Source: Ensifer adhaerens
GTDB lineage: Bacteria > Pseudomonadota > Alphaproteobacteria > Rhizobiales > Rhizobiaceae
Length of the DNA: 64,000 nucleotides
Direction: 5' to 3'
NCBI RefSeq assembly: GCF_000697965.2
Contig: NZ_CP015880.1
Coordinates: 2,108,001 to 2,172,000, forward strand
The first letter of the stretch is position 1. Every line of letters starts with the position of its first letter. The notes under the pieces are model-generated. The model did not search any database and was not told where the DNA came from. It worked only from the letters and a program-made list of their open reading frames with translations. Shown here in pieces: positions 1 to 64,000 of the stretch. A program made the translations under genes and the position numbers.

Positions 1-548
1 AGCAGCATCTTCAGATGCCAGTCGGAGACGATCAGCCCATAAAGCGCGCCATAGGCCTCGTCGGCATCGTCGAACGTCAAGAGGCCCGCCTTGCGGCCGG
101 CTTCGAGCAGCGCTGCGGCCCGGCGGCCGATCTGCCGACGCCCGCGTTCCTGCAGCATGTGGCCGAGCTTGGAGCCGTCGCGGCTCGCCTGGCCGATCGC
201 CAGACGGTTGAGCGCCAGCGACACGTCACCGGCGAGAACCTCAAGCAGATCCTTGGCAAAAACGATCAGATGCCGCTGCAGGCTCTCGGCATCGAGCGCG
301 CGGGCGGCAACGTCCTGCGTGCGCACCTTGCTCGCCTGGAAGCCGATCATCGCCGAAATCAGCCCGTCGCGATCGCCGAACCACTTGTAGAGGCTTTCCT
401 TGGAGCAATTGGCAGCACGCGCGATGCCGGCCGTCGTCAGCGCCTTTTCGCCGCCGTCGACGAGAAGTCGCAATGCCTGCTCGAGAACGGCGCCCTGACG
501 TTCCGTCAGCCCCTCCCCGGCATTCGCCTCTCTCATCGCCACAGTCAT
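1..548 (-). CDS. TetR/AcrR-family repressor (3' end outside the window)
   Basis: Reading the minus strand from ATG at 546-548 gives an open frame that runs off the left edge. The N-terminus holds a TetR-type helix-turn-helix (residues about 18-60: LTTAGIARAANCSKESLYKWF). The C-terminal part, with LAGDVSLALNRLAIGQAS, resembles AefR-type ligand-binding domains. It is probably a dimeric local repressor. About 182 residues are visible, so only the tail is missing. A 14-bp perfect palindrome lies 26 bp upstream of the start, consistent with autoregulation. The target operon is not visible; the gene at 785 faces away and could be co-regulated. Family call is firm; ligand unknown. Confidence 0.85.
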   Translation of the reverse strand, partial: MTVAMREANAGEGLTERQGAVLEQALRLLVDGGEKALTTAGIARAANCSKESLYKWFGDRDGLISAMIGFQASKVRTQDVAARALDAESLQRHLIVFAKDLLEVLAGDVSLALNRLAIGQASRDGSKLGHMLQERGRRQIGRRAAALLEAGRKAGLLTFDDADEAYGALYGLIVSDWHLKML

Positions 549-573
549 CTGCACGCTGCCTCGCCCTCGATCA

Positions 574-587
574 GTACCGTACGGTAC
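574..587. promoter_or_regulatory. TetR operator candidate
   Basis: Perfect 14-bp palindrome gtaccgtacggtac, inside a longer run of overlapping accgtacggt half-sites, 26 bp upstream of the TetR start codon. Position and symmetry fit a TetR autoregulatory operator. Binding is inferred, not shown. Confidence 0.6.
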
Positions 588-784
588 GGTTCGCAGTGTT
601 CTAGTGAAGCCTCTCCAGAGCGTCAAGACGATTCTTGCAAAGGGGCGAAATTTCGACGGTGACGGCGCAGAAGCCGCGCCATAGGGTGCGAACCGACGGA
701 ATGGAGGTCGACCTGCCCTCGTCAGACGTAGGTGTTTGATCGTGGCGCGGTCGATCACGCGATCGATGGAATGGAGTCCAACGC

Positions 785-1363
785 ATGCAGCAGCCGGCCC
801 TCGGGATCCTGATTGGAGGAAGCTCGCATGTCGGGAAGTCGACACTCGCCAGGGCTCTCGCAAGTTCGCTCGGGCGGGAGCTGATCTCGACGGACGATCT
901 GGGCCGCCATCCCGGCAGGCCCTGGCCGTCGGTCCGTCCTCAGGTCGCCGAGTACTATGCAAGCCTGACCGACGAGACCATCCATTGGTTCCTGAAGGTG
1001 CACCACGAAAACATGTGGCCGCGCATCCGCCAGATCATCGAAAGCCGCCTAAAACACGCTCAACCCTTCGTGCTTGAAGGTGCCGCGCTCCGGCCGGAGT
1101 ATATGGCTCAATTCGAACAAGAGGACATCCTCCCCCTGTTTCTCTACGCGGATGACGCTTTCCTGCGCCGGCGTATGCTGGAAGAATCTCGGCGCGCAGA
1201 TGCTGACGGGACGAAGGCCGCGATCATCGACAAGTTCATCGAGCGCTCGATCCGCGAAAACAGAGAGATGCTGGAGGCTGCCGGAACCGCCGACATCCGG
1301 TGTATCGATGTCGCGGCGCCCGGGACGCTCGACGCCTTGGTGAAAGAGTTTTCGGCGGCCTGA
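785..1363 (+). CDS. Small P-loop kinase-like protein (AAA_33 / 2-phosphoglycerate kinase-like)
   Basis: A 192-residue protein with a clean Walker A motif GGSSHVGKST at residues 11-20 and a second acidic motif STDDL (about 35-39). The later basic LRRRM segment (about 126-130) could act as a lid. The fold should be a P-loop nucleotide kinase of the zeta-toxin/shikimate-kinase/2-phosphoglycerate-kinase type. The substrate cannot be read from the sequence. No antitoxin-like gene sits beside it, so a zeta-toxin role is not supported. The gene converges on argS with a 24-bp gap. Confidence 0.7.
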   Translation: MQQPALGILIGGSSHVGKSTLARALASSLGRELISTDDLGRHPGRPWPSVRPQVAEYYASLTDETIHWFLKVHHENMWPRIRQIIESRLKHAQPFVLEGAALRPEYMAQFEQEDILPLFLYADDAFLRRRMLEESRRADADGTKAAIIDKFIERSIRENREMLEAAGTADIRCIDVAAPGTLDALVKEFSAA

Positions 1364-1387
1364 TCACCGAGGTCGGCCAACCGAACG

Positions 1388-3323
1388 TTACATGCGCCGC
1401 ACCGGCTCCATTCCAAGAAGCTCCAGACATTTCCCGATGACCTGTGCGACGAGCCTGCATGTGGCAAGCCGACCCGACGGATCATCTGCCTTCAGCACCG
1501 GGCAATCCGCGTAGAAGCGGCTGAACGCATCTGCCACCTGGTAGGCCCGGTCGGCGATCTCGAAGGATTCGAGCTGATGCGCCGCCTGCGAAAGCGCATG
1601 CGGATACCAGAGACATTCCATCAGCACGGCCCGCTCGGACGGATGGCTGATCGAGACCATCTCGGCTGGAACCATGCCCGCCTCCTCGGCCTTGTCCAGG
1701 ATCGATGAGATCCGGGCGTAGGCATATTGAAGATACGGACCCGTCCGCCCCTCGAAGGAGGTCATCCTGTCGATGTCAAAAACATAACCTGTGTTTCGCG
1801 GCGTGGAGAGGTCGGTAAACTTCAGGGCGCCGAGACCGACGGCCGTGGCCGCCTCGCCGTCAGTCACCTTTTCCGACGACTTGGCAAGCGCCAGATCGAT
1901 CATGTCGCCGACCGATGCGGCCGACCCGTCGCGGGTCTTGAAGGGCTTGCCGTCGCTGCCACGAACGGTGCCGAAGGTCGCGTGCCGCAGTTCGACGCCA
2001 TCGGCATAACCTGCCGTCCGCGCCGCCGAAAACACGCTGGCAATATGCAGCGCCTGCCGGTCGTCGGTGCAATAGACGATCTGCTCTGTACCGAGATCGC
2101 GCACCCGCTGGCGCAGCGTCGCGAGATCCGTCGTGCCGTAAAGCGCAGCGCCGTCGCTCTTCTGAAGAAGCAGAGGTGGCGCATTGTCTGGAAGTCCGTC
2201 CCCGGCGACATCCATGACAAGAGCACCGTCGCTCTCCCGAGCGAGCTTGCGGGCAACGAGGTCGGCAAGCATGGGCGCGACTTCGGCATGCGCATCGCTT
2301 TCCCCCTTGAACAGGTCGAAATGCGCCCCTAGCACCTCTGCTGTGGCCGAGATCGCGACCAGGGAAATGGCCCGCATGCGCCCCCAGGCCGCGGTCAGGA
2401 GTGGATCTCCGTCCTGCAGTCTCGTGGTCAGCATCCGCGCCTGCGCAAGCGACGTCTCGTCCTCGCAGGCCGCATTGCCCGACCTGTAGAGAATGCCAAG
2501 TTCATCGACGGTCATGGCATCGAATGCGCGGGGATCGATGAAGGGCGCGGGATCGCCGGCTTTCCATCCGGCGGCCAAGGCCGCACCCAACAAGGGAAAT
2601 GGCCCGCATGCGCCCCCAGGCCGCGGTCAGGAGTGGATCTCCGTCCTGCAGTCTCGTGGTCAGCATCCGCGCCTGCGCAAGCGACGTCTCGTCCTCGCAG
2701 GCCGCATTGCCCGACCTGTAGAGAATGCCAAGTTCATCGACGGTCATGGCATCGAATGCGCGGGGATCGATGAAGGGCGCGGGATCGCCGGCTTTCCATC
2801 CGGCGGCCAAGGCCGCACCCAACAGAAGCTTGCCCATCTGCAGGCCCCAGTCGCCGAGATGGATATCGGACAGCACGTCGTGGCCGATCTCAAGCAGGAT
2901 GCGCCGCAGGCTTTCGCCGATGACGAAGGAACGCAGGTGCCCGACATGCAACGCCTTGGCGACGTTGGGTCCGCCGAAATCGATGATGGTGCGCAGCGGC
3001 TGCACCTTCTCGGCGGCAAGCGACCCATCGGCCAGCATCGCCGTCGCCTCCGCGGCAACCGCCGCATCCGTCAGCCGGACGTTGATGAAACCCGGACCGG
3101 CGACGGACACTTCCGCGAATTCTTCGCCGCGTGCCGCCTCGGCAACCTCAGCGGCAAGTTCGCGCGGATTCCGGCCGGCGGATTTTGCCAGCCGCATCAT
3201 GTCGTTGCATTGGAGATCGCCGAACTCGGGCCGTGTCGACCGGGCGATGGAGGGTTCGGCTTTAAGGCCGTTCAGTTCATAGGCGCGAGCAAGGGCTGCG
3301 AGTGCTGCCGATTTGACGGACAT
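1388..3323 (-). pseudogene. argS: Arginyl-tRNA synthetase gene disrupted by a tandem duplication
   Basis: Class I aminoacyl-tRNA synthetase. The ATG at 3323 begins a frame with an N-terminal Add-1-like region, then GPNVAKALHVGHL with HVGH as the HIGH motif (residues 126-129). After two copies of a 232-bp unit, the rest of the enzyme (KTRDGS as the KMSKS-equivalent, then the anticodon-binding C-terminus ending GMEPVRRM) continues in another frame. As written, the 5' frame stops at 2502 after 273 residues, and the 3' part is open only from a TTG at 2593. Removing one repeat copy gives exactly 568 codons, so the duplication is the only lesion. ArgS is normally essential, so either another copy exists elsewhere, or this is a rare allele or an assembly error. 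Confidence 0.9.
2361..2824. repeat. Perfect 232-bp tandem direct duplication inside argS
   Basis: Positions 2361-2592 and 2593-2824 are identical base for base and directly abut. The unit length is 232, which is 77 codons plus one base, so the duplication shifts the reading frame. Flanks diverge immediately on both sides (c2360 versus a2592; a2593 versus g2825), so there is no long homology at the junction. Confidence 0.97.
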
Positions 3324-3710
3324 GGATCATTTCCTGAAATTGCATGAAAAGGAGCGCAAAAGCGTTGAGAGCTTCAGCGTCGTCGTTCTGCAATTTTCGG
3401 AACCATGTTCATGGCAAGCCTCGAGATTGGAGCCCTTCAATAGTCCGTTCGGTGACCGCTGGCAATGTTATGATCGGCTGCGCCGTCACTACGTTGGTGT
3501 GGCTCAGAAGGCCCCCTCTTCCGCCTGACGGCACCCACTCGCCCAACAAGGCCCGCCCGATTTCCCGCTAATCGCGGACCCCGTTCGCGGTGCCGGCAGC
3601 ATGGCACGTCACCTATATCCCCGCCCGCGGGGAGAGGGTTATTCCTCGGGTTAAACCCGATGAGCGGGGCAATGCCTCTGGACACGCGAACACCACGCCT
3701 CAACCAACAC
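3324..3710. other. Intergenic region between argS and the LysR gene
   Basis: No convincing gene. It carries the argS promoter side and, at 3619-3641, a degenerate half of the mosaic repeat seen twice elsewhere (ccccgcccgcggggagagg core). Next to it at 3646-3660 is a short palindrome with 7-base arms tcgggtt / aacccga around one base. The rest shows nothing recognisable. Confidence 0.6.
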
Positions 3711-4559
3711 CTACTTCCACCCCCGAACCGCCTCTTCGATGAAAGCCGCGACCGCCGCCACGCTCGGCACGCGCGCCCGTTCCGGGTGCATCATCAGATA
3801 GACTGGGCGCTCGGCGGCCGCCCCCGGTTCGTCCACCGCCTCGAAACGCGGATCGCGTGAGGCCGAAACCTCCGGCAGCATCAGTTCGGCGCCGAGCGAA
3901 AGGGCCGCCTCCATCAGGATCTCCAGCTTGTCGGCCGTCAGCGCCACGCGGGCATCCGGTCTGAGCCGGTCAAGCGCCTGCATCTCCGGCACATGGGCGA
4001 GTGCCGGGCCGTAGCGCACGACCGGGCATGGGCCTTCTCCCTGCCCCCTCGGCCGGAACAGGCGGAAACGCAGCGTGCCGAGGCTCTTCACCCGCACACT
4101 GTCTTCGCCGGTGCGGGCCATGCGGATGGCGATGTCGGCCTCGCGCCGCTCGATGCTCAGCATCTGGTTGTCGGCAACGAGATCGAGGGTGAGGCCCGGA
4201 TGGCGCTGTTCGAGGCGGGCAAGCGCCGGCGCCAGGATGGCGCTCAAGACGAAGCCGATGCTGGTCACCCGTACCTGGCCCTGCAGTTCCGCCGTGCGCC
4301 GCAGCAGCGTCGCCAGCGACAGCGACGCCTCCTCCGAGATCGTCCGAAGCCGCTCGACGACGGGGGAAAGCACCGGCGTCGGCGTCAGCCGGCCGTCGAT
4401 GCGGTCGAAGAGCGCCGCCCCCACCCGCCGCTCCAGCGCCGCAAGCCGGCGCGACACCGTGGTCTGGTCGACACCAAGCGAGCGCGCCGCCTGGCTGAGC
4501 GTCGCACCGCGCACCAGATGATCGAGCAGTTCGAGATCCGCCCATCCCCCTGCATTCAT
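3711..4559 (-). CDS. LysR-family transcriptional regulator
   Basis: Starting at MNAGGWADLELL gives 282 residues: an N-terminal winged helix (LSQAARSLGVDQTTVSRRLAALE) and a periplasmic-binding-protein-like effector domain. An in-frame ATG at 4589 would add ten residues but has no better ribosome site. The gene is divergent from the cysteine hydrolase at 4738, the usual arrangement for a LysR protein controlling its neighbour. The effector domain has the short form seen in LysR proteins of small oxidoreductase/hydrolase pairs. The ligand is unknown. Confidence 0.85.
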   Translation of the reverse strand: MNAGGWADLELLDHLVRGATLSQAARSLGVDQTTVSRRLAALERRVGAALFDRIDGRLTPTPVLSPVVERLRTISEEASLSLATLLRRTAELQGQVRVTSIGFVLSAILAPALARLEQRHPGLTLDLVADNQMLSIERREADIAIRMARTGEDSVRVKSLGTLRFRLFRPRGQGEGPCPVVRYGPALAHVPEMQALDRLRPDARVALTADKLEILMEAALSLGAELMLPEVSASRDPRFEAVDEPGAAAERPVYLMMHPERARVPSVAAVAAFIEEAVRGWK

Positions 4560-4672
4560 GCAGATAGTCCTCCGAAAAATTCGGATCACTCTGCGCCAAC
4601 GCAGCCGCTAAGATCAAGCCCATAGACCGACCGCTTCGACGAACCAACGCCAGGGCTACGGCCCCGAAACCA

Positions 4673-4689
4673 CCGCCCGGCCAGGGCGG
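4673..4689. promoter_or_regulatory. Inverted repeat in the LysR/hydrolase intergenic region
   Basis: Arms ccgccc and gggcgg separated by five bases, midway between the divergent LysR gene and the hydrolase gene. It could be an operator, but it is GC-only and could arise by chance. Confidence 0.3.
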
Positions 4690-4737
4690 CCTTCCACCAA
4701 ACACCCTGCACCGTCCGCACAAACAAGGAGCCTTCCC

Positions 4738-5346
4738 ATGTCCGATTCCGCGCCCGCAGCAACCCTTTTCACACTTGCCGGCGTCACGCTCGCCCCGCCG
4801 CCGCTTGGCGAAGCGACGCTGGTGCTGATCGACTACCAGAACGAATATCTGGCCGGCCCCGTGCGCCTGGTCGAGCCGGAAGCGGCGATCGAAAAGGCGC
4901 GGCAGTTGCTGGTCGCCGCTCGCGCCGCCGGCGCGAAGATCATCCACGTCGCTCATAAGGGGGCCGCCGGCGGCATGTTCGACCGGGGGGCGCACCGCGG
5001 CGCGATCGTCGATGCGCTGACGCCAATCGCCGGCGAAGCGGTGGTCGAGAAGATCCGGCCCAACGGCTTTTCGGACACCAACCTTGCCGAAATCATTGGG
5101 CCGGCCGGCACGCCGGTGATCTTCGCCGGCTTCATGACCCACAATTGCGTGTCGTCGACGGCCCGCGCGGCCAAGGATCTCGGCTACGGCATCACCATCG
5201 CATCCGATGCCTGCACCACACGCGACCTGCCATCGGCAAGCGGCACCATCTCCGCCCGTGCCCTGCATGACGCCGAACTTGCCGGCCTTGCCGACCACCA
5301 CGGCGCGGTCGTCAATGTCGCCGCGCTGATTGCGGCACGCAGCTGA
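4738..5346 (+). CDS. Isochorismatase-like cysteine hydrolase
   Basis: A 202-residue protein of the isochorismatase-like hydrolase family, with the catalytic triad in place: Asp in LIDYQNEY (about residue 31), Lys in VEKIRPNGF (about 102) and the nucleophile Cys in THNCVSSTA (about 136). Members hydrolyse small amides or enol ethers such as nicotinamide, N-carbamoyl amines or isochorismate. The exact substrate is not predictable here. It has an AAGGAG ribosome site and lies divergent from the LysR gene. A strong terminator follows, so it is probably a single-gene transcript under LysR control. Confidence 0.85.
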   Translation: MSDSAPAATLFTLAGVTLAPPPLGEATLVLIDYQNEYLAGPVRLVEPEAAIEKARQLLVAARAAGAKIIHVAHKGAAGGMFDRGAHRGAIVDALTPIAGEAVVEKIRPNGFSDTNLAEIIGPAGTPVIFAGFMTHNCVSSTARAAKDLGYGITIASDACTTRDLPSASGTISARALHDAELAGLADHHGAVVNVAALIAARS

Positions 5347-5372
5347 GAGACCCGTCGTTCCCTTCGAAAACG

Positions 5373-5402
5373 GGCGTCCGCAGCTGCGGGCGCCTTTCTC
5401 TT
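5373..5402 (+). terminator. Rho-independent terminator after the cysteine hydrolase
   Basis: Arms ggcgtccgcag and ctgcgggcgcc pair over 11 bp with one G-T wobble, followed by tttctctt. It lies 27 bp after the stop codon. Confidence 0.75.
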
Positions 5403-5522
5403 GCCATGCAGATGGCGAAGATTACGAAAATATAATGATCTCAATGCTTTTCGCCGGGTCCATTCGCTTCTATTTTTGAACCTATCCATTTTGGCATCGG
5501 CGATGCCGGTTAGGCGCAAGCG

Positions 5523-6860
5523 ATGAACAAGACAGCCAAGACGGCGCGAGCCGACACCACGCCCCGAGACGATGCGGCGCCCAACGTCACCTTCATTCCC
5601 GGTGCGGTGAAGACGGTGAAGCGCAGGCGCCGCTCGCGAGCCTGGCTGTGGCTGCCGGTCATCCTCGCCGTCGCCGGCGCCGGCTATTACGGCTGGACGC
5701 GCTATGGAGAGAACCCGGCCTCGACCGCAATGGTGACCGAGGTGGTGACCCGCGGCGACATCGAAAACAGCGTGACCGCCGTCGGTACGCTCGACGCGGT
5801 CAATTCCGTCGATGCCGGCGCCCAGGTCTCCGGCCAGTTGAAGGCGCTGCATGTGGCGATCGGCGACACGGTCACGCAAGACCAGCTCGTCGCCGAGATC
5901 GATCCGGCCACCATCGAGAACCGCATAGAGATCGACCAGGCGGAGCTTGCCAACCTTCAGGCCCAGCTCATTTCCAAGAGGGCGCAGCTCGTCCTCAAGC
6001 AGGCCAATATCGACCGCCAGCGCAATCTCGTCGAAACCCGGAGCGTGGCGCAATCGACGCTCGACCAGGCGATTGCCGATCTCGCCGCCGCCGAGGCCGA
6101 CGTCAACGCCATCGAGGCGCAGATCCGCAAGCAGCAGGCGACCCTTGCCGGCGACAAGGTCGATCTCGGTTACACCAAGATCTACGCGCCGATCTCGGGC
6201 ACCATCGTCGCCAACCCGGCCAAGGCCGGCCAGACGCTGAATGCCAACCAGACGACGCCGACCATCGTCACCATCGCTGACCTCTCGACCATGACCGTCA
6301 AGGCGCAGGTGTCGGAAGCAGACGTCACCCGGCTGAAGGTCGGCATGGATGCCTATTTCACCCTGCTCGGCCAGCCCGGCAAACATTTTGCCGGCAAGCT
6401 TCGCCAGATCCAGCCGATGCCGGACACGGCCAACAACGTCGTGCTCTATTACGCACTCTTCGACGTGCCCAATCCCGAAGGCGAACTGATGATGTCGATG
6501 AGCGCCCAGGTGTTCTTCGTGCAAGCCGCCGCCAAGGACGTATTGATCGTGCCGAGCGGCGCCTTGAGCCATCCGGCCAAGGGTACGGGAGATGCAACGG
6601 GTGAGAGCAACGGCCGACGCGACGGCCAGAGAAACGGAACCGGAAGCGGGCCCCGCAAGGCGCAGGTGACCGTGGTTACGGCTTCCGGCGCGCTCGAAAC
6701 CCGCGACGTCGAAATCGGCATTCGCAACCGCGTCAGCGCCGAGATCAGAAGCGGCCTCCAGGAGGGCGAGAAGGTGGTCGTCAGCACCGGATCGACAGGG
6801 AGCGGCAACGCCCGCGACAACCGAAACCAGCGTGGCATGCGCATGCCGCCGATGTTCTGA
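5523..6860 (+). CDS. macA: MacA-type periplasmic adaptor of an ABC efflux system
   Basis: A 445-residue membrane-fusion protein. A basic cytoplasmic tail (KRRRRSR) precedes one membrane anchor (about 40-58). Then come a barrel-sandwich/lipoyl half ([19 protein letters not shown]), an alpha-helical hairpin rich in Ala, Gln and Leu (about 130-205), the second lipoyl half (YAPISGTIV), a beta-barrel domain and a membrane-proximal domain. Such adaptors link an inner-membrane MacB transporter to a TolC-like outer channel. A Gly/Asn/Arg-rich insertion (about residues 360-378) is unusual. The macB gene follows 19 bp later, so this is a two-gene operon; no outer-membrane channel is encoded here. Confidence 0.92.
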
Positions 6861-6879
6861 TCCAAGCTCGATAGTGGCC

Positions 6880-8823
6880 ATGACCCCGCTTCTCTCACTC
6901 AGGCACGTCAGCAAGACCTATTTCAACGGCGACCTCGCCGTCGAGGTTCTGCACGGCCTGTCGCTCGATATCGAGGCGGGCGAGTTCGTGGCGATCGTCG
7001 GCCAGTCGGGTTCCGGCAAGTCGACGCTGATGAACATACTCGGCTGCCTCGACCAGCCGACCGGCGGCGACTACCTGATCGATGGCGAGAGCGTCGCTAC
7101 CCTCGACAGTGACGAGCTCGCGGCCCTTCGCCGCCGCACCTTCGGCTTCGTCTTCCAAAGCTACAACCTCATCCCGACAGCAAGCGCCAAGGAAAATGTC
7201 GAAGTACCGGCCGTCTACGCCGGCATGTCCGCCCGCGACCGGCACGACCGCGCCGAGGCGCTGCTTGAAGCGCTGAAGCTCGGCGAGCGCCTCGACCACC
7301 GGCCGGGCCAGCTGTCGGGTGGCCAGCAGCAACGCGTCTCCATCGCCCGCGCGCTGATGAACGGCGGCCGGGTGATCCTGGCCGACGAGCCGACCGGCGC
7401 GCTCGACAGCCAGAGCGGCTCGGATGTGATGGCGCTGTTGCGCGACATGAACGATCAGGGCCATACGGTCATCGTCATCACCCATTCGCGCGAGGTCGCC
7501 GAACAGGCCGACCGGCTGATCGAGATCCATGACGGCCGCATCGTCGCCGACCGCGCCAAGAAGGCCCGCGTCAACGCCGAAGGGGCGGCCGCCCTCGCCC
7601 GCCATGTCAGCGAAGGCTCGGCCGCGATCGCCGATGTCACCGAAGCCGTCAAGATGGCGTTCCGGGCGCTGAAGGCCAATCTGTTCCGCACCATCCTGAC
7701 CCTGCTCGGCATCGTCATCGGCGTCGGCTCGGTCGTCGCGATGCTGGCGATCGGCACCGGAGCGCAGGATTCCGTTCTGAGCCGCATCTCGTCGATGGGC
7801 TCGGACCTGCTGGTGGTGCGGCCGAGCATGGCGAATTTCCGCGGCAGCGCGGGCGGCAGCAACGTGACGCTGGTGCCCGCGGACGCGGACGCGATCCTGG
7901 AGGTGCCGAATGTCGCCTTCGCCGTGCCGGAGATGACCAGTTCCGTCACGCTTCGCCGCGGCAATGTCGACTATCAGACCACCGCCAACGGCACCGTACC
8001 GCAGTTTACCACCGCCAAATCCTGGAAGATGGCCAAGGGCGAGTTCATCAACCAGAACGACATGGACACCTACGCACCTGTGGCCGTACTCGGCCAGACG
8101 GTCGTGAAAACGCTTTTCCCCGACGGCGACAACCCGATCGGACAGTATGTGCTGGTCAACAAGATCCCCTTCCAGGTGATCGGCGTGATGGCGGAAATGG
8201 GCGCCACCTCCTTCGGCAACGACCAGGACGACGTGGTGCTGGTGCCGCTTTCGACCGGCAGCATCCGCCTCTTCGGCCAGCGCAACATCCGAACCATCAC
8301 CGTTCAGGTGAAGGACGGTTCGGCGATCGACATCACGCAGCAGACGATCCAGGCGCTGCTCGACCAGCGCCACAAGCGCCAGGACACGCAGATCACCAAC
8401 ATGTCCTCCGTGCGCGAGGCCTTCACCGAGACCTCGAACACATTGAAGCTGTTCCTCGCCTCGGTGGCCGCGATCTCGCTGCTCGTCGGCGGCATCGGGG
8501 TCATGAACATCATGCTCGTCTCGGTCAGCGAGCGCACCCGAGAGATCGGCGTGCGCATGGCGACCGGCGCCCGCCAGCGCGATATCCTGCTGCAGTTCAT
8601 CATCGAGGCGCTGGTCGTCTCGGCGATCGGCGGCACGCTCGGTGTGGCGCTCGGGCTTGGCACCGGCGCGCTTGCCGGCCAGTTCGGCATGCCCGTTTCC
8701 TTCACCCTCGGCCCGGTGGCGCTCGCCTTTGCCTGCGCCTTCCTGACCGGCCTCGTCTTCGGCTTCCTGCCCGCCCGCAACGCCTCGCGCCTGCAGCCGG
8801 CGGTGGCGCTGAGCGCGGATTAG
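6880..8823 (+). CDS. macB: MacB-type ABC transporter, fused ATPase and permease
   Basis: From the ATG at 6880 the protein has 647 residues. The N-terminal ATPase has Walker [10 protein letters not shown] (41-49), signature LSGGQQQR (about 145) and Walker [13 protein letters not shown]. The C-terminal half is the MacB/FtsX permease: one membrane segment near residue 275, a large periplasmic domain, then three segments ending [15 protein letters not shown]. It exports macrolide-like compounds, peptides or lipids by mechanotransmission with MacA. An upstream in-frame ATG at 6832 overlaps macA and is unlikely. The substrate is not predictable. Confidence 0.93.
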
Positions 8824-8915
8824 GCAAAAGCCACGCTCCTGCCCGCCAGACGATAGACAAGTGTCGCGACACGACCCAAGATGGCAGGCACTGCATGCTT
8901 GGGGGATGATTCGCG

Positions 8916-9341
8916 ATGTGGAAGGCGTTTGCAGTTCTCTATGGGCTGCTTTTCATTTTCATGCTGTCATCGGCTTTCGTCACGCTACCCCCTGAAATCG
9001 CGGTGCAGCTGTCGTCCGCCGACCGAGCCCTGTTCTATGCGGGCCTGGCCGTGGAATTTGCTGCCATGATAGGCGTCTTTGCCTATGCCTTCGGCCTGAG
9101 GGTCCCGCCCTTGTCATTCTGGCGGCCATTCAGCTGGGTTCTCGCCTGCTGGTGTCTCTACACGTTGATGGCCGATGCCTGGGATCTCGTCACGCTCATT
9201 TCCAGCCCCCAGCCCGGAGACGAAGGCCTGCTGTCGGCCTCCCTCGGTTTGCTGTTCCTGCTCCTTCTCAGCTATTTCGGCTGGCTCGGCGTCTGGCGCT
9301 ATGGCCGCCGCATAGAGCAGCAGCCGGCCGCCATCGGCTGA
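8916..9341 (+). CDS. Small integral membrane protein, paralogue A
   Basis: A 141-residue hydrophobic protein starting MWKAFAVLYGL with about four membrane segments. Shared blocks with the next gene include MWKAFA, FAYAF or VAYAF, VPP.FWRP.SW and YFGWLGVWRYGRR. The family is unknown to me. It is the first of two tandem paralogues, and the leader DNA is also conserved. No catalytic motif is visible; the conserved WRYGRR tail suggests a basic cytoplasmic end. Confidence 0.75.
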   Translation: MWKAFAVLYGLLFIFMLSSAFVTLPPEIAVQLSSADRALFYAGLAVEFAAMIGVFAYAFGLRVPPLSFWRPFSWVLACWCLYTLMADAWDLVTLISSPQPGDEGLLSASLGLLFLLLLSYFGWLGVWRYGRRIEQQPAAIG

Positions 9342-9507
9342 CAGCGGAACGTCAGCGCGCCAAGCACTCCGGTGAAAGAATGAGAGAGCGGGCGGCATGC
9401 AGGCCGTTTGAGGCGTAAGGCCTTGCGACAACCTCGCCCGCCGAACGATAGACAAGGCGCCCATCACCGCCGAAGCTGCCACCAACGCAGATACAGGATG
9501 ATTCGCG

Positions 9508-9906
9508 ATGTGGAAGGCATTTGCAATTTTCTACGTGCTCAGCCTTGCTTTCGGCCTGGTCATAGGCGCGACGCTGCTCCTGAGCTTTTGGGACGAGATG
9601 GCATACGGGATCAAGATCCTCGGCGGCGTCAGCCTGGTCATGGCGCTGGCAACGGCGATCGGTCTCGTCGCTTACGCCTTTAATCTGCAGGTCCCGCCGT
9701 TCGGGTTCTGGCGGCCCTACAGCTGGCTGCTCGGCATCCTTCTCGGCGGCCTGTCGCTGATCAGCGTCGTGCGATTTGCCGGTCAGTTCGAAGGCGGTGA
9801 CGACCTCACCACTCTGCTCTGGCTTTGCCTGTCGCTTCTCGTCAACTATTTCAGCTGGCTCGGGATCTGGCGTTACGGCCGCCGGGTGAAGGCGATCGCG
9901 GGCTAG
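9508..9906 (+). CDS. Small integral membrane protein, paralogue B
   Basis: A 132-residue paralogue of the gene at 8916. Both share the start MWKAFA, an FWRP.SW motif in the middle and the end YFSWLGIWRYGRR. It again has four predicted membrane segments. The upstream leader (gatgattcgcgatgtggaag and a gatagacaag block about 80 bp upstream) is also shared, so the duplication included the promoter and ribosome site. The copies have diverged strongly inside the membrane segments, pointing to an old duplication. Function unknown. Confidence 0.75.
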   Translation: MWKAFAIFYVLSLAFGLVIGATLLLSFWDEMAYGIKILGGVSLVMALATAIGLVAYAFNLQVPPFGFWRPYSWLLGILLGGLSLISVVRFAGQFEGGDDLTTLLWLCLSLLVNYFSWLGIWRYGRRVKAIAG

Positions 9907-9950
9907 CCCGAGCGAACCGGGCTATGGCCCTTCGTCACGACAGGAAAGAC

Positions 9951-10652
9951 ATGCTCAACCTCGTCCTCTATAGCGACCAGATCGTGCCCGCCTGCTCGGC
10001 GATCGACCTCAGGCTTGTGGAGATGATGGCGGCAGGCGGCGCTGGAAAACGCATCGCCTATGTCGCCTCCGGTCCGGAACGGGACCGCGGCTTCTTCCTT
10101 GCCGGGCAGGCCTATTACGGCAGGCTGGGTCTCGATCTCGCGCTGTTCTTCGATCTCGACGAACCGCATTCGGCAGACGACATTGCAGCGCTCTTCGCCT
10201 CAGACGCCATTCACCTTGCAGGCGGTCACACCGGCGGCTTTCTCGAACGGCTGAAGCGAAGCGGCATGCTCGGGCCGCTTCGCGACTGGGCACAGTCCGG
10301 CGGCATCCTCATCGGCGTCAGCGCCGGCGCCATTCTCATGGCGCCGACGATCGCGACCGATGCGCTCTTCATCGGGCTGGAGCCGGAGGAAATCACCGAC
10401 GGCGATGCGCTTGATCTCGTGCCCTTCGAGTTCTTCCCGCACCTGAGCGACGACAAGAGCTACCTGCCCGCTCTCTTGCGCTACAGCCTGTCGACGCCGC
10501 GACCGATCCTTGCCTGCAACGACGGCGACGGCATCGTCGTTGCGGGCACTCGGATCGAGTGCTTTGGCGATCCTCTATGGATCTCCGCGGGAGCCGCGCG
10601 AGCGCCGGCGGAACGCATGCTTCAAGGCTTCATGCCGATGCATATTCCATGA
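9951..10652 (+). CDS. Peptidase family S51 (dipeptidase E-like)
   Basis: The ATG at 9951 has an aggaaag ribosome site and gives 233 residues. The class I glutamine-amidotransferase-like fold carries the S51 nucleophile motif GVSAGAIL, with Ser about residue 124. A downstream His in FEFFPHLSDD may complete the active site. Known members cleave Asp-X dipeptides (PepE) or cyanophycin dipeptides in the cytoplasm. Its stop codon overlaps the start of the following nucleotidyltransferase gene (ATGA), so the two are translationally coupled. The substrate is uncertain. Confidence 0.8.
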   Translation: MLNLVLYSDQIVPACSAIDLRLVEMMAAGGAGKRIAYVASGPERDRGFFLAGQAYYGRLGLDLALFFDLDEPHSADDIAALFASDAIHLAGGHTGGFLERLKRSGMLGPLRDWAQSGGILIGVSAGAILMAPTIATDALFIGLEPEEITDGDALDLVPFEFFPHLSDDKSYLPALLRYSLSTPRPILACNDGDGIVVAGTRIECFGDPLWISAGAARAPAERMLQGFMPMHIP

Positions 10653-11221
10653 CGGACCTGCAGACTATCATCCTGAAGAGCCCGCTCTTGGCTCCGATCC
10701 TCGATCGCTGGGTCCGGATTGCCCTGCCCGATGGCTGGCTGGCGGCCGGCGCGATAGCGCAGACCGTCTGGAACCATGCGTTCGCCCTGCCGCCGACGCA
10801 CGGCATCGGCGATATCGACATCGTCTATTTCGACGGTGACGACCTCTCGCAAGAGGCGGAGGCCACGCATGCGAAGCGGATCGAAGGCCTGTTTGCGGAT
10901 CTACCCGTGCGGATCGACGTCAAGAACGAGGCACGCGTTCACCTCTGGTACGAGGAAAAATTCGGCACGCCGATCAGGCCCTATCTATCGGCGGAAGAGG
11001 CGATCGCGACATTTCCGACGACTGCGACCGCCGTCGGACTTCGCCCGTCCCGGGGCGGACTGGAGATCTGCGCCCCTTTCGGCCTTGTGGACCTGCTCGC
11101 ACCGATCGTGCGCGCCAACAAGAGCCAGATCACCCGCGCCATCTACGAGCGCAAAGTGGAACGGTGGCGCGCCCTTTGGCCGGGCCTTGCGATCGAAAGG
11201 TGGGACGTGAGGCCGGCTTGA
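10649..11221 (+). CDS. Nucleotidyltransferase family protein (COG3575-like)
   Basis: A 190-residue protein starting MTDLQTIILKSP. The segment WLAAGAIAQTVWNH followed by GIGDIDIVYFD matches the nucleotidyltransferase-family core, in which the DxD pair (DID) binds metal and nucleotide. The last third carries a helical region with KSQITRAIYERKVERW. The cellular substrate is not known for this family. It is coupled to the S51 peptidase by a 4-bp overlap. Confidence 0.75.
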   Translation: MTDLQTIILKSPLLAPILDRWVRIALPDGWLAAGAIAQTVWNHAFALPPTHGIGDIDIVYFDGDDLSQEAEATHAKRIEGLFADLPVRIDVKNEARVHLWYEEKFGTPIRPYLSAEEAIATFPTTATAVGLRPSRGGLEICAPFGLVDLLAPIVRANKSQITRAIYERKVERWRALWPGLAIERWDVRPA

Positions 11222-11287
11222 GACGAGACGCTCCTGTCACTGGCGCCCCACCAGTTGTGGTCGGGAACAGTGCGCGGGCCGAAACCG

Positions 11288-11539
11288 CTACATCGCGCCC
11301 GCCCGTGCGGCGTCCGCATGCGGAACGACGACGGCCCCTTCGCGCGCCGGAACCGGCGCAACCTTGCGCCTTCCCAGCTGAGCTTCCGCCTCCGTCAGGC
11401 CGATATCGGCCAGATGCTCAGCATCCAGTTCGCGCAGTTGCTGCAGTTGCCAGTACCGCGAGCGCGGCGAAGCAACGAGATAAAGACCGAGTTCCCGGAT
11501 CATGTCGAACATCCATGTTTCTTTTCCAACCATGGACAC
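11288..11539 (-). CDS. DUF1127 small protein
   Basis: An 83-residue protein. The block RELDAEHLADIGLTEAEA is the DUF1127 (YjiS-like) core, a short Arg-rich helical domain common in rhizobia. Some alphaproteobacterial members affect phosphate metabolism, growth phase or RNA turnover. An inner start at MFDMIREL (about residue 10) is possible. It is divergent from the LysR gene at 11626, so LysR control is plausible but unproven. Confidence 0.8.
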   Translation of the reverse strand: MSMVGKETWMFDMIRELGLYLVASPRSRYWQLQQLRELDAEHLADIGLTEAEAQLGRRKVAPVPAREGAVVVPHADAARAGAM

Positions 11540-11590
11540 AGTCTGCGCCTCGACATCTCCTAAAAGAAGCTTAGCATTCCTATTCCACGC

Positions 11591-11619
11591 ATAAGAGAAA
11601 CTTTGACAATAAGAGAAAC
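11591..11619. promoter_or_regulatory. Direct repeats upstream of the LysR gene
   Basis: The 11-mer ataagagaaac occurs at 11591-11601 and 11609-11619, 18 bp start to start, just before the LysR start at 11626. Near-helical-turn spacing suggests a regulator site shared with the divergent DUF1127 gene. Confidence 0.4.
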
Positions 11620-11625
11620 CTGGCC

Positions 11626-12621
11626 ATGAGTGCTCTCAACCTCGATTATCTCAAAACCTTCGCGCTGGTCGCCGAACTCGGCAGCTTCTCGGCCGCCGCC
11701 GAGCGCCTGGGCCTGACCCAGCCGGCGGTCAGCCTGCAGGTGCGGGTGCTGGAGAAGCAGCTCGGCGTGCGCCTGGTCGAGCGGGTCGGCCGCAGGGCGC
11801 GGCCGAGTGCGGCCGGCGAGGAGCTGCTGGCCCATGCCGGCAGCATCGAGGCTGCCACCAGCCGGGCGATCGAGGCCGTCGCCCGCCACGCCAAAGGCGT
11901 TCTCGGGCGCGTCCGGCTCGGCACCGGCGCCACCCCGTGCGCCTTCCTGCTGCCGCCGCTTCTGGCCGATCTCAAGCGCCGCTTTCCTGATCTAGACATC
12001 ACCGTGACAACCGGCAACAGCGCCGACATCGTCCGCGCGGTCGACGAGAACCTCATCGACATCGGCCTCGTCAGCCTGCCCGTTTCCGGCCGCATCTTCG
12101 ATATCACGCCGCTCTTCGACGAGCGCTTCGTGGCGATTGCGCCGCTCGGAAGCGCCCTGCCCGATACCGTCACGCCCGCGATCCTGGCTGAACGGCCGCT
12201 GATCCTCTACGAGCCCGGCGCCAACACGCGAAGGATCACCGACGAATGGCTGGCCACCACAGGCACGACCGTCAAGCCGGTGATGGCGCTCGGCAGCGTC
12301 GACGCGATCAAGGAGATGGTCGCCGTCGGCCTCGGCTCAGCCCTCGTTCCGGAAATCGCCCTTCGCCCCGGCGACCGGGAACGGCTGGTGGTGCGGCCCG
12401 TCACCCCAACGCTCTTCCGCCGCTTCGCCCTGGTGCTTCGAAGCGACAAGCGGCTGGACCGGGCGCTGCGCGAAACGCTGGCCGCGCTGAAGACAACGGC
12501 GACTGGACTAGATACGCCCGAGGGCCGGACGCAGGGCCGCCAAAGGCGCCGCAGCGACGACGGGCGGGCTGTCGAAGCATGCCAGAGCCTTTACGATGTA
12601 GGTCTTGACCTCATCGCTTAG
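11626..12621 (+). CDS. LysR-family transcriptional regulator
   Basis: A 331-residue protein with the LysR helix-turn-helix at the N-terminus (SFSAAAERLGLTQPAVSLQVRVLEKQL) and a full effector-binding domain. Regulators of this subgroup (CysB/CbbR/NAC-like) often sense metabolites of a neighbouring operon. The protein is about 30 residues longer than usual. Its Arg-rich tail reads across an antisense DUF2280-like remnant, so the original stop was probably lost and the tail is unlikely to be functional. It is divergent from the DUF1127 gene. Confidence 0.85.
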   Translation: MSALNLDYLKTFALVAELGSFSAAAERLGLTQPAVSLQVRVLEKQLGVRLVERVGRRARPSAAGEELLAHAGSIEAATSRAIEAVARHAKGVLGRVRLGTGATPCAFLLPPLLADLKRRFPDLDITVTTGNSADIVRAVDENLIDIGLVSLPVSGRIFDITPLFDERFVAIAPLGSALPDTVTPAILAERPLILYEPGANTRRITDEWLATTGTTVKPVMALGSVDAIKEMVAVGLGSALVPEIALRPGDRERLVVRPVTPTLFRRFALVLRSDKRLDRALRETLAALKTTATGLDTPEGRTQGRQRRRSDDGRAVEACQSLYDVGLDLIA

Positions 12622-12636
12622 TTTTGGTTTGGCCAT
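12508..12636 (-). pseudogene. DUF2280-like N-terminal fragment (phage-type remnant)
   Basis: Minus-strand frame from ATG at 12636 to TAG at 12508, 42 codons. It begins MAKPKLSDEVKTYIVKALAC, followed by FDSPPVVAAA, which resembles the N-terminus of DUF2280 proteins found in prophages. Homology ends after about 30 residues, where the frame runs into the 3' end of the LysR gene. The recognition is from memory and moderate. Confidence 0.5.
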
Positions 12637-12669
12637 TGATCTGTCAAAGTGCAGTCAAAGGAGCAAGCA

Positions 12670-12861
12670 GTGACGAAGTACGATCCCGACAGATTGAAAC
12701 TCCGCATCCAGGGACGCGGCCTGAACACATGGAACTGGCAGCTACTGCTTGATGGCAAGCAGCTCATAAAATCCGGAACCATCTCGGGCTCAAGACGCAA
12801 TGCCGAAGTCGCGGCTGAGGCAGTCATGCGCGATATGTCAACTGCGCCGGATAAAGACTAA
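12670..12861 (+). CDS. Hypothetical small protein, 63 aa
   Basis: The GTG at 12670 has an aaggag ribosome site six bases upstream, better placed than the alternative start at 12649. The product, MTKYDPDRLKLRIQG..., is soluble and mixed alpha/beta. The core NTWNWQLLLDG reads like a short beta-hairpin, and a helix rich in Ala and Glu follows. No family recognised. It sits in a decayed stretch between a DUF2280-like remnant and a GFA pseudogene, so it may be a leftover of a transferred segment. Confidence 0.55.
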   Translation: MTKYDPDRLKLRIQGRGLNTWNWQLLLDGKQLIKSGTISGSRRNAEVAAEAVMRDMSTAPDKD

Positions 12862-13234
12862 GCGAATAGAAGCTGGCAGGTGCCGCAGGCATGGGCGATC
12901 TGCACTCTGGCGATCTCGGGTTTCTGGTTGGCTGTATCGACCATGGCCCGGACGCCGGCAGCATCTGCACCATTATGTCTGACCACGCCGGCGAACGCCT
13001 CGGACGCCGTGTGCACGGATGACGAAGACTGGGCGGCCGGGTTGTGGCCGCGATAGTCGGTCAGTGCCGCCTCCCCGGTGATCAGCCGGAAGGCGTCGGG
13101 CTTCGCCACCATCGACCAGAGCCGCCTCTTCATGCAGGCCGTGCCGTTGCATTCTCCGTGCCGACGCTGAAGTCGAGGTCCGTCTCGATCCGCGCCGCGC
13201 CGCAATGGCGGCTGCCGCCATAGGTCCTCAGCAT
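12858..13234 (-). pseudogene. GFA / CENP-V-domain protein, pseudogene
   Basis: Minus-strand ATG at 13234 gives MLRTYGGSRHCGAARIETDLDFS, a GFA (glutathione-dependent formaldehyde-activating-like) N-terminus in which the first Cys of the usual S-C-H-C-G is Arg. The frame is lost where a C-N-C-x-x-C-like block is expected. It resumes in another frame as CMKRRLWSMVAKPDAFRLITG...TDYRGHNPAAQ, then degrades again where a CxxCG zinc pair should be. At least two frameshifts and lost zinc ligands mean it is not functional. The stop is at 12858-12860. Confidence 0.75.
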
Positions 13235-13384
13235 CCCTTCTTCCCTGCCCTCGTTGTCGGCCCGGACTATGCCACCGGGGCGATTGAGAATCTGCGCCGT
13301 CACAATCACCGATCGGAAATCGGGTGGGCGCTGATGCCCGCCGGCAGTAGTCAGGGCGCATCAATCAAGAGAAGGGAAAAGTCC

Positions 13385-14134
13385 ATGACCATGCTGCAAG
13401 ACAAGATCGTGATCGTCACCGGCGCCTCCTCCGGCATCGGCCGTGCGGTCGCCAGGCTCTTTGCCGCCGAGGGTGCGAAGATCGTCGCCAACGCCCGCGG
13501 CGAAGAGCAGCTTGACGCCGTCGTCGAAGCGATCCGCGAGGACGGCGGCGAAGCGATCGCGGTTGGCGGCGACGTCACCGCGGAAGAAACCCATATCCGG
13601 CTGGTGGAAGCGGCGCTCAAGCATTTCGGCGGCCTCGACATCGCCGTCAACAATGCCGGCGCGGTCAACGTCATGAAGCCGGTCGCCGAGATCACGTTCA
13701 AGGAATGGCAGCAATCGCTTGCCACCAACCTCACCTCCGCCTTCCTCGGCGCCCGCCACCAGATCCCGGCAATGCTCGCGCGTGACGGCGGCTCGCTGGT
13801 CTTCACCTCCACCTTCGTCGGCACCAGCGTCGGTATTCCCGGCATGGCCGCCTATGGCGCGGCAAAGGCCGGCCTGATGGGCCTCGTCAAGGGCATCACT
13901 GCCGACTATGGCGCAAAGGGCATTCGCGCCAATGCGCTCCTGCCCGGCGGCGTCGACACGCCGGCGGCCGGCAGCAAGGAAAACAAGGAATGGGCGGCCG
14001 GCCTGCACGCCATGAAGCGCATCGCCCAGCCGGAAGAAATCGCCCAGGCCGCCCTCTTCCTCTCAGGCCCGATGGCAAGCTTCGTCTCCGGTGCGGCGCT
14101 CTTTGCCGATGGAGGGAACGCTGCGGTGAAGTAA
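13385..14134 (+). CDS. Short-chain dehydrogenase/reductase (SDR)
   Basis: A 249-residue classical SDR. The cofactor-binding motif is TGASSGIG (about residues 12-19). Further marks are the structural NNAGA (about 87-91) and the catalytic Tyr/Lys in YGAAKAG (about 156-160). The start at 13385 has an agagaagg ribosome site. It probably reduces or oxidises a small carbonyl compound with NAD(P)H; the substrate is unknown. It stands alone between decayed sequence and the NUDIX gene. Confidence 0.88.
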   Translation: MTMLQDKIVIVTGASSGIGRAVARLFAAEGAKIVANARGEEQLDAVVEAIREDGGEAIAVGGDVTAEETHIRLVEAALKHFGGLDIAVNNAGAVNVMKPVAEITFKEWQQSLATNLTSAFLGARHQIPAMLARDGGSLVFTSTFVGTSVGIPGMAAYGAAKAGLMGLVKGITADYGAKGIRANALLPGGVDTPAAGSKENKEWAAGLHAMKRIAQPEEIAQAALFLSGPMASFVSGAALFADGGNAAVK

Positions 14135-14368
14135 CGGCAGCTCAAGCGCCGGGGGCAGATTTCCAGTCATGCTCCCGGTCAACCGGCCTTTTCGGTCCAG
14201 ATAAGACGACGCCTGTCAGAATGGTATAGCCGGAAAACGCCGGGTTGTGTCACACCAGAAACAATCATTGCGAGCGTTGCCAAATTGCAAGATCTTCGGC
14301 TTTGCAAAAAATCGGGATTCATCGAAGACGAGAGTTGAGCTTCGCTCAGCAAGCGCAGGGTTTCGCAA

Positions 14369-14788
14369 ATGGCCTTCATCCCCTTCAAGGGTGCAAAAAT
14401 CGCATTGCTCTTTCAGGGGCTTTTGATTGCCTACCAGCGTGATCAGAAGCCGGAAATCCCCTTCCCCGGCATGTGGGATCTTCCGGGGGGCGGACGGGAG
14501 GATGATGAGAGCCCGGTCGAGTGCGCAATCAGGGAGACCCGCGAGGAGTTCGATATCGCGGTCGATCCGGCGTGGATCGTGTGGACGCGGTATTATCCGG
14601 CGCAGAATACGATCGCCCCTGGAAGTTACTTCCTTGTTGGCAAGCTCGAAGAGGGTTTCGGGCCTGTAAGGTTTGGCGACGAGGGCCAGCAGTGGGCAAT
14701 GATGTCGATCGCTGACTTCCTGAAACACCCTGAAGTCGTCGAGAGTTTGAAGAGTAGATTGCGCGATTATCTCGTCGAAAACACTTGA
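14369..14788 (+). CDS. NUDIX hydrolase
   Basis: A 139-residue protein with a Nudix box running from GGGREDDESPVECAIRETREEF (about residues 41-62). The RETREEF acidic cluster binds Mg2+. NUDIX enzymes hydrolyse nucleoside diphosphates linked to another moiety, often damaged nucleotides or dinucleotide caps. The extra motif GMWDLPGGGRE is typical of MutT-like members. The substrate is not predictable. It converges on the Lrp gene downstream. Confidence 0.88.
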   Translation: MAFIPFKGAKIALLFQGLLIAYQRDQKPEIPFPGMWDLPGGGREDDESPVECAIRETREEFDIAVDPAWIVWTRYYPAQNTIAPGSYFLVGKLEEGFGPVRFGDEGQQWAMMSIADFLKHPEVVESLKSRLRDYLVENT

Positions 14789-14861
14789 TCGGGATCCCGT
14801 CGGGACCGCCGGCCCGCCAGCGCCTGTCGTTTCGGGTCGTCCCCCGTGGTTCGGTGTCTTC

Positions 14862-15314
14862 TCACACCGGTATCTCCGTCGTCTCCTTGCCGGTACGGAT
14901 CACGAAGGCGGTGTAGTAGCGCGCGACATTGGTTTCCTCGCGAAACAGCCGCTCGGTCAGCGCGTCGAGCTCGTCCATGTCTTTCAGCCGCAGCATCAAA
15001 ATGGCGTCGGTCTCGCCGCTGACGCTGTAGGCCTGGATCACTGCCGGCTCCTTTTCCGCCATGTCGAGGAAGCGGCGGATATATTGCTCGCCGTGGCGCT
15101 CGAGCTCGACTGTGATGATCGCCTTCATGGTGCGACCAGCCTTTGCCGGATTAAGCACCGCGACGATCCGGTCGATGACGCCGGTCTCGTGTAGCCGCCT
15201 GATGCGACGCAGGCAACTCGATGGCGAAAGGCCAACCTCTTCCGCAAGCTCGGCATTGGTGCGAGAGGCATCCACCTGCAAGAGCCTCAAGAGCTTGCTG
15301 TCGATCTTGTCCAT
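14862..15314 (-). CDS. Lrp/AsnC-family regulator
   Basis: A 150-residue protein from ATG at 15314, which has a purine-rich ribosome site; upstream in-frame starts lack one. The N-terminal helix-turn-helix ([21 protein letters not shown]) is followed by the RAM/AsnC ligand domain with a conserved [10 protein letters not shown] stretch. Such proteins form octamers and sense amino acids. It is divergent from a membrane protein gene at 15434. Perfect palindromes cover the shared region, so it probably controls both. Confidence 0.9.
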
Positions 15315-15342
15315 CCCCGTCCGTCCCCCTGTTGCGGTCATT

Positions 15343-15367
15343 TGCAATTTTATTGCACAAAGGTGCA
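15343..15367. promoter_or_regulatory. Lrp/AsnC operator candidate
   Basis: Two interlocked perfect inverted repeats: tgcaat-ttt-attgca at 15343-15357 and tgcac-aaag-gtgca at 15354-15367. They lie between the divergent Lrp gene and the membrane-protein gene. The symmetry and TTGCA half-sites suit an Lrp-family dimer pair. Confidence 0.65.
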
Positions 15368-15433
15368 TATTTTGACCACAACTGCGAACGGCCTGGCGTT
15401 AGTCCTTGGACAACATCCCAAGGAGAGACAGCC

Positions 15434-16429
15434 ATGACCGTCCTGATCATCCTCTACCGCAAGACCCTTGCTACCCTCGAAGTCTACTTCGATCTGGTGC
15501 GCATCATCGTGCCCGTCACCATCGTCACCCATGTGCTGCAGGAACTCGGCGTGATCCGCGCGGTCGCACCCGCCTTCGAGCCGGTAATGACGGTGATCGG
15601 CCTGCCGCCCGAGTTTGCCTTCGCGTGGCTCACCGGCCTGCTCGTCGGCATCTGGGGCGCCGTCGTTGTGGTCTTCGCGCTGGTGCCGGTCTCGGAACTG
15701 ACGACTGCCGACATGACGGTGTTTTCGGCGCTGATGCTGGTGGCCCATGCCATCCCGATCGAACAGCGCATCATCCAGAAGGCGGGCCCAAGCTTCCTCG
15801 TCACCGCCGCGATAAGGATCGGCGGCGGCCTCATCTTCGCAGCCCTCCTGCATCAGCTCTTCGCCGTCACCGGATGGCTTGCAACCCCGCTCGCCCCCAC
15901 CTGGATCCCGGCCAACGAGGGCTCCGGCTGGGTCGCCTTCGCCTTCGGCACGCTGAAGACGCTTCTGACCATGCTCGTCGTGCTGCTCGTGCTCAGTTGG
16001 ACGATCGAGATCCTCAAGCTCGTCGGCATCCTCGCATGGCTGAACCGGGGCATGGCGCCGCTCTTTCGCCTTGCGGGCGTCAAGACCGAGACCGTGCCCT
16101 TTGCCGCCGTCGGCGTGCTGCTTGGCATTTCCTATGGTGGCGCGCTTCTGATCCGCGAGGCGCGCGAGGCCAAGGTCGAGCCGCGCCAGGTGTTCCTCGC
16201 CTGCGTCTTCATGGGCTTTGGCCATAGCCTCATCGAGGACACGCTGGTGGTCGTGGCGCTGGGGGCGGATTTCACCAGCGTCTTCTTCGGCCGGCTGGTC
16301 TTTGCCATCGTCGCCACGGCCATCGTCGCCCGGATTGTCGCCTCCGCGCCCGACGCCGTGTTCTTCCGGTCGTTCTTCCGCAAGGACGACTTCAACCTTG
16401 CGTCCCCTCAGGCCGAGCTCAACGGATGA
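15434..16429 (+). CDS. Nucleoside-recognition (Gate-domain) membrane protein
   Basis: A 331-residue polytopic protein with about eight membrane segments. The pattern of long hydrophobic helices, Gly-rich loops ([13 protein letters not shown]) and the late motif [17 protein letters not shown] is that of nucleoside-recognition/Gate proteins (SpmA/SpmB, YjiH type). The start has an aggagaga ribosome site. An Lrp-type regulator next door suggests an amino-acid-linked role, such as export or uptake, but the substrate is unknown. A strong hairpin follows. Confidence 0.75.
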
Positions 16430-16433
16430 CCGT

Positions 16434-16463
16434 GTGACAGGGCGGCGAACGCCGCCCTGTCAC
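16434..16463 (+). terminator. Strong stem-loop after the membrane protein gene
   Basis: Arms gtgacagggcggc and gccgccctgtcac form a perfect 13-bp stem with a four-base loop, starting four bases after the stop codon. There is no clear T-run after it, so termination strength is uncertain. Confidence 0.6.
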
Positions 16464-16800
16464 ATTGTAGCCCTGGTTCACCCGACGAAATTGGGCGTGC
16501 GCTACCGGGCGCACGCCTTGGGGCGAGCACCCATCGTTCTAGCATGCCCTTGGATTTTTTAACTGTTACGTACTTACGGGCTTGCCGCTTTTCTGTCTTG
16601 CTCCGGCACGCACAACGCAGTGTCGGAAATGCAGTTCGGCCATGCCTGAAACCAGAGCCGCCAAGTCCGGTCGCAAGGACGGGCAGGTGCGCACCAGTTC
16701 GGCCATTGCTTTCAGGACTGCACGTGGCTGGAGCCAGAGACGGATCCAGACCGACTGAAAGATCATCGACAATCCCATACCCCAATGAGGAGTACGATTG
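16464..16800. other. Intergenic region upstream of the sulfatase
   Basis: No gene seen. It holds the presumed sulfatase promoter, including an AT-rich patch with ttttttaactgttacgtac around 16556-16574, and a gaggag ribosome site before 16801. No clear operator palindrome was found. Confidence 0.5.
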
Positions 16801-18423
16801 ATGAAGGCCTTCAACTATCTTCTCTCTTGTTCCCTTGCAGCTTCGTTCACGTTGCTCGCCACCACGTCGCACGCCCAGGAGGCAAAGGGGTGGGACCGTA
16901 CGGTCAGAACCGCGGACTATCTGGAGCCGGCCATTCCGCGCCCCGCTCAGGAGCAGACGGCCGCGGACCGGCTTCGCGAGTTTGAGACGAGGACCGGTCG
17001 CAAACCCAACATCCTGATCCTGCTCGTCGATGACCTTGGATATGGCGACCTGGGTGCGTTCGGCGGCGGCGCGATGCTCGGGGCTCCGACACCGAACATC
17101 GACAAGCTGGCAACCGAGGGCCTGAAGCTGACATCGGCCTATGCGACGCCGGTGTGCACGCCCTCGCGCGCGGCCCTGATGACGGGTCGTATTCCGGCGC
17201 GAAGCGGCCTTACGCGTCCCCTGCTTGCGAGCGACCACCCCACCAAGAACCCCTGGGCCGACGAGGTCTCGGCGGCAAAGCTCCTGAGCGACAACGGCTA
17301 TGTCACCGGCCTCTCGGGCAAGTGGCACATCGGCGAAGCCAAGGGCATGCAGCCCCAGGACGTCGGCTATGACGAATTCCATGGTTTCCTGTCGGTCGTC
17401 AGCGAATACACGCAGTACATGGACAGCCGGAAATATTCGCAGCTTATGCTCGATCCGCAGCGGCTGGAGACGTTCAAGAGCCTCAGCGAGTATAACGGCG
17501 TGGTCGAAGGCAAGAAGGGCGGCGACCTGAAGATCGTCTATCCGCTGGAGACGCAGAAGCAGATGGGAAATGTCGACCAGGATTTTGCCAACTGGTCGGT
17601 GGATTTCATCAAGCGCGCGGCCAAGGACAACAAGCCGTTCTACCTGATCCACGCCTTTGCCAAGGTCCATTTCGACAACTATGCCGCTGATGGCTACGAG
17701 GGGCGCAGCCCCGCCAAGCTGCCCTACCGCGACGCCGTGGTCGAGGTCGACGACATCGTCGGGCGGCTGACGAAGACCCTTCAAGACGCCGGCCAGGCCG
17801 ACAACACCTTCGTGTTCTTCACCTCCGACAACGGCCCGGAGGAAGACAGCTACCCGGACTCCGGCTTCACCCCGTTCCGCTCCGGCAAGGGCACGACCTG
17901 GGAAGGTGGCGTGCGCGTGCCGGGCATCGCCTACTGGCCCGGCATGATCAAGGCGGGGCGCATCAGCGACGGCCTGTTTGACCTCATGGACCTGTTCAAC
18001 ACGTCGCTGGCGCTTGCCGGCATCAAGGACAAGATCCCGACCGAGCGCTATATCGACGGTGTCGACCAGAGCAGCTTCCTGCTGGCCGACGACGGTCAGA
18101 CGTCCCGCCAGGCGGTCTTCTCCTATAACCAGGCCGAGTTCTCGGCCATCCGCTGGGAAAACTTCAAGGGCTATTTCAAGGTCATGCAGTACGACCAGCC
18201 ATTTTCCAACATCAGCATGTCGACATTCTCGCCGGTCGGCGTCGCCCCCTGGATCTTCGATATCTATCGTGATCCCAAGGAGCGCATCACCCGCAGCAAT
18301 GGCGACTATGAATGGCTCTACGGCCCCATCCTGCAGCTGCAGACCCAGCACGCAGCGACCTTCGTCAAATATCCGAAGAAGGACATCGGCCTCGGGATCG
18401 GCGGCGGCGGCGATCCCAAGTAG
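16801..18423 (+). CDS. Secreted arylsulfatase-type sulfatase
   Basis: A 540-residue sulfatase. The N-terminal signal peptide ends about SHAQEA (residues 24-29), placing it in the periplasm. Next come the metal-binding LLVDDLGYGDLG (Asp pair, about 76-87) and the sulfatase signature VCTPSRAALMTGR. Its Cys is converted to formylglycine by an FGE-type enzyme encoded elsewhere. GKWHIGE and the later TSDNGPEEDSYPD supply further metal ligands. It cleaves a sulfate ester, probably to scavenge sulfur. The exact ester is unknown. Confidence 0.92.
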   Translation: MKAFNYLLSCSLAASFTLLATTSHAQEAKGWDRTVRTADYLEPAIPRPAQEQTAADRLREFETRTGRKPNILILLVDDLGYGDLGAFGGGAMLGAPTPNIDKLATEGLKLTSAYATPVCTPSRAALMTGRIPARSGLTRPLLASDHPTKNPWADEVSAAKLLSDNGYVTGLSGKWHIGEAKGMQPQDVGYDEFHGFLSVVSEYTQYMDSRKYSQLMLDPQRLETFKSLSEYNGVVEGKKGGDLKIVYPLETQKQMGNVDQDFANWSVDFIKRAAKDNKPFYLIHAFAKVHFDNYAADGYEGRSPAKLPYRDAVVEVDDIVGRLTKTLQDAGQADNTFVFFTSDNGPEEDSYPDSGFTPFRSGKGTTWEGGVRVPGIAYWPGMIKAGRISDGLFDLMDLFNTSLALAGIKDKIPTERYIDGVDQSSFLLADDGQTSRQAVFSYNQAEFSAIRWENFKGYFKVMQYDQPFSNISMSTFSPVGVAPWIFDIYRDPKERITRSNGDYEWLYGPILQLQTQHAATFVKYPKKDIGLGIGGGGDPK

Positions 18424-18460
18424 GCTAGCATACCCGGCTGACATTCTAGACCGTGACTGG

Positions 18461-18495
18461 CGGCCCCCATCGAAATCGGTGGGGGCCGTTGTTTG
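18461..18495. terminator. Bidirectional terminator between the sulfatase and ftrA
   Basis: Stem cggcccccatcg / cggtgggggccg with one wobble and loop aaat, followed by ttgttt on the plus strand. It lies between convergent genes. Confidence 0.7.
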
Positions 18496-18523
18496 AGGTG
18501 GGATGCGGCACCGACGATGCGGC

Positions 18524-19561
18524 CTATTCCGCAGCGACCCGCCCAAGCCCGCCTTCAGAAATCGCCATCCGTCCGAAGGCGGCACGGTAGGCGGCGGGTG
18601 TCGTCGAAAGCTGCTGGCGGAAGTGATGACGCAGCGTCTGGGTGGAGCCGAAGCCGGAGGCTTCCGCCACCTGCTCCATGCCGAGCGCGGTCTCCTCCAG
18701 CAATTGCCGGGCGCGCGACAGCCGCTCGGACAAAAGCCAGCGCGCCGGCGTCGTGCCGGTCGCCGCCTCGAAGCGGCGCAGGAAGGTGCGCTCGCTCATG
18801 CCCGCAGCCTTTGCCAGCGCCGCAATCGAAAAGTCCTCACCGAGCCGTTCGCGCATACGGTCAAGCAGCGGCCCGAGCCGGGCGCTCTCATGCACGTCGG
18901 GCACCGCCCGCTCGATGAACTGCGCCTGGCCGCCATCGCGATGCGGCGGCACGACGAGACGGCGGGCGACGCGGTTGGCCGCCTCGCTGCCGAAATCGCG
19001 GCGGATCAGGTGCAGGCAGAGATCGATGCCGGCCGCACTGCCAGCCGAGGTCAGAACCTCGCCGCCATCGACATAGAGCACATCCGGCACCACCTCGATG
19101 TCTGGATAAAGCGCTTTCAGCTTGTCGGTATAGCGCCAGTGGGTCGTCGCCCGCCGGCCCGATAGCAGCCCGGCAGCCGCCAGCACGAAGACGCCGGAGC
19201 AGATGGAAAGCACGCGCGCGCCCCGCGCGCAGGCGTCCCTCAGCGCCTGGCACACCGCCTCGGGCACGGGCTGATCGGCGCCGCGCCAGCCGGGCACGAT
19301 GATCGTGCCGGCCTGGCCCAAAAGCTCGATGCCGCCGTCGGCGACAAAGCGAACGCCGCCGGTCGCCCTAAGCTCACCCGGATCGACCGAGGCGACGGCA
19401 AAACGGTACCAGCCCTCGCCCATTTCCGGCCGCGGCAGGCCGAACATCTCGACGGCGACGCCGAACTCGAAGGTACAGAGCCCGTCATAGGCGAGCGCCA
19501 CGACGAGCGGGTTTGTGAGTGGTGCGGCAACGGAAAACGACTTTGGCATGATCTTGAGCAT
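18524..19561 (-). CDS. ftrA: FtrA-type regulator: DJ-1/PfpI domain plus AraC helix-turn-helix
   Basis: A 345-residue protein from MLKIMPKSF (19561; a second Met lies at 19549). Residues about 10-170 form a DJ-1/PfpI-like domain with a Cys elbow, SICSGVFVLAAAGLL. The last 110 residues form an AraC-type double helix-turn-helix (FSIAALAKAAGMSERTFLRRFE and MEQVAEASGFGSTQTLRHHF). FtrA-type regulators commonly sit divergent to a rhodanese gene, as here. A perfect palindrome in the shared leader suggests control of both. The signal is unknown; the DJ-1 domain could sense a reactive metabolite. Confidence 0.85.
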   Translation of the reverse strand: MLKIMPKSFSVAAPLTNPLVVALAYDGLCTFEFGVAVEMFGLPRPEMGEGWYRFAVASVDPGELRATGGVRFVADGGIELLGQAGTIIVPGWRGADQPVPEAVCQALRDACARGARVLSICSGVFVLAAAGLLSGRRATTHWRYTDKLKALYPDIEVVPDVLYVDGGEVLTSAGSAAGIDLCLHLIRRDFGSEAANRVARRLVVPPHRDGGQAQFIERAVPDVHESARLGPLLDRMRERLGEDFSIAALAKAAGMSERTFLRRFEAATGTTPARWLLSERLSRARQLLEETALGMEQVAEASGFGSTQTLRHHFRQQLSTTPAAYRAAFGRMAISEGGLGRVAAE

Positions 19562-19564
19562 ATA

Positions 19565-19578
19565 TGGCAATGTTGCCA
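19565..19578. promoter_or_regulatory. FtrA operator candidate
   Basis: Perfect inverted repeat tggcaa-tg-ttgcca between divergent ftrA and the rhodanese gene, right upstream of the ftrA start. This is the only clear palindrome in the 86-bp region. Confidence 0.55.
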
Positions 19579-19647
19579 ACTGCCAGCCCTGATCCAGTGC
19601 TGCTACACATTTCCTCGTCAACGCGCACCGAGCCAAGGAGAACCCCG

Positions 19648-20079
19648 ATGAGCACCGTCACCGAAATTCCCGCCGCATCGCCTGAGATCGCCATTGCCCA
19701 TTTTGCCGGGCGGCTCAGCGTCGAGACCGATTGCTCCGACGTCGCCCAGGCGCTGAAGAGCGGCGAGCAGGACTTCGTGCTGCTGCACGTCGTCGGCTCG
19801 GATGCGGCCTATGCGCGCCGCCACGTGCCGGGCGCGATCCACCTGCCCCACCGGCAGATCACTGCGGAGCGTTTGGCAGAGTGGCCGGCCGATACCCTCT
19901 TCGTCGCCTATTGCGCCGGCCCCCATTGCAACGGCGCCGACCAGGCCGCACTCAAGCTCGCCAGGCTCGGCCGGCCGGTGAAAATCATGATCGGCGGCAT
20001 CACCGGCTGGGAAGACGAAGGCCTCGCGTTTGCGACCGGCGCTACCCCCGGCGAAGCGCTGTCTCTGCTCGCTGCTTAA
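19648..20079 (+). CDS. Rhodanese-domain sulfurtransferase
   Basis: A 143-residue single-domain rhodanese from the ATG at 19648, which has an aaggag ribosome site. It includes the typical VVGSDAAYARRHVPGAIHLPH substrate-loop region and an active-site loop CAGPHCNGAD (about residues 92-101). The first Cys is the likely persulfide carrier. A second Cys in the loop is a feature of the FtrA-linked subgroup. It probably transfers sulfane sulfur or reduces a thiol-linked stress product in the cytoplasm, under FtrA control. Confidence 0.85.
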   Translation: MSTVTEIPAASPEIAIAHFAGRLSVETDCSDVAQALKSGEQDFVLLHVVGSDAAYARRHVPGAIHLPHRQITAERLAEWPADTLFVAYCAGPHCNGADQAALKLARLGRPVKIMIGGITGWEDEGLAFATGATPGEALSLLAA

Positions 20080-20145
20080 GCCGGCGCCAAACGCCCTTTG
20101 CAGCGCCGCACGCCTTGCCGGATGCGCGGCACTGCAGCATTTTGG

Positions 20146-20180
20146 ATCGCGATCGATTTCAGCCTGAAATCGATCGCGAT
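20146..20180. terminator. Long perfect hairpin after the rhodanese gene
   Basis: Perfect 16-base arms atcgcgatcgatttca and its complement around gcc. It lies 67 bp after the rhodanese stop and 88 bp before the GNAT start. There is no T-run after it. It could be a terminator, a repeat element, or a binding site. Confidence 0.5.
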
Positions 20181-20267
20181 TGCGGCAAATGATGCGGCAA
20201 GTTCGGCCTTCCACCGGCCCTCGGTAACCCGCCCCGGCCAGCTAACCCCTTTGCACGAGATATCGCG

Positions 20268-20744
20268 ATGCCCGCGTCACCCGTTATCGTCCGCCCATTT
20301 AAACGAGATGACGTCGCCTGCGTGCTGCGGCTGATGCGCGGCCTTGCAGTCTTCGAAGCTTATATTGACGCGTTCCGCGTGACCGAGAGCGATCTGATCG
20401 AGCATGGGCTTGGCGACAACCCACGCTTTGGCGTGCTGGTCGCGGAGTTTGGCAGCCGTGTCATCGGCATCGCTGTGCATTACGTCATCCCCTGGACCTA
20501 CGATCTGAAGCCGACGCTGGTGCTGAAGGAACTTTTCGTCGATGAAACAGCACGTTCCCTGGGGGCCGGCGCGGCGCTGATCGACGCCTTGAAACGTCAT
20601 GCCGCAGCGATCGGCGCACCGCGCATCGAATGGTCGGTGCTTGCGAGCAACGAAAATGCCAAGCGCTTCTACCTGCGCCAGGGCGCGATACACGATGCGA
20701 TATGGGAGCCCTGGACGCTGCCGATCGGGACCGACGAGACCTAA
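20268..20744 (+). CDS. GNAT-family N-acetyltransferase
   Basis: A 158-residue protein of the GNAT fold. The acetyl-CoA-binding region runs from LVLKELFVDETARSLGAGAALIDAL (about residues 84-108), with the loop ETARSLGAGAAL in the usual R/Q-x-x-G-x-G/A position. The C-terminal LASNENAKRFYLRQGA is the usual strand/helix of the family. The acceptor is unknown; similar proteins acetylate small amines such as diamines. It stands alone after the rhodanese gene. Confidence 0.85.
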   Translation: MPASPVIVRPFKRDDVACVLRLMRGLAVFEAYIDAFRVTESDLIEHGLGDNPRFGVLVAEFGSRVIGIAVHYVIPWTYDLKPTLVLKELFVDETARSLGAGAALIDALKRHAAAIGAPRIEWSVLASNENAKRFYLRQGAIHDAIWEPWTLPIGTDET

Positions 20745-20849
20745 AAGGGAGTGTGGGGGATTTGTCTTTGTCCATGCGGGCTACCGTCAGGAAAATCCTG
20801 ACCCGATTGGGTGAAAAAGCTGGGGATTTTCCCGTAACCCAAATTGACT

Positions 20850-21035
20850 ATTAAAATCCCCTTAAAATCCATTGCTTTCAGATCACGCTTTTGCCACACT
20901 GTACTTGCGATTGCGCCCCGGAAGTATGCAATCCCCGGAAGAGTATGCATGCTTGTGGTTATATTGCAGTGCAGTTGCTTTATTAATTTTATTGCGCGCT
21001 TGAGCCTCCGTCCCCACGGGGGCTCAATCATTTTT
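20850..21035 (+). ncRNA. Possible small RNA (candidate only)
   Basis: Plus-strand stretch between a TTGACT box (20844-20849) and a terminator at 21001-21035. No ribosome-bound frame fits it and it is AT-richer than its surroundings. The -10 element is not clear, so the 5' end is a guess. It matches no RNA family that I recognise. Confidence 0.25.
21001..21035 (+). terminator. Rho-independent terminator without an assigned gene
   Basis: Arms gagcctccgt and acgggggctc pair over 10 bp with one wobble around loop cccc, flanked by a T-A pair, then atcattttt. The nearest upstream gene ends 257 bp before it. Confidence 0.7.
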
Positions 21036-21476
21036 GGACACCCCTTTTCCCTCCGTGACGGCCCGGCGCTCTCGGGGCCTTCCAGAGAAGGAGGCAAGGC
21101 ATAGACGCAACGGAAGATAGCGCCGCATAGATCGCTCCCGCAAACATTGCGGCCTTTCAGGTGGGAAGCTGTCCGTTGAATTCCACGCCCTTGAAACCAT
21201 CGATCCCGGCAAGATCGACGATGCAGCCGAAGCGATCTTGCCGCGCGAAGATGCGCTGTCTCGCATCGCAATTCGACGGCACACGCGACCGCTTCAACCG
21301 CGAGGACCCCGCGCGGGCTTTGGCGCTGGAAGATGGGACCCGCCTGCAAGGAGGGGGTTCAACGTTTGCAGGCCGATCGGACGAGGCTGAAGGAAGCGGT
21401 GGCCCGCCTGAAGGGGAATATCTGCAGGCGGCAGGCGCCGGCCGGGATCGGAAACCCCGGCCGCGTGTCTTCGTGC

Positions 21477-22709
21477 TTAATGCCCGCCGAGCACCAGCGT
21501 CTGCACCGGCAGCATCAGCGCCTGAATGCGCAGGATCGCCGCATGCACGAGGCCAACGGCATCGACACCGTGCAGATAGGCCCACTGCAGCGTGCTGATC
21601 CCCGGCTTGTCCAGTTCGTCGTGGTTGCTGGTGTAGGCATTGGCGATGCAACTGCTGCCGGGCGGAACGTCGTCGAGCACGCCGGGATAAAGCGGCTCCA
21701 TGACCACGGTCAGCGTGCCGGGTTGCGAGATCTGCGTAACGTCGATCAGCTGGTCGCTGGCGCGCACCTGGCCGGAGGCAATCACGTCCTGCACCTCTGT
21801 GACGACGAGCGGAATGATGGTGAACGGCTTGCCGACGCAGGTCGCCTCGCCGATCATGCCGGGCTTCATCACCTGAGCCTCGATCTGCCCGAAGCCGGCC
21901 ACCAGCCGGGCCCGGCCCGCGTCTTCCGGCACGAGCACGCCCGCTGGCCTCAGCAGCGGGTTGACGATTTCGCCGACCCGAAGCGTGAACTGCTGCAGCG
22001 TGCCGGACACGCCGGCGCGCACGGTGGTCTTGGTAATATCGACCTCCGCCTGCTTCAGCGCCGCTTCGGCGCTGGCCTTCTGCGACGGCAGCAGCGATTG
22101 CAGCTTCGTCTCCAGCGTCTGCTTGTTGGAAAGCACAGCGGTCAGCGCGCCCTTGCGCCCTTCGAGAAGCACCTGCTTGCGCTCGATTTCGCGGCGGGCA
22201 ACGACGTTCGGGTTGAGCCGGTTAAGCTCCACCTGTGTGTTGTATTCGTCCTCGGCCTGCTTCACGTCGGCCTGTGCCTGGACGATCGCGCCATCAGCGG
22301 CAACAAGCTCGGTGCGACCGACAGCCAATTCGGCGTCAACCTCGGCGATCTGGCGGCGGGCGACCTCGGCGGCCGCTTCCTCCTCCGAACTGTCGAGCTT
22401 GAACAGCGGCTGGCCGGCCTTCACCTTCTCAAAGCGCGTGGCATAGATCTCCGTGACGCGCCCGTTGGTCTCCGGCAGCACGGCGACCGTACGGAACGCG
22501 GCCGTCACGTTCTTCGTCGACGGATGGAAGTAGAAGATCAGCGTGATCAGCGAGATCGTCAGCACGATGCAGGCGGTGATGCCCCAGCGCAGCTCGAACC
22601 AGACCGAATAGATGGTGATCTCGCGCCCGATGCGTTTTCCCTGGCCGTAACGGCGGAAGAGATAGTCGGGCAGGATGGTCAGCATCGAGCAAAGGATAAA
22701 CTCGAACAT
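21477..22709 (-). CDS. HlyD/EmrA-type membrane-fusion protein
   Basis: A 410-residue adaptor. One membrane helix lies near residues 41-62 (ACIVLTISLITLIFYF). Next come a lipoyl half (PETNGRVTEIYA), a long coiled-coil hairpin rich in Ala, Gln and Glu (about 110-210), the second lipoyl half (VRAGVSGTLQQF) and a beta-barrel. Proteins of this kind join an inner-membrane transporter to an outer channel. Here the partner is a small membrane protein encoded three bases upstream, with no ABC or MFS pump nearby. That pairing resembles DUF3302/YiaV-YiaW-like operons, though I cannot confirm it. Confidence 0.85.
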   Translation of the reverse strand: MFEFILCSMLTILPDYLFRRYGQGKRIGREITIYSVWFELRWGITACIVLTISLITLIFYFHPSTKNVTAAFRTVAVLPETNGRVTEIYATRFEKVKAGQPLFKLDSSEEEAAAEVARRQIAEVDAELAVGRTELVAADGAIVQAQADVKQAEDEYNTQVELNRLNPNVVARREIERKQVLLEGRKGALTAVLSNKQTLETKLQSLLPSQKASAEAALKQAEVDITKTTVRAGVSGTLQQFTLRVGEIVNPLLRPAGVLVPEDAGRARLVAGFGQIEAQVMKPGMIGEATCVGKPFTIIPLVVTEVQDVIASGQVRASDQLIDVTQISQPGTLTVVMEPLYPGVLDDVPPGSSCIANAYTSNHDELDKPGISTLQWAYLHGVDAVGLVHAAILRIQALMLPVQTLVLGGH

Positions 22710-22712
22710 GGC

Positions 22713-23186
22713 TTATGCCTTCCCTTCCGTCGATGGCTGAGCGGGCGATGCGTGGCCGTGGCCGGGCAACGCGTGCGGCTGTGGGTGGCTTGCTGCAGGC
22801 TCGGCCTCCACGTCCCTCGCCTCCGGCACGGTCGGCTGGTCCACCTTACCGGCAATCCGCTCCAGCGAACCGGCGATCGATGAAAGCGGCGAGGAGAAAT
22901 CGGGAAGGTCGATCAGGGCGAGAAGCAGAGCTGCGCCCCACAGGAGGTTGTTGTGGGTGAGCAGCGACAGGAGCGCCAGGACCGCCACCAGCTCCAGCTG
23001 GATCTTGTTGGTCTTGTGCGCCATGACCTCCGGCAGCGAATGCAGCCTGAGATAGAGTGTACCGAGCGCGAAAATCGCCACGATCAGAAAAACGGCAACC
23101 GCATTCAAAAGCCAGTCGGACTGGCCCGGGGCTGTAATAAAGCCCGGCAGGTGATGGATGGCTGCAGGATGGATGGCTTCGGACAT
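22713..23186 (-). CDS. Small inner-membrane protein, partner of the HlyD adaptor
   Basis: A 157-residue protein from the ATG at 23186, with ribosome site ggagg. It has two to three membrane segments (LLNAVAVFLIVAIFALGTLYL, IQLELVAVLALLSLL, LWGAALLLALIDL). A Pro/His/Ala-rich cytoplasmic tail follows (HPQPHALPGHGHASPAQP). It precedes the HlyD gene by three bases in the same operon. The layout suggests it anchors or drives the adaptor. Family not certain; a YiaW/DUF3302 relation is possible. Confidence 0.75.
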   Translation of the reverse strand: MSEAIHPAAIHHLPGFITAPGQSDWLLNAVAVFLIVAIFALGTLYLRLHSLPEVMAHKTNKIQLELVAVLALLSLLTHNNLLWGAALLLALIDLPDFSSPLSSIAGSLERIAGKVDQPTVPEARDVEAEPAASHPQPHALPGHGHASPAQPSTEGKA

Positions 23187-23268
23187 TACGCCTCCGCAAA
23201 TCGGACTGGACCACGAGAATCGAACATTAGCACCCCTCAAAAAAAACGAAATAGAAGCTTGCACTTCA

Positions 23269-23289
23269 GCCGCAACTTGACCTTGCGGC
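23269..23289. promoter_or_regulatory. Inverted repeat upstream of the HlyD operon
   Basis: Arms gccgcaa and ttgcggc, seven-base spacer, 83 bp upstream of the HlyD-operon start at 23186. Possible operator; no regulator gene is adjacent. Confidence 0.35.
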
Positions 23290-23473
23290 AACACGCGCCC
23301 TATCAATCGACGCGCCGGCACTTCGAAGCGCCGCCGGTTTCGAGCAGGATCGAAAGGCACATGCTGTTCCCGCGGTAACGGCACCGGATGCCCACTCGCC
23401 CTAACGCGCGCAGACGCCCGCGCCTCTCGCGCGGCGGGTGCCGGCACAAGCACAGCCAGAAGGAGAGACCGCC

Positions 23474-24199
23474 ATGGCCCAGAACATCTATGATCGTCAG
23501 GAGTTTTTCGAGGGCTACAGCCAGCTCGGGCGCTCGGTGCATGGTCTTGCCGGGGCCGCGGAATGGCCGGCGATTCGCGCGCTCCTACCGGATCTTTCCG
23601 GAAGCCGCGTCGTCGATCTCGGGTGCGGCTATGGCTGGTTTTCGCGCCACGCCCGCGAGGCCGGTGCCGCCCATGTGCTCGGGCTCGATCTCTCCGAGAA
23701 GATGATCGCCCGCGCCAAGGCCGACACATCAGATCCAGCAATCGACTACAAGATTGCCGATCTCGACCAGCTCGACCTGCCCGAAACGAGCTTCGACTTC
23801 GCCTACAGCTCGCTTGCCTTCCACTATGTCGAGGATTTCGGCCGGCTGGTCGCGACCATCCACAAGGCGCTGGTACCCGGCGCCCATTTCGTCTTCACCA
23901 TCGAGCACCCGATCTACATGGCCTCGCACAATCCCGGCTGGCGCATCACCGATGGCGAGCGCACCTGGCCCGTTGATCACTACTCAGCCGAAGGCCCGCG
24001 CACGACGAACTGGCTGGCCAAGGGCGTGATCAAGCACCACCGCACCATCGGCACGACGCTGAACACGCTGATTGGCGCAGGCTTCGCCATCCGCCACGTC
24101 GAGGAGTGGCGGCCGACGCAAGAGCAGATCGCCGAGATCCCGGCTCTGGCCGAAGAGATGGACCGGCCGATGATCCTGATCGTGAAGGTGCAGAAGTAA
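23474..24199 (+). CDS. Class I SAM-dependent methyltransferase
   Basis: A 241-residue protein from the ATG at 23474 (aggagaga ribosome site). The Rossmann core is clear: VVDLGCGYGWFSRHA (motif I, about residues 46-60), LGLDLSEKMIARA (motif II) and the catalytic region YSSLAFHYVED. The Ubie/biotin-C-type layout suggests a small-molecule acceptor. The C-terminal WRPTQEQIAEIPALAEEMDRP is typical of a rhizobial subfamily of unknown substrate. It is a single gene, ending 38 bp before the NDH-2 stop. Confidence 0.88.
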   Translation: MAQNIYDRQEFFEGYSQLGRSVHGLAGAAEWPAIRALLPDLSGSRVVDLGCGYGWFSRHAREAGAAHVLGLDLSEKMIARAKADTSDPAIDYKIADLDQLDLPETSFDFAYSSLAFHYVEDFGRLVATIHKALVPGAHFVFTIEHPIYMASHNPGWRITDGERTWPVDHYSAEGPRTTNWLAKGVIKHHRTIGTTLNTLIGAGFAIRHVEEWRPTQEQIAEIPALAEEMDRPMILIVKVQK

Positions 24200-24237
24200 G
24201 CGACGACGGCGGCCGTTACATTGGCCGCCTCTCGCCC

Positions 24238-25506
24238 TTACCCCTTCTCCTTCAGCGTCTCCTTCTGGGTGATCAGCCGGGCACTGTGCTGTCCGCTCAG
24301 ATAGGTCCAGAACCAGCTCCAGGCGACGGCGAAGCGGCTGCGCGTGCCGATCAGGAAGTAGATGTGGGCGATGCCCCAGATCCACCAGGCAAGCGCGCCC
24401 TTGAGCTTGAAGCGGCCGAAATCGATGATCGCCGCGCGCCGGCCGATGGTGGCAAGGCTGCCCTGGTGGCGATAGCGGAAGTCTCCGGGCGGCTTGTCGC
24501 CTGAAAGCCGTGCGCGGATGACGTCGGCCACATAGGCGCCCTGCTGCTTGGCGGCGGGCGCAATGCCCGGCACCGGCTTGCCGCCGTCATAGGTGACGGC
24601 AGCCGTGTCGCCGATGACGAAGACGTCGGCATGGCCGGGAGCCGTGAGGTCAGCGCCGACGATCGCCCGGCCGGCGCGGTCGGCCGGGATATCCAGCCAG
24701 CGGGCAGCGGGCGAGGCCTGCACACCGGCGGCCCAGACGAGCGTACGGCTGCCGACGAATTGGTCGCCGATGACAACGCCCTCTTCCGTGCAGGATGTCA
24801 CGGGTGTACCGGTGCGAACCTCGACGCCGAGCCGCTCCAGTTCCTTGACCGCATAGGCCGAAAGATCCTCGCTGAAGGCGGCGAGAATGCGCGGCCCCGC
24901 TTCCACCAGGATCACACGGGCCTGCCGCGTGTCGATGCGGCGAAATTCGTCGGGAAGCGTGCGGTGCGCCATCTCGGCGATGATGCCGGCAAGCTCGACG
25001 CCGGTCGGGCCGGCACCGATGACGGTGAAGGTCAGGAGGGCGGCACGGAGATCAGGATCCTCTTCGAGCTCGGCGCGCTCGAAGGCGAGCAGCACCCGCC
25101 GCCGGATCGTCGTCGCGTCTTCCAGGGTCTTCAGGCCGGGGGCAAAGGGCTCCCATTCGTCATGGCCGAAATAGGCGTGCGTCGCCCCGGTCGCCAGCAC
25201 CAGCGTGTCGTAGCCGATCCGCTTGCCGTCCCTGAGCACCACGGCCTTTCCGGCCTCGTCGACATCGCTCACCTCGCCAAGCAGCGTCGTCACCTCGGGC
25301 CGGTCGCGCCAGAGGCTGCGGATCGGCCAGGCGATTTCGGAGGTCGCGATCAGCGTTGTTGCCACCTGGTAGAGCAAGGGCTGGAAGAGATGATGGTTGC
25401 GCCGGTCGATGAGGGTGATCCTCACCGGCGCGCCGGCAAGCCCCTTGACGAGTTGCAATCCGCCAAACCCGCCGCCGACAACGACCACGTGATGCCTGTC
25501 CTGCAT
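24238..25506 (-). CDS. NDH-2-like FAD-dependent NADH dehydrogenase
   Basis: A 422-residue flavoprotein from MQDRHH (25506, ggaaag ribosome site; an in-frame start at 25548 adds 14 residues). Two Rossmann motifs are present: VVVVGGGFGGLQLVKGL (FAD) and FTVIGAGPTGVELAG (NADH). The FAD-closing motif is VFVIGDTAAV, and PAAKQQGAYVADV follows. The C-terminal hydrophobic segment GALAWWIWGIAHIYFLIG should attach it to the membrane. It would pass electrons from NADH to quinone without pumping protons. Its position next to the DUF1272 gene may be incidental. Confidence 0.88.
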   Translation of the reverse strand: MQDRHHVVVVGGGFGGLQLVKGLAGAPVRITLIDRRNHHLFQPLLYQVATTLIATSEIAWPIRSLWRDRPEVTTLLGEVSDVDEAGKAVVLRDGKRIGYDTLVLATGATHAYFGHDEWEPFAPGLKTLEDATTIRRRVLLAFERAELEEDPDLRAALLTFTVIGAGPTGVELAGIIAEMAHRTLPDEFRRIDTRQARVILVEAGPRILAAFSEDLSAYAVKELERLGVEVRTGTPVTSCTEEGVVIGDQFVGSRTLVWAAGVQASPAARWLDIPADRAGRAIVGADLTAPGHADVFVIGDTAAVTYDGGKPVPGIAPAAKQQGAYVADVIRARLSGDKPPGDFRYRHQGSLATIGRRAAIIDFGRFKLKGALAWWIWGIAHIYFLIGTRSRFAVAWSWFWTYLSGQHSARLITQKETLKEKG

Positions 25507-25634
25507 GTTCTTTCCAGTCGGCTTTGCGACCGGCCTTCCGTTGGACATGCCACAACATTGGGGTTGTGACCGCCAAGGACAAGCGCAACCACCTCATGTC
25601 ACCCTTGCAAAAAATCAAGAACAGCCCGCAACCG

Positions 25635-25949
25635 TCAGCGCTCGTCCGGCGCGAGATGCCGGATCCGCGCCACATGCGCCGCAATATCCTCAGCCGTAAA
25701 CGGTGAATGGCGACGTACGTCGCTGGCGGGATCAAAGCCGAGACCCAACCGCTTTTCCGGGCGAAAGGACCGCTGGGGCCGGATCGGCCTTGGCGCAAAT
25801 CCGCCGCCGCAGGTCGGGCAGACATTGTGAAGCACCGTTTCCACGCAGCTTGCGCAATAGGTGCATTCGTAAGAGCAAATGCGCGCGTCCGCGGACGCCG
25901 GCGGCAGGTCGCGGTCGCACAGTTCGCAGTTCGGTCTGAGTTCCAGCAT
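25635..25949 (-). CDS. DUF1272 zinc-binding small protein
   Basis: A 104-residue protein beginning MLELRPNCELCDRDLPP, the typical DUF1272 start. Cys pairs in NCELC, CSYECTYCASC and CPTCGG form a treble-clef-like zinc site within the first 60 residues. A Pro/Arg-rich tail follows. Upstream in-frame Met codons exist but precede a poor match. It is divergent from the GlxA regulator; a perfect palindrome between them suggests common control. Function unknown. Confidence 0.85.
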   Translation of the reverse strand: MLELRPNCELCDRDLPPASADARICSYECTYCASCVETVLHNVCPTCGGGFAPRPIRPQRSFRPEKRLGLGFDPASDVRRHSPFTAEDIAAHVARIRHLAPDER

Positions 25950-26001
25950 GGTCGGCTCCATCGGTTGCGGATGATGTCCCCGCTTGCTCCCATGAAAAGC
26001 C

Positions 26002-26040
26002 TTTGGCATAAATGACAATATGCCCTCGTTTTATGCCAAA
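26002..26040. promoter_or_regulatory. GlxA-regulator operator candidate with 11-base arms
   Basis: Perfect inverted repeat tttggcataaa ... tttatgccaaa with a 17-base spacer. It straddles the annotated ATG of the GlxA gene and lies 53 bp from the DUF1272 start. A bound dimer there would block the GlxA gene itself. Confidence 0.65.
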
Positions 26041-27006
26041 CCCGAAAAAGACGTGCGAACGGTCGCGATCGTGCTCTTCGACCGCACCAAGCTGATCGAT
26101 GTGACCGGCCCGTTGCAGGTCTTCAACGACGCCCGCACCGCGTCGGGCTCCCGGGCCTATTCCATCGCGCTGGTCTCCGAGTTCGGCGGCCCGGTCGCAA
26201 CGGACACAGGCGTTGCGCTCGATACCCGCCCCTTTTCCGATTGCGCCGCGCCCGACACGCTCATCGTCTCGGGCGGGCAAAGCGCGCTCGAAGCGGCGAA
26301 TTCGGAAGGGCTGCAAGCATTCCTGGCGGCCATGGCCGGCCAATGTCGGCGCCTCGGCTCCATCTGCCTCGGCGCCTTCATTCTCGCGCGCGGCGGCCAT
26401 CTTGATGGGCGGCGCGCAACGACCCATTGGGAAGATTGCGCCCAGTTGCAGCAGGATTTCCCAGATATCGACGTGCGCGAGGATTCGATCTACGAGCAGG
26501 ATCGCGGCATCTGGACCTCCGCCGGTGTGACCGCCGGCATCGACATGGCGCTTGCGATGGTCGAAGAGGACCTCGGCCGCAGCGAGGCCCTGCGGCTCGC
26601 GCGCTCCCTGGTGCTCTACGTCAAGCGCACGGGCGGCCAGCGCCAGTTCAGCGCCGCCCTGCACCAGCAGATGACGAGCCGAGGCGACCGCTTCGATGCG
26701 CTGGTGGCCGAGATCCGCTCCGATCTTACAGCCGACCTCTCCGTGCCGCGGCTTGCGGACATGGCGCGCATGAGCGAACGGAGTTTCTCCCGCCTGTTCA
26801 CGCAGGAGGTGGGCGCAAGCCCGGCGCAGTTCGTCGAGGAATTGCGGGTCGATGCGGCCTGCGAGGCGATCGAGCGCAGAGACGTGTCCGTCTCGCAAGC
26901 CCCGTTCCTCTTCGGCTTCGGCAACGCCGAGCGCATGCGCCGCGCCTTTCAGCGCCGCAAGGGCATCGCGCCCTCGGACTATGCGGCCCGCTTCGGCCCG
27001 CCCTGA
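26020..27006 (+). CDS. GlxA-family regulator: DJ-1/PfpI plus AraC helix-turn-helix
   Basis: A 328-residue protein. Residues about 12-185 form the DJ-1/PfpI domain with Cys in SICLGAFILARGG. The C-terminal 105 residues form an AraC helix-turn-helix (LSVPRLADMARMSERSFSRLF; APFLFGFGNAERMRRAFQRR). Since the ATG at 26020 lies inside the 39-bp inverted repeat, the true start may be the GTG at 26053. It probably controls the divergent DUF1272 gene and itself. The ligand is unknown. Confidence 0.85.
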   Translation: MPSFYAKPEKDVRTVAIVLFDRTKLIDVTGPLQVFNDARTASGSRAYSIALVSEFGGPVATDTGVALDTRPFSDCAAPDTLIVSGGQSALEAANSEGLQAFLAAMAGQCRRLGSICLGAFILARGGHLDGRRATTHWEDCAQLQQDFPDIDVREDSIYEQDRGIWTSAGVTAGIDMALAMVEEDLGRSEALRLARSLVLYVKRTGGQRQFSAALHQQMTSRGDRFDALVAEIRSDLTADLSVPRLADMARMSERSFSRLFTQEVGASPAQFVEELRVDAACEAIERRDVSVSQAPFLFGFGNAERMRRAFQRRKGIAPSDYAARFGPP

Positions 27007-27029
27007 CGGACGAAACCCGGAGGGGAAGC

Positions 27030-27626
27030 TTAAGCGGACGGAGACGCGACGGCGAAGGCGATGTCTTCCACCGCATCCGTGAGCACGATCTCGTCACCGA
27101 GCGACCATTCGGCCGCGCGTGCGGCGAGACGCGCAGGCACCATCGGCGAGCGGCCAGGACCGGGCGGCACGTCATAGGTGGCGTGTGCGTCATTGGCGAG
27201 GATCACGGTGAAGTCCTTCGCCATGGCCGTGCGGGCTGTCGCCGCCAGGCACATTTCCGAAAGCATGCCGCAGATCGCGATCGTCTCGACCTTGCGCGCC
27301 CGGAGCTGGTCTTCGAGATCGGTGCCGTCGAAGCCGTCGTCGTGCCGTTTGCGCACGACCACCTCGCCTGACTTGGCGGCAAAGAACAACTGCCAGCCAT
27401 CGGTCTCCGGTTCGTCGACAGCGCCCTCAGGCCCATCGTTCTGCAGGAATATCACCGGCACGCCGGCCGAACGCGCCTTCTGCAGAAGCAGGCCAACGGC
27501 CCGTTGCAGATCGACATGGCCGGGCACGGCTTCAGGCCCGGAAATGAAGGCCCGCTGCACATCGACAATCACCAGCGCATCGGCAACGTCGCCACCGACC
27601 GCCTTGCTCACAGCGTCATTCGTCAT
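27030..27626 (-). CDS. Isochorismatase-like cysteine hydrolase
   Basis: A 198-residue hydrolase of the same family as the gene at 4738 but not closely similar. The triad is visible: Asp in VIVDVQRAF (about residue 22), Lys in VVRKRHDDGF (about 93) and Cys in LSEMCLAATA (about 125). The gene starts six bases after the Lrp stop, so Lrp and hydrolase form one transcript. The racemase divergent from them suggests amino-acid amide or hydantoin-type metabolism, which is inference. Confidence 0.85.
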   Translation of the reverse strand: MTNDAVSKAVGGDVADALVIVDVQRAFISGPEAVPGHVDLQRAVGLLLQKARSAGVPVIFLQNDGPEGAVDEPETDGWQLFFAAKSGEVVVRKRHDDGFDGTDLEDQLRARKVETIAICGMLSEMCLAATARTAMAKDFTVILANDAHATYDVPPGPGRSPMVPARLAARAAEWSLGDEIVLTDAVEDIAFAVASPSA

Positions 27627-27632
27627 TTCGCC

Positions 27633-28112
27633 TCACACCGCATAATCGACCGGCACCGCCGTGCCGCTCTTCAGGATTTCCATCGAGATCGAGGCGGAGA
27701 CGTCGAAGAGTTCGACCTTGCGCACGATCTGCTTGTAGACCACGTCGTAGTGCTCGACACGCGGCAGCACGACCTTGACGATATAGTCATGATTTCCCGT
27801 CAGACGATGGGCCTCGACGATTTCGGGGATATCGCTGATCGCCCGGCGGAAGGTCTCGATCCATTCGTCCGAGTGGTGCGCCGTCTTGATCAGGGCAAAC
27901 ACGGTCGTCGGCACGCCCATGCGCTCGCGGTCGAGCACGACGATGCGCCTGGCGATGTAACCCGCCTCCTCCAGCCGCTGGATGCGGCGCGAACAGGCCG
28001 AAAGCGACAGGTTCACCCGCTCCGCCAATTCGCCGACGGCCACAGTCGCATCCTGCTGCAGCAGCGCCAGCAGCTTTCTGTCTCTATCGTCGAGCACGCC
28101 GATCCCTCCCAT
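27633..28112 (-). CDS. Lrp/AsnC-family regulator
   Basis: About 159 residues from MGGIGVLDDRD. A GTG at 28097 with a ggaggg ribosome site six bases away is an equally good or better start (154 residues). It contains the helix-turn-helix VGELAERVNLSLSACSRRIQRLEEAGYI and the RAM domain with LTGNHDYIVKVVLP. It is the first gene of an operon with the hydrolase and is divergent from an Asp/Glu racemase. Control of the racemase by an amino acid sensor is plausible. Confidence 0.88.
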   Translation of the reverse strand: MGGIGVLDDRDRKLLALLQQDATVAVGELAERVNLSLSACSRRIQRLEEAGYIARRIVVLDRERMGVPTTVFALIKTAHHSDEWIETFRRAISDIPEIVEAHRLTGNHDYIVKVVLPRVEHYDVVYKQIVRKVELFDVSASISMEILKSGTAVPVDYAV

Positions 28113-28155
28113 GATCAGAAATTCATACGCTACATAATTGCACATTCACTCCAAC

Positions 28156-28178
28156 ATGCGCAAACCATTCGCGCGCAT
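28156..28178. promoter_or_regulatory. Inverted repeat in the Lrp/racemase intergenic region
   Basis: atgcgc and gcgcat with an 11-base spacer, between the divergent Lrp gene and the racemase gene. A further tgcac half-site occurs at about 28139. Possible Lrp operator. Confidence 0.4.
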
Positions 28179-28292
28179 GGCCGCTTTTGCTCCCATTAAA
28201 GCGAACCATTGCCGCCGACCCTGCGGCATAGTTCAGCCCATCAAACGACGGTCGCCACGGACGGCGGCGGTAGCGGACAGAGAGGAATGGTT

Positions 28293-29006
28293 ATGCGCAA
28301 GATCGGTCTTATCGGCGGCATGAGCTTCGAAAGCTCGGCGGTCTACTATCGCATGGTCAACGAGGCCGTTCGCGACCACCTGGGCGGGCTGCATTCGGCC
28401 GAGGTGCTTTTGCATTCCGTCGACTTCCAGTCGATCGTCGACCTGCAGAAGGCCGGCCGCTGGGAAGACGCTGCCAAGCGGCTTGCCGATGTCGCCCAGA
28501 GCCTCGAAGCGGCCGGTGCGGACTGCGTGCTGATCTGCACCAACACCATGCACCTGATCGCCGATCAGGTTCAGGCAGCAATCGACATCCCCCTCATCAA
28601 CATCATCGACGAGACGGCAGCGCGCCTGAAGGCCGCAAGCAGCCGCCGGCCGCTGCTGCTTGCCACCCGCTACACCATGGAGCACGGCTTTTATGCCGAG
28701 CGTATGAGAAGCCACGGCATCGACATCCTGGTGCCGGATGCGGACGGCCGCACCCTCGTGCACGATGTCATCTTCGACGAGCTTTGCGCCGGCAAGGTGC
28801 TGCGCTCGTCCCGCCGGGCGCTGATCGAATTGATCGACAAGGCCGAAGCGGAAGGCGCGGACGCCGTCATCCTCGGCTGCACCGAAATCTGTCTGACCCT
28901 CGACCCGAGAGCCTTGCCGCTGCCGGGCTTCGATTCCACCGCGATCCACGCGGAAGCTGCCGTCGAATTCGCACTGGATGGGGCTTGCCTCAAGCGGGCC
29001 GCGTAG
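28293..29006 (+). CDS. Aspartate/glutamate racemase family protein
   Basis: A 237-residue protein; the ATG at 28293 has an agagg ribosome site seven bases upstream. The two catalytic Cys loops of the PLP-independent Asp/Glu racemase family are present: LICTNTMH (about residue 84) and LGCTEICL (about 194). The start RKIGLIGGMSFESSAVYYRMVN is typical. It would invert aspartate, glutamate or a related acid by a two-base mechanism. The Lrp and amide-hydrolase genes opposite it support amino-acid turnover. Confidence 0.9.
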   Translation: MRKIGLIGGMSFESSAVYYRMVNEAVRDHLGGLHSAEVLLHSVDFQSIVDLQKAGRWEDAAKRLADVAQSLEAAGADCVLICTNTMHLIADQVQAAIDIPLINIIDETAARLKAASSRRPLLLATRYTMEHGFYAERMRSHGIDILVPDADGRTLVHDVIFDELCAGKVLRSSRRALIELIDKAEAEGADAVILGCTEICLTLDPRALPLPGFDSTAIHAEAAVEFALDGACLKRAA

Positions 29007-29068
29007 TTAGCCGAGGGCTAGGCTAGGCTGCCCAATCGCGCCACATCGATCAGCCGCCACAAAGACGG

Positions 29069-29959
29069 CTATCGGCGGCGCGCAAGCGGCTGCAGGAAGA
29101 CGCGCTCATAGCTCACGAACGGCGGATCGTCGGCGTAAAGCGCGTTCGCTGCCATCCCATCGGGATCCGCGGCCACATCGCTGCGATAGCGCAGATACGC
29201 CGCCTCGTCCGCAAAGGTGAAGAGCGCGACGGCGATGTCGCCGGCTCCGTCTTCGCCCACCCCCGGAAAACTGGCGCCGACGCCCTCAGGTTTTTCGCGC
29301 GGCACGAAATAGCCGTGATGCGTCCCGCCGTGCCGCTCGATCAGCGTCATCCAGGTTTGCGCATAGGCCTCGAATTCCGCCAGGCGGCCCGGTTTCAGCC
29401 GGTAACGGATCTCGCAAGTGACTGTTGCTTGCACCATGGCGGACCGATCTCCTGTCATCCGGTCTTCGCGGTCGACGATCGCGTCGACGAAGCGCGTCTT
29501 CTCAGCGGTGTAGCGATCGCCGTCATATCGATAGGCCTCGGCGAGGCGTGCCTTCAGCGCCGCGTAGGCCAAGGCGGTGTCCGCATGGCTGCGCAGATGG
29601 TCGCGGAAGACAAGACGCCGTCGATGGGTCTCGTTGTCCGGCGGGCAGAGATAGACGCGCCGATTCGGCTCGACCCCCTGCAGCATAAAGGCCCAGACAT
29701 CGTCGTCGTACCGGTTGCCGCGCGCCTGGTAGCCGGCCGCAACGAGCAAGGCGCTGGCAGCCGCAATGTCGGGCAGCCCTCTCAAGGTGACATCGATGTC
29801 GATGACGGCCTTTGCCGCCATGCCGGGAACGGCCGTGCTGCCGATATGATCGACGGCGATGACCAGCGCATCCAGGATGCGCCTGAGATCCTGCGCGATC
29901 TCCCGGTAACGCTGCGGCCAGATGGGATCATAGGCAACGATTTCCACCCGTGTCGCCAT
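29069..29959 (-). CDS. GrpB-domain protein fused to a NIPSNAP domain
   Basis: A 296-residue two-domain protein. Residues about 1-165 match GrpB/UPF0157 (nucleotidyltransferase-like; DHIGSTAVPGMAAKAVIDIDV). After a short linker, residues about 178-290 match NIPSNAP (TCEIRYRLKPGRLAEFEAYAQTW, then RHGGTHHGYFVPRE). GrpB proteins are small and usually stand alone. It follows a VOC gene with no gap. Neither domain's substrate is known. Confidence 0.8.
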   Translation of the reverse strand: MATRVEIVAYDPIWPQRYREIAQDLRRILDALVIAVDHIGSTAVPGMAAKAVIDIDVTLRGLPDIAAASALLVAAGYQARGNRYDDDVWAFMLQGVEPNRRVYLCPPDNETHRRRLVFRDHLRSHADTALAYAALKARLAEAYRYDGDRYTAEKTRFVDAIVDREDRMTGDRSAMVQATVTCEIRYRLKPGRLAEFEAYAQTWMTLIERHGGTHHGYFVPREKPEGVGASFPGVGEDGAGDIAVALFTFADEAAYLRYRSDVAADPDGMAANALYADDPPFVSYERVFLQPLARRR

Positions 29960-30352
29960 TCAGAGCTCCGTCTCGTGGTCGATGCCACCCTTTCCCGGAC
30001 GCGGCCCACGAAGGCCGATACAATTGCCCCAGGGGTCGCGCACCTGGCACATCCACAGCCCCTCCTGGATCGCCATCGGCCCGCGATAGAGATGCGCGCC
30101 GAGCGCCTCGAAATGGGCGAGCGCCCGATCGACGTCCGCGACCGCCCAGTAGACGACGGAACCGGCAGCACCGCTCGCCACCTTCTCGTCGGCCTGGACG
30201 ATCTCGAGATCGATGGTGCCGATCCGCAGATAGGAAAAATCAAAGGCGGCAAGAAACCGATGTTCAGCGTCAGGAAATGCGCGCTGATACCAGGCAAGAC
30301 CCGCCTGCGTATCGGCCACATGCACCAGAATGGCCGCCACGCCGTCCGCCAT
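29960..30352 (-). CDS. VOC/glyoxalase-fold protein
   Basis: A 130-residue protein from MADGVAAILVHV (30352, ggaggggg ribosome site). It is a single VOC half-pair with YQRAFPDAEHRFLAAFDFSYLRIG and a C-terminal RDPWGNCIGL strand. Such proteins bind a metal and act on epoxides, dioxygenated rings or antibiotics, or simply sequester them. The gene directly abuts the GrpB-NIPSNAP gene, so the two are co-transcribed. Exact role unknown. Confidence 0.8.
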   Translation of the reverse strand: MADGVAAILVHVADTQAGLAWYQRAFPDAEHRFLAAFDFSYLRIGTIDLEIVQADEKVASGAAGSVVYWAVADVDRALAHFEALGAHLYRGPMAIQEGLWMCQVRDPWGNCIGLRGPRPGKGGIDHETEL

Positions 30353-30404
30353 CACCCCCTCCATCCGCCATCCGGATCGCCTTGATACAGGATTCGCGGC
30401 CGTC

Positions 30405-31685
30405 TCAGGTGGAAATCGCCGGAGCGGCCGCTTGGCCGCGCCCGTCCGCGCCGCCCCGCACCGCCTGCCAATCGCATTCGGCAAGCCCCGCCGGCTTGAA
30501 CGGGTCGATCAGCGTGCCCGAGACGATCGAGGCGAGCAGCCCCTGCATCGGCGGGGTGCGCGCAACTGTGGCTACCAGCCTGTCGCGCAGCCAGGCGAGA
30601 GCCGTCGAGTCCGACTGGTAGAAGGGCGTGAAGAGGAGCGACAGCAGCTGGAACAGCGCGACGTGGTTGCGGCGTGCGGCGGCATAGGCGGCAAGTGCGG
30701 CATCGAGATCGCCAGCCGTCTCCAGCGCATGCGAAAGTGCTGCGACGTCGAGCAGCGCCATATTCGCCCCCTGTCCGAGCTGCGGGCTCGTCGAATGGGC
30801 GCTGTCGCCGACAAAGGCGATGCGGCCGGAGACCGGCCGGCGCATGGTGCGGTGCGCATAGCGCGCCAGCGTCAGTTGCTCCCAGTCACTGATCTGATCC
30901 AGCAACGGCGCACAATCCGGCCAGTAATCGAGAATGCGCGCCTTCCAGCGATCGAGCCCGGCCTGCCATATCACGTCTGTGTCCGCGACCCTCAGGCTCC
31001 AGAAGAAGGCGACGCGGTCGCGCTCACCCATCCGCGCGCGGCCCGCCGGCAGGATGCCGATCATCACCTTCGCCCGGTCGTAGCGCTGCACCAAAGCGTG
31101 CGCATCATGATTGAGGCCGTCGCTGTCGAGCGTCGCCCAGAAGGCGCCATAGGCAAGCTCGCGCACCTTGGGCGCGGCGGTCGAACCGGCAGCAAGCGCC
31201 GAGCGTGCGCCGCTTGCATCGATCACCAGATCATAGGCGCCCGCCTCATGCCCTTGCGCATCCAGCATCACGGCCTTGCCGCCAGCCATGCGAACCTCGG
31301 TCAGCGTGACGCCGGTCTTGACCGGCAGCCCGACCGCGGCCACGGCATCGTGAAGCGTATTGAAGAGGGCCGCGCGCTGCACCGCCAGCCCGAAGCGCCC
31401 ACCGGCGAGCGCATCATAGCGCACGTCGAGCACGGTGCGCCCGGATTTGGCATCGGCGCCATAGAGCCGGTCGATCCGGCTGCCGAGGACCAGCATCGGC
31501 TGCAACAGGCCGAGTGTGTTCAGGACCGTCAGCCCCGTCGGCTGCAGCATCAGCCCGGAACCGACAGGTGAAGCTGCGTCGAACCGCTCGAGGATCTCCA
31601 CCCGATGACCGCGCCGCGACAGCATCAGTGCCGCTGCCAGCCCCGCCGGGCCGGCGCCCGCTATGCCGATATGAAGTGTCTTCAT
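30405..31685 (-). CDS. FAD-dependent aromatic-type monooxygenase
   Basis: A 426-residue protein. The GIAGAGPAGLAAALML motif (residues 7-22) binds FAD. The mid-domain stretch VIDASGARSAL and the GDSAHSTSPQLGQGANMALLD motif (about 300-320) are the marks of class A flavin monooxygenases of the p-hydroxybenzoate hydroxylase/kynurenine 3-monooxygenase superfamily. NAD(P)H and O2 are co-substrates. The aromatic substrate is unknown. It lies upstream of the VOC and GrpB-NIPSNAP genes on the same strand and could be the first gene of that operon, with a 52-bp gap. Confidence 0.88.
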   Translation of the reverse strand: MKTLHIGIAGAGPAGLAAALMLSRRGHRVEILERFDAASPVGSGLMLQPTGLTVLNTLGLLQPMLVLGSRIDRLYGADAKSGRTVLDVRYDALAGGRFGLAVQRAALFNTLHDAVAAVGLPVKTGVTLTEVRMAGGKAVMLDAQGHEAGAYDLVIDASGARSALAAGSTAAPKVRELAYGAFWATLDSDGLNHDAHALVQRYDRAKVMIGILPAGRARMGERDRVAFFWSLRVADTDVIWQAGLDRWKARILDYWPDCAPLLDQISDWEQLTLARYAHRTMRRPVSGRIAFVGDSAHSTSPQLGQGANMALLDVAALSHALETAGDLDAALAAYAAARRNHVALFQLLSLLFTPFYQSDSTALAWLRDRLVATVARTPPMQGLLASIVSGTLIDPFKPAGLAECDWQAVRGGADGRGQAAAPAIST

Positions 31686-32124
31686 GGTTCCCCGAGGTGA
31701 CGCGGATGATCGGCGAAACTATAGGGAAAATCAAAGTGCTAGGGCAAGGTCACGCTACCGGGACACGACGTCGCGCGTGGCGCATGACGTTGCGTCATGC
31801 TGCAAAGGAGTGGCCGCCCCTCATCCGGCCTGCCGGCCATCTTCTCCCCGCAGGCGGGCGAAGGGTACGCGTGGCACCCGCTCGCTCCATCGTCGCTCCC
31901 GCCAGTTGTGTCACCGTGGCAACGATCGGCGCGCCCTCGGTCTCATCTGACGGCTGCCCCACTCGGCAACGCTCCGACCGGGCGCGTCCCCTCTCCCCGC
32001 GTGCGGGGAGAGGGTTAGGGTGAGGGGCAAGCCCCACGAAACGATCACCGGACACGAAAATAGCAGGCGCGCCACAGCGCAACCAACCCGCGACTAAGGG
32101 GCATCATCGCCGCTACGAAACGCC
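31686..32124. other. Intergenic region holding a mosaic repeat element
   Basis: No gene. Positions 31816-32028 are a 213-bp repeat-like element (separate entry). The remainder carries the monooxygenase promoter side. A short stretch before the HxlR stop shows nothing recognisable. Confidence 0.6.
31816..32028. repeat. Rhizobial-type intergenic mosaic (MITE-like) element, copy 1
   Basis: The left arm 31816-31865 starts gcccctca and contains cttctccccgcaggcgggc. The right arm 31988-32028 has ctctccccgcgtgcggggag and ends tgaggggc. The arms are imperfect inverted repeats and the core between them is unrelated to that of copy 2. The layout recalls palindrome-rich rhizobial intergenic mosaic elements (RIME type), though exact identity was not tested. 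Nonautonomous; no coding sequence. Confidence 0.7.
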
Positions 32125-32529
32125 CTACCCCTGCGCGTCATACACCTCGCGCGCGGCCCGAATGGCGCCGTGGTTTTCCACCGACCAGTCGACGAAGTGC
32201 TTGAGCAGGCCGAGCAGCGAGCGCCCGAGATCGGTCAGCGCATATTCGACGCTCGGCGGCTGTGTGGGGTAGACGGTGCGGTGGATGTAGCCGTCGCGCT
32301 GCAGGTCCCGCAGCGTCTGGGTCAACATGCGCTGGGAGATGTCGGGGATCAGCCGGCGGAGCTGCGAGAAGCGCAAGGGGCCGTCGGCGAGCGACAGGAT
32401 CATCAGCGAGTTCCACTTGCCGCCGATATTGTCCATGACGTCGCGGACCGGGCAGTTTTCCATATCCATCGGCACGCCGCAGACGATCGCCACGCGCTTG
32501 CCCTTCATGTCCCCGGTCGGCTTGTTCAT
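32125..32529 (-). CDS. HxlR-family regulator
   Basis: A 134-residue protein from [11 protein letters not shown]. It has the HxlR winged helix with [22 protein letters not shown], a Cys just before the wing that in YodB/HypR-type relatives senses thiol stress. Then come [24 protein letters not shown] and the conserved [19 protein letters not shown]. It is divergent from a QorB-like quinone reductase, the same arrangement as ytfH/ytfG (qorR/qorB) in enteric bacteria. It probably represses that gene until quinones or aldehydes modify its Cys. Confidence 0.9.
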
Positions 32530-32607
32530 CGGCGGTACCCTTTTTGTAACCACAGCAGAAAAAACTGCCTCCTTTACAGCCCTACTGCGATTACGCGATA
32601 AGAGCAA

Positions 32608-32622
32608 GTCTCAAAAAGAGAC
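32608..32622. promoter_or_regulatory. HxlR operator candidate
   Basis: Perfect inverted repeat gtctc-aaaaa-gagac between the divergent HxlR and quinone reductase genes. Short arms; the nearby ggtaccctttttgtaacc (about 32533-32550) is a weaker alternative. Confidence 0.4.
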
Positions 32623-32729
32623 CATGTGCCGAAGCATCTCCCAGGCAACGGCAGGAAGAGCCGGCGAGGCCTGCGCCGCGGCGTTCTGCGCGCGTTTCCG
32701 TCTCGGCCAAAACAGAAAAGGTAAAGACC

Positions 32730-33614
32730 ATGTCCGATACATTGCTCGTCACCGGCGCAACCGGCCAACTCGGCAAGCTCGTGCTCGACCAGTTGCTTGC
32801 GTCCGGCATCGCACCGGCCCGGATCATCGCCACCAGCCGCGATACGACGAAGCTCGCCAATTATATCGCCAGGGGTGTTCAGGCCCGCGTCGCCGATTTC
32901 GACGATCCCGCTTCGCTCGACCAGGCCTTTGCCGGCGCCGACCGGATCCTGATTATCTCTACCGACGCGCTGGACCAGCCCGGCAAGCGGCTGAAGCAAC
33001 ATCTGGCCGCCGTTGCGGCTGCGAAGAAGGCCGGCGCCAAGCACATCGTCTACACCTCGATGCCGAGCCCGGAAACCTCGGTCATTCCCTTCGCACCCGA
33101 TCATCTCGGCACTGAAAACGCCATCAAGGCGACCGGCATTCCCTATACGATCCTGCGCAACGGCTGGTACATGGAGAACCTGTTCATGGCGCTGCCGCAT
33201 GCCCTTGAGACCGGGCAATGGTATTCTTCTTCGGGCGAAGGCCGCCTCGCCCACATCGCCCGCGGTGATGCCGCCAAGGCCGCAGCCGCAGCCCTTGCCG
33301 CCTCCACAAGCGAGAGCCACACCTATACGCTGACGGGCGGCGAGCTGCGCTCGACGGACGAGATCGCAGCCCTCGTCGCCAAGGCGACCGGCAAGTCCCT
33401 CAACGTCGTGCACATCTCCGACGAGGCGCTCGCAGGCGGCCTGAAGAGCGCCGGCCTGCCGGACTTCCTGATCCCGATCGTCGTTTCCTTCGACGCCAAC
33501 ACCCGCGGGGGCCACATCGACATGGTGACGGGCGATGTCACCGCGCTGACCGGCGCGACGCCGGTGACGCTCGCCGCCTTTCTCGAAGCGAGCAAGGCGC
33601 GACTTGCCAGCTAA
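32730..33614 (+). CDS. NmrA/QorB-like NAD(P)H:quinone reductase
   Basis: A 294-residue atypical SDR. The N-terminal VTGATGQLGKLVLDQL motif binds NADP(H). The protein resembles E. coli YtfG/QorB, with PYTILRNGWYMENL in the substrate region. It likely reduces quinones or other electrophiles, protecting from redox cycling. The divergent HxlR regulator supports this. A hairpin after the stop may end the transcript. Confidence in the exact substrate is low; confidence in the family is high. Confidence 0.88.
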   Translation: MSDTLLVTGATGQLGKLVLDQLLASGIAPARIIATSRDTTKLANYIARGVQARVADFDDPASLDQAFAGADRILIISTDALDQPGKRLKQHLAAVAAAKKAGAKHIVYTSMPSPETSVIPFAPDHLGTENAIKATGIPYTILRNGWYMENLFMALPHALETGQWYSSSGEGRLAHIARGDAAKAAAAALAASTSESHTYTLTGGELRSTDEIAALVAKATGKSLNVVHISDEALAGGLKSAGLPDFLIPIVVSFDANTRGGHIDMVTGDVTALTGATPVTLAAFLEASKARLAS

Positions 33615-33633
33615 GCGGTAAGCCAGGCAGCGG

Positions 33634-33658
33634 GAGCCCGGCCGTTTGCGTCGGGCTC
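33634..33658 (+). terminator. Hairpin after the quinone reductase gene
   Basis: Arms gagcccg and cgggctc around an 11-base loop, 20 bp after the stop codon. No good T-run follows. Confidence 0.45.
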
Positions 33659-33821
33659 TCGAAACGACCTTTGCCATGCTGTCGGCACCGGGAGGGCACG
33701 AGCTGCCCGCCCTGCCGGCCAGACAATCTTCGCCATGGTCGTCACCGCCATTTGTTCTTGCTTTGTTCACGTTTTCGCTCTATGAATTCTCCTGGCTTCA
33801 CCGCTTAAAAAAGGGGAAATC

Positions 33822-34205
33822 ATGAGCGTTTATCTGACCGTCGGTGCATTGGATTCCGCCAGGTCCAATGCCTTCTACGATGCCACCCTGGCGACGATCG
33901 GCTGGAAGGCGCACACGGACTTTCCGGACTGGCGCGCCTATTCCGAAGGCGGAACCGGCAATGGTCCCGTGCTGTGGGTCTGCAAGCCCTTCAACAATGA
34001 ACCGGCAAGCGCTGGAAATGGTTCGATGGTCGGCTTCATGGTCCAGTCCCGTCAGGACGTCGATGCCTTCTACCAGGCAGGCATGGCCAATGGCGGAACG
34101 GATGAGGGCGCCCCCAACCCGCGGCCGCATTATGGGCCGCACTGGTACGCGGCCTACATGCGCGATCCCTCCGGAAACAAGATTTCCGTCGTCTATAACG
34201 GTTAG
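33822..34205 (+). CDS. VOC-fold glyoxalase-like protein
   Basis: A 127-residue protein with ribosome site aagggg. Single VOC module: MSVYLTVGALDSARSNAFYDATL, middle KPFNNEPASAGNGSMVGFMV, and the C-terminal YMRDPSGNKISVVYNG. Similar proteins (YcaA-like lactoylglutathione lyase relatives) are metal-binding; substrate unknown. It is a single gene. Confidence 0.85.
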   Translation: MSVYLTVGALDSARSNAFYDATLATIGWKAHTDFPDWRAYSEGGTGNGPVLWVCKPFNNEPASAGNGSMVGFMVQSRQDVDAFYQAGMANGGTDEGAPNPRPHYGPHWYAAYMRDPSGNKISVVYNG

Positions 34206-34313
34206 CCCATCGCTGCCTTGGCCGGGCACGGTAACCGGGCATCCGAAGCACCGCGCTCGCCGGCATGGGAAGGCTGATGCCTGGCACGCGGGCTTGCCAG
34301 CTTTTGCCGTCGC

Positions 34314-35528
34314 CTACCGGAAGGCCTCCACCGGCGAAGCATCAGCCCTCAGCGCAAGCTCGGCCAGAACGAGCGCGCCGACGCCGGCGAGAAAGAAGCC
34401 GGCCGAAAGATTGAGCGTCGTGCCATCGTAGAAGGCGCCCACCGCGATCGAAAACACCGTCGCCACGAGGCTGGAGCCGGAGGCGATCAGCGATGCGCCG
34501 AGCCCGGCCACCTGCCCGAGCGAACGCATGGCCATGGCGTTGAGATTGCCGAACAGCACGCCGACCGCAAAGAAGGCGGCAAAACCGAGCACCAGCAGGA
34601 TCGCAAGCGGCGGCCGCCCGCCCCAATAGAGCGATGCCGCAAGCATCGCCAGCCCTGCCGCGGCAAGGCCCACAAAACCTCGGCGCGCCATCGCCTCCGC
34701 GCCGAAGCGCTGCACGAGCTTGGCATTAAGGAACGAGGCAAGCCCGATGCCCGTCGCCAGCATGGCAAAATAGAGCGGGAAGGTCTCACCGATCCCGTAG
34801 GCGTCGAAGAAGAGGTCGGCCGCCGTGCTCAGATAGAGAAGCTGCGCGCCGAAGACGAGCCCGGTCGCGACGATCAGCAACGTCACCCGCCGATGCGACA
34901 GGATGCGCCGCCCGTTCGATACGAGCAGCCCCAGGCGAAAGGGAATGCGTTTGTCGGCCGGCAATGTTTCCGGCTGCCGCATCACCAGCCACAGGCCGAG
35001 AACGCCCGCCGCCGCGAGATAGACGGCAAAGATGCTGCGCCAGCCGGCTACAGTGATGATCCCCTGCGCCAGTGTCGGCGCCAGCATCGGCACCAGAATG
35101 AACAGCGTGAACATGAACGACATGACGCGGGCCATCGCGTCACCCTCGAACTGGTCGCGGATCATCGCCCTCGTCGCGATCTTCGGCCCGGAGACGCCGA
35201 CACCCTGAAGAAACCGGCCGAGGATGACCATTTCGAGCGAGTTCGCCACCATGGCGATGACCGTTCCGAGCGCATAGACGCCAAGGCCCAGGACCAGCGC
35301 CCTCTTCCGCCCCATCGCATCGGAAAGCGGCCCGAGCAGCAGTTCGCCGAACGCCATGCCGAGAATGAACAGCGAAATCACATGCTGGGTGGAAAGCGGC
35401 GGCGCGACGCCGACGTCGGCGCCGATCTGGCGCAGACCCGGCAACAGCGCGTCGATGCTGATCGAGGTCAGCGATGTCAGAAGCGCATAGAGAACGATGC
35501 GCTCGCGAAAACTGGTCTGAATGATCAT
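34314..35528 (-). CDS. MFS drug exporter of the Bcr/CflA type
   Basis: A 404-residue transporter with 12 predicted membrane helices. Features of the drug:H+ antiporter family are GPLSDAMGRKRALVLG (loop 2-3 motif A), LGRFLQGVGVSGPKIATRAMIRD (motif C region) and a Bcr/CflA-type N-terminal TSLTSISIDALLPGL. It would export small toxic compounds by proton exchange. No regulator sits beside it, and the gene is monocistronic. Confidence 0.88.
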   Translation of the reverse strand: MIIQTSFRERIVLYALLTSLTSISIDALLPGLRQIGADVGVAPPLSTQHVISLFILGMAFGELLLGPLSDAMGRKRALVLGLGVYALGTVIAMVANSLEMVILGRFLQGVGVSGPKIATRAMIRDQFEGDAMARVMSFMFTLFILVPMLAPTLAQGIITVAGWRSIFAVYLAAAGVLGLWLVMRQPETLPADKRIPFRLGLLVSNGRRILSHRRVTLLIVATGLVFGAQLLYLSTAADLFFDAYGIGETFPLYFAMLATGIGLASFLNAKLVQRFGAEAMARRGFVGLAAAGLAMLAASLYWGGRPPLAILLVLGFAAFFAVGVLFGNLNAMAMRSLGQVAGLGASLIASGSSLVATVFSIAVGAFYDGTTLNLSAGFFLAGVGALVLAELALRADASPVEAFR

Positions 35529-35627
35529 GGGCCGGAGATGGGCGAGAGGACGGGCTTACTCTATAGCAGCCCCCGTTGCAGATTGCATTGCGTTCGCGCC
35601 TGCGTAGCCCTGAGTATTTTCAGGATG

Positions 35628-36260
35628 TTACGGCGTCTCATTTGCCAGATGCGCGGCATCCGCCAGGCAGACGACGGCGCGATTCCTGAAAAAATCATCC
35701 TCGCGCAGATGAGTGATGCTTCCGGATTTCGCCGGGAAGCTCAAGAAACCGGCGGCCTCGATCGGAACCTTCATCCAGGCCGCCATCACCAGCGTCAGCG
35801 TGAAACCGTGGGTAACGATGATCTGCGTCGGACAGGGCCTGGCGACGATGGCCTCGACGCAAGGGTAGACCCGAAGCGCCACGTCGCGGCGGGTTTCCGC
35901 GCCGTCGATACCGCAATCATGATCCAGCCGATTGTCGTCCGGCGCCGCGGTATAGCGCGCGTCGAGCCAGGCCTGCGGCCCGCCGCCGGCCACGCCATAG
36001 CTGATTTCGCGAAGAGCGGCGGTTTCCGTCACGGGCGCGGCAAGGCGCGCGGCGATCGCCGCCGCCGTTTCAGCGGTGCGCAAAAGGTCGGAGCTGAAGA
36101 TCTCGACCTGCCTCCCGCCGACAAGGGTCGCAAGACGCTCGGCCGTGGCCGCCGCATCCTTTCGGCCGCGCTCGCTCAGGCCGGTATCGTACCAGCCGCC
36201 CACCCTGCCCTCGACATGGTGGACGGATTGCGTGTGGGTGACGACGAAGAGTTCCTTCAT
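35628..36260 (-). CDS. Histidine-phosphatase-superfamily protein with an altered RHG motif
   Basis: A 210-residue phosphoglycerate-mutase-like protein. The nucleophile His is kept in VTHTQSVHH, but the canonical R-H-G-x-T has become T-H-T-Q-S. Later features are IFSSDLLRTAETAAAIA and the second His in VTHGFTLTLVM (about residue 155). The missing Arg would normally bind phosphate. It follows pdxJ by 11 bp on the same strand, so the two are probably co-transcribed. A role in vitamin B6 phosphate turnover is possible but not shown. Confidence 0.8.
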   Translation of the reverse strand: MKELFVVTHTQSVHHVEGRVGGWYDTGLSERGRKDAAATAERLATLVGGRQVEIFSSDLLRTAETAAAIAARLAAPVTETAALREISYGVAGGGPQAWLDARYTAAPDDNRLDHDCGIDGAETRRDVALRVYPCVEAIVARPCPTQIIVTHGFTLTLVMAAWMKVPIEAAGFLSFPAKSGSITHLREDDFFRNRAVVCLADAAHLANETP

Positions 36261-36271
36261 GCGAAGGCGCC

Positions 36272-37024
36272 TCAGACCTCCTGCCCGCAGGCGCGACGGA
36301 AGCGGCGCACGGTCTCGGCCATGCCGTATTCCAGCGCATCGGCGGTCAGGCCGTGGCCGATCGACACTTCGGCAAGGTTCGGAATGTGCCTGGCAAGCAG
36401 CGGCAGGTTGGCGACAGTCAGGTCGTGGCCGGCATTGACGTCGAGACCGAGCTCGGCCGCCAGCGCCGCCGTGCGGCCAAGCTCGCCGGCGATCTTCTCG
36501 GCCTTTTCCGGATCGTCATAGCAGCCGCCATAGGGGCCGGTGTAGAGTTCGATGCGGTCCGCACCCGTTTCCTTGGCGATGCGCAGCGCCTCCATGTCCT
36601 CGTCGCCATCGGCAAACAGCGAAACGCGAAAACCCTTCTTCTTCAGCCGGCCGACCACATGGCCGAGCAGATTGTGGTTCTTGCGGAAATCCCAGCCGTG
36701 GTCGGAGGTCGCCTGCGCCGGATCGTCGGGCACCAGCGTCACCTGTTCCGGCCGGTGCGCTTCGACGAGACCGAGAAACTCCTCGTTCGGGTAGCCTTCC
36801 ATGTTGAATTCCGTCTCCGGGAATGCGCCGTCGATCAGGTCGCGGATCGGCTGCAGGTCGGAAAAGCGGACATGGCGCTGATCCGGCCGGGGATGCACCG
36901 TCAGGCCGGCGGCGCCGGCTTCGAGCGCAATGCGCCCGAGTGCGGTGACGGAGGGCCAGGGTAGATCGCGCCGGTTGCGAAGCATTGCGACGGCATTCAG
37001 ATTCACGGACAGTTTTGCAGGCAT
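36272..37024 (-). CDS. pdxJ: Pyridoxine 5'-phosphate synthase
   Basis: A 250-residue TIM-barrel enzyme. It condenses 1-deoxy-D-xylulose 5-phosphate with 3-amino-1-hydroxyacetone 1-phosphate to make pyridoxine 5'-phosphate in the DXP-dependent B6 route. Matching segments include [16 protein letters not shown] at the N-terminus, [21 protein letters not shown], and [13 protein letters not shown]. The last block, [15 protein letters not shown], is typical. Start and length agree with the family. It lies in tandem with the histidine-phosphatase gene downstream. Confidence 0.95.
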
Positions 37025-37497
37025 GTCTGAACTTTCCAGAGGCGGGGCCGCTCACGGCCCGATGCGGGCAATGTGGATGCAATGTTCTACTGCATATTTA
37101 ACGAAAGCAGAAACGGTTTGAGGTCGGGATTATGCAGCAATTCCAAGGAGTACCAATGCAATATCCGCGTCAATGGCGCGCAGTGCGTTTGCCCGCCTTG
37201 TCTTGATCAAATCTTGACAATCGATCTCTCTAATATGCAGGAAAGCTGAATCACCGGAACGAAACCTTCGGGCCGCCGGCACGCCGGCACTGGGCGAGCG
37301 AGCACCGCTACGATCTGTCACAGGGATTGAGGACGCAATTTTTACGTTTATTTCAGAAAAAACTCAAATTTGGCGTCTATCACCCCTGACAACCACTTCT
37401 TTTGGCCTTAAATTTCCGAATCAGATCGAATGGCCCTGGCCTACGCCGCGATCGCCTTCATAGATTTTTAGATCACATGACCCTGGAGCAAGCACCG
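37025..37497. other. Intergenic region between pdxJ and the next gene
   Basis: No supported gene. A 16-codon frame with an aaggag site begins at 37156 (MQYPRQWRAVRLPALS) and could be a leader peptide or noise. AT-rich patches near 37340-37420 probably form the promoter of the gene at 37498. Confidence 0.45.
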
Positions 37498-38610
37498 ATG
37501 ACGACGGTCGAAAGACCCTGCGATGAGACGATACGGCGGACGCTCCGTCGCATCCTCGAAAGCAAGGCTTTCGCGCGCTCCGAGCGCTTGCGGGCGTTCC
37601 TCGCCTATGTCGTCGAAAAGGAGATGATCGGCGAAGGCCATCAGCTCAAGGGGTACTCGATCGCCATCGACGTCTTCGACCGGCCACAGGCCTTCAACGC
37701 CGACAGCGACCCGCTGGTGCGCGTGCATGCCGGCAAGCTGCGCAAGCTGCTCAAGGCCTTCTACGAGGGCGACGGCGCCGACGAGGATTGGCGCATTGCC
37801 ATTCCCAAGGGAACCTACGTTCCGGAATACCGCCACGCGCGGACGGAAGTGGCCGAAACTGCCGCCCCCGCGCCGCGTCAGCCGAAGCCGGCCAAGCGGC
37901 GCTTTGCCGGGCATCGCCCCGCCTGGCCGCCAGCCCCGCTCTCCTCGCCGCTCTCCGTTCTGAGCGTCCTGCCGCTGTTGCTCTTTGCACCGATGCCGTC
38001 GCAGGAAATGACGCTGGACCTCGACGCCCAGGCCAAGCTCTTCAACGCCCGCCACGCAACCGAGCGGGTGCTGCCCGCCGTTACCGTGAAGCTCAGCGGC
38101 GCCGAAAACAGCGATGCGAAGGCCTTCGCCACGGCGCTGCGGCTTGCCGCCCAGCGCCACAAGACGCTGGCGCGCGCCACCGATGGCGACACCGGCCGAC
38201 CGGTCTCGCGCAACTCAGCACTTTCCTTCACAGTCCAGGTGACCTGGTACGACGCACCGGCCCAGGGCATTCGCGTCACCCTCTCCCATGACGGCGAGAA
38301 CGTGCCGATGCGCCAGGACTTCATCACCTGGAAGCGGCTCGAGACCGAGCCTGACCTGCTTTTCGAGAGCATGTCGCTCGCCGCCGAACTGTTTTCGCTC
38401 GATGGCGAGATCTATAATCACGCCCGCGAAGAGCAGATCGAAAGCCCGCTGATGGGCTGCATGGCCGCCACCCAGCGCTATCGCAAGCACCTCACCCGCG
38501 ACACCTTCGAGACCGCCTGGTCCTGCCAGCAAAAACTCTCGCCGCTGCGCGGCGACGAGCCGCTGTTCATCCTCAGCGCCAACAGCCCGCTCAAGGTCAT
38601 CGGACACTGA
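37498..38610 (+). CDS. Protein with an adenylate-cyclase/TPR-type N-terminal domain
   Basis: About 370 residues from MTTVERPCDETIRRT (ribosome site ggag; an in-frame ATG at 37477 lacks one). Residues about 8-110 (LRRILESKAFARSERLRAFLAYVVEKE... VFDRPQAFNADSDPLVRVHAGKLRK ... PKGTYVPEY) match the N-terminal domain found before TPR or cyclase domains in rhizobial proteins. Then comes one hydrophobic segment (about 153-166, LLLFAPMP) and a domain of unknown function. No cyclase catalytic core is visible. Role unknown. Confidence 0.65.
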   Translation: MTTVERPCDETIRRTLRRILESKAFARSERLRAFLAYVVEKEMIGEGHQLKGYSIAIDVFDRPQAFNADSDPLVRVHAGKLRKLLKAFYEGDGADEDWRIAIPKGTYVPEYRHARTEVAETAAPAPRQPKPAKRRFAGHRPAWPPAPLSSPLSVLSVLPLLLFAPMPSQEMTLDLDAQAKLFNARHATERVLPAVTVKLSGAENSDAKAFATALRLAAQRHKTLARATDGDTGRPVSRNSALSFTVQVTWYDAPAQGIRVTLSHDGENVPMRQDFITWKRLETEPDLLFESMSLAAELFSLDGEIYNHAREEQIESPLMGCMAATQRYRKHLTRDTFETAWSCQQKLSPLRGDEPLFILSANSPLKVIGH

Positions 38611-39007
38611 GCCTGCCCGGCGGGGCGGGCAAAGGCCGGTCCGCATGAAGCGGCTGCGACCCCCGGTCCGCCACATTCGCCTGCCATACTGGGACTGGTC
38701 ATATTAGCGATTCGCGTATACGGTACACGCATGCGTTGGGAATGGGTGCCTGGGTGCTCGTCAGGCAAGCATCGATGTCCTGAGTAAACCGTGCCTTGCG
38801 CGCGGAGGTGCCCCAACCGAGCAGCAGGTATTGTCGTTGACGATCAACGAGTGCCTCACCGCGCGGATCCGTCCGCACCTTTGAGACCCGACGATCGCCA
38901 CCGCTTCCGGACGCGGATTGCGCGCGCCCCTGGGTCGGTCTCGATTCAGGAAATTGCAGAAACAGCGCGTCGAAAGACGCGCAGGCTGTAGACCGGGGAC
39001 CTTCGAC
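38611..39007. other. Intergenic region before the MerR-type gene
   Basis: No gene seen. It holds an inverted repeat tcgttga-cga-tcaacga at 38834-38850 and, near 38614-38631, a small GC hairpin (arms tgcccg/cgggca) after the preceding stop. The first may be an operator for the MerR-LuxR gene. Confidence 0.45.
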
Positions 39008-39682
39008 ATGCCGCGAGACCACTGGAAATTCGAGGGCGTGCTGGCCGCGCCCGATCGTGTCGGCTTTCTGCCCGACCTGCCGCTTCCCCACCACGACCCC
39101 ACGACGCCGCTGGCGATCGCCGACATGGCCGACGCTTTCGGCGTCACCCATCGCACGCTGCACTTCTACGAGGAAAAGGGGCTCCTGACCGCCGCCCGCA
39201 TGGGGCCGATGCGGGTCTACAACGAAGATCACATTCGCCGCATGGCCGTCATCAACGCCTGCCGCGAGATCGACATGCCGATCTCGACCATCCTGGAACT
39301 GCTGACCGGACTTGCGGGCACCGAGGAGCAGGCCGAAGCCGACAAGCTGTTTCGCGACGCCCTGCTGGCCCGACGGCGTGAGCTTGCCGCCCAGCAGGCA
39401 AACCTGCGCCGGCAGATGCAGCGCATCACCGAGCTGCTCGAAACCACCGACGGAGGCGAAGCCACCGATGAGGACGGCCATGTCCATCTCTCGCCGATCG
39501 AAAGCGAGTGCCTGACCTTCATGGCCGACGGCTATCCGGCGGCGCGCATCGCCGGCCTGATGGACATGGACGTGGCAGCAGCGCTTACCCTTGAAGCCGG
39601 CATCATCCGCAAGTTCGGCGCTAACAACCGCTTCCAGGCGATCGCCAAGGCGGTGCTTTCAGGCATGATCTCGCCGGAATAG
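39008..39682 (+). CDS. Hybrid regulator: MerR-type N-domain plus LuxR/GerE-like C-domain
   Basis: About 224 residues. The N-terminal third has a MerR helix-turn-helix and wing (IADMADAFGVTHRTLHFYEEKGLLTAARMGPMRVYNEDH). A long helix follows (AEADKLFRDALLARRRELAAQQANLRRQMQR). The C-terminal 65 residues read as a LuxR/GerE-like helix-turn-helix (LSPIESECLTFMADGYPAARIAGLMDMDVAAALTLEAGIIRKFGANNRFQAIAKAV). Two DNA-binding units in one chain are unusual. The function is unknown. Confidence 0.75.
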   Translation: MPRDHWKFEGVLAAPDRVGFLPDLPLPHHDPTTPLAIADMADAFGVTHRTLHFYEEKGLLTAARMGPMRVYNEDHIRRMAVINACREIDMPISTILELLTGLAGTEEQAEADKLFRDALLARRRELAAQQANLRRQMQRITELLETTDGGEATDEDGHVHLSPIESECLTFMADGYPAARIAGLMDMDVAAALTLEAGIIRKFGANNRFQAIAKAVLSGMISPE

Positions 39683-39936
39683 CGAGGACACGGCAGCCTC
39701 CCCCGATGCCTTGCCGTCCGCATCCTCGTGCGTGAAGAGGACGAGGTCGCGTTGCGCCTCGCCTCGGTCACGACGCTCTCCTGCAGCCCCCTGCCCGCAG
39801 GCCTGCCACAGTAAGGCGCGCCGAACAGTTTGCAGGTCCACGCGGCACAATTCTCTTGAACGGCAGACATTGCGGTGTCGCCATTATCCCGCACGTGTTA
39901 CGAGGGCGCCTGAACAAATACGGACGAGAGACCCCG

Positions 39937-40611
39937 ATGCTTCCCTGGATAGAGCTGGACCGCGCAACCATTCCCGGTGACGGCGACGAGCTGCGCCTGA
40001 AGCAGCGCGGGCAGGAATTCTCGATCATGCTCGGCTCGAACGAGCTGATGAACAGCCGGTTGAGCGGCTCGGAAGAAGCGCTGGCGACGCTCGCCCATGA
40101 GCGCATCGCCGGCGGCAAGAACCTGAGCATGCTGATCGGCGGCCTGGGCATGGGCTTTACCTTGCGCGCGGCCCTTGCCGTGCTGCCAGGCGATGCCCGC
40201 GTGACCGTCGCCGAACTGGTTCCGGCCGTCGTCGACTGGGCTCGCGGCCCCATGGCCGAGCTGCACAAGGGCACGCTCGACGATCCCCGCGTCGATATCC
40301 ATGTCGGCGATGTCGGCGCACTGATCCGCTCGAAGAAGGCCGCCTACGACGCCATCCTGCTCGATGTCGACAATGGCCCGGATGGCCTGACGCGCCCCTC
40401 CAACGACAGCCTCTACAGCCACACCGGCCTTCGCGCCGCGCAAGCCGCCCTTCGGGCTGGCGGCGTGCTTTCCGTCTGGTCGTCGGCACCCGACAGCGCC
40501 TTCACCCGCCGCCTGCGCGAAGTCGGCTTTGCCGCCGACGAGGTGAACGTGCGCGCCAACGGCAAACGCGGCGGCGCCCGCCATATGATTTGGATGGCAA
40601 CGAAGCGGTAA
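39937..40611 (+). CDS. Spermidine-synthase-like Rossmann protein
   Basis: A 224-residue protein. The segment LSMLIGGLGMGFTLRAALAVLPGDARVTVAELVPAVVDW matches the nucleotide-binding core of spermidine-synthase/spermine-synthase-like methyltransferase folds, and DAILLDVDNGPDGLT is the second motif. It lacks the N-terminal beta-domain of true SpeE. It is better called a SAM-type or SpeE-like protein of unknown substrate. It converges on the VOC gene downstream. Confidence 0.75.
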   Translation: MLPWIELDRATIPGDGDELRLKQRGQEFSIMLGSNELMNSRLSGSEEALATLAHERIAGGKNLSMLIGGLGMGFTLRAALAVLPGDARVTVAELVPAVVDWARGPMAELHKGTLDDPRVDIHVGDVGALIRSKKAAYDAILLDVDNGPDGLTRPSNDSLYSHTGLRAAQAALRAGGVLSVWSSAPDSAFTRRLREVGFAADEVNVRANGKRGGARHMIWMATKR

Positions 40612-40631
40612 CAGCTCAAGACGGCTGCACC

Positions 40632-40991
40632 TCAGATCTTGCGGAAGGCGCGGCTCGATATCGAGATCGGATTGCCTGATGGGTCCTTCGCATTGGCGAA
40701 CTGATAGCCATCGGCCTGATGGATGGCCCCGAATACCAGCCCTTCCTGAGCGCACCCTCGGCTGAAGGCTTCGACATCCCTGACATCGAACACTAGCTTG
40801 ATGAGGGATTGGCCTTTCCGCGCGCCCTTGGCGGTCGGATGGACCATCAGGCTGGCGCCACCGTCTTGCGGGATCAGCTCGACGATACGGTCGCCCGCCT
40901 CGCGCGATGCCTGGAAGCCGAAGTGTTTTTCGTAGAAGCGAACCGTCGCTTCCACGTCATGGGCGTAGAGAATGATCCTGTTGATCGGCAC
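40632..40991 (-). CDS. VOC/glyoxalase-family protein
   Basis: A 119-residue protein from a GTG at 40991 with ribosome site ggaaggg. MPINRIILYAHDVEATVRFYEKHFGFQ, then GGASLMVHPTAKGARKGQSLIKLVFDV and the tail NAKDPSGNPISISSRAF form one VOC module. It follows the helicase gene by 26 bp on the same strand. The substrate is unknown. Confidence 0.82.
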   Translation of the reverse strand: MPINRIILYAHDVEATVRFYEKHFGFQASREAGDRIVELIPQDGGASLMVHPTAKGARKGQSLIKLVFDVRDVEAFSRGCAQEGLVFGAIHQADGYQFANAKDPSGNPISISSRAFRKI

Positions 40992-41017
40992 GTCCGCATC
41001 CCTTCCGGCAGTGCGGT

Positions 41018-42145
41018 CTAGCGAACGATGGTCAGCCGCTCCGCAGCGCGAGTGATCGCGGTATAGAGCCAGCGCTCGCGGGTATCGCGGAAGGCCCAGC
41101 TTTCGTCGAACAGCACGACATTGTTCCACTGCGAGCCCTGCGCCTTGTGCACCGTCAGCGCGTAGCCGTAGTCGAACTCGTCGTAGCGCTTGCGCGTCGT
41201 CCAGGGGATCTCGCCCTCGACATCCTCGAAGGCCGCCTTCAACAGCTTGATCTTGGCGGCACCGCGATCCATGTCGTCGTCTTCGGGCCGGATCATCAGG
41301 TTGATCCCCGGCTTCACCGTCTCCTTCGAAGAACTCATCACCTGCCACAGCGAGCCGTTGAGCAGGCCCTTGGCCGGATCGTTCCTCAGGCACACGAGCT
41401 TGTCGCCCGATTGCGGATACTCGCTGGTAAAGCCTTTCAGTTCGCGCAGACGCTGGTTGTAGCGCCGGCGGGTCTTGTTGGTGCCGACCAGCACCTGGTC
41501 GGCCTCGAGCACCAGTTCCTGGTTCACCTGAGAGCGACCGATCACATGCGTCGTGCCATAGTCGCCATGCATGATTTCCTTGCCTTCGCGCACCTGCATG
41601 GCGAGCTGGATGATCGGATTGTCGCGCGCCTGGCGGTGAATGTCCGTCAGCAGGTAGTCCGGCTCTTGATTGGTGAAATAGCCGCCGCCCGTAACCGGCG
41701 GCAGCTGGCCGGGGTCGCCAAGCACCAGGATCGGCGTGCCGAAGCTCATCAGGTCCTTGCCGAGTGCCTCGTCCACCATCGAGCATTCGTCGACGATGAT
41801 CAGCGCCGCCTTGGCGACCGGGCTCTGGCGGTTGATCGCAAACATCGGCGCGATCGAGGTCTTGCCGGTTTCCTCGTCGGAAACCTCCTCTTCGCCGCGC
41901 GGCCGGTAGATCAGCGAGTGAATGGTCTTGGCGTTGCTCGCGCCCTTGGAGCGCAGCACCTGCGCCGCCTTGCCGGTAAAGGCGGCAAACAGCACGTCGC
42001 CATCGACATGCTCGGCAAAATGCCGGGCCAGCGTCGTCTTGCCGGTACCGGCATAGCCGAACAGCCTAAAGAGCGGCGAGCGGCCCTCTTTCAGCCATTG
42101 CGAAACGGCCTTCAGGGCCTCGTCCTGTTGCGGTGCGAATTGCAT
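41018..42145 (-). CDS. RecD-like superfamily 1 DNA helicase
   Basis: A 375-residue helicase. Walker A is LFGYAGTGKTTLARHF (about residues 28-43), motif II is LIIVDECSMVDE, motif III LGDPGQLPPV, and the C-terminal motif VHKAQGSQWNNVVLFDES with ITRAAERLTIV. The size fits the short RecD2/AddA-like 'ATP-dependent RecD-like helicase' group in rhizobia, which may act in recombination or phage defence. No partner nuclease is adjacent. Confidence 0.9.
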   Translation of the reverse strand: MQFAPQQDEALKAVSQWLKEGRSPLFRLFGYAGTGKTTLARHFAEHVDGDVLFAAFTGKAAQVLRSKGASNAKTIHSLIYRPRGEEEVSDEETGKTSIAPMFAINRQSPVAKAALIIVDECSMVDEALGKDLMSFGTPILVLGDPGQLPPVTGGGYFTNQEPDYLLTDIHRQARDNPIIQLAMQVREGKEIMHGDYGTTHVIGRSQVNQELVLEADQVLVGTNKTRRRYNQRLRELKGFTSEYPQSGDKLVCLRNDPAKGLLNGSLWQVMSSSKETVKPGINLMIRPEDDDMDRGAAKIKLLKAAFEDVEGEIPWTTRKRYDEFDYGYALTVHKAQGSQWNNVVLFDESWAFRDTRERWLYTAITRAAERLTIVR

Positions 42146-42548
42146 GAGGTTGAGTGTCAGGATTCGGGCCGCACACGCAAGCCCGGAATTGCGGCCCCAC
42201 CGGAGGACCAGGAGCCGCCAGCTTCGCGAGCGTCACCGCCGTGCGCAAAATTACCCCGTAAAATCAAGGCCGCGCCTCGTCACCGCTCCTTCCGGCGCGG
42301 CTTACGCCCGGCCGAATCTGTTCACGTTTTTTTCTCATTTCGCCTCCTGCCCGCACGGTGCTCGCATTGCCCGCTGGCAATCCTGTGGCACTTTCTTGCT
42401 CTGCCCCTTGAACGCAACGCCGCATTGTTGCTAACGAGCGTGACGTGATGGCGCCCGCGCTTCTGCTGGCGAAGACCATCGCTCAAAGCCCGTCAAGGCC
42501 GGCCCCGGTGGCCGTTCCCGCCTTTCCGGGTCATGCCGGAGAGTGCCC
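42146..42548. other. Intergenic region between the helicase and the AbrB-type gene
   Basis: No gene. Short hairpin-like patches, e.g. ttgcccgctggcaa near 42376-42389, and an AT patch cacgtttttttctcat near 42322-42337. It holds the divergent promoters of the helicase and the AbrB gene. Confidence 0.5.
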
Positions 42549-43637
42549 GTGAAAACCGACAAGCCAGCTGCGCCGCCCACCCCGGACAAGGTCGGCATCG
42601 GACGGTTCGCGCCCTGGCTGCAATGGAGCCTGCTGCTTGCGGTCTCCATCGTCCTTGCCTCGTTTTTCGAATTCATCGGCCTTCCGGCCGGGCTGCTCAT
42701 GGGCCCGATGCTGGCCGCCGTGCTCGTCGGCATGAACGGCGGCACGATACGCCTGCCGCGCCAGCTGTTCTTCTGCGTGCAGTTCATCCTGGCAATGATG
42801 ATTGCCGGTGCCATGACGCCGGGCATGCTCGCCACCTTCTCCGGCAACTGGCCGCTGTTTCTCGCCGTCATCCTCTCGGTCATCGCCGTCAGCACGCTCT
42901 GCGGCTGGGTCATCACCCGCATGCGCATCCTGCCGGGCACAACCGCGATCTGGGGATCGTCGGCAGGCGCCGCCTCGACCATGCTGCTGATGGCTGACGC
43001 CTATGGGGCCGATGCACGCCTCGTCGCCTTCATGCAGTATCTGCGCGTGATCTTCGTCGCCAGCACCGCGACCGTGGTTGCGCATATGTGGGTCACCGGC
43101 GCCGAAGCCGAGCAGACCACCCACTGGTTCGCACCGATCGACGGCCTGCTTTTCCTCGAGACAATCGCCGTCGGCCTTGGCGCAGCGCTCGCCGGCCGCT
43201 TCCTGCGCGTGCCCGCCGGTGCCTTCCTGCTGCCCTTCCTTCTCGGCGCCGTGCTGAACGTCTCAGGCGTGATGACCACCGCGCTGCCGCAATGGCTGCT
43301 GGCGATCTGTTTTGCCATGCTCGGCTGGAACATCGGCCTCGGCTTCACCCGCCAGATCCTCATCCATGCCCGCCGCGCGCTGGTGCCGACGATCATCTCG
43401 ATCGTCGTGCTGATCTCGTTCTCCGGCCTGCTTGCCCTGCTTTTGATCAAGGTGGTCGGCATCGATCCGCTGACCGCCTATCTCGCCACCAGCCCCGGCG
43501 GCCTCGACTCGATCGCCGTCATTGCCGCCTCGAGCAATGTCGACCTCTCCTTCGTCATGGCCCTGCAGACAGCCCGCCTGCTGATCATCACCATGATCGG
43601 GCCGGCGCTCGCCCGCTTCGTCGCCGACCGGGCTTGA
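42549..43637 (+). CDS. AbrB-family (ammonia-monooxygenase-like) membrane protein
   Basis: About 362 residues from the GTG at 42549 (ribosome site ggagag), with 10 predicted membrane helices. The repeated halves each carry AGLLMGPMLAAVLVG-like and AGAFLLPFLLGAVLNVSG-like segments, plus GTTAIWGSSAGAASTML and TSPGGLDSIAVIAASS, typical of the AbrB/DUF membrane-regulator family. The name comes from a misannotated ammonia monooxygenase; the real role is unclear, possibly small-molecule transport. It is followed by an unknown gene 46 bp downstream. Confidence 0.8.
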   Translation: MKTDKPAAPPTPDKVGIGRFAPWLQWSLLLAVSIVLASFFEFIGLPAGLLMGPMLAAVLVGMNGGTIRLPRQLFFCVQFILAMMIAGAMTPGMLATFSGNWPLFLAVILSVIAVSTLCGWVITRMRILPGTTAIWGSSAGAASTMLLMADAYGADARLVAFMQYLRVIFVASTATVVAHMWVTGAEAEQTTHWFAPIDGLLFLETIAVGLGAALAGRFLRVPAGAFLLPFLLGAVLNVSGVMTTALPQWLLAICFAMLGWNIGLGFTRQILIHARRALVPTIISIVVLISFSGLLALLLIKVVGIDPLTAYLATSPGGLDSIAVIAASSNVDLSFVMALQTARLLIITMIGPALARFVADRA

Positions 43638-43683
43638 CGATGTTGGCCCGGCACGTTTCCAATGCGCTGCCGGGAGAACACTC

Positions 43684-44106
43684 GTGAAGACGCTCAGAAT
43701 CTATGGACCTCCGGAAGCCGCGCTTCCCTTCGACCTGCGCGACATCCTGCAGCGCCTCGCACCCCGCTCGCTGAGAGCGTCGTGGAGAGTTTCCGCCGTC
43801 GACGCAGGTTATCAATGGTTCGATGCCACCGGCCCCGGCGGCGACGTTCTGGAGAGTTGGGCCCAGTCCGGGAGCATGATCGAGGGCCGGCACCTGGCCG
43901 CCGCTGTGCAAGACGTTCTCCAGATCATCTGGGGAGAGTTTACCGGTTTCCTGCCCGGCACCCCGAACAGCCCCTGGATCGTCATTCGCGCCATCGACAG
44001 CACGTTTTACGAAATCACCACGGACGACGAGACGGTTCTGCAACGGGTGGAGACCGGTTTCCAGGGCGCTCGCCGTTCTGATGCCCCGTGGAAACCGGCC
44101 GACTAG
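43684..44106 (+). CDS. Hypothetical protein, 140 aa
   Basis: GTG start at 43684 with gggagaa site. The product MKTLRIYGPPEAALPFDLRDILQRLAPRSL... is soluble and mixed alpha/beta, with no signal peptide or recognisable motif. The C-terminus includes PWIVIRAIDSTFYEITTDDETVL. The frame is well used and has its own ribosome site, so I keep it as a gene. It may be co-transcribed with the AbrB gene. Confidence 0.6.
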   Translation: MKTLRIYGPPEAALPFDLRDILQRLAPRSLRASWRVSAVDAGYQWFDATGPGGDVLESWAQSGSMIEGRHLAAAVQDVLQIIWGEFTGFLPGTPNSPWIVIRAIDSTFYEITTDDETVLQRVETGFQGARRSDAPWKPAD

Positions 44107-44144
44107 CACCATCGGCTGCTCCCTCACGAAAGCGTCTGCAATCC

Positions 44145-45035
44145 TCAGGCGCTTTCCGCCAATCGCGCAGCGAAGCGCGCCATCACGGTGGAGACCGCCT
44201 CCTTGGTGAGCCGCACGCGCGGCAGTTCGGCCGATTGTTCATGGACCAGCAACCAGAGATCCGGGGCCAATGGCGGCGCCTCCGGCAGCAGCGGAGTGAA
44301 GCCTGCCGCCTCGGCCGCAAAGGCCGGAAGCACGGCAAAGCCGAGCCCGTTTTTCACCGCCGCCATCTGCGCGCCGAGCGAGGAGAAGCGCATCGCCGGC
44401 TGCAGGCCGGGGCATAGGGTTTCCAGCCAGGCGACCATAATCAGGTAGCTCAGCTCCTCGCTCCAGCCGATCAGCCGGTGGCGGTAGAGGTCGGCAGGTG
44501 CGCTCGGCATGCCGTGACGCGCGATGTAGCCAGGCATCGCATAAAGGCCGAAGGCGAGTTGGCCGAGCCTGCGCTGGCGATAGTTGCCCTGCTGCGGCCG
44601 CACCAGGCGCAGAACGATGTCGGCCTCTTCGCCGGCAAGCCGCACCGGGCGCACGCTCGAATGCATCTCCAGGCGGATTTCCGGATGCTCCAGCAGGAAA
44701 CCGGCGAGGCCCGGCAACAGGACCTCCTGCCCCAACAGTTCAGGCACGTCGATGCGCACCGGGCCGGCAAGGTCGTTGTCCTTCTCCCGCGCCGTCCGCT
44801 CGAAGACCCGCATCTGCGCCTCGGCCCGTTCGGCCGGCGCCAAAAGCGCCTCGCCCGCCGGCGTCAGGTCGTAACCGTCGCGGTGCGGCCGGAAAAGCCT
44901 GACCTGCAACGCCGCCTCCAGCACCTCGATCCGGCGTGACACGGTCGATGCGCTGACACCAAGCCTGACGGAGGCCGCAGTCAGCGAGCGCGCATTGGCA
45001 ACGGCAAGAAAGAATTTGAGATCGTTCCAGTCCAT
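44145..45035 (-). CDS. LysR-family transcriptional regulator
   Basis: A 296-residue protein from MDWNDLKFFL (45035, ggaaag ribosome site; an ATG at 45047 adds four residues). The helix-turn-helix is SLTAASVRLGVSASTVSRRIEVLE. An effector domain follows. It is divergent from a quinone oxidoreductase at 45133, and a perfect palindrome lies in the 97-bp gap. Control of that reductase is likely. Confidence 0.88.
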   Translation of the reverse strand: MDWNDLKFFLAVANARSLTAASVRLGVSASTVSRRIEVLEAALQVRLFRPHRDGYDLTPAGEALLAPAERAEAQMRVFERTAREKDNDLAGPVRIDVPELLGQEVLLPGLAGFLLEHPEIRLEMHSSVRPVRLAGEEADIVLRLVRPQQGNYRQRRLGQLAFGLYAMPGYIARHGMPSAPADLYRHRLIGWSEELSYLIMVAWLETLCPGLQPAMRFSSLGAQMAAVKNGLGFAVLPAFAAEAAGFTPLLPEAPPLAPDLWLLVHEQSAELPRVRLTKEAVSTVMARFAARLAESA

Positions 45036-45040
45036 ATTGC

Positions 45041-45056
45041 TTTCCATTTTTGGAAA
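45041..45056. promoter_or_regulatory. LysR operator candidate
   Basis: Perfect inverted repeat tttcca-tttt-tggaaa. It overlaps the LysR gene's ribosome site, as expected of an autoregulatory site, and lies 77 bp from the divergent quinone reductase gene. Confidence 0.6.
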
Positions 45057-45132
45057 TCAGAATTGCGGAATGGTTTCTCGACCGAAGCCAGGAAATCAAG
45101 CAGTTTCTTCTGAAATCCGGAGAGAAACCAGC

Positions 45133-46116
45133 ATGACGCCCAACATCGATACCTTTCGATTTTCCGAATTTGGCGAGCCGTCAGTGCTCGCCTTCAAGGC
45201 CGAGACGCTGGGCGAGCCCGGGCGCGGCGAAATCCAGATCCGCCATCTCGCCATCGGCGTGAACTACATCGACATTTATCACCGTCGGGGTTCGGCACCC
45301 CTGCCCCTGCCGAGCGGGATCGGCGTCGAAGGCGTCGGCGTGATCACCGCGCTTGGCGAAGGCGTCGAAGGCTTCTCGATTGGCGCACGCGTCGCCTATG
45401 TGGGCGGCCCGCCCGGCGCTTATGCCACCCACCGCAACCTGCCCGCCGCCCGGGCGCTGGCGCTGCCGGAGGAACTGGACAGCCGAGAGGTCGCAGCCCT
45501 CGTCTTCAAGGGACTGACCGTCGAATACCTGATCCGTCGCTGCATCGAGGTGAAGCCCGGCGACACGGTGCTCTTCCATGCGGCGGCCGGCGGTGTCGGC
45601 TCGATTGCCTGCCAGTGGCTGAGCCACATCGGCGCGACCGTCATCGGCACCGTCAGCTCCACAGAGAAAGCCGAAATCGCCCGGGCCAATGGCTGCCATC
45701 ATGTCATCCTCTACAGCCAGGAGGATTTCCGGGTCCGCGTCGGCGAAATCACCGGTGGCAAGGGTGTCGGCGTCGTCTATGATTCCGTTGGCGCCGACAC
45801 CTTCGCCAGGTCGCTCGACTGCCTGCGCCCGCGCGGCACGCTGGTTTCCTTCGGCGCCTCCTCCGGTCCGGTTCCCCCGCTCGACGTCGCCTCGCTCTCG
45901 GCCAAGGGCTCGCTCTATGTCACTCGTCCCTCGATCGCCCACTACACTGCCGAGCGAGGCGAGTACGAAGCGGCGGCGCGAGAGTTGTTCGGCGCCATGC
46001 AGGCAGGTGTCGTTCGTGCCCCAGCCATCACCACCTATCCGCTTCACGACGCCCGCAGGGCTCACGAAGACCTGGAGGCCCGGCGGACGACCGGATCCGT
46101 GGTCCTGCTGCCCTGA
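45133..46116 (+). CDS. Zinc-independent quinone oxidoreductase (MDR superfamily)
   Basis: A 327-residue medium-chain reductase. The NADPH-binding motif is HAAAGGVGSIACQWL (about residues 150-164). Other QorA-like segments are AIGVNYIDIYHRRGSAPLPLPSGIGVEGVG and GAYATHRNLPAARALALPEELD. There is no zinc-binding GHE motif. It reduces quinones using NADPH, probably under the adjacent LysR. It is a single gene. Confidence 0.9.
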   Translation: MTPNIDTFRFSEFGEPSVLAFKAETLGEPGRGEIQIRHLAIGVNYIDIYHRRGSAPLPLPSGIGVEGVGVITALGEGVEGFSIGARVAYVGGPPGAYATHRNLPAARALALPEELDSREVAALVFKGLTVEYLIRRCIEVKPGDTVLFHAAAGGVGSIACQWLSHIGATVIGTVSSTEKAEIARANGCHHVILYSQEDFRVRVGEITGGKGVGVVYDSVGADTFARSLDCLRPRGTLVSFGASSGPVPPLDVASLSAKGSLYVTRPSIAHYTAERGEYEAAARELFGAMQAGVVRAPAITTYPLHDARRAHEDLEARRTTGSVVLLP

Positions 46117-46245
46117 ACGGCTGTCGCCTCCAACTGGTCAGCGCCCTATTCCCCCTCTCGTCGGCCGCGCGATGAACGTCGCGTGGCCGGATGCGTCCTG
46201 TGGCCGACCTGCAAGAACCGAACCGAAACTTCCGCCAGTTCTCCG

Positions 46246-46274
46246 GGAATAAACCCTGTGCTTGCCGTGTCTTA
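46246..46274 (+). promoter_or_regulatory. Candidate ECF-sigma promoter
   Basis: ggaataa at 46246-46252 and gtctta at 46269-46274 with 16 bp between them, 99 bp upstream of the secreted-repeat gene. The pattern recalls GGAATAA...-type ECF promoters, and a sigma gene lies in the same operon, so self-activation is likely. Not tested. Confidence 0.45.
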
Positions 46275-46372
46275 CGGTTGGATCTGCACCATGCGGCTCC
46301 CGCGGAAACGGGACGAGGAGGCTTTTCGCCCGTTTCCGGACAGGAAAACCATCTTGAGGAAGGACAACTGCC

Positions 46373-46750
46373 ATGAGAACGTTTCCACTGACGATCGCCA
46401 TGCTGCTTGCGGCCAGCGTTACGGCTTTCGCCGCGCCGCCGGTCAAGGAAGTCGAGACCGCCAAGGGCAAGGTGCTGGCCGGAGAAAACGGCATGACGCT
46501 CTACACCTACAAGGACGATCATGGCGGCGTGTCCATGTGCTACGATGATTGCGCCAAGAACTGGCCGCCCTTCTTCGCGGAAGCCAGCGCCAAGGCAGAT
46601 GGTGCTTATACGGTCGTCGAGCGCAAGGACGGCAAGAAGCAATGGGCCAAGGACGGTATGCCGCTCTACTTCTTCATCAAGGACAAGAAGATGGGTGACA
46701 TGACCGGCGACGGCATGAAGAAGGGCGAATGGAATGTCGCCAAGCCGTAA
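46373..46750 (+). CDS. Secreted-repeat-type lipoprotein-like protein (COG4315)
   Basis: A 125-residue exported protein. A signal peptide (TFPLTIAMLLAASVTAFA) is cleaved near residue 21. The mature part carries two secreted-repeat units: LYTYKDDHGGVSMCYDDCAKNWPPFF and QWAKDGMPLYFFIKDKKMGDMTGDG. Such repeats may bind a redox cofactor or metal in the periplasm; the role is unknown. The gene overlaps the ECF sigma gene by 17 bp and begins a three-gene operon. Confidence 0.85.
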   Translation: MRTFPLTIAMLLAASVTAFAAPPVKEVETAKGKVLAGENGMTLYTYKDDHGGVSMCYDDCAKNWPPFFAEASAKADGAYTVVERKDGKKQWAKDGMPLYFFIKDKKMGDMTGDGMKKGEWNVAKP

Positions 46751-47285
46751 CGGCGGCAACGAGGATGCGGGGGCACCCCCCGCCTCCGACCGGTTCGAAG
46801 AGGATGTGCTGGCCCTGGTGCCGGCACTGCGGCGCTATGCCCGCAGCCTGGTGCGCTCGGACCCGGATGGCGAGGACCTGTTGCAGGATTGCGTGGAGAA
46901 GGTGCTTTCGCGCCGCGCGCAGTGGCGCGGCGTGAACCTGCGCGCCTGGGCCTTCACCATCATGACCAATCTCGGCCGCAACCGGCACCGCTATGTGGCG
47001 ATGCACCCGCAGGTGGCGCTGGACGAGGACTTGGGCCTTGAGGCCGAGACCCACGAGAGCGACCCGCTGGAGCGCTCGCGGCTCGAACGGGCGCTGAACG
47101 GGCTCTCCACGGAGAACCGCTCGGTGCTGATGCTCGTGGTGATCGAAGGATACCGCTACCAGGACGTGGCCGAGATGATGGCCATACCGATCGGCACCGT
47201 GATGTCGCGCCTGTCGCGCGCGCGGCGCCAGCTTGCAGAAGCCATGAAGGACGACAATGTGATCAGCATGCGGAGACCGAAATGA
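46734..47285 (+). CDS. ECF-type RNA polymerase sigma factor
   Basis: A 183-residue sigma-70 family protein of the ECF class. Region 2 contains LRRYARSLVRSDPDGEDLLQDCVEKVL; region 4 is LNGLSTENRSVLMLVVIEGYRYQDVAEMMAIPIGTVMSRLSRARRQLAE. The start overlaps the end of the preceding gene, and its stop overlaps the anti-sigma start (ATGA), so the three are coupled. The stimulus is unknown. Confidence 0.93.
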   Translation: MSPSRNGGNEDAGAPPASDRFEEDVLALVPALRRYARSLVRSDPDGEDLLQDCVEKVLSRRAQWRGVNLRAWAFTIMTNLGRNRHRYVAMHPQVALDEDLGLEAETHESDPLERSRLERALNGLSTENRSVLMLVVIEGYRYQDVAEMMAIPIGTVMSRLSRARRQLAEAMKDDNVISMRRPK

Positions 47286-48115
47286 CGGAAGGCCACAACA
47301 CCGTCTCCGAAGACGACCTGCACGCCTATGTCGACGGCGCCCTTGGCCCGCGCGAGCGGTTGCGGATCGAGCAATGGCTCGAGCAAAACCCCACGCAGGC
47401 CGAAGAGGTCCGGCAATGGCGGGCGCAGGCGGTCGAGTTGCGCGCGCTCTTTGCCGGCTATGCCCGCAGCGACGCCGATGACCGGGCTCTGCTTCTGAGC
47501 AACGGCAGCGAACGCCCGCAACAGGATCCCGGCAAGGACACCCGATCGTTTGCCAGCATCGCCCGCGCCGTCGCCGCCGGCCTGGTGCTCTTTGCGGCCG
47601 GCGGCCTCACCGGCCTTTACGCGCCCTCCTTGCTCGCACCCGAGCAAAGCCCCCGGCTGACGCAGACGGCCGACAGCCTGCCGCGCCAGGCGCAATCGGC
47701 CTTCCTGGTCTATGCGAGCGAAGTGCGCCATGCCGTCGAGGTCGGCGCCGACGACCAGACCCATCTCGCCACCTGGCTTGGCAAGCGCCTCGATCATCCG
47801 CTCTCGATCCCTGATCTCTCCTCGCTCGGCTTCTCGCTGGTCGGCGGCCGGCTGCTGCCGGTCAACGGCAAGGCAGGCGCGATGTTCATGTATGAGGATG
47901 GCACCGGCCGACGGCTGACGGTGCTGCTCGGCCGCAACGACGACAACCGCGAAACCAGCTTCCGCATCGACGAGAACGACGGCGTCGAGACCTTCTACTG
48001 GATCGACGGCCCGCTCGGCTACGCCGTCACCGGCGAGGTGCCGCGCGATCTGCTGCAGCAGGTGGCGTATGAATGCTACCGGCAGTTCGAAAAGAGCGAG
48101 GCGACGAAGAGCTGA
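47282..48115 (+). CDS. Transmembrane anti-sigma factor
   Basis: A 277-residue protein. The cytoplasmic N-terminus (MTEGHNTVSEDDLHAYVDGALGPRERLRIEQWLE) matches anti-sigma regulators without a CxxC zinc motif. A membrane helix follows (AVAAGLVLFAAGGLTGLYAPSLL, about 103-123), then a large periplasmic domain. It probably holds the adjacent ECF sigma inactive until an envelope signal arrives. Start overlaps the sigma stop. Confidence 0.9.
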   Translation: MTEGHNTVSEDDLHAYVDGALGPRERLRIEQWLEQNPTQAEEVRQWRAQAVELRALFAGYARSDADDRALLLSNGSERPQQDPGKDTRSFASIARAVAAGLVLFAAGGLTGLYAPSLLAPEQSPRLTQTADSLPRQAQSAFLVYASEVRHAVEVGADDQTHLATWLGKRLDHPLSIPDLSSLGFSLVGGRLLPVNGKAGAMFMYEDGTGRRLTVLLGRNDDNRETSFRIDENDGVETFYWIDGPLGYAVTGEVPRDLLQQVAYECYRQFEKSEATKS

Positions 48116-48260
48116 GGGGTAACCCAGCCAACGCCGACTGGGCTTTGTTGGCAAGGTATTTCAAAGAGTTACAGTCGAGCCCGCACATTCGTCTCACCCT
48201 GCGTGACCCGAGACGCCCTGCGCTCAAAATCGCCGGGACGCTCACAATTTTCGGGATGCA

Positions 48261-48896
48261 TCAGGTGCCGGCGCCCTTCGCCACGAGATAGGCCGAGAAC
48301 ATGTCGGCCATCGCATCCGCATAGGCCTCGATCTCCGCATCGCTGCGCGCCGTTCCCGAAAAATCCTTCCCCACCGTCGTCATCGTCGTCATGATCAGGT
48401 CACCGGCAAGTTCCCTGAGGTCGGTGGGTGCGTTCGGAAGAAGCTCGATCATGAACTGGTCGATGAGCGGATCGTTGGCCTCCTTGGCTTCCCGGGCTTC
48501 GGGCGCATCGCGATAAAGGGGTGCCGCGTCGCCCAGGGCAACCCGAACGGCCGCTTCCTCGCATTCCGAGCGCAGGAAGGCGTGAACCAGTGACCGCAGC
48601 CGATCGAGCGGCGACCACGACCCGTCACTGAGGATCGTCGCCAGCAGCCCCGACGTCTGCCGCCATTCGTCGCTTTGCAGGCGGAACAGGATCGCGCCCT
48701 TGTTGGGAAAATACTGGTACAGCGACCCGACGCTGACGCCCGCCCGTTCCGCGACGCGGGCCGTGGTAAATCGCTGCGCTCCCTCCTCCTCCAAAACCTG
48801 AACAGCAGCCTGGAGAATGGCCTTTACCAGCTCGTTCGAACGCGCCTGCTTGGGCGCTTTTCGTGAAGAAATACGGGCACTTGATCTGTTGGCCAT
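48261..48896 (-). CDS. TetR-family repressor
   Basis: A 211-residue protein from MANRSSARISSRKAPKQARSNE. The TetR helix-turn-helix is TTARVAERAGVSVGSLYQYFPNKGAI (about residues 44-69). It is divergent from an O-methyltransferase/epimerase cluster, with a perfect palindrome at 48929-48941 between them. It is probably its local repressor; the ligand is unknown. Confidence 0.88.
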   Translation of the reverse strand: MANRSSARISSRKAPKQARSNELVKAILQAAVQVLEEEGAQRFTTARVAERAGVSVGSLYQYFPNKGAILFRLQSDEWRQTSGLLATILSDGSWSPLDRLRSLVHAFLRSECEEAAVRVALGDAAPLYRDAPEAREAKEANDPLIDQFMIELLPNAPTDLRELAGDLIMTTMTTVGKDFSGTARSDAEIEAYADAMADMFSAYLVAKGAGT

Positions 48897-48928
48897 TGGC
48901 ACTGTCCGCAATGCGATTAGCGAATGCG

Positions 48929-48941
48929 ACGAATTATTCGT
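48929..48941. promoter_or_regulatory. TetR operator candidate
   Basis: Perfect 13-bp inverted repeat acgaat-t-attcgt between the divergent TetR and O-methyltransferase genes. A second, partial gcgaatgcgac lies just upstream. Confidence 0.6.
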
Positions 48942-48987
48942 ATTTTTCCTCGTGAACGCAAGCCCATCGAAAACGAAGGAACATCCG

Positions 48988-49641
48988 ATGACCACGCTCA
49001 CCAGCCAGCCTCTCAAGGGCCTTCTCGACCGCCTATTCGACGAGGCCGATGCCGCGACCAGCCCCGCAGTCGCGCAACTGCCCGCAAGCGAACGCGAACG
49101 ATTGCTGCACAGCAAGACCGAATATCTGCAGCTCTACGGGCTCTTGAAGGATCTGTGGCTTCCGGTTTCGCGTGAGACCGGCAACCTCCTCTACATGCTC
49201 GCCTGCGCGAGCCGCGCCCGCCGGATCGTCGAGTTCGGAACGTCCTTCGGCATTTCGACGCTCTTTCTCGCAGCGGCGCTGCGCGACAACGGCGGCGGCG
49301 AGCTGATCACCAGCGAATTCGAACCGGCGAAGGTGGCGCGGGCCGGACAGAACCTCACCGCAGCCGGTCTCGAGGATCTCGTCGAGATCCGGCAGGGTGA
49401 CGCGCTGACGACTTTCACCGACCTTCCCGACGCGATCGATCTGGTGCTGCTCGACGGGGCAAAACCGATCTATCTCGACGTCTTCAAGCTGATCGAGCCT
49501 CGCCTGCGTCCAGGCGCCCTGATCATCGCCGACGACGCCGACAGTTGCCCGGAATATCTCGACTACATCCGTTCGGCCCCCGGCACCTACCTGTCGACAC
49601 CGTTTGCCCAGGACATCGAAGTGACGATGCGCCTCGCCTGA
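48988..49641 (+). CDS. O-methyltransferase (class I, catechol-type)
   Basis: A 217-residue protein. The SAM-binding signature is IVEFGTSFGISTLFLAAALRDNGGGELITSEFEPAKV (about residues 73-110), followed by DLVLLDGAKPIYLDVFKLIEPRLRPGALIIADD, typical of the catechol/caffeoyl-CoA O-methyltransferase family. It may methylate a phenolic compound. It precedes an NAD(P)-dependent epimerase gene by 71 bp, and a TetR gene is divergent. Confidence 0.88.
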   Translation: MTTLTSQPLKGLLDRLFDEADAATSPAVAQLPASERERLLHSKTEYLQLYGLLKDLWLPVSRETGNLLYMLACASRARRIVEFGTSFGISTLFLAAALRDNGGGELITSEFEPAKVARAGQNLTAAGLEDLVEIRQGDALTTFTDLPDAIDLVLLDGAKPIYLDVFKLIEPRLRPGALIIADDADSCPEYLDYIRSAPGTYLSTPFAQDIEVTMRLA

Positions 49642-49712
49642 TCGGCGCCATCGTTTCGGTTGAGCGCCGGCGCTTACGCCCACGCAAGGCCACCACATCA
49701 AGGAGAACTGCA

Positions 49713-50606
49713 ATGCATGTATTCGTAACGGGCGCGACCGGCTGGGTCGGGTCGGCCGTGGTCAAGGACCTGATCGCGGCGGGGCACAGGGTGTCCGGCC
49801 TGGCACGCTCCAGGGAAAAGGCCGCAACCCTCGCCGCAACCGGGGCTTCGGTCGTCGAAGGCGGGCTTGAGTCCGCGGCGGTCCTGCAGCGGGCCGCAGG
49901 GCAAGCCGATGCCGTCATTCACACGGCCTTCAGGCATGACTTCGTCCATGGCCCGCTCGACCAGGACTTTTCCAGTTTCCTGGAAAGTGCGGCCGAGGAT
50001 CAGCGCGTCATCGCGCTTCTGGGTGAGGGTCTCGCCGGATCGGATCGGCCGCTACTCGTAACCTCGGGTCTCGCCGGGCTGCCGCTCGGTGCCACGGAAA
50101 CCGATCGGCCCAATGCCGCCGTGCCGCGCAAATCCGAAGCCGCTGCCCGTGCCCTTGCCGAGCGCGGCATTCGGGCGGCAACGGTCCGGCTCGCGCCTTC
50201 GGTTCACGGCGTGGGTGACTATGGCTTCGTCCCCATCCTCGTGCGTCTTGCGCGCCAGACGGGCGTTTCGGCGTATCTGGATGATGGCGCCAATTGCTGG
50301 TCGGGCGTCTACCGGGATGATGCAGCACGGGTCTATCGGCTTGCGCTTGAAAGCGGCACGAGCGAGTGCGTCTACCACGCTGTGGCGGACGAAAAGATCC
50401 CGTTCCGACAGATCGCCGAGATCATCGGCCGAAATCTCGGCCTGCCGGTCGAAGCCCGCCCGCCCGCGCATTTCGGCTGGTTTGCCGGCATGGCCGGCGG
50501 CAACATGGCCGCGTCCAGCGCCCGGACGCGAGCCTTGCTCGGGTGGAAACCTGTTGGGCCTGACCTGCTCACCGATCTGGATCAGGCAACCTACTACGGC
50601 ACCTGA
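49713..50606 (+). CDS. NAD(P)-dependent epimerase/dehydratase (extended SDR)
   Basis: A 297-residue protein. The glycine-rich motif VTGATGWVGSAVVKDLIAAG sits at the N-terminus. The usual Tyr-x-x-x-Lys is not obvious, so it is an atypical member related to short-chain redox or sugar-modifying enzymes. Ribosome site aaggag. Co-transcription with the methyltransferase and TetR control are likely from context. Confidence 0.85.
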   Translation: MHVFVTGATGWVGSAVVKDLIAAGHRVSGLARSREKAATLAATGASVVEGGLESAAVLQRAAGQADAVIHTAFRHDFVHGPLDQDFSSFLESAAEDQRVIALLGEGLAGSDRPLLVTSGLAGLPLGATETDRPNAAVPRKSEAAARALAERGIRAATVRLAPSVHGVGDYGFVPILVRLARQTGVSAYLDDGANCWSGVYRDDAARVYRLALESGTSECVYHAVADEKIPFRQIAEIIGRNLGLPVEARPPAHFGWFAGMAGGNMAASSARTRALLGWKPVGPDLLTDLDQATYYGT

Positions 50607-50806
50607 CAAACACGTCCCTGCCGATGACGTCTCGGCAGTTCCCGCGCCGCGACAGTGTCCGTGCACGACTGCAGCCACCGAATGCCACATATTCCAAACT
50701 GCTTGTTTACGGTTGCAGGGAGCGTAATCTCAATTCATCCAGTCTGGGCCAGAGCGTGGCAACTTTGGCTGTGGCCGACTAGAGAGCAACTTTGGGGGTC
50801 TGGGCA

Positions 50807-52276
50807 ATGTTCACGCTTCTCGCTGTCGTCGCGCGGGTCGAATTGGCGCGCGCCTTTTTTATCCTTTCCGCCCTAGGTCTTGCAGGCCTTTCGCCCGGCA
50901 ACTCTCGGGCCCAGGAGCAGACACCCGGCTACCGCGCCTGGACTGGCGATTTCGACGGCATGCAGCAACGCCGCCTGATCCGCATTCTCGTCCCCTTCAG
51001 CAAGACGATCTACTTCATCGACCGCGGCGAGCAATTGGGCACAGCGGTGGAGACCGGCAATGCGCTCGCAGAGGAACTCAACAAGGACCAGAAAAAGGAG
51101 ATCGACAGGATCAAGGTCGTCTATGTGCCAACCAGCCGGGATCTGTTGCTTCCGGCCCTTGTCGAGGGACGCGGCGACATCGTTGCCGCCAACCTGACGA
51201 TCACGTCCTCGCGCAAGGAGGTCGTCGACTTTACCGATCCGCTGGCAACGGGCGTCAACGAAATACTAGTGACGGGTCCGCCGGCCCAGTCGATCGCAAC
51301 GCTTGACGACCTCGGCGGAAAGACGGTGTTTGCGCGGCAGAGCAGCAGCTACTTCGAACACCTCGGCGCGCTGAACGCCCGCCTGAAGGCATCCGGCAAT
51401 ACCGGGATCGATATCCGGCCGATCGACGAAAACCTGGAAGACGAGGACCTGATGGAGATGGTCAATGCTGGCCTTCTTCCCTGGTGCGTCGTCGATGATC
51501 ACAAGGCGCGCATATGGGCAACCGTGTTCGATCGCGTCGTTCTGCATGAGGATATCGCCATTGCTGCGGAAGGCGAGATCGCTTGGGCCATCCGCAGGGA
51601 CAGCCCGAAGCTCGCGGCCACCTTGAATGCCTTCATCAAGACCCACAAGGTCGGTACCGCCTTCGGCAACGTTCTGAAGAAGCGCTATTACCAGAGCGAG
51701 AAGATGGTGCGTGCCGCCTACGAGCGCTCCGAGCTTGAAAAGTATCGCACCCTGCGTGGCTTCTTCGAGACACACGCCACCACCTACGACTTCAACATGC
51801 TGCTGCTTGCCGCGCAGGGCTATCAGGAATCGCAACTCGACCAGAGCAAGCGCAGCCCGCGCGGCGCCGTTGGCATCATGCAATTGCTGCCGACAACGGC
51901 CGCCGACAAGTCGGTCGGCATTAACGGCGTAGAAAAGGATCCGAACCGCAACATCGAAGCCGGCGCCAAATACATGCGCTATCTGATCACCACCTATCTC
52001 AATGAGCCGGGCCTCGATCCCGTCAACCGGACATTGCTTGCTTTCGCCGCCTACAATGCCGGCCCCGGAAACCTGCGCAAGATCCGCCGTATCACCAATG
52101 AAATGGGGCTCGATCCGAACATCTGGTTCGGCAATGTCGAGAACGGGGCGGCGAAGGTGATCGGCCGCGAGACCGTGCAGTATGTCGGCAACATCTACAA
52201 ATATTATGTCGCCTACTCACTCTTCACCGATCTGGAAGCTCGCAGGGCCGAGAGCGCCGCACAGTCACCGCAATGA
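50807..52276 (+). CDS. MltF-like lytic transglycosylase with a solute-binding domain
   Basis: About 489 residues. A signal-type N-terminus (FFILSALGLAGLSPG) precedes a periplasmic amino-acid-binding (SBP3-like) domain (about residues 50-300; VKVVYVPTSRDLLLPALVEGRGDIVAANLTITSSR). A C-terminal SLT domain follows: FNMLLLAAQGYQESQLDQSKRSPRGAVGIMQLLPTTA (catalytic Glu in QESQLD), then LLAFAAYNAGPGNL. This is the MltF arrangement, cutting peptidoglycan under control of a bound ligand. It lies next to, but not in an operon with, the nitrile hydratase genes. Confidence 0.9.
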   Translation: MFTLLAVVARVELARAFFILSALGLAGLSPGNSRAQEQTPGYRAWTGDFDGMQQRRLIRILVPFSKTIYFIDRGEQLGTAVETGNALAEELNKDQKKEIDRIKVVYVPTSRDLLLPALVEGRGDIVAANLTITSSRKEVVDFTDPLATGVNEILVTGPPAQSIATLDDLGGKTVFARQSSSYFEHLGALNARLKASGNTGIDIRPIDENLEDEDLMEMVNAGLLPWCVVDDHKARIWATVFDRVVLHEDIAIAAEGEIAWAIRRDSPKLAATLNAFIKTHKVGTAFGNVLKKRYYQSEKMVRAAYERSELEKYRTLRGFFETHATTYDFNMLLLAAQGYQESQLDQSKRSPRGAVGIMQLLPTTAADKSVGINGVEKDPNRNIEAGAKYMRYLITTYLNEPGLDPVNRTLLAFAAYNAGPGNLRKIRRITNEMGLDPNIWFGNVENGAAKVIGRETVQYVGNIYKYYVAYSLFTDLEARRAESAAQSPQ

Positions 52277-52330
52277 TGCGATGCCTTTGCAGCGCTCCGA
52301 GTTGCCATATGATGGAACCGGCAGGCCGCC

Positions 52331-52687
52331 TCACCGCAGCGGATCGTTCTCGATCACGATCGGTTGCCCATGCGGCGTTGCCTCCGCCGCGCGCTGCCAG
52401 CTCAGCGTCAGGTCTTCCAGTTCTCGACCGGAGGCGAGCGAAAGCTCCGTGACGAGGCGCGAGAGTGCGGCCACCCAGCAGTCGTAGTAGTCGCTGGCAT
52501 CGGCCTTGCGGCCGGGTTTGTAAAGTTCGGCCGAAAGCGCTTCTGCCCATTCGGGCCAGGAGAACACACCCTTTTCGTGCAGGCGCACGGTCATGGCGAA
52601 GGCGTTCGCCTGCCAGGGCTCGGCAAAGACCGGATCGCCCTCCGGTGACTTCGGCAGTTCGGCCGAGGCAATCAGCGGCGATGTCAC
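52331..52687 (-). CDS. Nitrile hydratase accessory protein
   Basis: A 118-residue protein from a GTG at 52687. PVFAEPWQANAFAMTVRLHEKGVFSWPEWAEALSAELYKPG matches the small nitrile hydratase activator (P14K-like) that helps insert cobalt by a self-subunit-swap mechanism. Its start lies right after the beta-subunit stop, so alpha, beta and accessory genes form one operon. Together they support a Co-type enzyme. Confidence 0.85.
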   Translation of the reverse strand: MTSPLIASAELPKSPEGDPVFAEPWQANAFAMTVRLHEKGVFSWPEWAEALSAELYKPGRKADASDYYDCWVAALSRLVTELSLASGRELEDLTLSWQRAAEATPHGQPIVIENDPLR

Positions 52688-52688
52688 C

Positions 52689-53348
52689 TTACACGTGCTC
52701 AAGATAGCTCTCCCAGGCATCGATCGAGACGGTCAGCGTCGGGTCGGCGCCCTCGCCCCAGATCTCCGGCCCATCGAAAACGACCGTGTAGACCCATTGT
52801 GGATTTTCGCCGCGGCCATGGGCGTTGTCGTCAGGAAAGACGAAAGAGCCCTGCACCGCCTCGACCCGGCCGAGCTTGGCACGGGCATAGCGCGGCAGGC
52901 GCGTATGGGTCTCCGGATTGAAGTTTTTCGTGCGCACCCGGTCGCCGGCGGCAAAGCGTGGGCGCCCCTCGACCGGACGATCGCAGGGGCCGCCTTTGGC
53001 GAGCACGCCCGCCACCATGTCGGCCTTCAGCACCCGTTTCGGCGCCGCACCCTGTTCCAGCCTGTGGCCGCCATCGAGTTCGGCCTGGGTCACGAAGCCG
53101 TGGCGCTTCAACAGGGTTTCGAGCGCGCGCGTCCAGATCTCGTAATAGCTCGCCGAGAGATAGGTCGCCGGGGCCAAGTTTTCGCGCGCATGCCGGCTTT
53201 CGTCGATCGTCCAGGCGCCAAAGGCGCCGCAGGAAAGCGTGACGCCGAGCGCCCGCTTTTCCCACTCCGCATGGAAGTAGGGCTCGTCCTTTTCAGGCGC
53301 CACCGGGCCGAGGCCGTGGGCGCCGCCGAGATCGTGTGGACCGTTCAT
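52689..53348 (-). CDS. nthB: Nitrile hydratase, beta subunit
   Basis: A 219-residue subunit beginning [16 protein letters not shown], the conserved N-terminus. Other family marks are [27 protein letters not shown] in the middle and [48 protein letters not shown] in the C-terminal SH3-like half. The start overlaps the repaired alpha stop (ATGA). With the alpha subunit it hydrates nitriles to amides in the cytoplasm. Confidence 0.93.
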
Positions 53349-53988
53349 CGAAGCACCTCCGCAGAAAGTGCCAGGCCCGTCCCGATCATCGCGTCGCGGG
53401 TGACGAGGGCAGCAAGCTCGTCCTCGCTGAATCCTTCCGTCCCTGCCGGGCGCTCGGGGATCACGAGATAACGCAGTTCCGCCGTCGAATCCCAAACGCG
53501 ATGCGCGTCGTCTCGGGAAGCGTCAGGCCGAATTCCTGGAGCACACCGCGCGGATCGATGACGGCGCGCGAACGATAGGGCGGCGCCTTGTACCAGACCG
53601 GCGGCAGACCGAGCACCGACCAGGGGTAACAGGAACAGAGCGTGCAGACGACGAGGTTATGGGTTTCGGGCGTGTTGAACACGGCGCGCATATGCTCGCC
53701 CTGCCGGCCGGTATAACTGAGGCTGGCGATCGCTTCCGTCGCATCGCGCTTCAGCCACTCGGCAAATTCCGGATCCACCCAGGCCTTGGCGACCACACGC
53801 GCGCCGTTGCGCGGACCGATCTTCGTCTCATAGGTCTCGACGATCGCATCGATCGCCGCCGGGTCGATCAACCCCTTCTCTGTCAGCACCGTCTCCAGCG
53901 CCTTCACCCGCGCTTCCATGTCGGTGAAATGGTTGTCGTGGTGATGGTCGTGATCGTGATGATCGTGGCCATGATGGTGTTCGGACAT
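53345..53988 (-). pseudogene. nthA: Nitrile hydratase, alpha subunit, cobalt type, frameshifted near the 3' end
   Basis: From ATG at 53988 the product carries a His-rich head ([18 protein letters not shown]), then the family body and the metal site [10 protein letters not shown] (about residue 114), whose Thr marks the Co type. The frame then stops early: [11 protein letters not shown] ends at 53461, after 175 residues. In the other frame the true tail ([19 protein letters not shown]...[12 protein letters not shown]) continues to TGA at 53345, overlapping nthB. Adding one C after base 53496 restores 214 residues. So the gene has a one-base deletion, or the base is a sequencing error. The last 40-50 residues help subunit contact, so the truncated form is likely inactive. 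Confidence 0.9.
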
Positions 53989-54191
53989 TGCCTGGCTCCT
54001 CGCAACGCTGTGCCATCACAGGCACAAAGATGGCGCTGCCTCCTCATAAAGTCGTAGCGCATAAACCCCGGATTCGAAATCGATTTCAACGCCCGCGGGT
54101 ACCCGCAATTGTCACCATAACAAGTCTGGTCCGATGCGCTTCGGACCAGGCCACCGAGCAAGCCGGCTTCCGCTGCCGGCGATCATTTGCC

Positions 54192-54371
54192 ATGCAGTTC
54201 CGAATGTATCATCTGCGCCATCTAGGCATGCTCGCACTGTCGGTCGCCTATCTCGCCTCCGCTCCCCTCGTCGAACCCCAACTTTGGGCCGATCCGCTCG
54301 GGCCGCTCGTCAAGGTGCTGCCGTCGCTGCTTCTCACGCTGGCGACGCTGACCATACTGGATGAACGCTGA
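54192..54371 (+). CDS. Small membrane protein, 59 aa
   Basis: MQFRMYHLRHLGMLALSVAYLASAPL... is 59 residues with two likely membrane segments (GMLALSVAYLASAPL, LVKVLPSLLLTLATLTIL). The stop overlaps the start of the DUF2269 gene, so the two are coupled. Family unknown. Confidence 0.6.
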   Translation: MQFRMYHLRHLGMLALSVAYLASAPLVEPQLWADPLGPLVKVLPSLLLTLATLTILDER

Positions 54372-54832
54372 TGATGCTCGAAGATCTGCTGCGCCCTGCC
54401 AATGTTATCGGTGCCGCGGTGCTCTTCGGCACCGGCGCTGGTATCGCCTTCTTCATGCTTATGGCCAAGCGCACGCGCGATGCCCGGCTGATCGCGCACG
54501 TCGCCGACACGGTCTTCACCGCGACAGCGGTGCTGCTCCAGCCGATCACCGGTTACCTGCTGGCGACGAGCATCGGCTGGTCGCTGACGGAAGGATGGAT
54601 CGCGCTGTCGCTGATCCTCTATGTCGTCACCGGCCTCTTCTGGCTGCCGGTCGTTTGGATCCAGTTGCGGCTGCGCGATCTCGCCCGGCTTGCAACGGCC
54701 AACGGTGCGCCGCTACCACCGGAGTTCGACCGGCTCTATGCCATCTGGTTTGCCTGCGGCTTCCCGGCCTTCTTTGCCGTCACCGGCATCTTCTGGCTGA
54801 TGCTGATGAAACCACAATTCGCACTATTTTAG
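54371..54832 (+). CDS. DUF2269 membrane protein
   Basis: A 153-residue, four-helix membrane protein of the DUF2269 family. Typical are IGAAVLFGTGAGIAFFMLMAKRTRDARLIAHVADTVFTATAVLLQPITGYLL and FDRLYAIWFACGFPAFFAVTGIFWLML. Function unknown; often paired with a small hydrophobic partner as here. Its 3' end overlaps the convergent LysE gene by nine bases. Confidence 0.82.
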   Translation: MMLEDLLRPANVIGAAVLFGTGAGIAFFMLMAKRTRDARLIAHVADTVFTATAVLLQPITGYLLATSIGWSLTEGWIALSLILYVVTGLFWLPVVWIQLRLRDLARLATANGAPLPPEFDRLYAIWFACGFPAFFAVTGIFWLMLMKPQFALF

Positions 54833-55417
54833 CATCGGCCAGAGACTGATGACGAGAAGCACCGCCATGGTGATGTTGAACCATTTCAGCCGCGACGGTT
54901 CCGAGAGCCATTGGCGCAGCGCCGAACCGAAGCCCGCCCATGTGGAAACGCTCGGCACGTTGACGAGCGCAAAGACGACGCCGACGACGAGCACGCTGAA
55001 GAGGTAGCTTTCGCTGCTGGTATAGGTCGCCATCGCTGACACCGCCATCACCCACGCCTTGGGATTGACCCATTGGAAGGCGGCAGCCCCGATGAAGGTC
55101 ATCGGCTGTGCGCTGGCCTTGCCTTCGGACAGCGAACGCGAGGTGCCGATCTTCCAGGCGATCCAGATGAGATAGGCACCGCCTGCGAACTTCAGCGCCG
55201 TGTAGACGACCGGCACGGAATGGAGCAGCGCACCGAGGCCGAAACCGACGGCGATGAGCAGCAGGAAGAAGCCGGCGCCGATGCCCAGCATATGCGGAAT
55301 GGTGCGCACGAAACCGAAATTCACGCCCGACGCGAACAGCATCATGTTGTTCGGCCCCGGCGTGATCGAAGTGGTGAATGCGAACAAAAACAGCGCCAGC
55401 AGCGTATCGGCCTGCAT
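54824..55417 (-). CDS. LysE/RhtB-family amino-acid exporter
   Basis: A 197-residue protein with about six membrane helices. ALFLFAFTTSITPGPNNMMLFASGVNFG is the family signature (PGPN), and AAAFQWVNPKAWVMA is the second conserved block. It exports amino acids or related compounds. No LysG-type regulator is adjacent. Confidence 0.92.
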   Translation of the reverse strand: MQADTLLALFLFAFTTSITPGPNNMMLFASGVNFGFVRTIPHMLGIGAGFFLLLIAVGFGLGALLHSVPVVYTALKFAGGAYLIWIAWKIGTSRSLSEGKASAQPMTFIGAAAFQWVNPKAWVMAVSAMATYTSSESYLFSVLVVGVVFALVNVPSVSTWAGFGSALRQWLSEPSRLKWFNITMAVLLVISLWPMLK

Positions 55418-55879
55418 GGTTTCCTCCCGGTCAATTGGGTCAGCATAATTGACCTATTAGCCGGCATCAGCCGCGAACTTGTCATGGTGACAAGTTTCCC
55501 CTCGCCGATAAATTGCCAAAAAACCGTATAATACAGCAGTTTGTCTACAACGTTCGTGCGACTTTGGACCTAGGGCAGCGCTAGGGTACCCGCCTGGGCC
55601 CTGCGTCCCTCAGACCCCGTTATGTCGTGCCGGGCCCCGGTGGGATGGGCCTGGCGGAATCTTACTTGAGGCCATTAAGGGGGTCCCTACACGCCTCTCG
55701 GGCTCCGGCTCAACGGTAGATGGTCGGAGCAAGGAAGCGACCAGTCGGTTGATTGAGCGGCCTGCCGAGAGGCCTCGGTGATGGGGTAGCAATGCGATGA
55801 CAACGCGCCCAAGCCCGTCGTTGTCCAGCCTCAGCCGTGTGTGTACTCTCGCTGTCATGCACGTGGGTAGGAGGCCACA
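55418..55879. other. Intergenic region with an unusual composition
   Basis: No gene can be supported. A minus-strand frame at 55610-55858 (82 codons, MTARVHTRLRLDNDGLGRVV...) lacks a good ribosome site and known domain. Several short GC-rich hairpins occur around 55560-55660. The base usage differs from its neighbours, so the stretch may be a remnant of a transferred element. Confidence 0.4.
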
Positions 55880-56200
55880 ATGAGGAGGACGATTGTTGCC
55901 GCTCTCGCCACTTTCGTGTTCACGGCCCCAGCCATGGCGCGATCAGAGGAGAGGCAGTCTATGACAACGCCATCCTTCACCGAATGTCAGAAGGTGCAGC
56001 AGGAGGTCATGCGTCTCGTCACAGGTGGAAGGGACTGGAAGCTGGTGCCGTGGGACGGTGGCGCAGTCGCTCTATTTCTCCAAATCGACGGCACAATCGC
56101 CATCACATGCAGCAGCGACGGCACAGCCGAAATCTACGCGACGGGCGTCGCTACCAATGCCTTTCCGGGATTTGTTCGCGCCTTTGAACTCCTAAAGTAA
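55880..56200 (+). CDS. Secreted hypothetical protein, 106 aa
   Basis: A signal peptide (RRTIVAALATFVFTAPAMA) is followed by an 85-residue mature part with one Cys pair (TECQKVQ and ITCSSDG). No family recognised. Ribosome site gtaggagg supports the start. Confidence 0.6.
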   Translation: MRRTIVAALATFVFTAPAMARSEERQSMTTPSFTECQKVQQEVMRLVTGGRDWKLVPWDGGAVALFLQIDGTIAITCSSDGTAEIYATGVATNAFPGFVRAFELLK

Positions 56201-56292
56201 CAGTGTCCTTGGTCTTGGTGCGCACCGTTTTCAGCATCCGTACATTCATGTGACCGGTCGCCGCCTCGCCTGTGCAGGAACGGTGGTCGGCC

Positions 56293-57204
56293 TCAGCCCC
56301 ACTTCATCTCGCCCTTGGCGACCTTGGCGCCGAGCTCGAGCGTCGCGACACCGGGCAGATCCGGATAGCGCTTTGTCATCGCTGCGATCAGCTCGCCGCT
56401 GTCCTTGGCGGCGGCCGCCGCCTCGTTGAAGGCTGCGAGATAATCGCGGGTGAAGCGGATGGCCTCGACGCCCTCCGGCCCGCCAGCACTCTTGTGCGCC
56501 GGCACGACGATCGCGGGCTTGCGCGTCGCCATGGCATCGAGCGCCTCGATCCATTTCTGCCGCCCTTCCGCCGTCGCCTCGTCGGCCACCCAGACATGCG
56601 AGCCGGAATAGACGAGCACGCCACCGAAAATCGCCTGCAGTTCCGGCACGAAGAGATAGCGCCGGTCCTTCATCCCCTCGATCGTGACGATCTCGATCGT
56701 GCTGCCTTCGAGCGTCAACGCGGTGCGGTCGTCGGGCGTCGGCATCACCACATCGGCGAGCGTCTGCGGGCCATTGTCCTTCAACTGCGCCCCCCAGGTT
56801 TCAAGCTTTCCTTCAACATTGGCCCTGATCGCCTCGACGGTCGCTGAAGCGGCGATGACCTTCGCATCCGGAAAGGCTTCGACGATCGGCTTGAGGCTGA
56901 AATAGAAATCCGGGTCGTTGCAGCTGACATAGATGGTCGTCAGCCGCTTGCCCGTTGCCTTGATTGCCTCGGCCACCGCCCGGCCGTCGGAAAACGTGAA
57001 GCCGCCATCGATCAGGATCGCCTCGCTCTTTCCGGTCAGCAGCACCGGTGTACGGTTGAAGCCGGCATCATCCGCCTGGAAATAGCGCCATTCGAGCGCT
57101 GCGGCCGCATTGGCAAAGCGGCCACCGACCGGCTGAATGAGGATGGCGGCGCCGGCCGCCGCTGCCGTCTTGAGTGCGGTCCGCCGGGTCAACTGGATCT
57201 GCAT
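56293..57204 (-). CDS. Metallo-beta-lactamase-fold protein with a degenerate metal site, Tat-type signal
   Basis: About 303 residues from MQIQLTRRTALK (57204). TRRTALKTAAAAGAAILIQPVGG is a twin-arginine signal. The MBL core follows (AILIDGGFTFSDGRAVAEAIKATGKRLTTIYVSCNDPDFYF). The H-x-H-x-D-H motif is replaced by C-x-D-x-D-F, so zinc binding is weakened or absent. The gene is divergent from a LysR gene. Function unknown; a ligand-binding or altered-metal role is possible. Confidence 0.78.
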   Translation of the reverse strand: MQIQLTRRTALKTAAAAGAAILIQPVGGRFANAAAALEWRYFQADDAGFNRTPVLLTGKSEAILIDGGFTFSDGRAVAEAIKATGKRLTTIYVSCNDPDFYFSLKPIVEAFPDAKVIAASATVEAIRANVEGKLETWGAQLKDNGPQTLADVVMPTPDDRTALTLEGSTIEIVTIEGMKDRRYLFVPELQAIFGGVLVYSGSHVWVADEATAEGRQKWIEALDAMATRKPAIVVPAHKSAGGPEGVEAIRFTRDYLAAFNEAAAAAKDSGELIAAMTKRYPDLPGVATLELGAKVAKGEMKWG

Positions 57205-57284
57205 GGGGTCTCCTTGGGCTTTTGTCGTGCCCGGCAGGATGACGGCACGGGCGCTCTTGAAAAAGCCCGGCAGTCCGAACAGAC

Positions 57285-57303
57285 TGTCTGACAACCTCAG
57301 ACA
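57285..57303. promoter_or_regulatory. LysR operator candidate
   Basis: Perfect inverted repeat tgtctga-caacc-tcagaca between the divergent MBL and LysR genes. It contains a T-N13-A pair, close to the T-N11-A LysR pattern. Confidence 0.65.
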
Positions 57304-57320
57304 ATCGCGAAGAATTTCGA

Positions 57321-58229
57321 ATGACTGTAAATTTAAATCGCCTCTCGCATTTTGTTGCCGTGGTCGAGTGCGGCTCTTTCACCGCGGCTGCCGAACGGCT
57401 CGGGCTTGCCAAAGCCGCCGTCAGCCATCAGGTCGCCCAACTCGAAAAGGAGCTGGGCACCACCCTGCTCGTGCGCACCACACGGCGGCTAAGCCCGACC
57501 GCCACCGGCCAGCGCTTCTACGAGCGCTGCGCGCTGATCCTGCGCGATGCCGATGAGGCCGTCGGCGCGGTCTCAGCTGAAACCGAGATCCCGAGCGGCA
57601 CGCTGACACTGACGGCACCGCTCGACTATGGCGCCAAGGTCGTAACCAACGCCGTCGCCGCCTATCTCGCGGCCTATCCCGCCATGCGGGTGGAGCTGAG
57701 CTTCAACGACACGGTTCTCGACATGATCGAGAAGCGCCTCGATCTCGCCATTCGCGCCGGCTGGCTGGTGGTTTCCAGCGAACGGGCAAAACGCATCGGC
57801 ACGTTTCAGCAGCACCTCGTCGCAGCGCCCGCCTATGCCGCAAAGCTCGGGGACATCACGCACCCCAATCAATTGATGGAGGCAGACTGGATCGCCAACG
57901 GCGCGCTGAAGGCGCCGCTGGAATGGACCTTCACGCATGCTTCCGGCAACGGGGCGGCAATCCACGGCAAGGCGCTGGTGACCGCCGACAGCATCGATTC
58001 CGCCCACTGCTGCGCTGTCGCCGGCATCGGGCTTGCCGTGCTGCCGGACTATCAGGTGCGAACCGACATCGCCGAGGGCCGGCTGGTGCGGTTGCTTTCC
58101 GACTGGTCGCTGCCCTCGGGCGGTATCCATGTCGTCTATCCGCCCTCCCATTTCCGCCCGGCGCGCGTGCGCGCCTTCGTCGAGATCCTGCAGCGCATGG
58201 AAAAGGAGCGCGGGCGGCTTGCCGGATGA
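57321..58229 (+). CDS. LysR-family transcriptional regulator
   Basis: A 302-residue protein. The helix-turn-helix is SFTAAAERLGLAKAAVSHQVAQLEKELG, then a full effector domain. It is divergent from the MBL-fold gene and likely controls it through the palindrome in between. The effector is unknown. Confidence 0.9.
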   Translation: MTVNLNRLSHFVAVVECGSFTAAAERLGLAKAAVSHQVAQLEKELGTTLLVRTTRRLSPTATGQRFYERCALILRDADEAVGAVSAETEIPSGTLTLTAPLDYGAKVVTNAVAAYLAAYPAMRVELSFNDTVLDMIEKRLDLAIRAGWLVVSSERAKRIGTFQQHLVAAPAYAAKLGDITHPNQLMEADWIANGALKAPLEWTFTHASGNGAAIHGKALVTADSIDSAHCCAVAGIGLAVLPDYQVRTDIAEGRLVRLLSDWSLPSGGIHVVYPPSHFRPARVRAFVEILQRMEKERGRLAG

Positions 58230-58400
58230 AGGCTCGAAAGACCGGCGGGATGCGCTAGATTGCCCGCTACCCGCCGATTTCCTGAAAGCGTTTCCGCTTT
58301 TACGGATAGCAACGGGGCGCACGTCTAAGTGCTACAGCGTGAGAGGCGCATCTTGAAAGCTGCGGCCGCTGTGGGCAATTTCGGCCGCGAGGAGAAAAGC

Positions 58401-59246
58401 ATGCACGATCCGATCCCGACGACGACACTTCCCGACGGCCGCTCGATCCCGGTTCTTGGCCAAGGCACCTGGCGCATGGGCGACAGCGCAGCACGCAAGG
58501 CCGATGAGGTGAAGAGCCTGCAGCTCGGCCTCGATCTCGGCCTGACGCTGATCGACACGGCCGAAATGTATGGCAACGGCGCCTCGGAGCGCGTGGTCGG
58601 CGAAGCGGTGCGCGGGCGCCGCGACGAGGCCTTCATCGTCAGCAAGGTGCTGCCGTCCAACGCCAGCCGCATTGGCACCGAGGCCGCCTGCGCGCGCAGC
58701 CTGAAGCATCTCGGCGTCGACCATATCGATCTCTACCTCCTGCACTGGCGCGGCGGCTATCCGCTGGCGGAAACGGTTGCCGCCTTCGAGGCGCTGAAGA
58801 AATCAGGCAAGATCGGCGCCTGGGGCGTCTCGAACTTCGATGTCGACGACATGGAGGAGCTGCTGGACGTGCCGGATGGCAAAAACGTCGCCGTCAACCA
58901 GGTGCTCTACAACCTGTCGCGCCGCGGCATCGAATACGACCTCTTGCCCTGGTGCCAGAGCCAAGGCATCGCCATCATGGCCTATTCTCCGCTCGACGAG
59001 GGTCGGCTCTTGCGCCACCCCGATCTCATTCACATCGCCAAGGCGCATCAGGCGACGCCCTCCCAGATCGCCCTTGCCTTCCTCAAGACCCGCCCCGGCG
59101 TCATCTCGATCCCCAAGACCGGTTCGGCCGACCGCCTCCGCGAAAACCGCGACGCAATGGACATCCACCTGACCGCCGAAGACCTCGCCGCCCTCGACCA
59201 CGCCTTCCCGCCGCCGAAGCGCAAGCGGTCGCTGGAGATGATTTGA
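58401..59246 (+). CDS. Aldo-keto reductase
   Basis: A 281-residue protein from [15 protein letters not shown] with ribosome site ggagaaaa. The catalytic tetrad parts are visible: Asp/Tyr in [11 protein letters not shown] (about residue 51), Lys in IVSKVLPSN (about 80) and His in YLLHWRGG (about 115). [13 protein letters not shown] is the NADPH-phosphate-binding loop. It reduces carbonyls with NADPH; the substrate is unknown. Confidence 0.92.
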
Positions 59247-59290
59247 GAGAAGCGTCGCGATAACGTTGACCGCGCCCTCAGCCGCTCAGC

Positions 59291-59317
59291 CCGACTGCGC
59301 GCCGGAGGCGCAGTCGG
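59291..59317 (+). terminator. Hairpin after the aldo-keto reductase gene
   Basis: Perfect 10-bp arms ccgactgcgc / gcgcagtcgg around a seven-base loop, 45 bp after the stop. No T-run, so the terminator call is moderate. Confidence 0.45.
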
Positions 59318-59379
59318 TGCAACATCGATGACGGTTCAATCAAACGCCCTCGCTGCTGTTCGGCGACATCCGCTATCCG

Positions 59380-60129
59380 TCAGACAAGCAACATTCCGCC
59401 GTCGACGTGGAGTTCGATGCCGTTGACGAAGCGACCGGCATCCGAAGCGAGGAAGAGTGCCGCACTGGCAAGCTCCCCGGACGTGCCCAGCCGGCCAGCC
59501 GGGATCGTCTCGGCCATGTGCTCGAGAAAGGGTACGCGTTCAGCCTCGGAGATTCCGAGCTTTCCAAGGATTTCCGTGTCCGTCGGCCCCGGGCTGAGAA
59601 CATTCACGCGAATGCGGCGCGACTTGAACTCGATCGCCCAGTTGCGCGCGAACGCCGCTGCGGCAGCTTTGGAACCGGCATAGACGCTATGGTTCGGGAG
59701 AACCTTGGTCGCCGCCAGCGAACTGGTGATGATGATGCTCCCGCCCTCGTTCATGATGGGAGCGATGGCTTGAACGCCGAAGAAGACGCCCTTTGTGTTG
59801 ATGGAAAAATGCCGGTCATAGGCTTCTTCGGAGATTGCGTCGGTCGGTTTGAGGTCGATCACGCCCGCGTTGGCAAGGTAGATATCGACCGCGCCAAATC
59901 GTTCCGCAACTGTGCCCGCGACCGCCCGATGATGGGCGAGATCAGCCACGTCACCCTGGATGCCGATCGCGCCGAAGCCGATTTCCTGAACGGCTTGATC
60001 TAGAAGGTCCTGGCGTCGAGCCGTGATGATGACCTGGGCGCCTTCTTCGGCAAAGAGCTTGGCGGTCGCCTTTCCGATGCCGCTGTTGCCGCCAGTAATG
60101 ACGGCGACCTTTCCTTGAAGTGTCTTCAT
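59380..60129 (-). CDS. Short-chain dehydrogenase/reductase
   Basis: A 249-residue SDR from MKTLQGKVAVITGG (60129, ribosome site ggag; two earlier Met codons are weaker). Cofactor motif TGGNSGIG, NAGVI, and catalytic Tyr/Lys in YAGSKAAA. It ends in FVNGIELHVDGGMLL, as usual. Divergent LysR at 60224 probably controls it. Substrate unknown. Confidence 0.88.
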   Translation of the reverse strand: MKTLQGKVAVITGGNSGIGKATAKLFAEEGAQVIITARRQDLLDQAVQEIGFGAIGIQGDVADLAHHRAVAGTVAERFGAVDIYLANAGVIDLKPTDAISEEAYDRHFSINTKGVFFGVQAIAPIMNEGGSIIITSSLAATKVLPNHSVYAGSKAAAAAFARNWAIEFKSRRIRVNVLSPGPTDTEILGKLGISEAERVPFLEHMAETIPAGRLGTSGELASAALFLASDAGRFVNGIELHVDGGMLLV

Positions 60130-60195
60130 TTTCGTCTCCATGTTAGGTGTCATGGAGATAGAGATGCCTTGGACGGCGCATTAGCGGGTTCATGA

Positions 60196-60210
60196 GCACA
60201 TGACATGTGC
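60196..60210. promoter_or_regulatory. LysR operator candidate
   Basis: Perfect inverted repeat gcacatg-a-catgtgc between the divergent SDR and LysR genes, 14 bp before the LysR start. Confidence 0.6.
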
Positions 60211-60223
60211 CTGCGAGGTGTAG

Positions 60224-61120
60224 ATGCCCAATCTGCTGAACGAGACGCCTGGCTTGATCGCGTTCGTCAGGACCGTGGAGAGCGGTTCGTTCAGCGCTGC
60301 GGCCAAGATCCTGAGGACATCGCCGTCTGCCGTCTCGAGGAGCGTCGGAAGGTTGGAGACCTTGGTCAGGGCCCGCCTGTTTCTGAGGTCAACGCGAGCA
60401 TTGGTTCTAACCTTCGAAGGGCAATCCTTGTTCGACAAGGTTGCTCCTCTCCTGCGCCAGCTTGATACGTCGGACGAGGTCGCCAGCCGTGAGGACACGC
60501 TCGCCGGCAGAATTCGGTTCAGCATGCCAAGCGATCTTGCCCGCTACTTCTTGACCCCGATATTTCGAGATTTCGCATCGGCCTTTCCCGCCATCAAGCT
60601 GGAGGTGGGGCTCGCAGACCGGCAAGTTGATTTGATCCGGGAGGATTACGACGTGGCCTTCCGCGTGGGCGGCGGTGGCCAAGGCGAACTGCGCGTACGA
60701 AAGCTAGCGAATGTCAACATGGTGATCGTCGCGTCTCCAGCTTACCTCGAGAAACACGGCAAGCCGCGTTCAGTAGACGAGGCGTCGGCTCTTCCCTTCG
60801 CCCGATACATTGTGCGTGGTCATCCGAGCCCGATGGTCTTTGCGGGCGGCAAGCAGTTTTCACCGCAGGGCCGCGTGGATTGCGATACCGGGCAGGCACT
60901 GCGGGCAGCGGCACTCCACGGTCTGGGGGCGGCACTGCTCATGAAGTGTGTGGTTCAGGACGAGTTGAACGACGGCCGGCTGATCGATATCTCCACTGAA
61001 CTGGACCTGCCGCCGCAGCCTCTCAACGTGGTGCACGCCTTCGGCTCGATGATACCGCTTCGCGTTCGGCGATTTTGCGATTTCATCGCCGACCAAACCA
61101 AGAGCATACCAGGTCTGTGA
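60224..61120 (+). CDS. LysR-family transcriptional regulator
   Basis: A 298-residue protein with helix-turn-helix SFSAAAKILRTSPSAVSRSVGRLETL and an effector domain. Regulators of this subgroup often control a divergent SDR or oxidoreductase, as here. The effector is unknown. Confidence 0.9.
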   Translation: MPNLLNETPGLIAFVRTVESGSFSAAAKILRTSPSAVSRSVGRLETLVRARLFLRSTRALVLTFEGQSLFDKVAPLLRQLDTSDEVASREDTLAGRIRFSMPSDLARYFLTPIFRDFASAFPAIKLEVGLADRQVDLIREDYDVAFRVGGGGQGELRVRKLANVNMVIVASPAYLEKHGKPRSVDEASALPFARYIVRGHPSPMVFAGGKQFSPQGRVDCDTGQALRAAALHGLGAALLMKCVVQDELNDGRLIDISTELDLPPQPLNVVHAFGSMIPLRVRRFCDFIADQTKSIPGL

Positions 61121-61293
61121 CAGCCTAAGACCAGTGGACTTGCGGTGAAATGGAAATACGCATTCACTCGCTCCGATAGGCCGTTGGCAACCTGCCCGTC
61201 CCTGAGAGAAAGGGAGTGAGGGACCATCCTCACGAAACGTCTGCCTTCTGCGCGCTGCGGTTTATCGCAAAGAACCGCCACCGCAAGCGTCGA

Positions 61294-62325
61294 TCACGCA
61301 GTGACGCCCGCAATCTCCACCACCACCTTGCCCTTGGCGCGACCGGATTCCAGATAGGCGAAGGCTTCGGCGACATCGTTCAGTGCAAACACGCGGTCGA
61401 TCACCGGCCTGACCGTCCCGGCGTCGATGAGGCCTGCGAGTTCGGCAAGCTCGGCACCATCAGGATGCATGAAGAGGTAGCGGTAGGAGACGCCGTGTTT
61501 CCGGGCGACGGCGCGTATCTTATAGGACGCAAGCCAGAACAGCGCCCTGAGGAACAGCCCGCGGCCGAGATCCTTTCGCGCGGTTTCGGGCTCGGGCATG
61601 CCGGCGATGGAAACCACCTTGCCGCCGCGCTTGACGACGCCGAAGGATTTTAGGAGCGTCTCGCCGCCCAGCAGATCGAAGGCGCCGTCCATGTCGCGCA
61701 AGCGCTCCTCGAAGCGCTCCTTCGTGTAGTCGATCACCACGTCGGCGCCGAGCGCCTCGACCAGCGCGCGGCCGCGGGGCGATGCGGTCGTCGTGACCTC
61801 CGCGCCCAGCCATTTCGCCAGCTGAATGGCGAAAGTACCCACACCGCCGGCGCCACCGGGGATGAAGATCCGGCTGCCCCGCCCCACATGAAGCTCGTCG
61901 CGCAGCGCCTGCAAGGCGGTAAGGCCGGCAAGCGGCACGCCGGCTGCCGTGTTGAAGTCGATCGATGCAGGCATCTTCGCCAGGAATTGTTCGGGCACGA
62001 CGGCATACTCAGCAAGGCCCCCCATGGTGTCTTTGGGCATGCGCGCAAAGACCCGGTCGCCCGGCGCAAACGACGCGACGCCTTCTCCCAGTTCCTCGAC
62101 GACGCCTGAGAGTTCGTTGCCCATGACGACAGGCAAGGGATAGCGCTGGACGACTTTCAGCATGCCGTCGCGCGTCTTGTAGTCGACCGGATTGAGGCCG
62201 GCGGCATGCACTCGGACAAGCACCTCGCCGCGCGCTGCGCGTGGGCGCCGCACGTCGCGCAACTCCGCGGCATCGGAACCACGATATCTCGTAAGGACCA
62301 AGGCCTTCATCTTGGTAGAATTCAT
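61294..62325 (-). CDS. NADP-dependent oxidoreductase (MDR, zinc-independent)
   Basis: A 343-residue protein from MNSTKMKALVLTRY (62325). The NADPH-binding motif is IPGGAGGVGTFAIQLAKWLGA (about residues 148-168), and GLNPVDYKTRDGMLKV is a quinone-reductase-type segment. It lacks a zinc-binding motif. It probably reduces quinones or enones. The intergenic region upstream holds a mosaic repeat. Confidence 0.88.
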   Translation of the reverse strand: MNSTKMKALVLTRYRGSDAAELRDVRRPRAARGEVLVRVHAAGLNPVDYKTRDGMLKVVQRYPLPVVMGNELSGVVEELGEGVASFAPGDRVFARMPKDTMGGLAEYAVVPEQFLAKMPASIDFNTAAGVPLAGLTALQALRDELHVGRGSRIFIPGGAGGVGTFAIQLAKWLGAEVTTTASPRGRALVEALGADVVIDYTKERFEERLRDMDGAFDLLGGETLLKSFGVVKRGGKVVSIAGMPEPETARKDLGRGLFLRALFWLASYKIRAVARKHGVSYRYLFMHPDGAELAELAGLIDAGTVRPVIDRVFALNDVAEAFAYLESGRAKGKVVVEIAGVTA

Positions 62326-62773
62326 CAGGCACCTGCGATCGTGAGAAATCTTCTGAGGGAATACTCGGCGAGAAATGCCGTGCGAAGTCAACCACGCGCG
62401 TGACGTCTGGCGGCTTCGGTCGCATGCGCGTGCACCGATCATCCGGCCGGCCGGGAGGTTTCGGCTGCAACTGCGGCGGCCCCTCATCCTGCCTGCCGGC
62501 CACCTTCTCCCCCAAGCGGGGAGAAGGAAACGTGCAGCGGGCGCCCGGTTCCCTTGAACCGCGAGCGCTTAGCATCTTCAGCAGAAGCGTGCCTTTGATG
62601 GACGGTCACCATGAAGGAGGAAAGAAGCGGCTCGCTGGGTGCGAGCGCCCCCTCTCCCCGCCTGCCGGGAGAGGGCTGGGGTGAGGGGCAGCCTCCGCAC
62701 AAAGTGCGAGGGGCAATCCCGCTCGGAAAATCTCGCGCGCAAGAATGCACGCGAGCCCCTCACCTCGGCAAAA
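62326..62773. other. Intergenic region holding a mosaic repeat element
   Basis: No gene. Positions 62479-62689 form a repeat-like element (separate entry). The rest is presumed promoter of the oxidoreductase and the region after ilvN; no operator found. Confidence 0.6.
62479..62689. repeat. Rhizobial-type intergenic mosaic (MITE-like) element, copy 2
   Basis: 211 bp with the same termini as copy 1 (31816-32028, 213 bp). The left arm 62479-62527 begins gcccctca and the right arm 62648-62689 ends tgaggggc, each with a ctccccg...cgggga palindrome. The cores differ between the copies, as in mosaic elements. Confidence 0.7.
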
Positions 62774-63346
62774 TCACATGCCCTGCGGGCCGCGGTTCAT
62801 CGCTGCGATGCCGGTGCGGCAGACCTCGATGAGGCCGAGCGGCTTCATGATGGCGATGAACTGCTCGATCTTCGACGGCTTGCCGGTGATTTCGAAGACG
62901 AAGTGATCGATGTTGGCGTCGATGACCGAGGCGCGGAAGGCGTCGGCAAGGCGCAGAGCCTCGACGCGGTGGTCGCCCGAGCCGTGTACCTTGACGAGCG
63001 CCAGTTCGCGTTCGATCGGCCGGTCGTGGCCCAGGCTGGCGGCGCGCACGGTCAGGTCGACGACGCGGTGGACCGGAACCAGCCGTTCCAGCTGGTTCTT
63101 GATCTGGTCGAGCACGTGCGGCGTGCCGCGCGTCACGATGGTGATGCGCGACAGGTGCGCCTCGTGTTCCGTTTCCGAAACCGTGAGGCTCTCGATGTTG
63201 TAGCCGCGACCGGAGAACAGGCCTATGACGCGGGCAAGGACGCCCGGTTCGTTGTCGACGAGAACCGAAAGCGTGTGGGTTTCGGCGACTTCGGTCTCCT
63301 TGGCGATGAAGTAGGCGGAGCCGGTCGGTTGAAGGTGTGCGTTCAT
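62774..63346 (-). CDS. ilvN: Acetolactate synthase small (regulatory) subunit
   Basis: A 190-residue protein. The ACT domain opens with HTLSVLVDNEPGVLARVIGLFSGRGYNIESLTVSETEH; the second half, VHRVVDLTVRAASLGHDRPIERELALVKVHGSG, is the C-terminal domain of the family. It binds valine and tunes the large subunit, the first step of valine/isoleucine synthesis. It is the second gene of an ilvB-ilvN pair with the large subunit upstream (22-bp gap). Confidence 0.94.
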   Translation of the reverse strand: MNAHLQPTGSAYFIAKETEVAETHTLSVLVDNEPGVLARVIGLFSGRGYNIESLTVSETEHEAHLSRITIVTRGTPHVLDQIKNQLERLVPVHRVVDLTVRAASLGHDRPIERELALVKVHGSGDHRVEALRLADAFRASVIDANIDHFVFEITGKPSKIEQFIAIMKPLGLIEVCRTGIAAMNRGPQGM

Positions 63347-63368
63347 GTGAGTGGTTCCTCTACCTATC

Positions 63369-64000
63369 TCAGACCAGCTGACGGCCCTTGGCGTCGATCG
63401 CGTTGGCGACCGCTTCGTCCGTGGCTTCGTCGGGCAACAGCATCTCGTTGTGGGCCTTGCCCGAGGGGATCATCGGGAAGCAGTTGGCGAGGTTGGCGAC
63501 GCGGCAATCGAAGATAACCGGCGCCGGCGTGTCGATCATCTTGCGGATCGCTGCGTCGAGCTCGCTCGGCTTGTCGCAACGGATGCCGACGCCGCCATAG
63601 GCTTCCGCCAGCTTGACGAAGTCAGGCATCGCTTCGGTGTAGGAATGCGACAGGCGGTTGCCGTGAAGCAGCTGCTGCCACTGGCGCACCATGCCCATGT
63701 ACTGGTTGTTGAGGATGAAGATCTTGACCGGCAGGCCGTACTGGACCGCGCAGGACATTTCCTGGATGCACATCTGGATCGAGGCGTCACCGGCGATGTC
63801 GACGACGAGGCTGTTCGGGTGCGCGACCTGCACGCCGATCGCCGCCGGGAAGCCGTAGCCCATGGTGCCGAGGCCGCCCGAGGTCATCCAGCGGTTCGGC
63901 TGCTCGAAGCCGAAGAACTGGGCTGCCCACATCTGATGCTGGCCGACTTCCGTGGTGATGTAGGTGTCGCGGTCCTTGCTCAGCTCATAGAGCCGCTGGA
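63369..64000 (-). CDS. ilvB: Acetolactate synthase large subunit (5' part outside the window)
   Basis: The frame is open to the right edge; only the C-terminal 209 residues or so are visible. The ThDP-binding motif starts GDASIQMCIQEMSCAVQYGLPVKIFILNN (GDx...NN). The other marks are MGMVRQWQQLLHGNRLSHSYTEAMPDFVKLAEAYGGVG and the end CFPMIPSGKAHNEMLLP. It makes acetolactate from pyruvate, with FAD and ThDP. Paired with ilvN. Confidence 0.95.
   Translation of the reverse strand, partial: QRLYELSKDRDTYITTEVGQHQMWAAQFFGFEQPNRWMTSGGLGTMGYGFPAAIGVQVAHPNSLVVDIAGDASIQMCIQEMSCAVQYGLPVKIFILNNQYMGMVRQWQQLLHGNRLSHSYTEAMPDFVKLAEAYGGVGIRCDKPSELDAAIRKMIDTPAPVIFDCRVANLANCFPMIPSGKAHNEMLLPDEATDEAVANAIDAKGRQLV

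Follow-up and report, generated by a model that had tools for sequence, protein, structure and literature searches.

Organization of the argS2 locus

The stretch of Ensifer adhaerens DNA analysed here, hereafter the window, spans 64 kb. Near its beginning lies an arginyl-tRNA synthetase (ArgRS) gene, argS2, that is divided between two open reading frames, and upstream of argS2 a short leader ORF ends with three arginine codons (Table 1).

Table 1 Position of the features at the argS2 locus (window coordinates)
Feature	Coordinates	Strand	Remarks
Neighbouring AAA_33-type ATPase/kinase gene	785..1363	+	DNA match to G005 continues from argS2 into this gene
argS2 C-terminal ORF	1388..2593	-	401 aa; rest of the catalytic domain, PFKTRDG loop, DALR
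Second-read copy of the 232-bp unit	2361..2592	-	argS2 codons ~167-244; in frame with the C-terminal part
argS2 N-terminal ORF	2502..3323	-	273 aa; Arg_tRNA_synt_N, HVGH and start of the catalytic domain
First-read copy of the 232-bp unit	2593..2824	-	In frame with the N-terminal part
argS2 Shine-Dalgarno with neighbouring bases, UGCAAUUUCAGGAA	3331..3344	-	Predicted pairing with leader ORF 3389-3404
Leader hairpin CGCUGAAGC-loop-GCUUUUGCG	3355..3379	-	Final Arg codon and stop lie inside
Leader ORF, MVPKIAERRR then stop (CGA CGA CGC TGA)	3374..3406	-	12 codons if the ATG at 3412 is used
Promoter-like pair TTGCCA-N17-TATTGA	3437..3465	-	Core bases of both boxes conserved in the alignment; putative promoter

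The division of argS2 was analysed by comparison with P0007, an intact close relative (98% identical, 567 aa). The 273-aa ORF covers residues 1-244 of P0007 with 3 differences, and the 401-aa ORF covers residues 167-567 with 10 differences. No stop is found inside either aligned part. The 273-aa ORF ends with about 28 out-of-frame residues followed by TGA. The 401-aa ORF starts at a TTG at 2593, and an ATG at 2515 is found 14 bases from the end of the stop of the N-terminal ORF.

The three Pfam domains PF03485, PF00750 and PF05746 are all present, divided between the two ORFs. The HIGH-type motif HVGH and the KMSK-type motif PFKTRDG are also both kept, in separate ORFs. We take the presence of PFKTR in place of KMSK to be characteristic of the E. 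coli type of ArgRS. In bacterial ArgRS, a class I enzyme, these domains are joined in a single protein; this arrangement is absent from the window, and relatives such as P0007 have the three domains together. The full-length structure matches of argS2 are chains named arginine--tRNA ligase. Among solved ArgRS chains, 6ao8, 4oby (presumably the E. coli enzyme) and 5b63 match the intact relative over almost its full length. Compared with these chains, the window gene, an accessory second copy, keeps HVGH, PFKTRDG and the three Pfam domains, though divided. The dN/dS ratios, averaged over the divergence, are about 0.23 (N part) and about 0.12 (C part) with respect to L014, and 0.15 and 0.12 with respect to L005, indicating that argS2 has been under constraint over that divergence.

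An exact tandem duplication puts argS2 out of frame

As originally predicted, the two copies of the 232-bp unit are identical and adjacent. All 232 bases match, in a head-to-tail arrangement of 2.0 copies without indels. The length of the unit (3x77+1) makes the duplication frame-changing, and argS2 is indeed out of frame after it, hence the 273-aa and 401-aa ORFs. The original prediction further held this to be the only lesion. Our comparison supports the claim, because the two ORFs jointly cover P0007 without an internal stop. The argS2 gene of the window was thus probably inactivated by the out-of-frame duplication, a loss of function that we deduce from the reading frames.

The bases at the borders of the duplication differ, C versus A on the left and G versus A on the right, and the match extends no base beyond either. 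Because the 232-bp match stops exactly at both borders, the breakpoints are devoid of microhomology. Such breakpoints suggest that the duplication may have arisen by end joining or by a replication accident.

A search of the whole genome (7,267,502 bases) found the 232-bp unit in just two places, both at this locus. It is the sole exact tandem duplication reported in the 64-kb window by a scan for exact head-to-tail repeats; Tandem Repeats Finder gave two further arrays in the window, both weak and with 21-base units. No second duplication of this kind was found in 20 sampled stretches covering 400 kb of the 4,071,185-base chromosome, and none like it in 10 stretches (200 kb) of the relative G005. 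The head-to-tail scan also picked up a 58-base unit with 42 bases matching in L070. On the chromosome of the window, positions 3612-5714 of L052 contain patches of a diverged tandem-like repeat with a 1,231-base spacing.

When the 273-aa fragment was used as query, the protein search yielded P0123, of 269 aa, which is encoded on a contig of 774,607 bases. All 269 aligned residues are identical, including the tail of about 28 residues that derives from the duplication junction, and four residues (VAEA) near residue 60 are missing from P0123. Four member sequences are counted in its cluster. The C-terminal part was not listed as a cluster of its own in the protein search. P0123 is a separate record, because the genome of the window has one such locus and carries it on the 4,071,185-base contig. 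Its origin could be a sister strain, or else the same or a closely similar strain assembled a second time; in both cases, the junction has come up in two records. We regard the two-copy argS2 as a genuine allele that occurs in two or more sequence variants, and probably not as an assembly error.

These comparisons also bear on the age of the duplication. Two residues inside the unit that differ from P0007 are common to both copies, which places the duplication later than the divergence from the P0007 lineage (98% identical). That P0007 is intact also makes the duplication younger than this split. The duplication predates the split of the window's allele from P0123. The description of the duplication as recent in the original prediction thus holds in a relative sense, after the P0007 split but before the P0123 split.

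A housekeeping ArgRS is encoded elsewhere in the genome

The original prediction reasoned that the broken copy could be dispensable only if another argS existed. Searching the genome identified a second, intact ArgRS, a 586-aa ORF located at 1,345,557-1,347,317 of contig C1. This canonical enzyme has all three Pfam domains and carries KMSK, in contrast with PFKTRDG in argS2. The broken gene of the window is an accessory argS2, additional to the housekeeping argS. As the canonical ArgRS supplies the activity, the duplication in argS2 is tolerated.

Distribution and relatives of argS2

argS2 was found in 3 of 16 Ensifer genomes, in 11 of 148 genomes of a second genus and in 1 of 21 of a third. 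In a sample across the family, it was present in 4 of 394 genomes. Besides the window, 14 genomic copies were available, three of them in G005, G013 and G255 and 11 in the genus of G068, with one assembly per species. G013, which belongs to the same genus as the window, agrees in coordinates and sequence with NZ_LGAP01000018 of E. adhaerens SD006. All 14 are without an internal stop, with open frames of 554-610 codons. The argS2 of G472 (L094) has a 554-aa open frame as compared to the usual 567-568, and its match still spans 1-567.

In G005, the DNA match to the window continues from argS2 into the neighbours on both sides. In the five loci L005-L009, it comprises argS2 and about 150 bases upstream, and no neighbours. 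From the patchy distribution, with the match limited to argS2 and its leader in L005-L009 in support, we infer that argS2 has spread horizontally.

A second case of decay is seen on pSymA of Sinorhizobium meliloti M270 (L042, ~4760-6650). There, the 5' end of argS2 runs into another ORF, which by eye we take to be resolvase-like, and a single base is absent next to the PFKTRDG codons. This copy was broken separately from that of the window. To explain both decays, it is enough that a dispensable gene was lost.

Several proteins returned by the searches deviate from the usual form. P0030 (496 aa, 2.9-Mb contig) and P0039 (484 aa), Rhizobium sp. RCAM05973, are without the N-terminal domain, corresponding either to a shortened gene or to a late start call. 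P0050-P0052 are without the C-terminal domain. P0050 and P0051, which are diverged, have a similar frame-shifted ending at the PFKTRDG loop, reflecting either repeated slippage at this site or a common origin. Finally, P0008, an ArgS2 of the Ensifer/Rhizobium type, carries the organism label Roseateles sp. XES5 (UNVERIFIED_ORG), which looks wrong; the longest contig there is 4.03 Mb.

A leader ORF ending with Arg-Arg-Arg precedes argS2

Upstream of argS2, a 10-13-codon ORF ending with Arg-Arg-Arg-TGA is present in all 20 leaders scanned, which come from 17 sources and comprise 16 distinct sequences. The set consists of the window (3331-3412, minus strand), L005-L009, L014, L043, L047, L048 and L085-L094; the S. 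meliloti locus L042 was omitted, its argS2 being without a 5' end. The peptide is MAPKIAERRR in L005, MENIVPKTVRRR in one Rhizobium group and MRNTIPARPRRRR in R. leguminosarum TP16, the last two being given up to the stop. Such an ORF, located before the gene and carrying several cognate codons in a row, is one of the features of amino-acid leader-peptide attenuators. No Arg-Arg-Arg leader was found in the 300-400 bases before three of three distant homologues, L010 (41% identical), L098 (Roseibium plasmid) and L099 (Cupriavidus plasmid).

The pattern CGNCGACGCTGAAGC occurs four times in the genome. The three other sites were rejected as leaders. In the 120 bases viewed in translation at each of them, another frame is open throughout, and no start codon giving a short Arg-Arg-Arg ORF was seen. 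A covariance model of the leader matched in 3 of 297 genomes of the family, at one place each, before argS2, with strict filters at which weak matches are lost. Comparison of window positions 1300-3800 with Rfam gave no match at the leader; two matches fell within the coding region of argS2, below the gathering score. No literature on arginine leader-peptide attenuation before argS, or on a second ArgRS, was found in a search made mostly outside subscription journals.

For each of the 16 distinct leaders, folding predicts a helix between the argS2 Shine-Dalgarno sequence and the leader ORF. The pairing probability of the Shine-Dalgarno sequence is 0.39-0.91, compared with means of 0.06-0.20 for shuffled sequences, each of the 16 leaders being above its own mean. 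The fraction of 200 shuffles reaching the observed pairing ranges from 0.005 to 0.15, and exceeds 5% in 8 of the 16 single-leader tests. Z-scores of the leader folding energy range from -0.87 to -4.61. Covariation in RNAalifold is weak, with a two-sided change in 1 of 15 pairs. In the leader alignment, no conserved U-run was read after the leader hairpin. Because no such run follows the hairpin, control of translation is favoured over transcription termination.

The leader is a candidate arginine attenuator of a new family, and likely a new member of the amino-acid leader-peptide attenuators. In the window, it is intact in front of the broken argS2.

Discussion

We regard it as very likely that the window carries an accessory, horizontally spread argS2 that was lost by duplication; in intact relatives, argS2 would probably serve as an inducible back-up with an arginine-sensing leader. 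Three other explanations of the divided gene were considered. The original prediction held misassembly to be a real alternative, in which the strain has one copy of the 232-bp unit and the assembler retained an overlap twice. Perfect identity and zero microhomology are the pattern expected of an uncollapsed overlap. However, P0123, on a contig of different size and without four residues, ends in the identical junction tail, and the 400-kb sample of the chromosome has no second such duplication reported. Since the same junction-derived tail is found in a non-identical protein on another contig, we consider misassembly very improbable. Equally improbable in our view is a split enzyme, in which translation of both ORFs would give two pieces that share about 77 residues and assemble into a working ArgRS2. 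No residue of the protein is lost, HVGH being in one part and PFKTRDG and DALR in the other, and re-initiation at 2515 is possible because this ATG adjoins the stop of the N-terminal ORF, within 14 bases. Nevertheless, no clear Shine-Dalgarno sequence was seen by eye before this ATG, the N part has a tail of about 28 foreign residues, and this division is unique to the window among the genomic copies.

The remaining explanation, the on/off switch of the original prediction, is phase variation. The duplication would be an off state, often gained and lost, giving mixed on/off populations. In capsule genes of pneumococci (type 3 locus, cap8E, tts), sequence duplications that arise spontaneously were reportedly described by Waite et al. 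in 2001 and 2003, reports that are cited in PMC4243769 and PMC4292784. Duplications in the capsule genes of Streptococcus pneumoniae are described as reversible (PMC4243769), which offers a precedent. In those genes as in argS2, a tandem duplication within the ORF turns the gene off. A frame-changing exact duplication, one feature of phase variation by tandem duplication, is present in the window, and precise loss of one copy of the exact 232-bp direct repeat is physically possible. The breakpoints are, however, without microhomology that could seed repeated duplication, and the same duplication is found in two sequence variants, with no reversal seen. The 14 other genomic copies are all uninterrupted, although one assembly per species cannot show mixed states. 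The pneumococcal case also concerns capsule genes, and that of the window an accessory tRNA synthetase. Nothing supports a dedicated argS2 switch, and switching is unproved; with one assembly per species this is an absence of evidence, but the duplicated form does occur in two variants. We rate phase variation as unlikely, slightly less so than misassembly or a split enzyme.

Loss of an accessory gene by duplication therefore remains our preferred reading, and the leader suggests how intact copies may be controlled. The leader peptide ending with Arg-Arg-Arg would be translated upstream of argS2, and the leader RNA is predicted to pair with the argS2 ribosome-binding site, hiding it. When charged tRNA-Arg is scarce, a ribosome would stall on the Arg codons of the leader and the argS2 site would be freed. 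Where argS2 is intact, it probably provides a back-up ArgRS that can be induced.

Among described designs, the closest one is the LEU element of Actinobacteria, where attenuators upstream of trpS2 and leuS are also described (PMC1262725). Both the LEU element and the argS2 leader have a leader ORF with a run of cognate codons. The codon run of the LEU element itself pairs with the Shine-Dalgarno box (PMC1262725), whereas in the argS2 leader the predicted pairing arm is upstream of the Arg codons. The argS2 leader also differs from the element described there by its arginine codons, by its occurrence in rhizobia and by its association with an accessory ArgRS.

A standalone canavanyl-tRNA editing protein (B3/4) is presented as an answer of rhizosphere bacteria to an arginine analogue accepted by ArgRS (PMC10018355). 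B3/4 as described there is an editing protein, whereas the argS2 product is an ArgRS. B3/4-domain matches were found in 10 of 10 chosen genomes, 7 with argS2 and 3 without. In these genomes B3/4 domains do not track argS2, so that they show no link between argS2 and canavanine editing.

It seems rather more probable than otherwise that rhizobial argS2 is a mobile inducible back-up under an undescribed arginine-sensing translational attenuator, perhaps as a protection from arginine analogues or ArgRS-directed inhibitors, and that here the enzyme is off and the sensor intact. Taken by itself, the lesion looks like an unremarkable case of a dispensable gene being lost, and it shows that a frameshift in argS does not have to signal an assembly error or the absence of an essential enzyme. 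The leader matters more than the lesion. If it works as predicted, it would be a compact arginine-tRNA sensor. It would then tell when rhizobia need a second ArgRS, and what this synthetase of patchy inheritance does could be put to a direct test.
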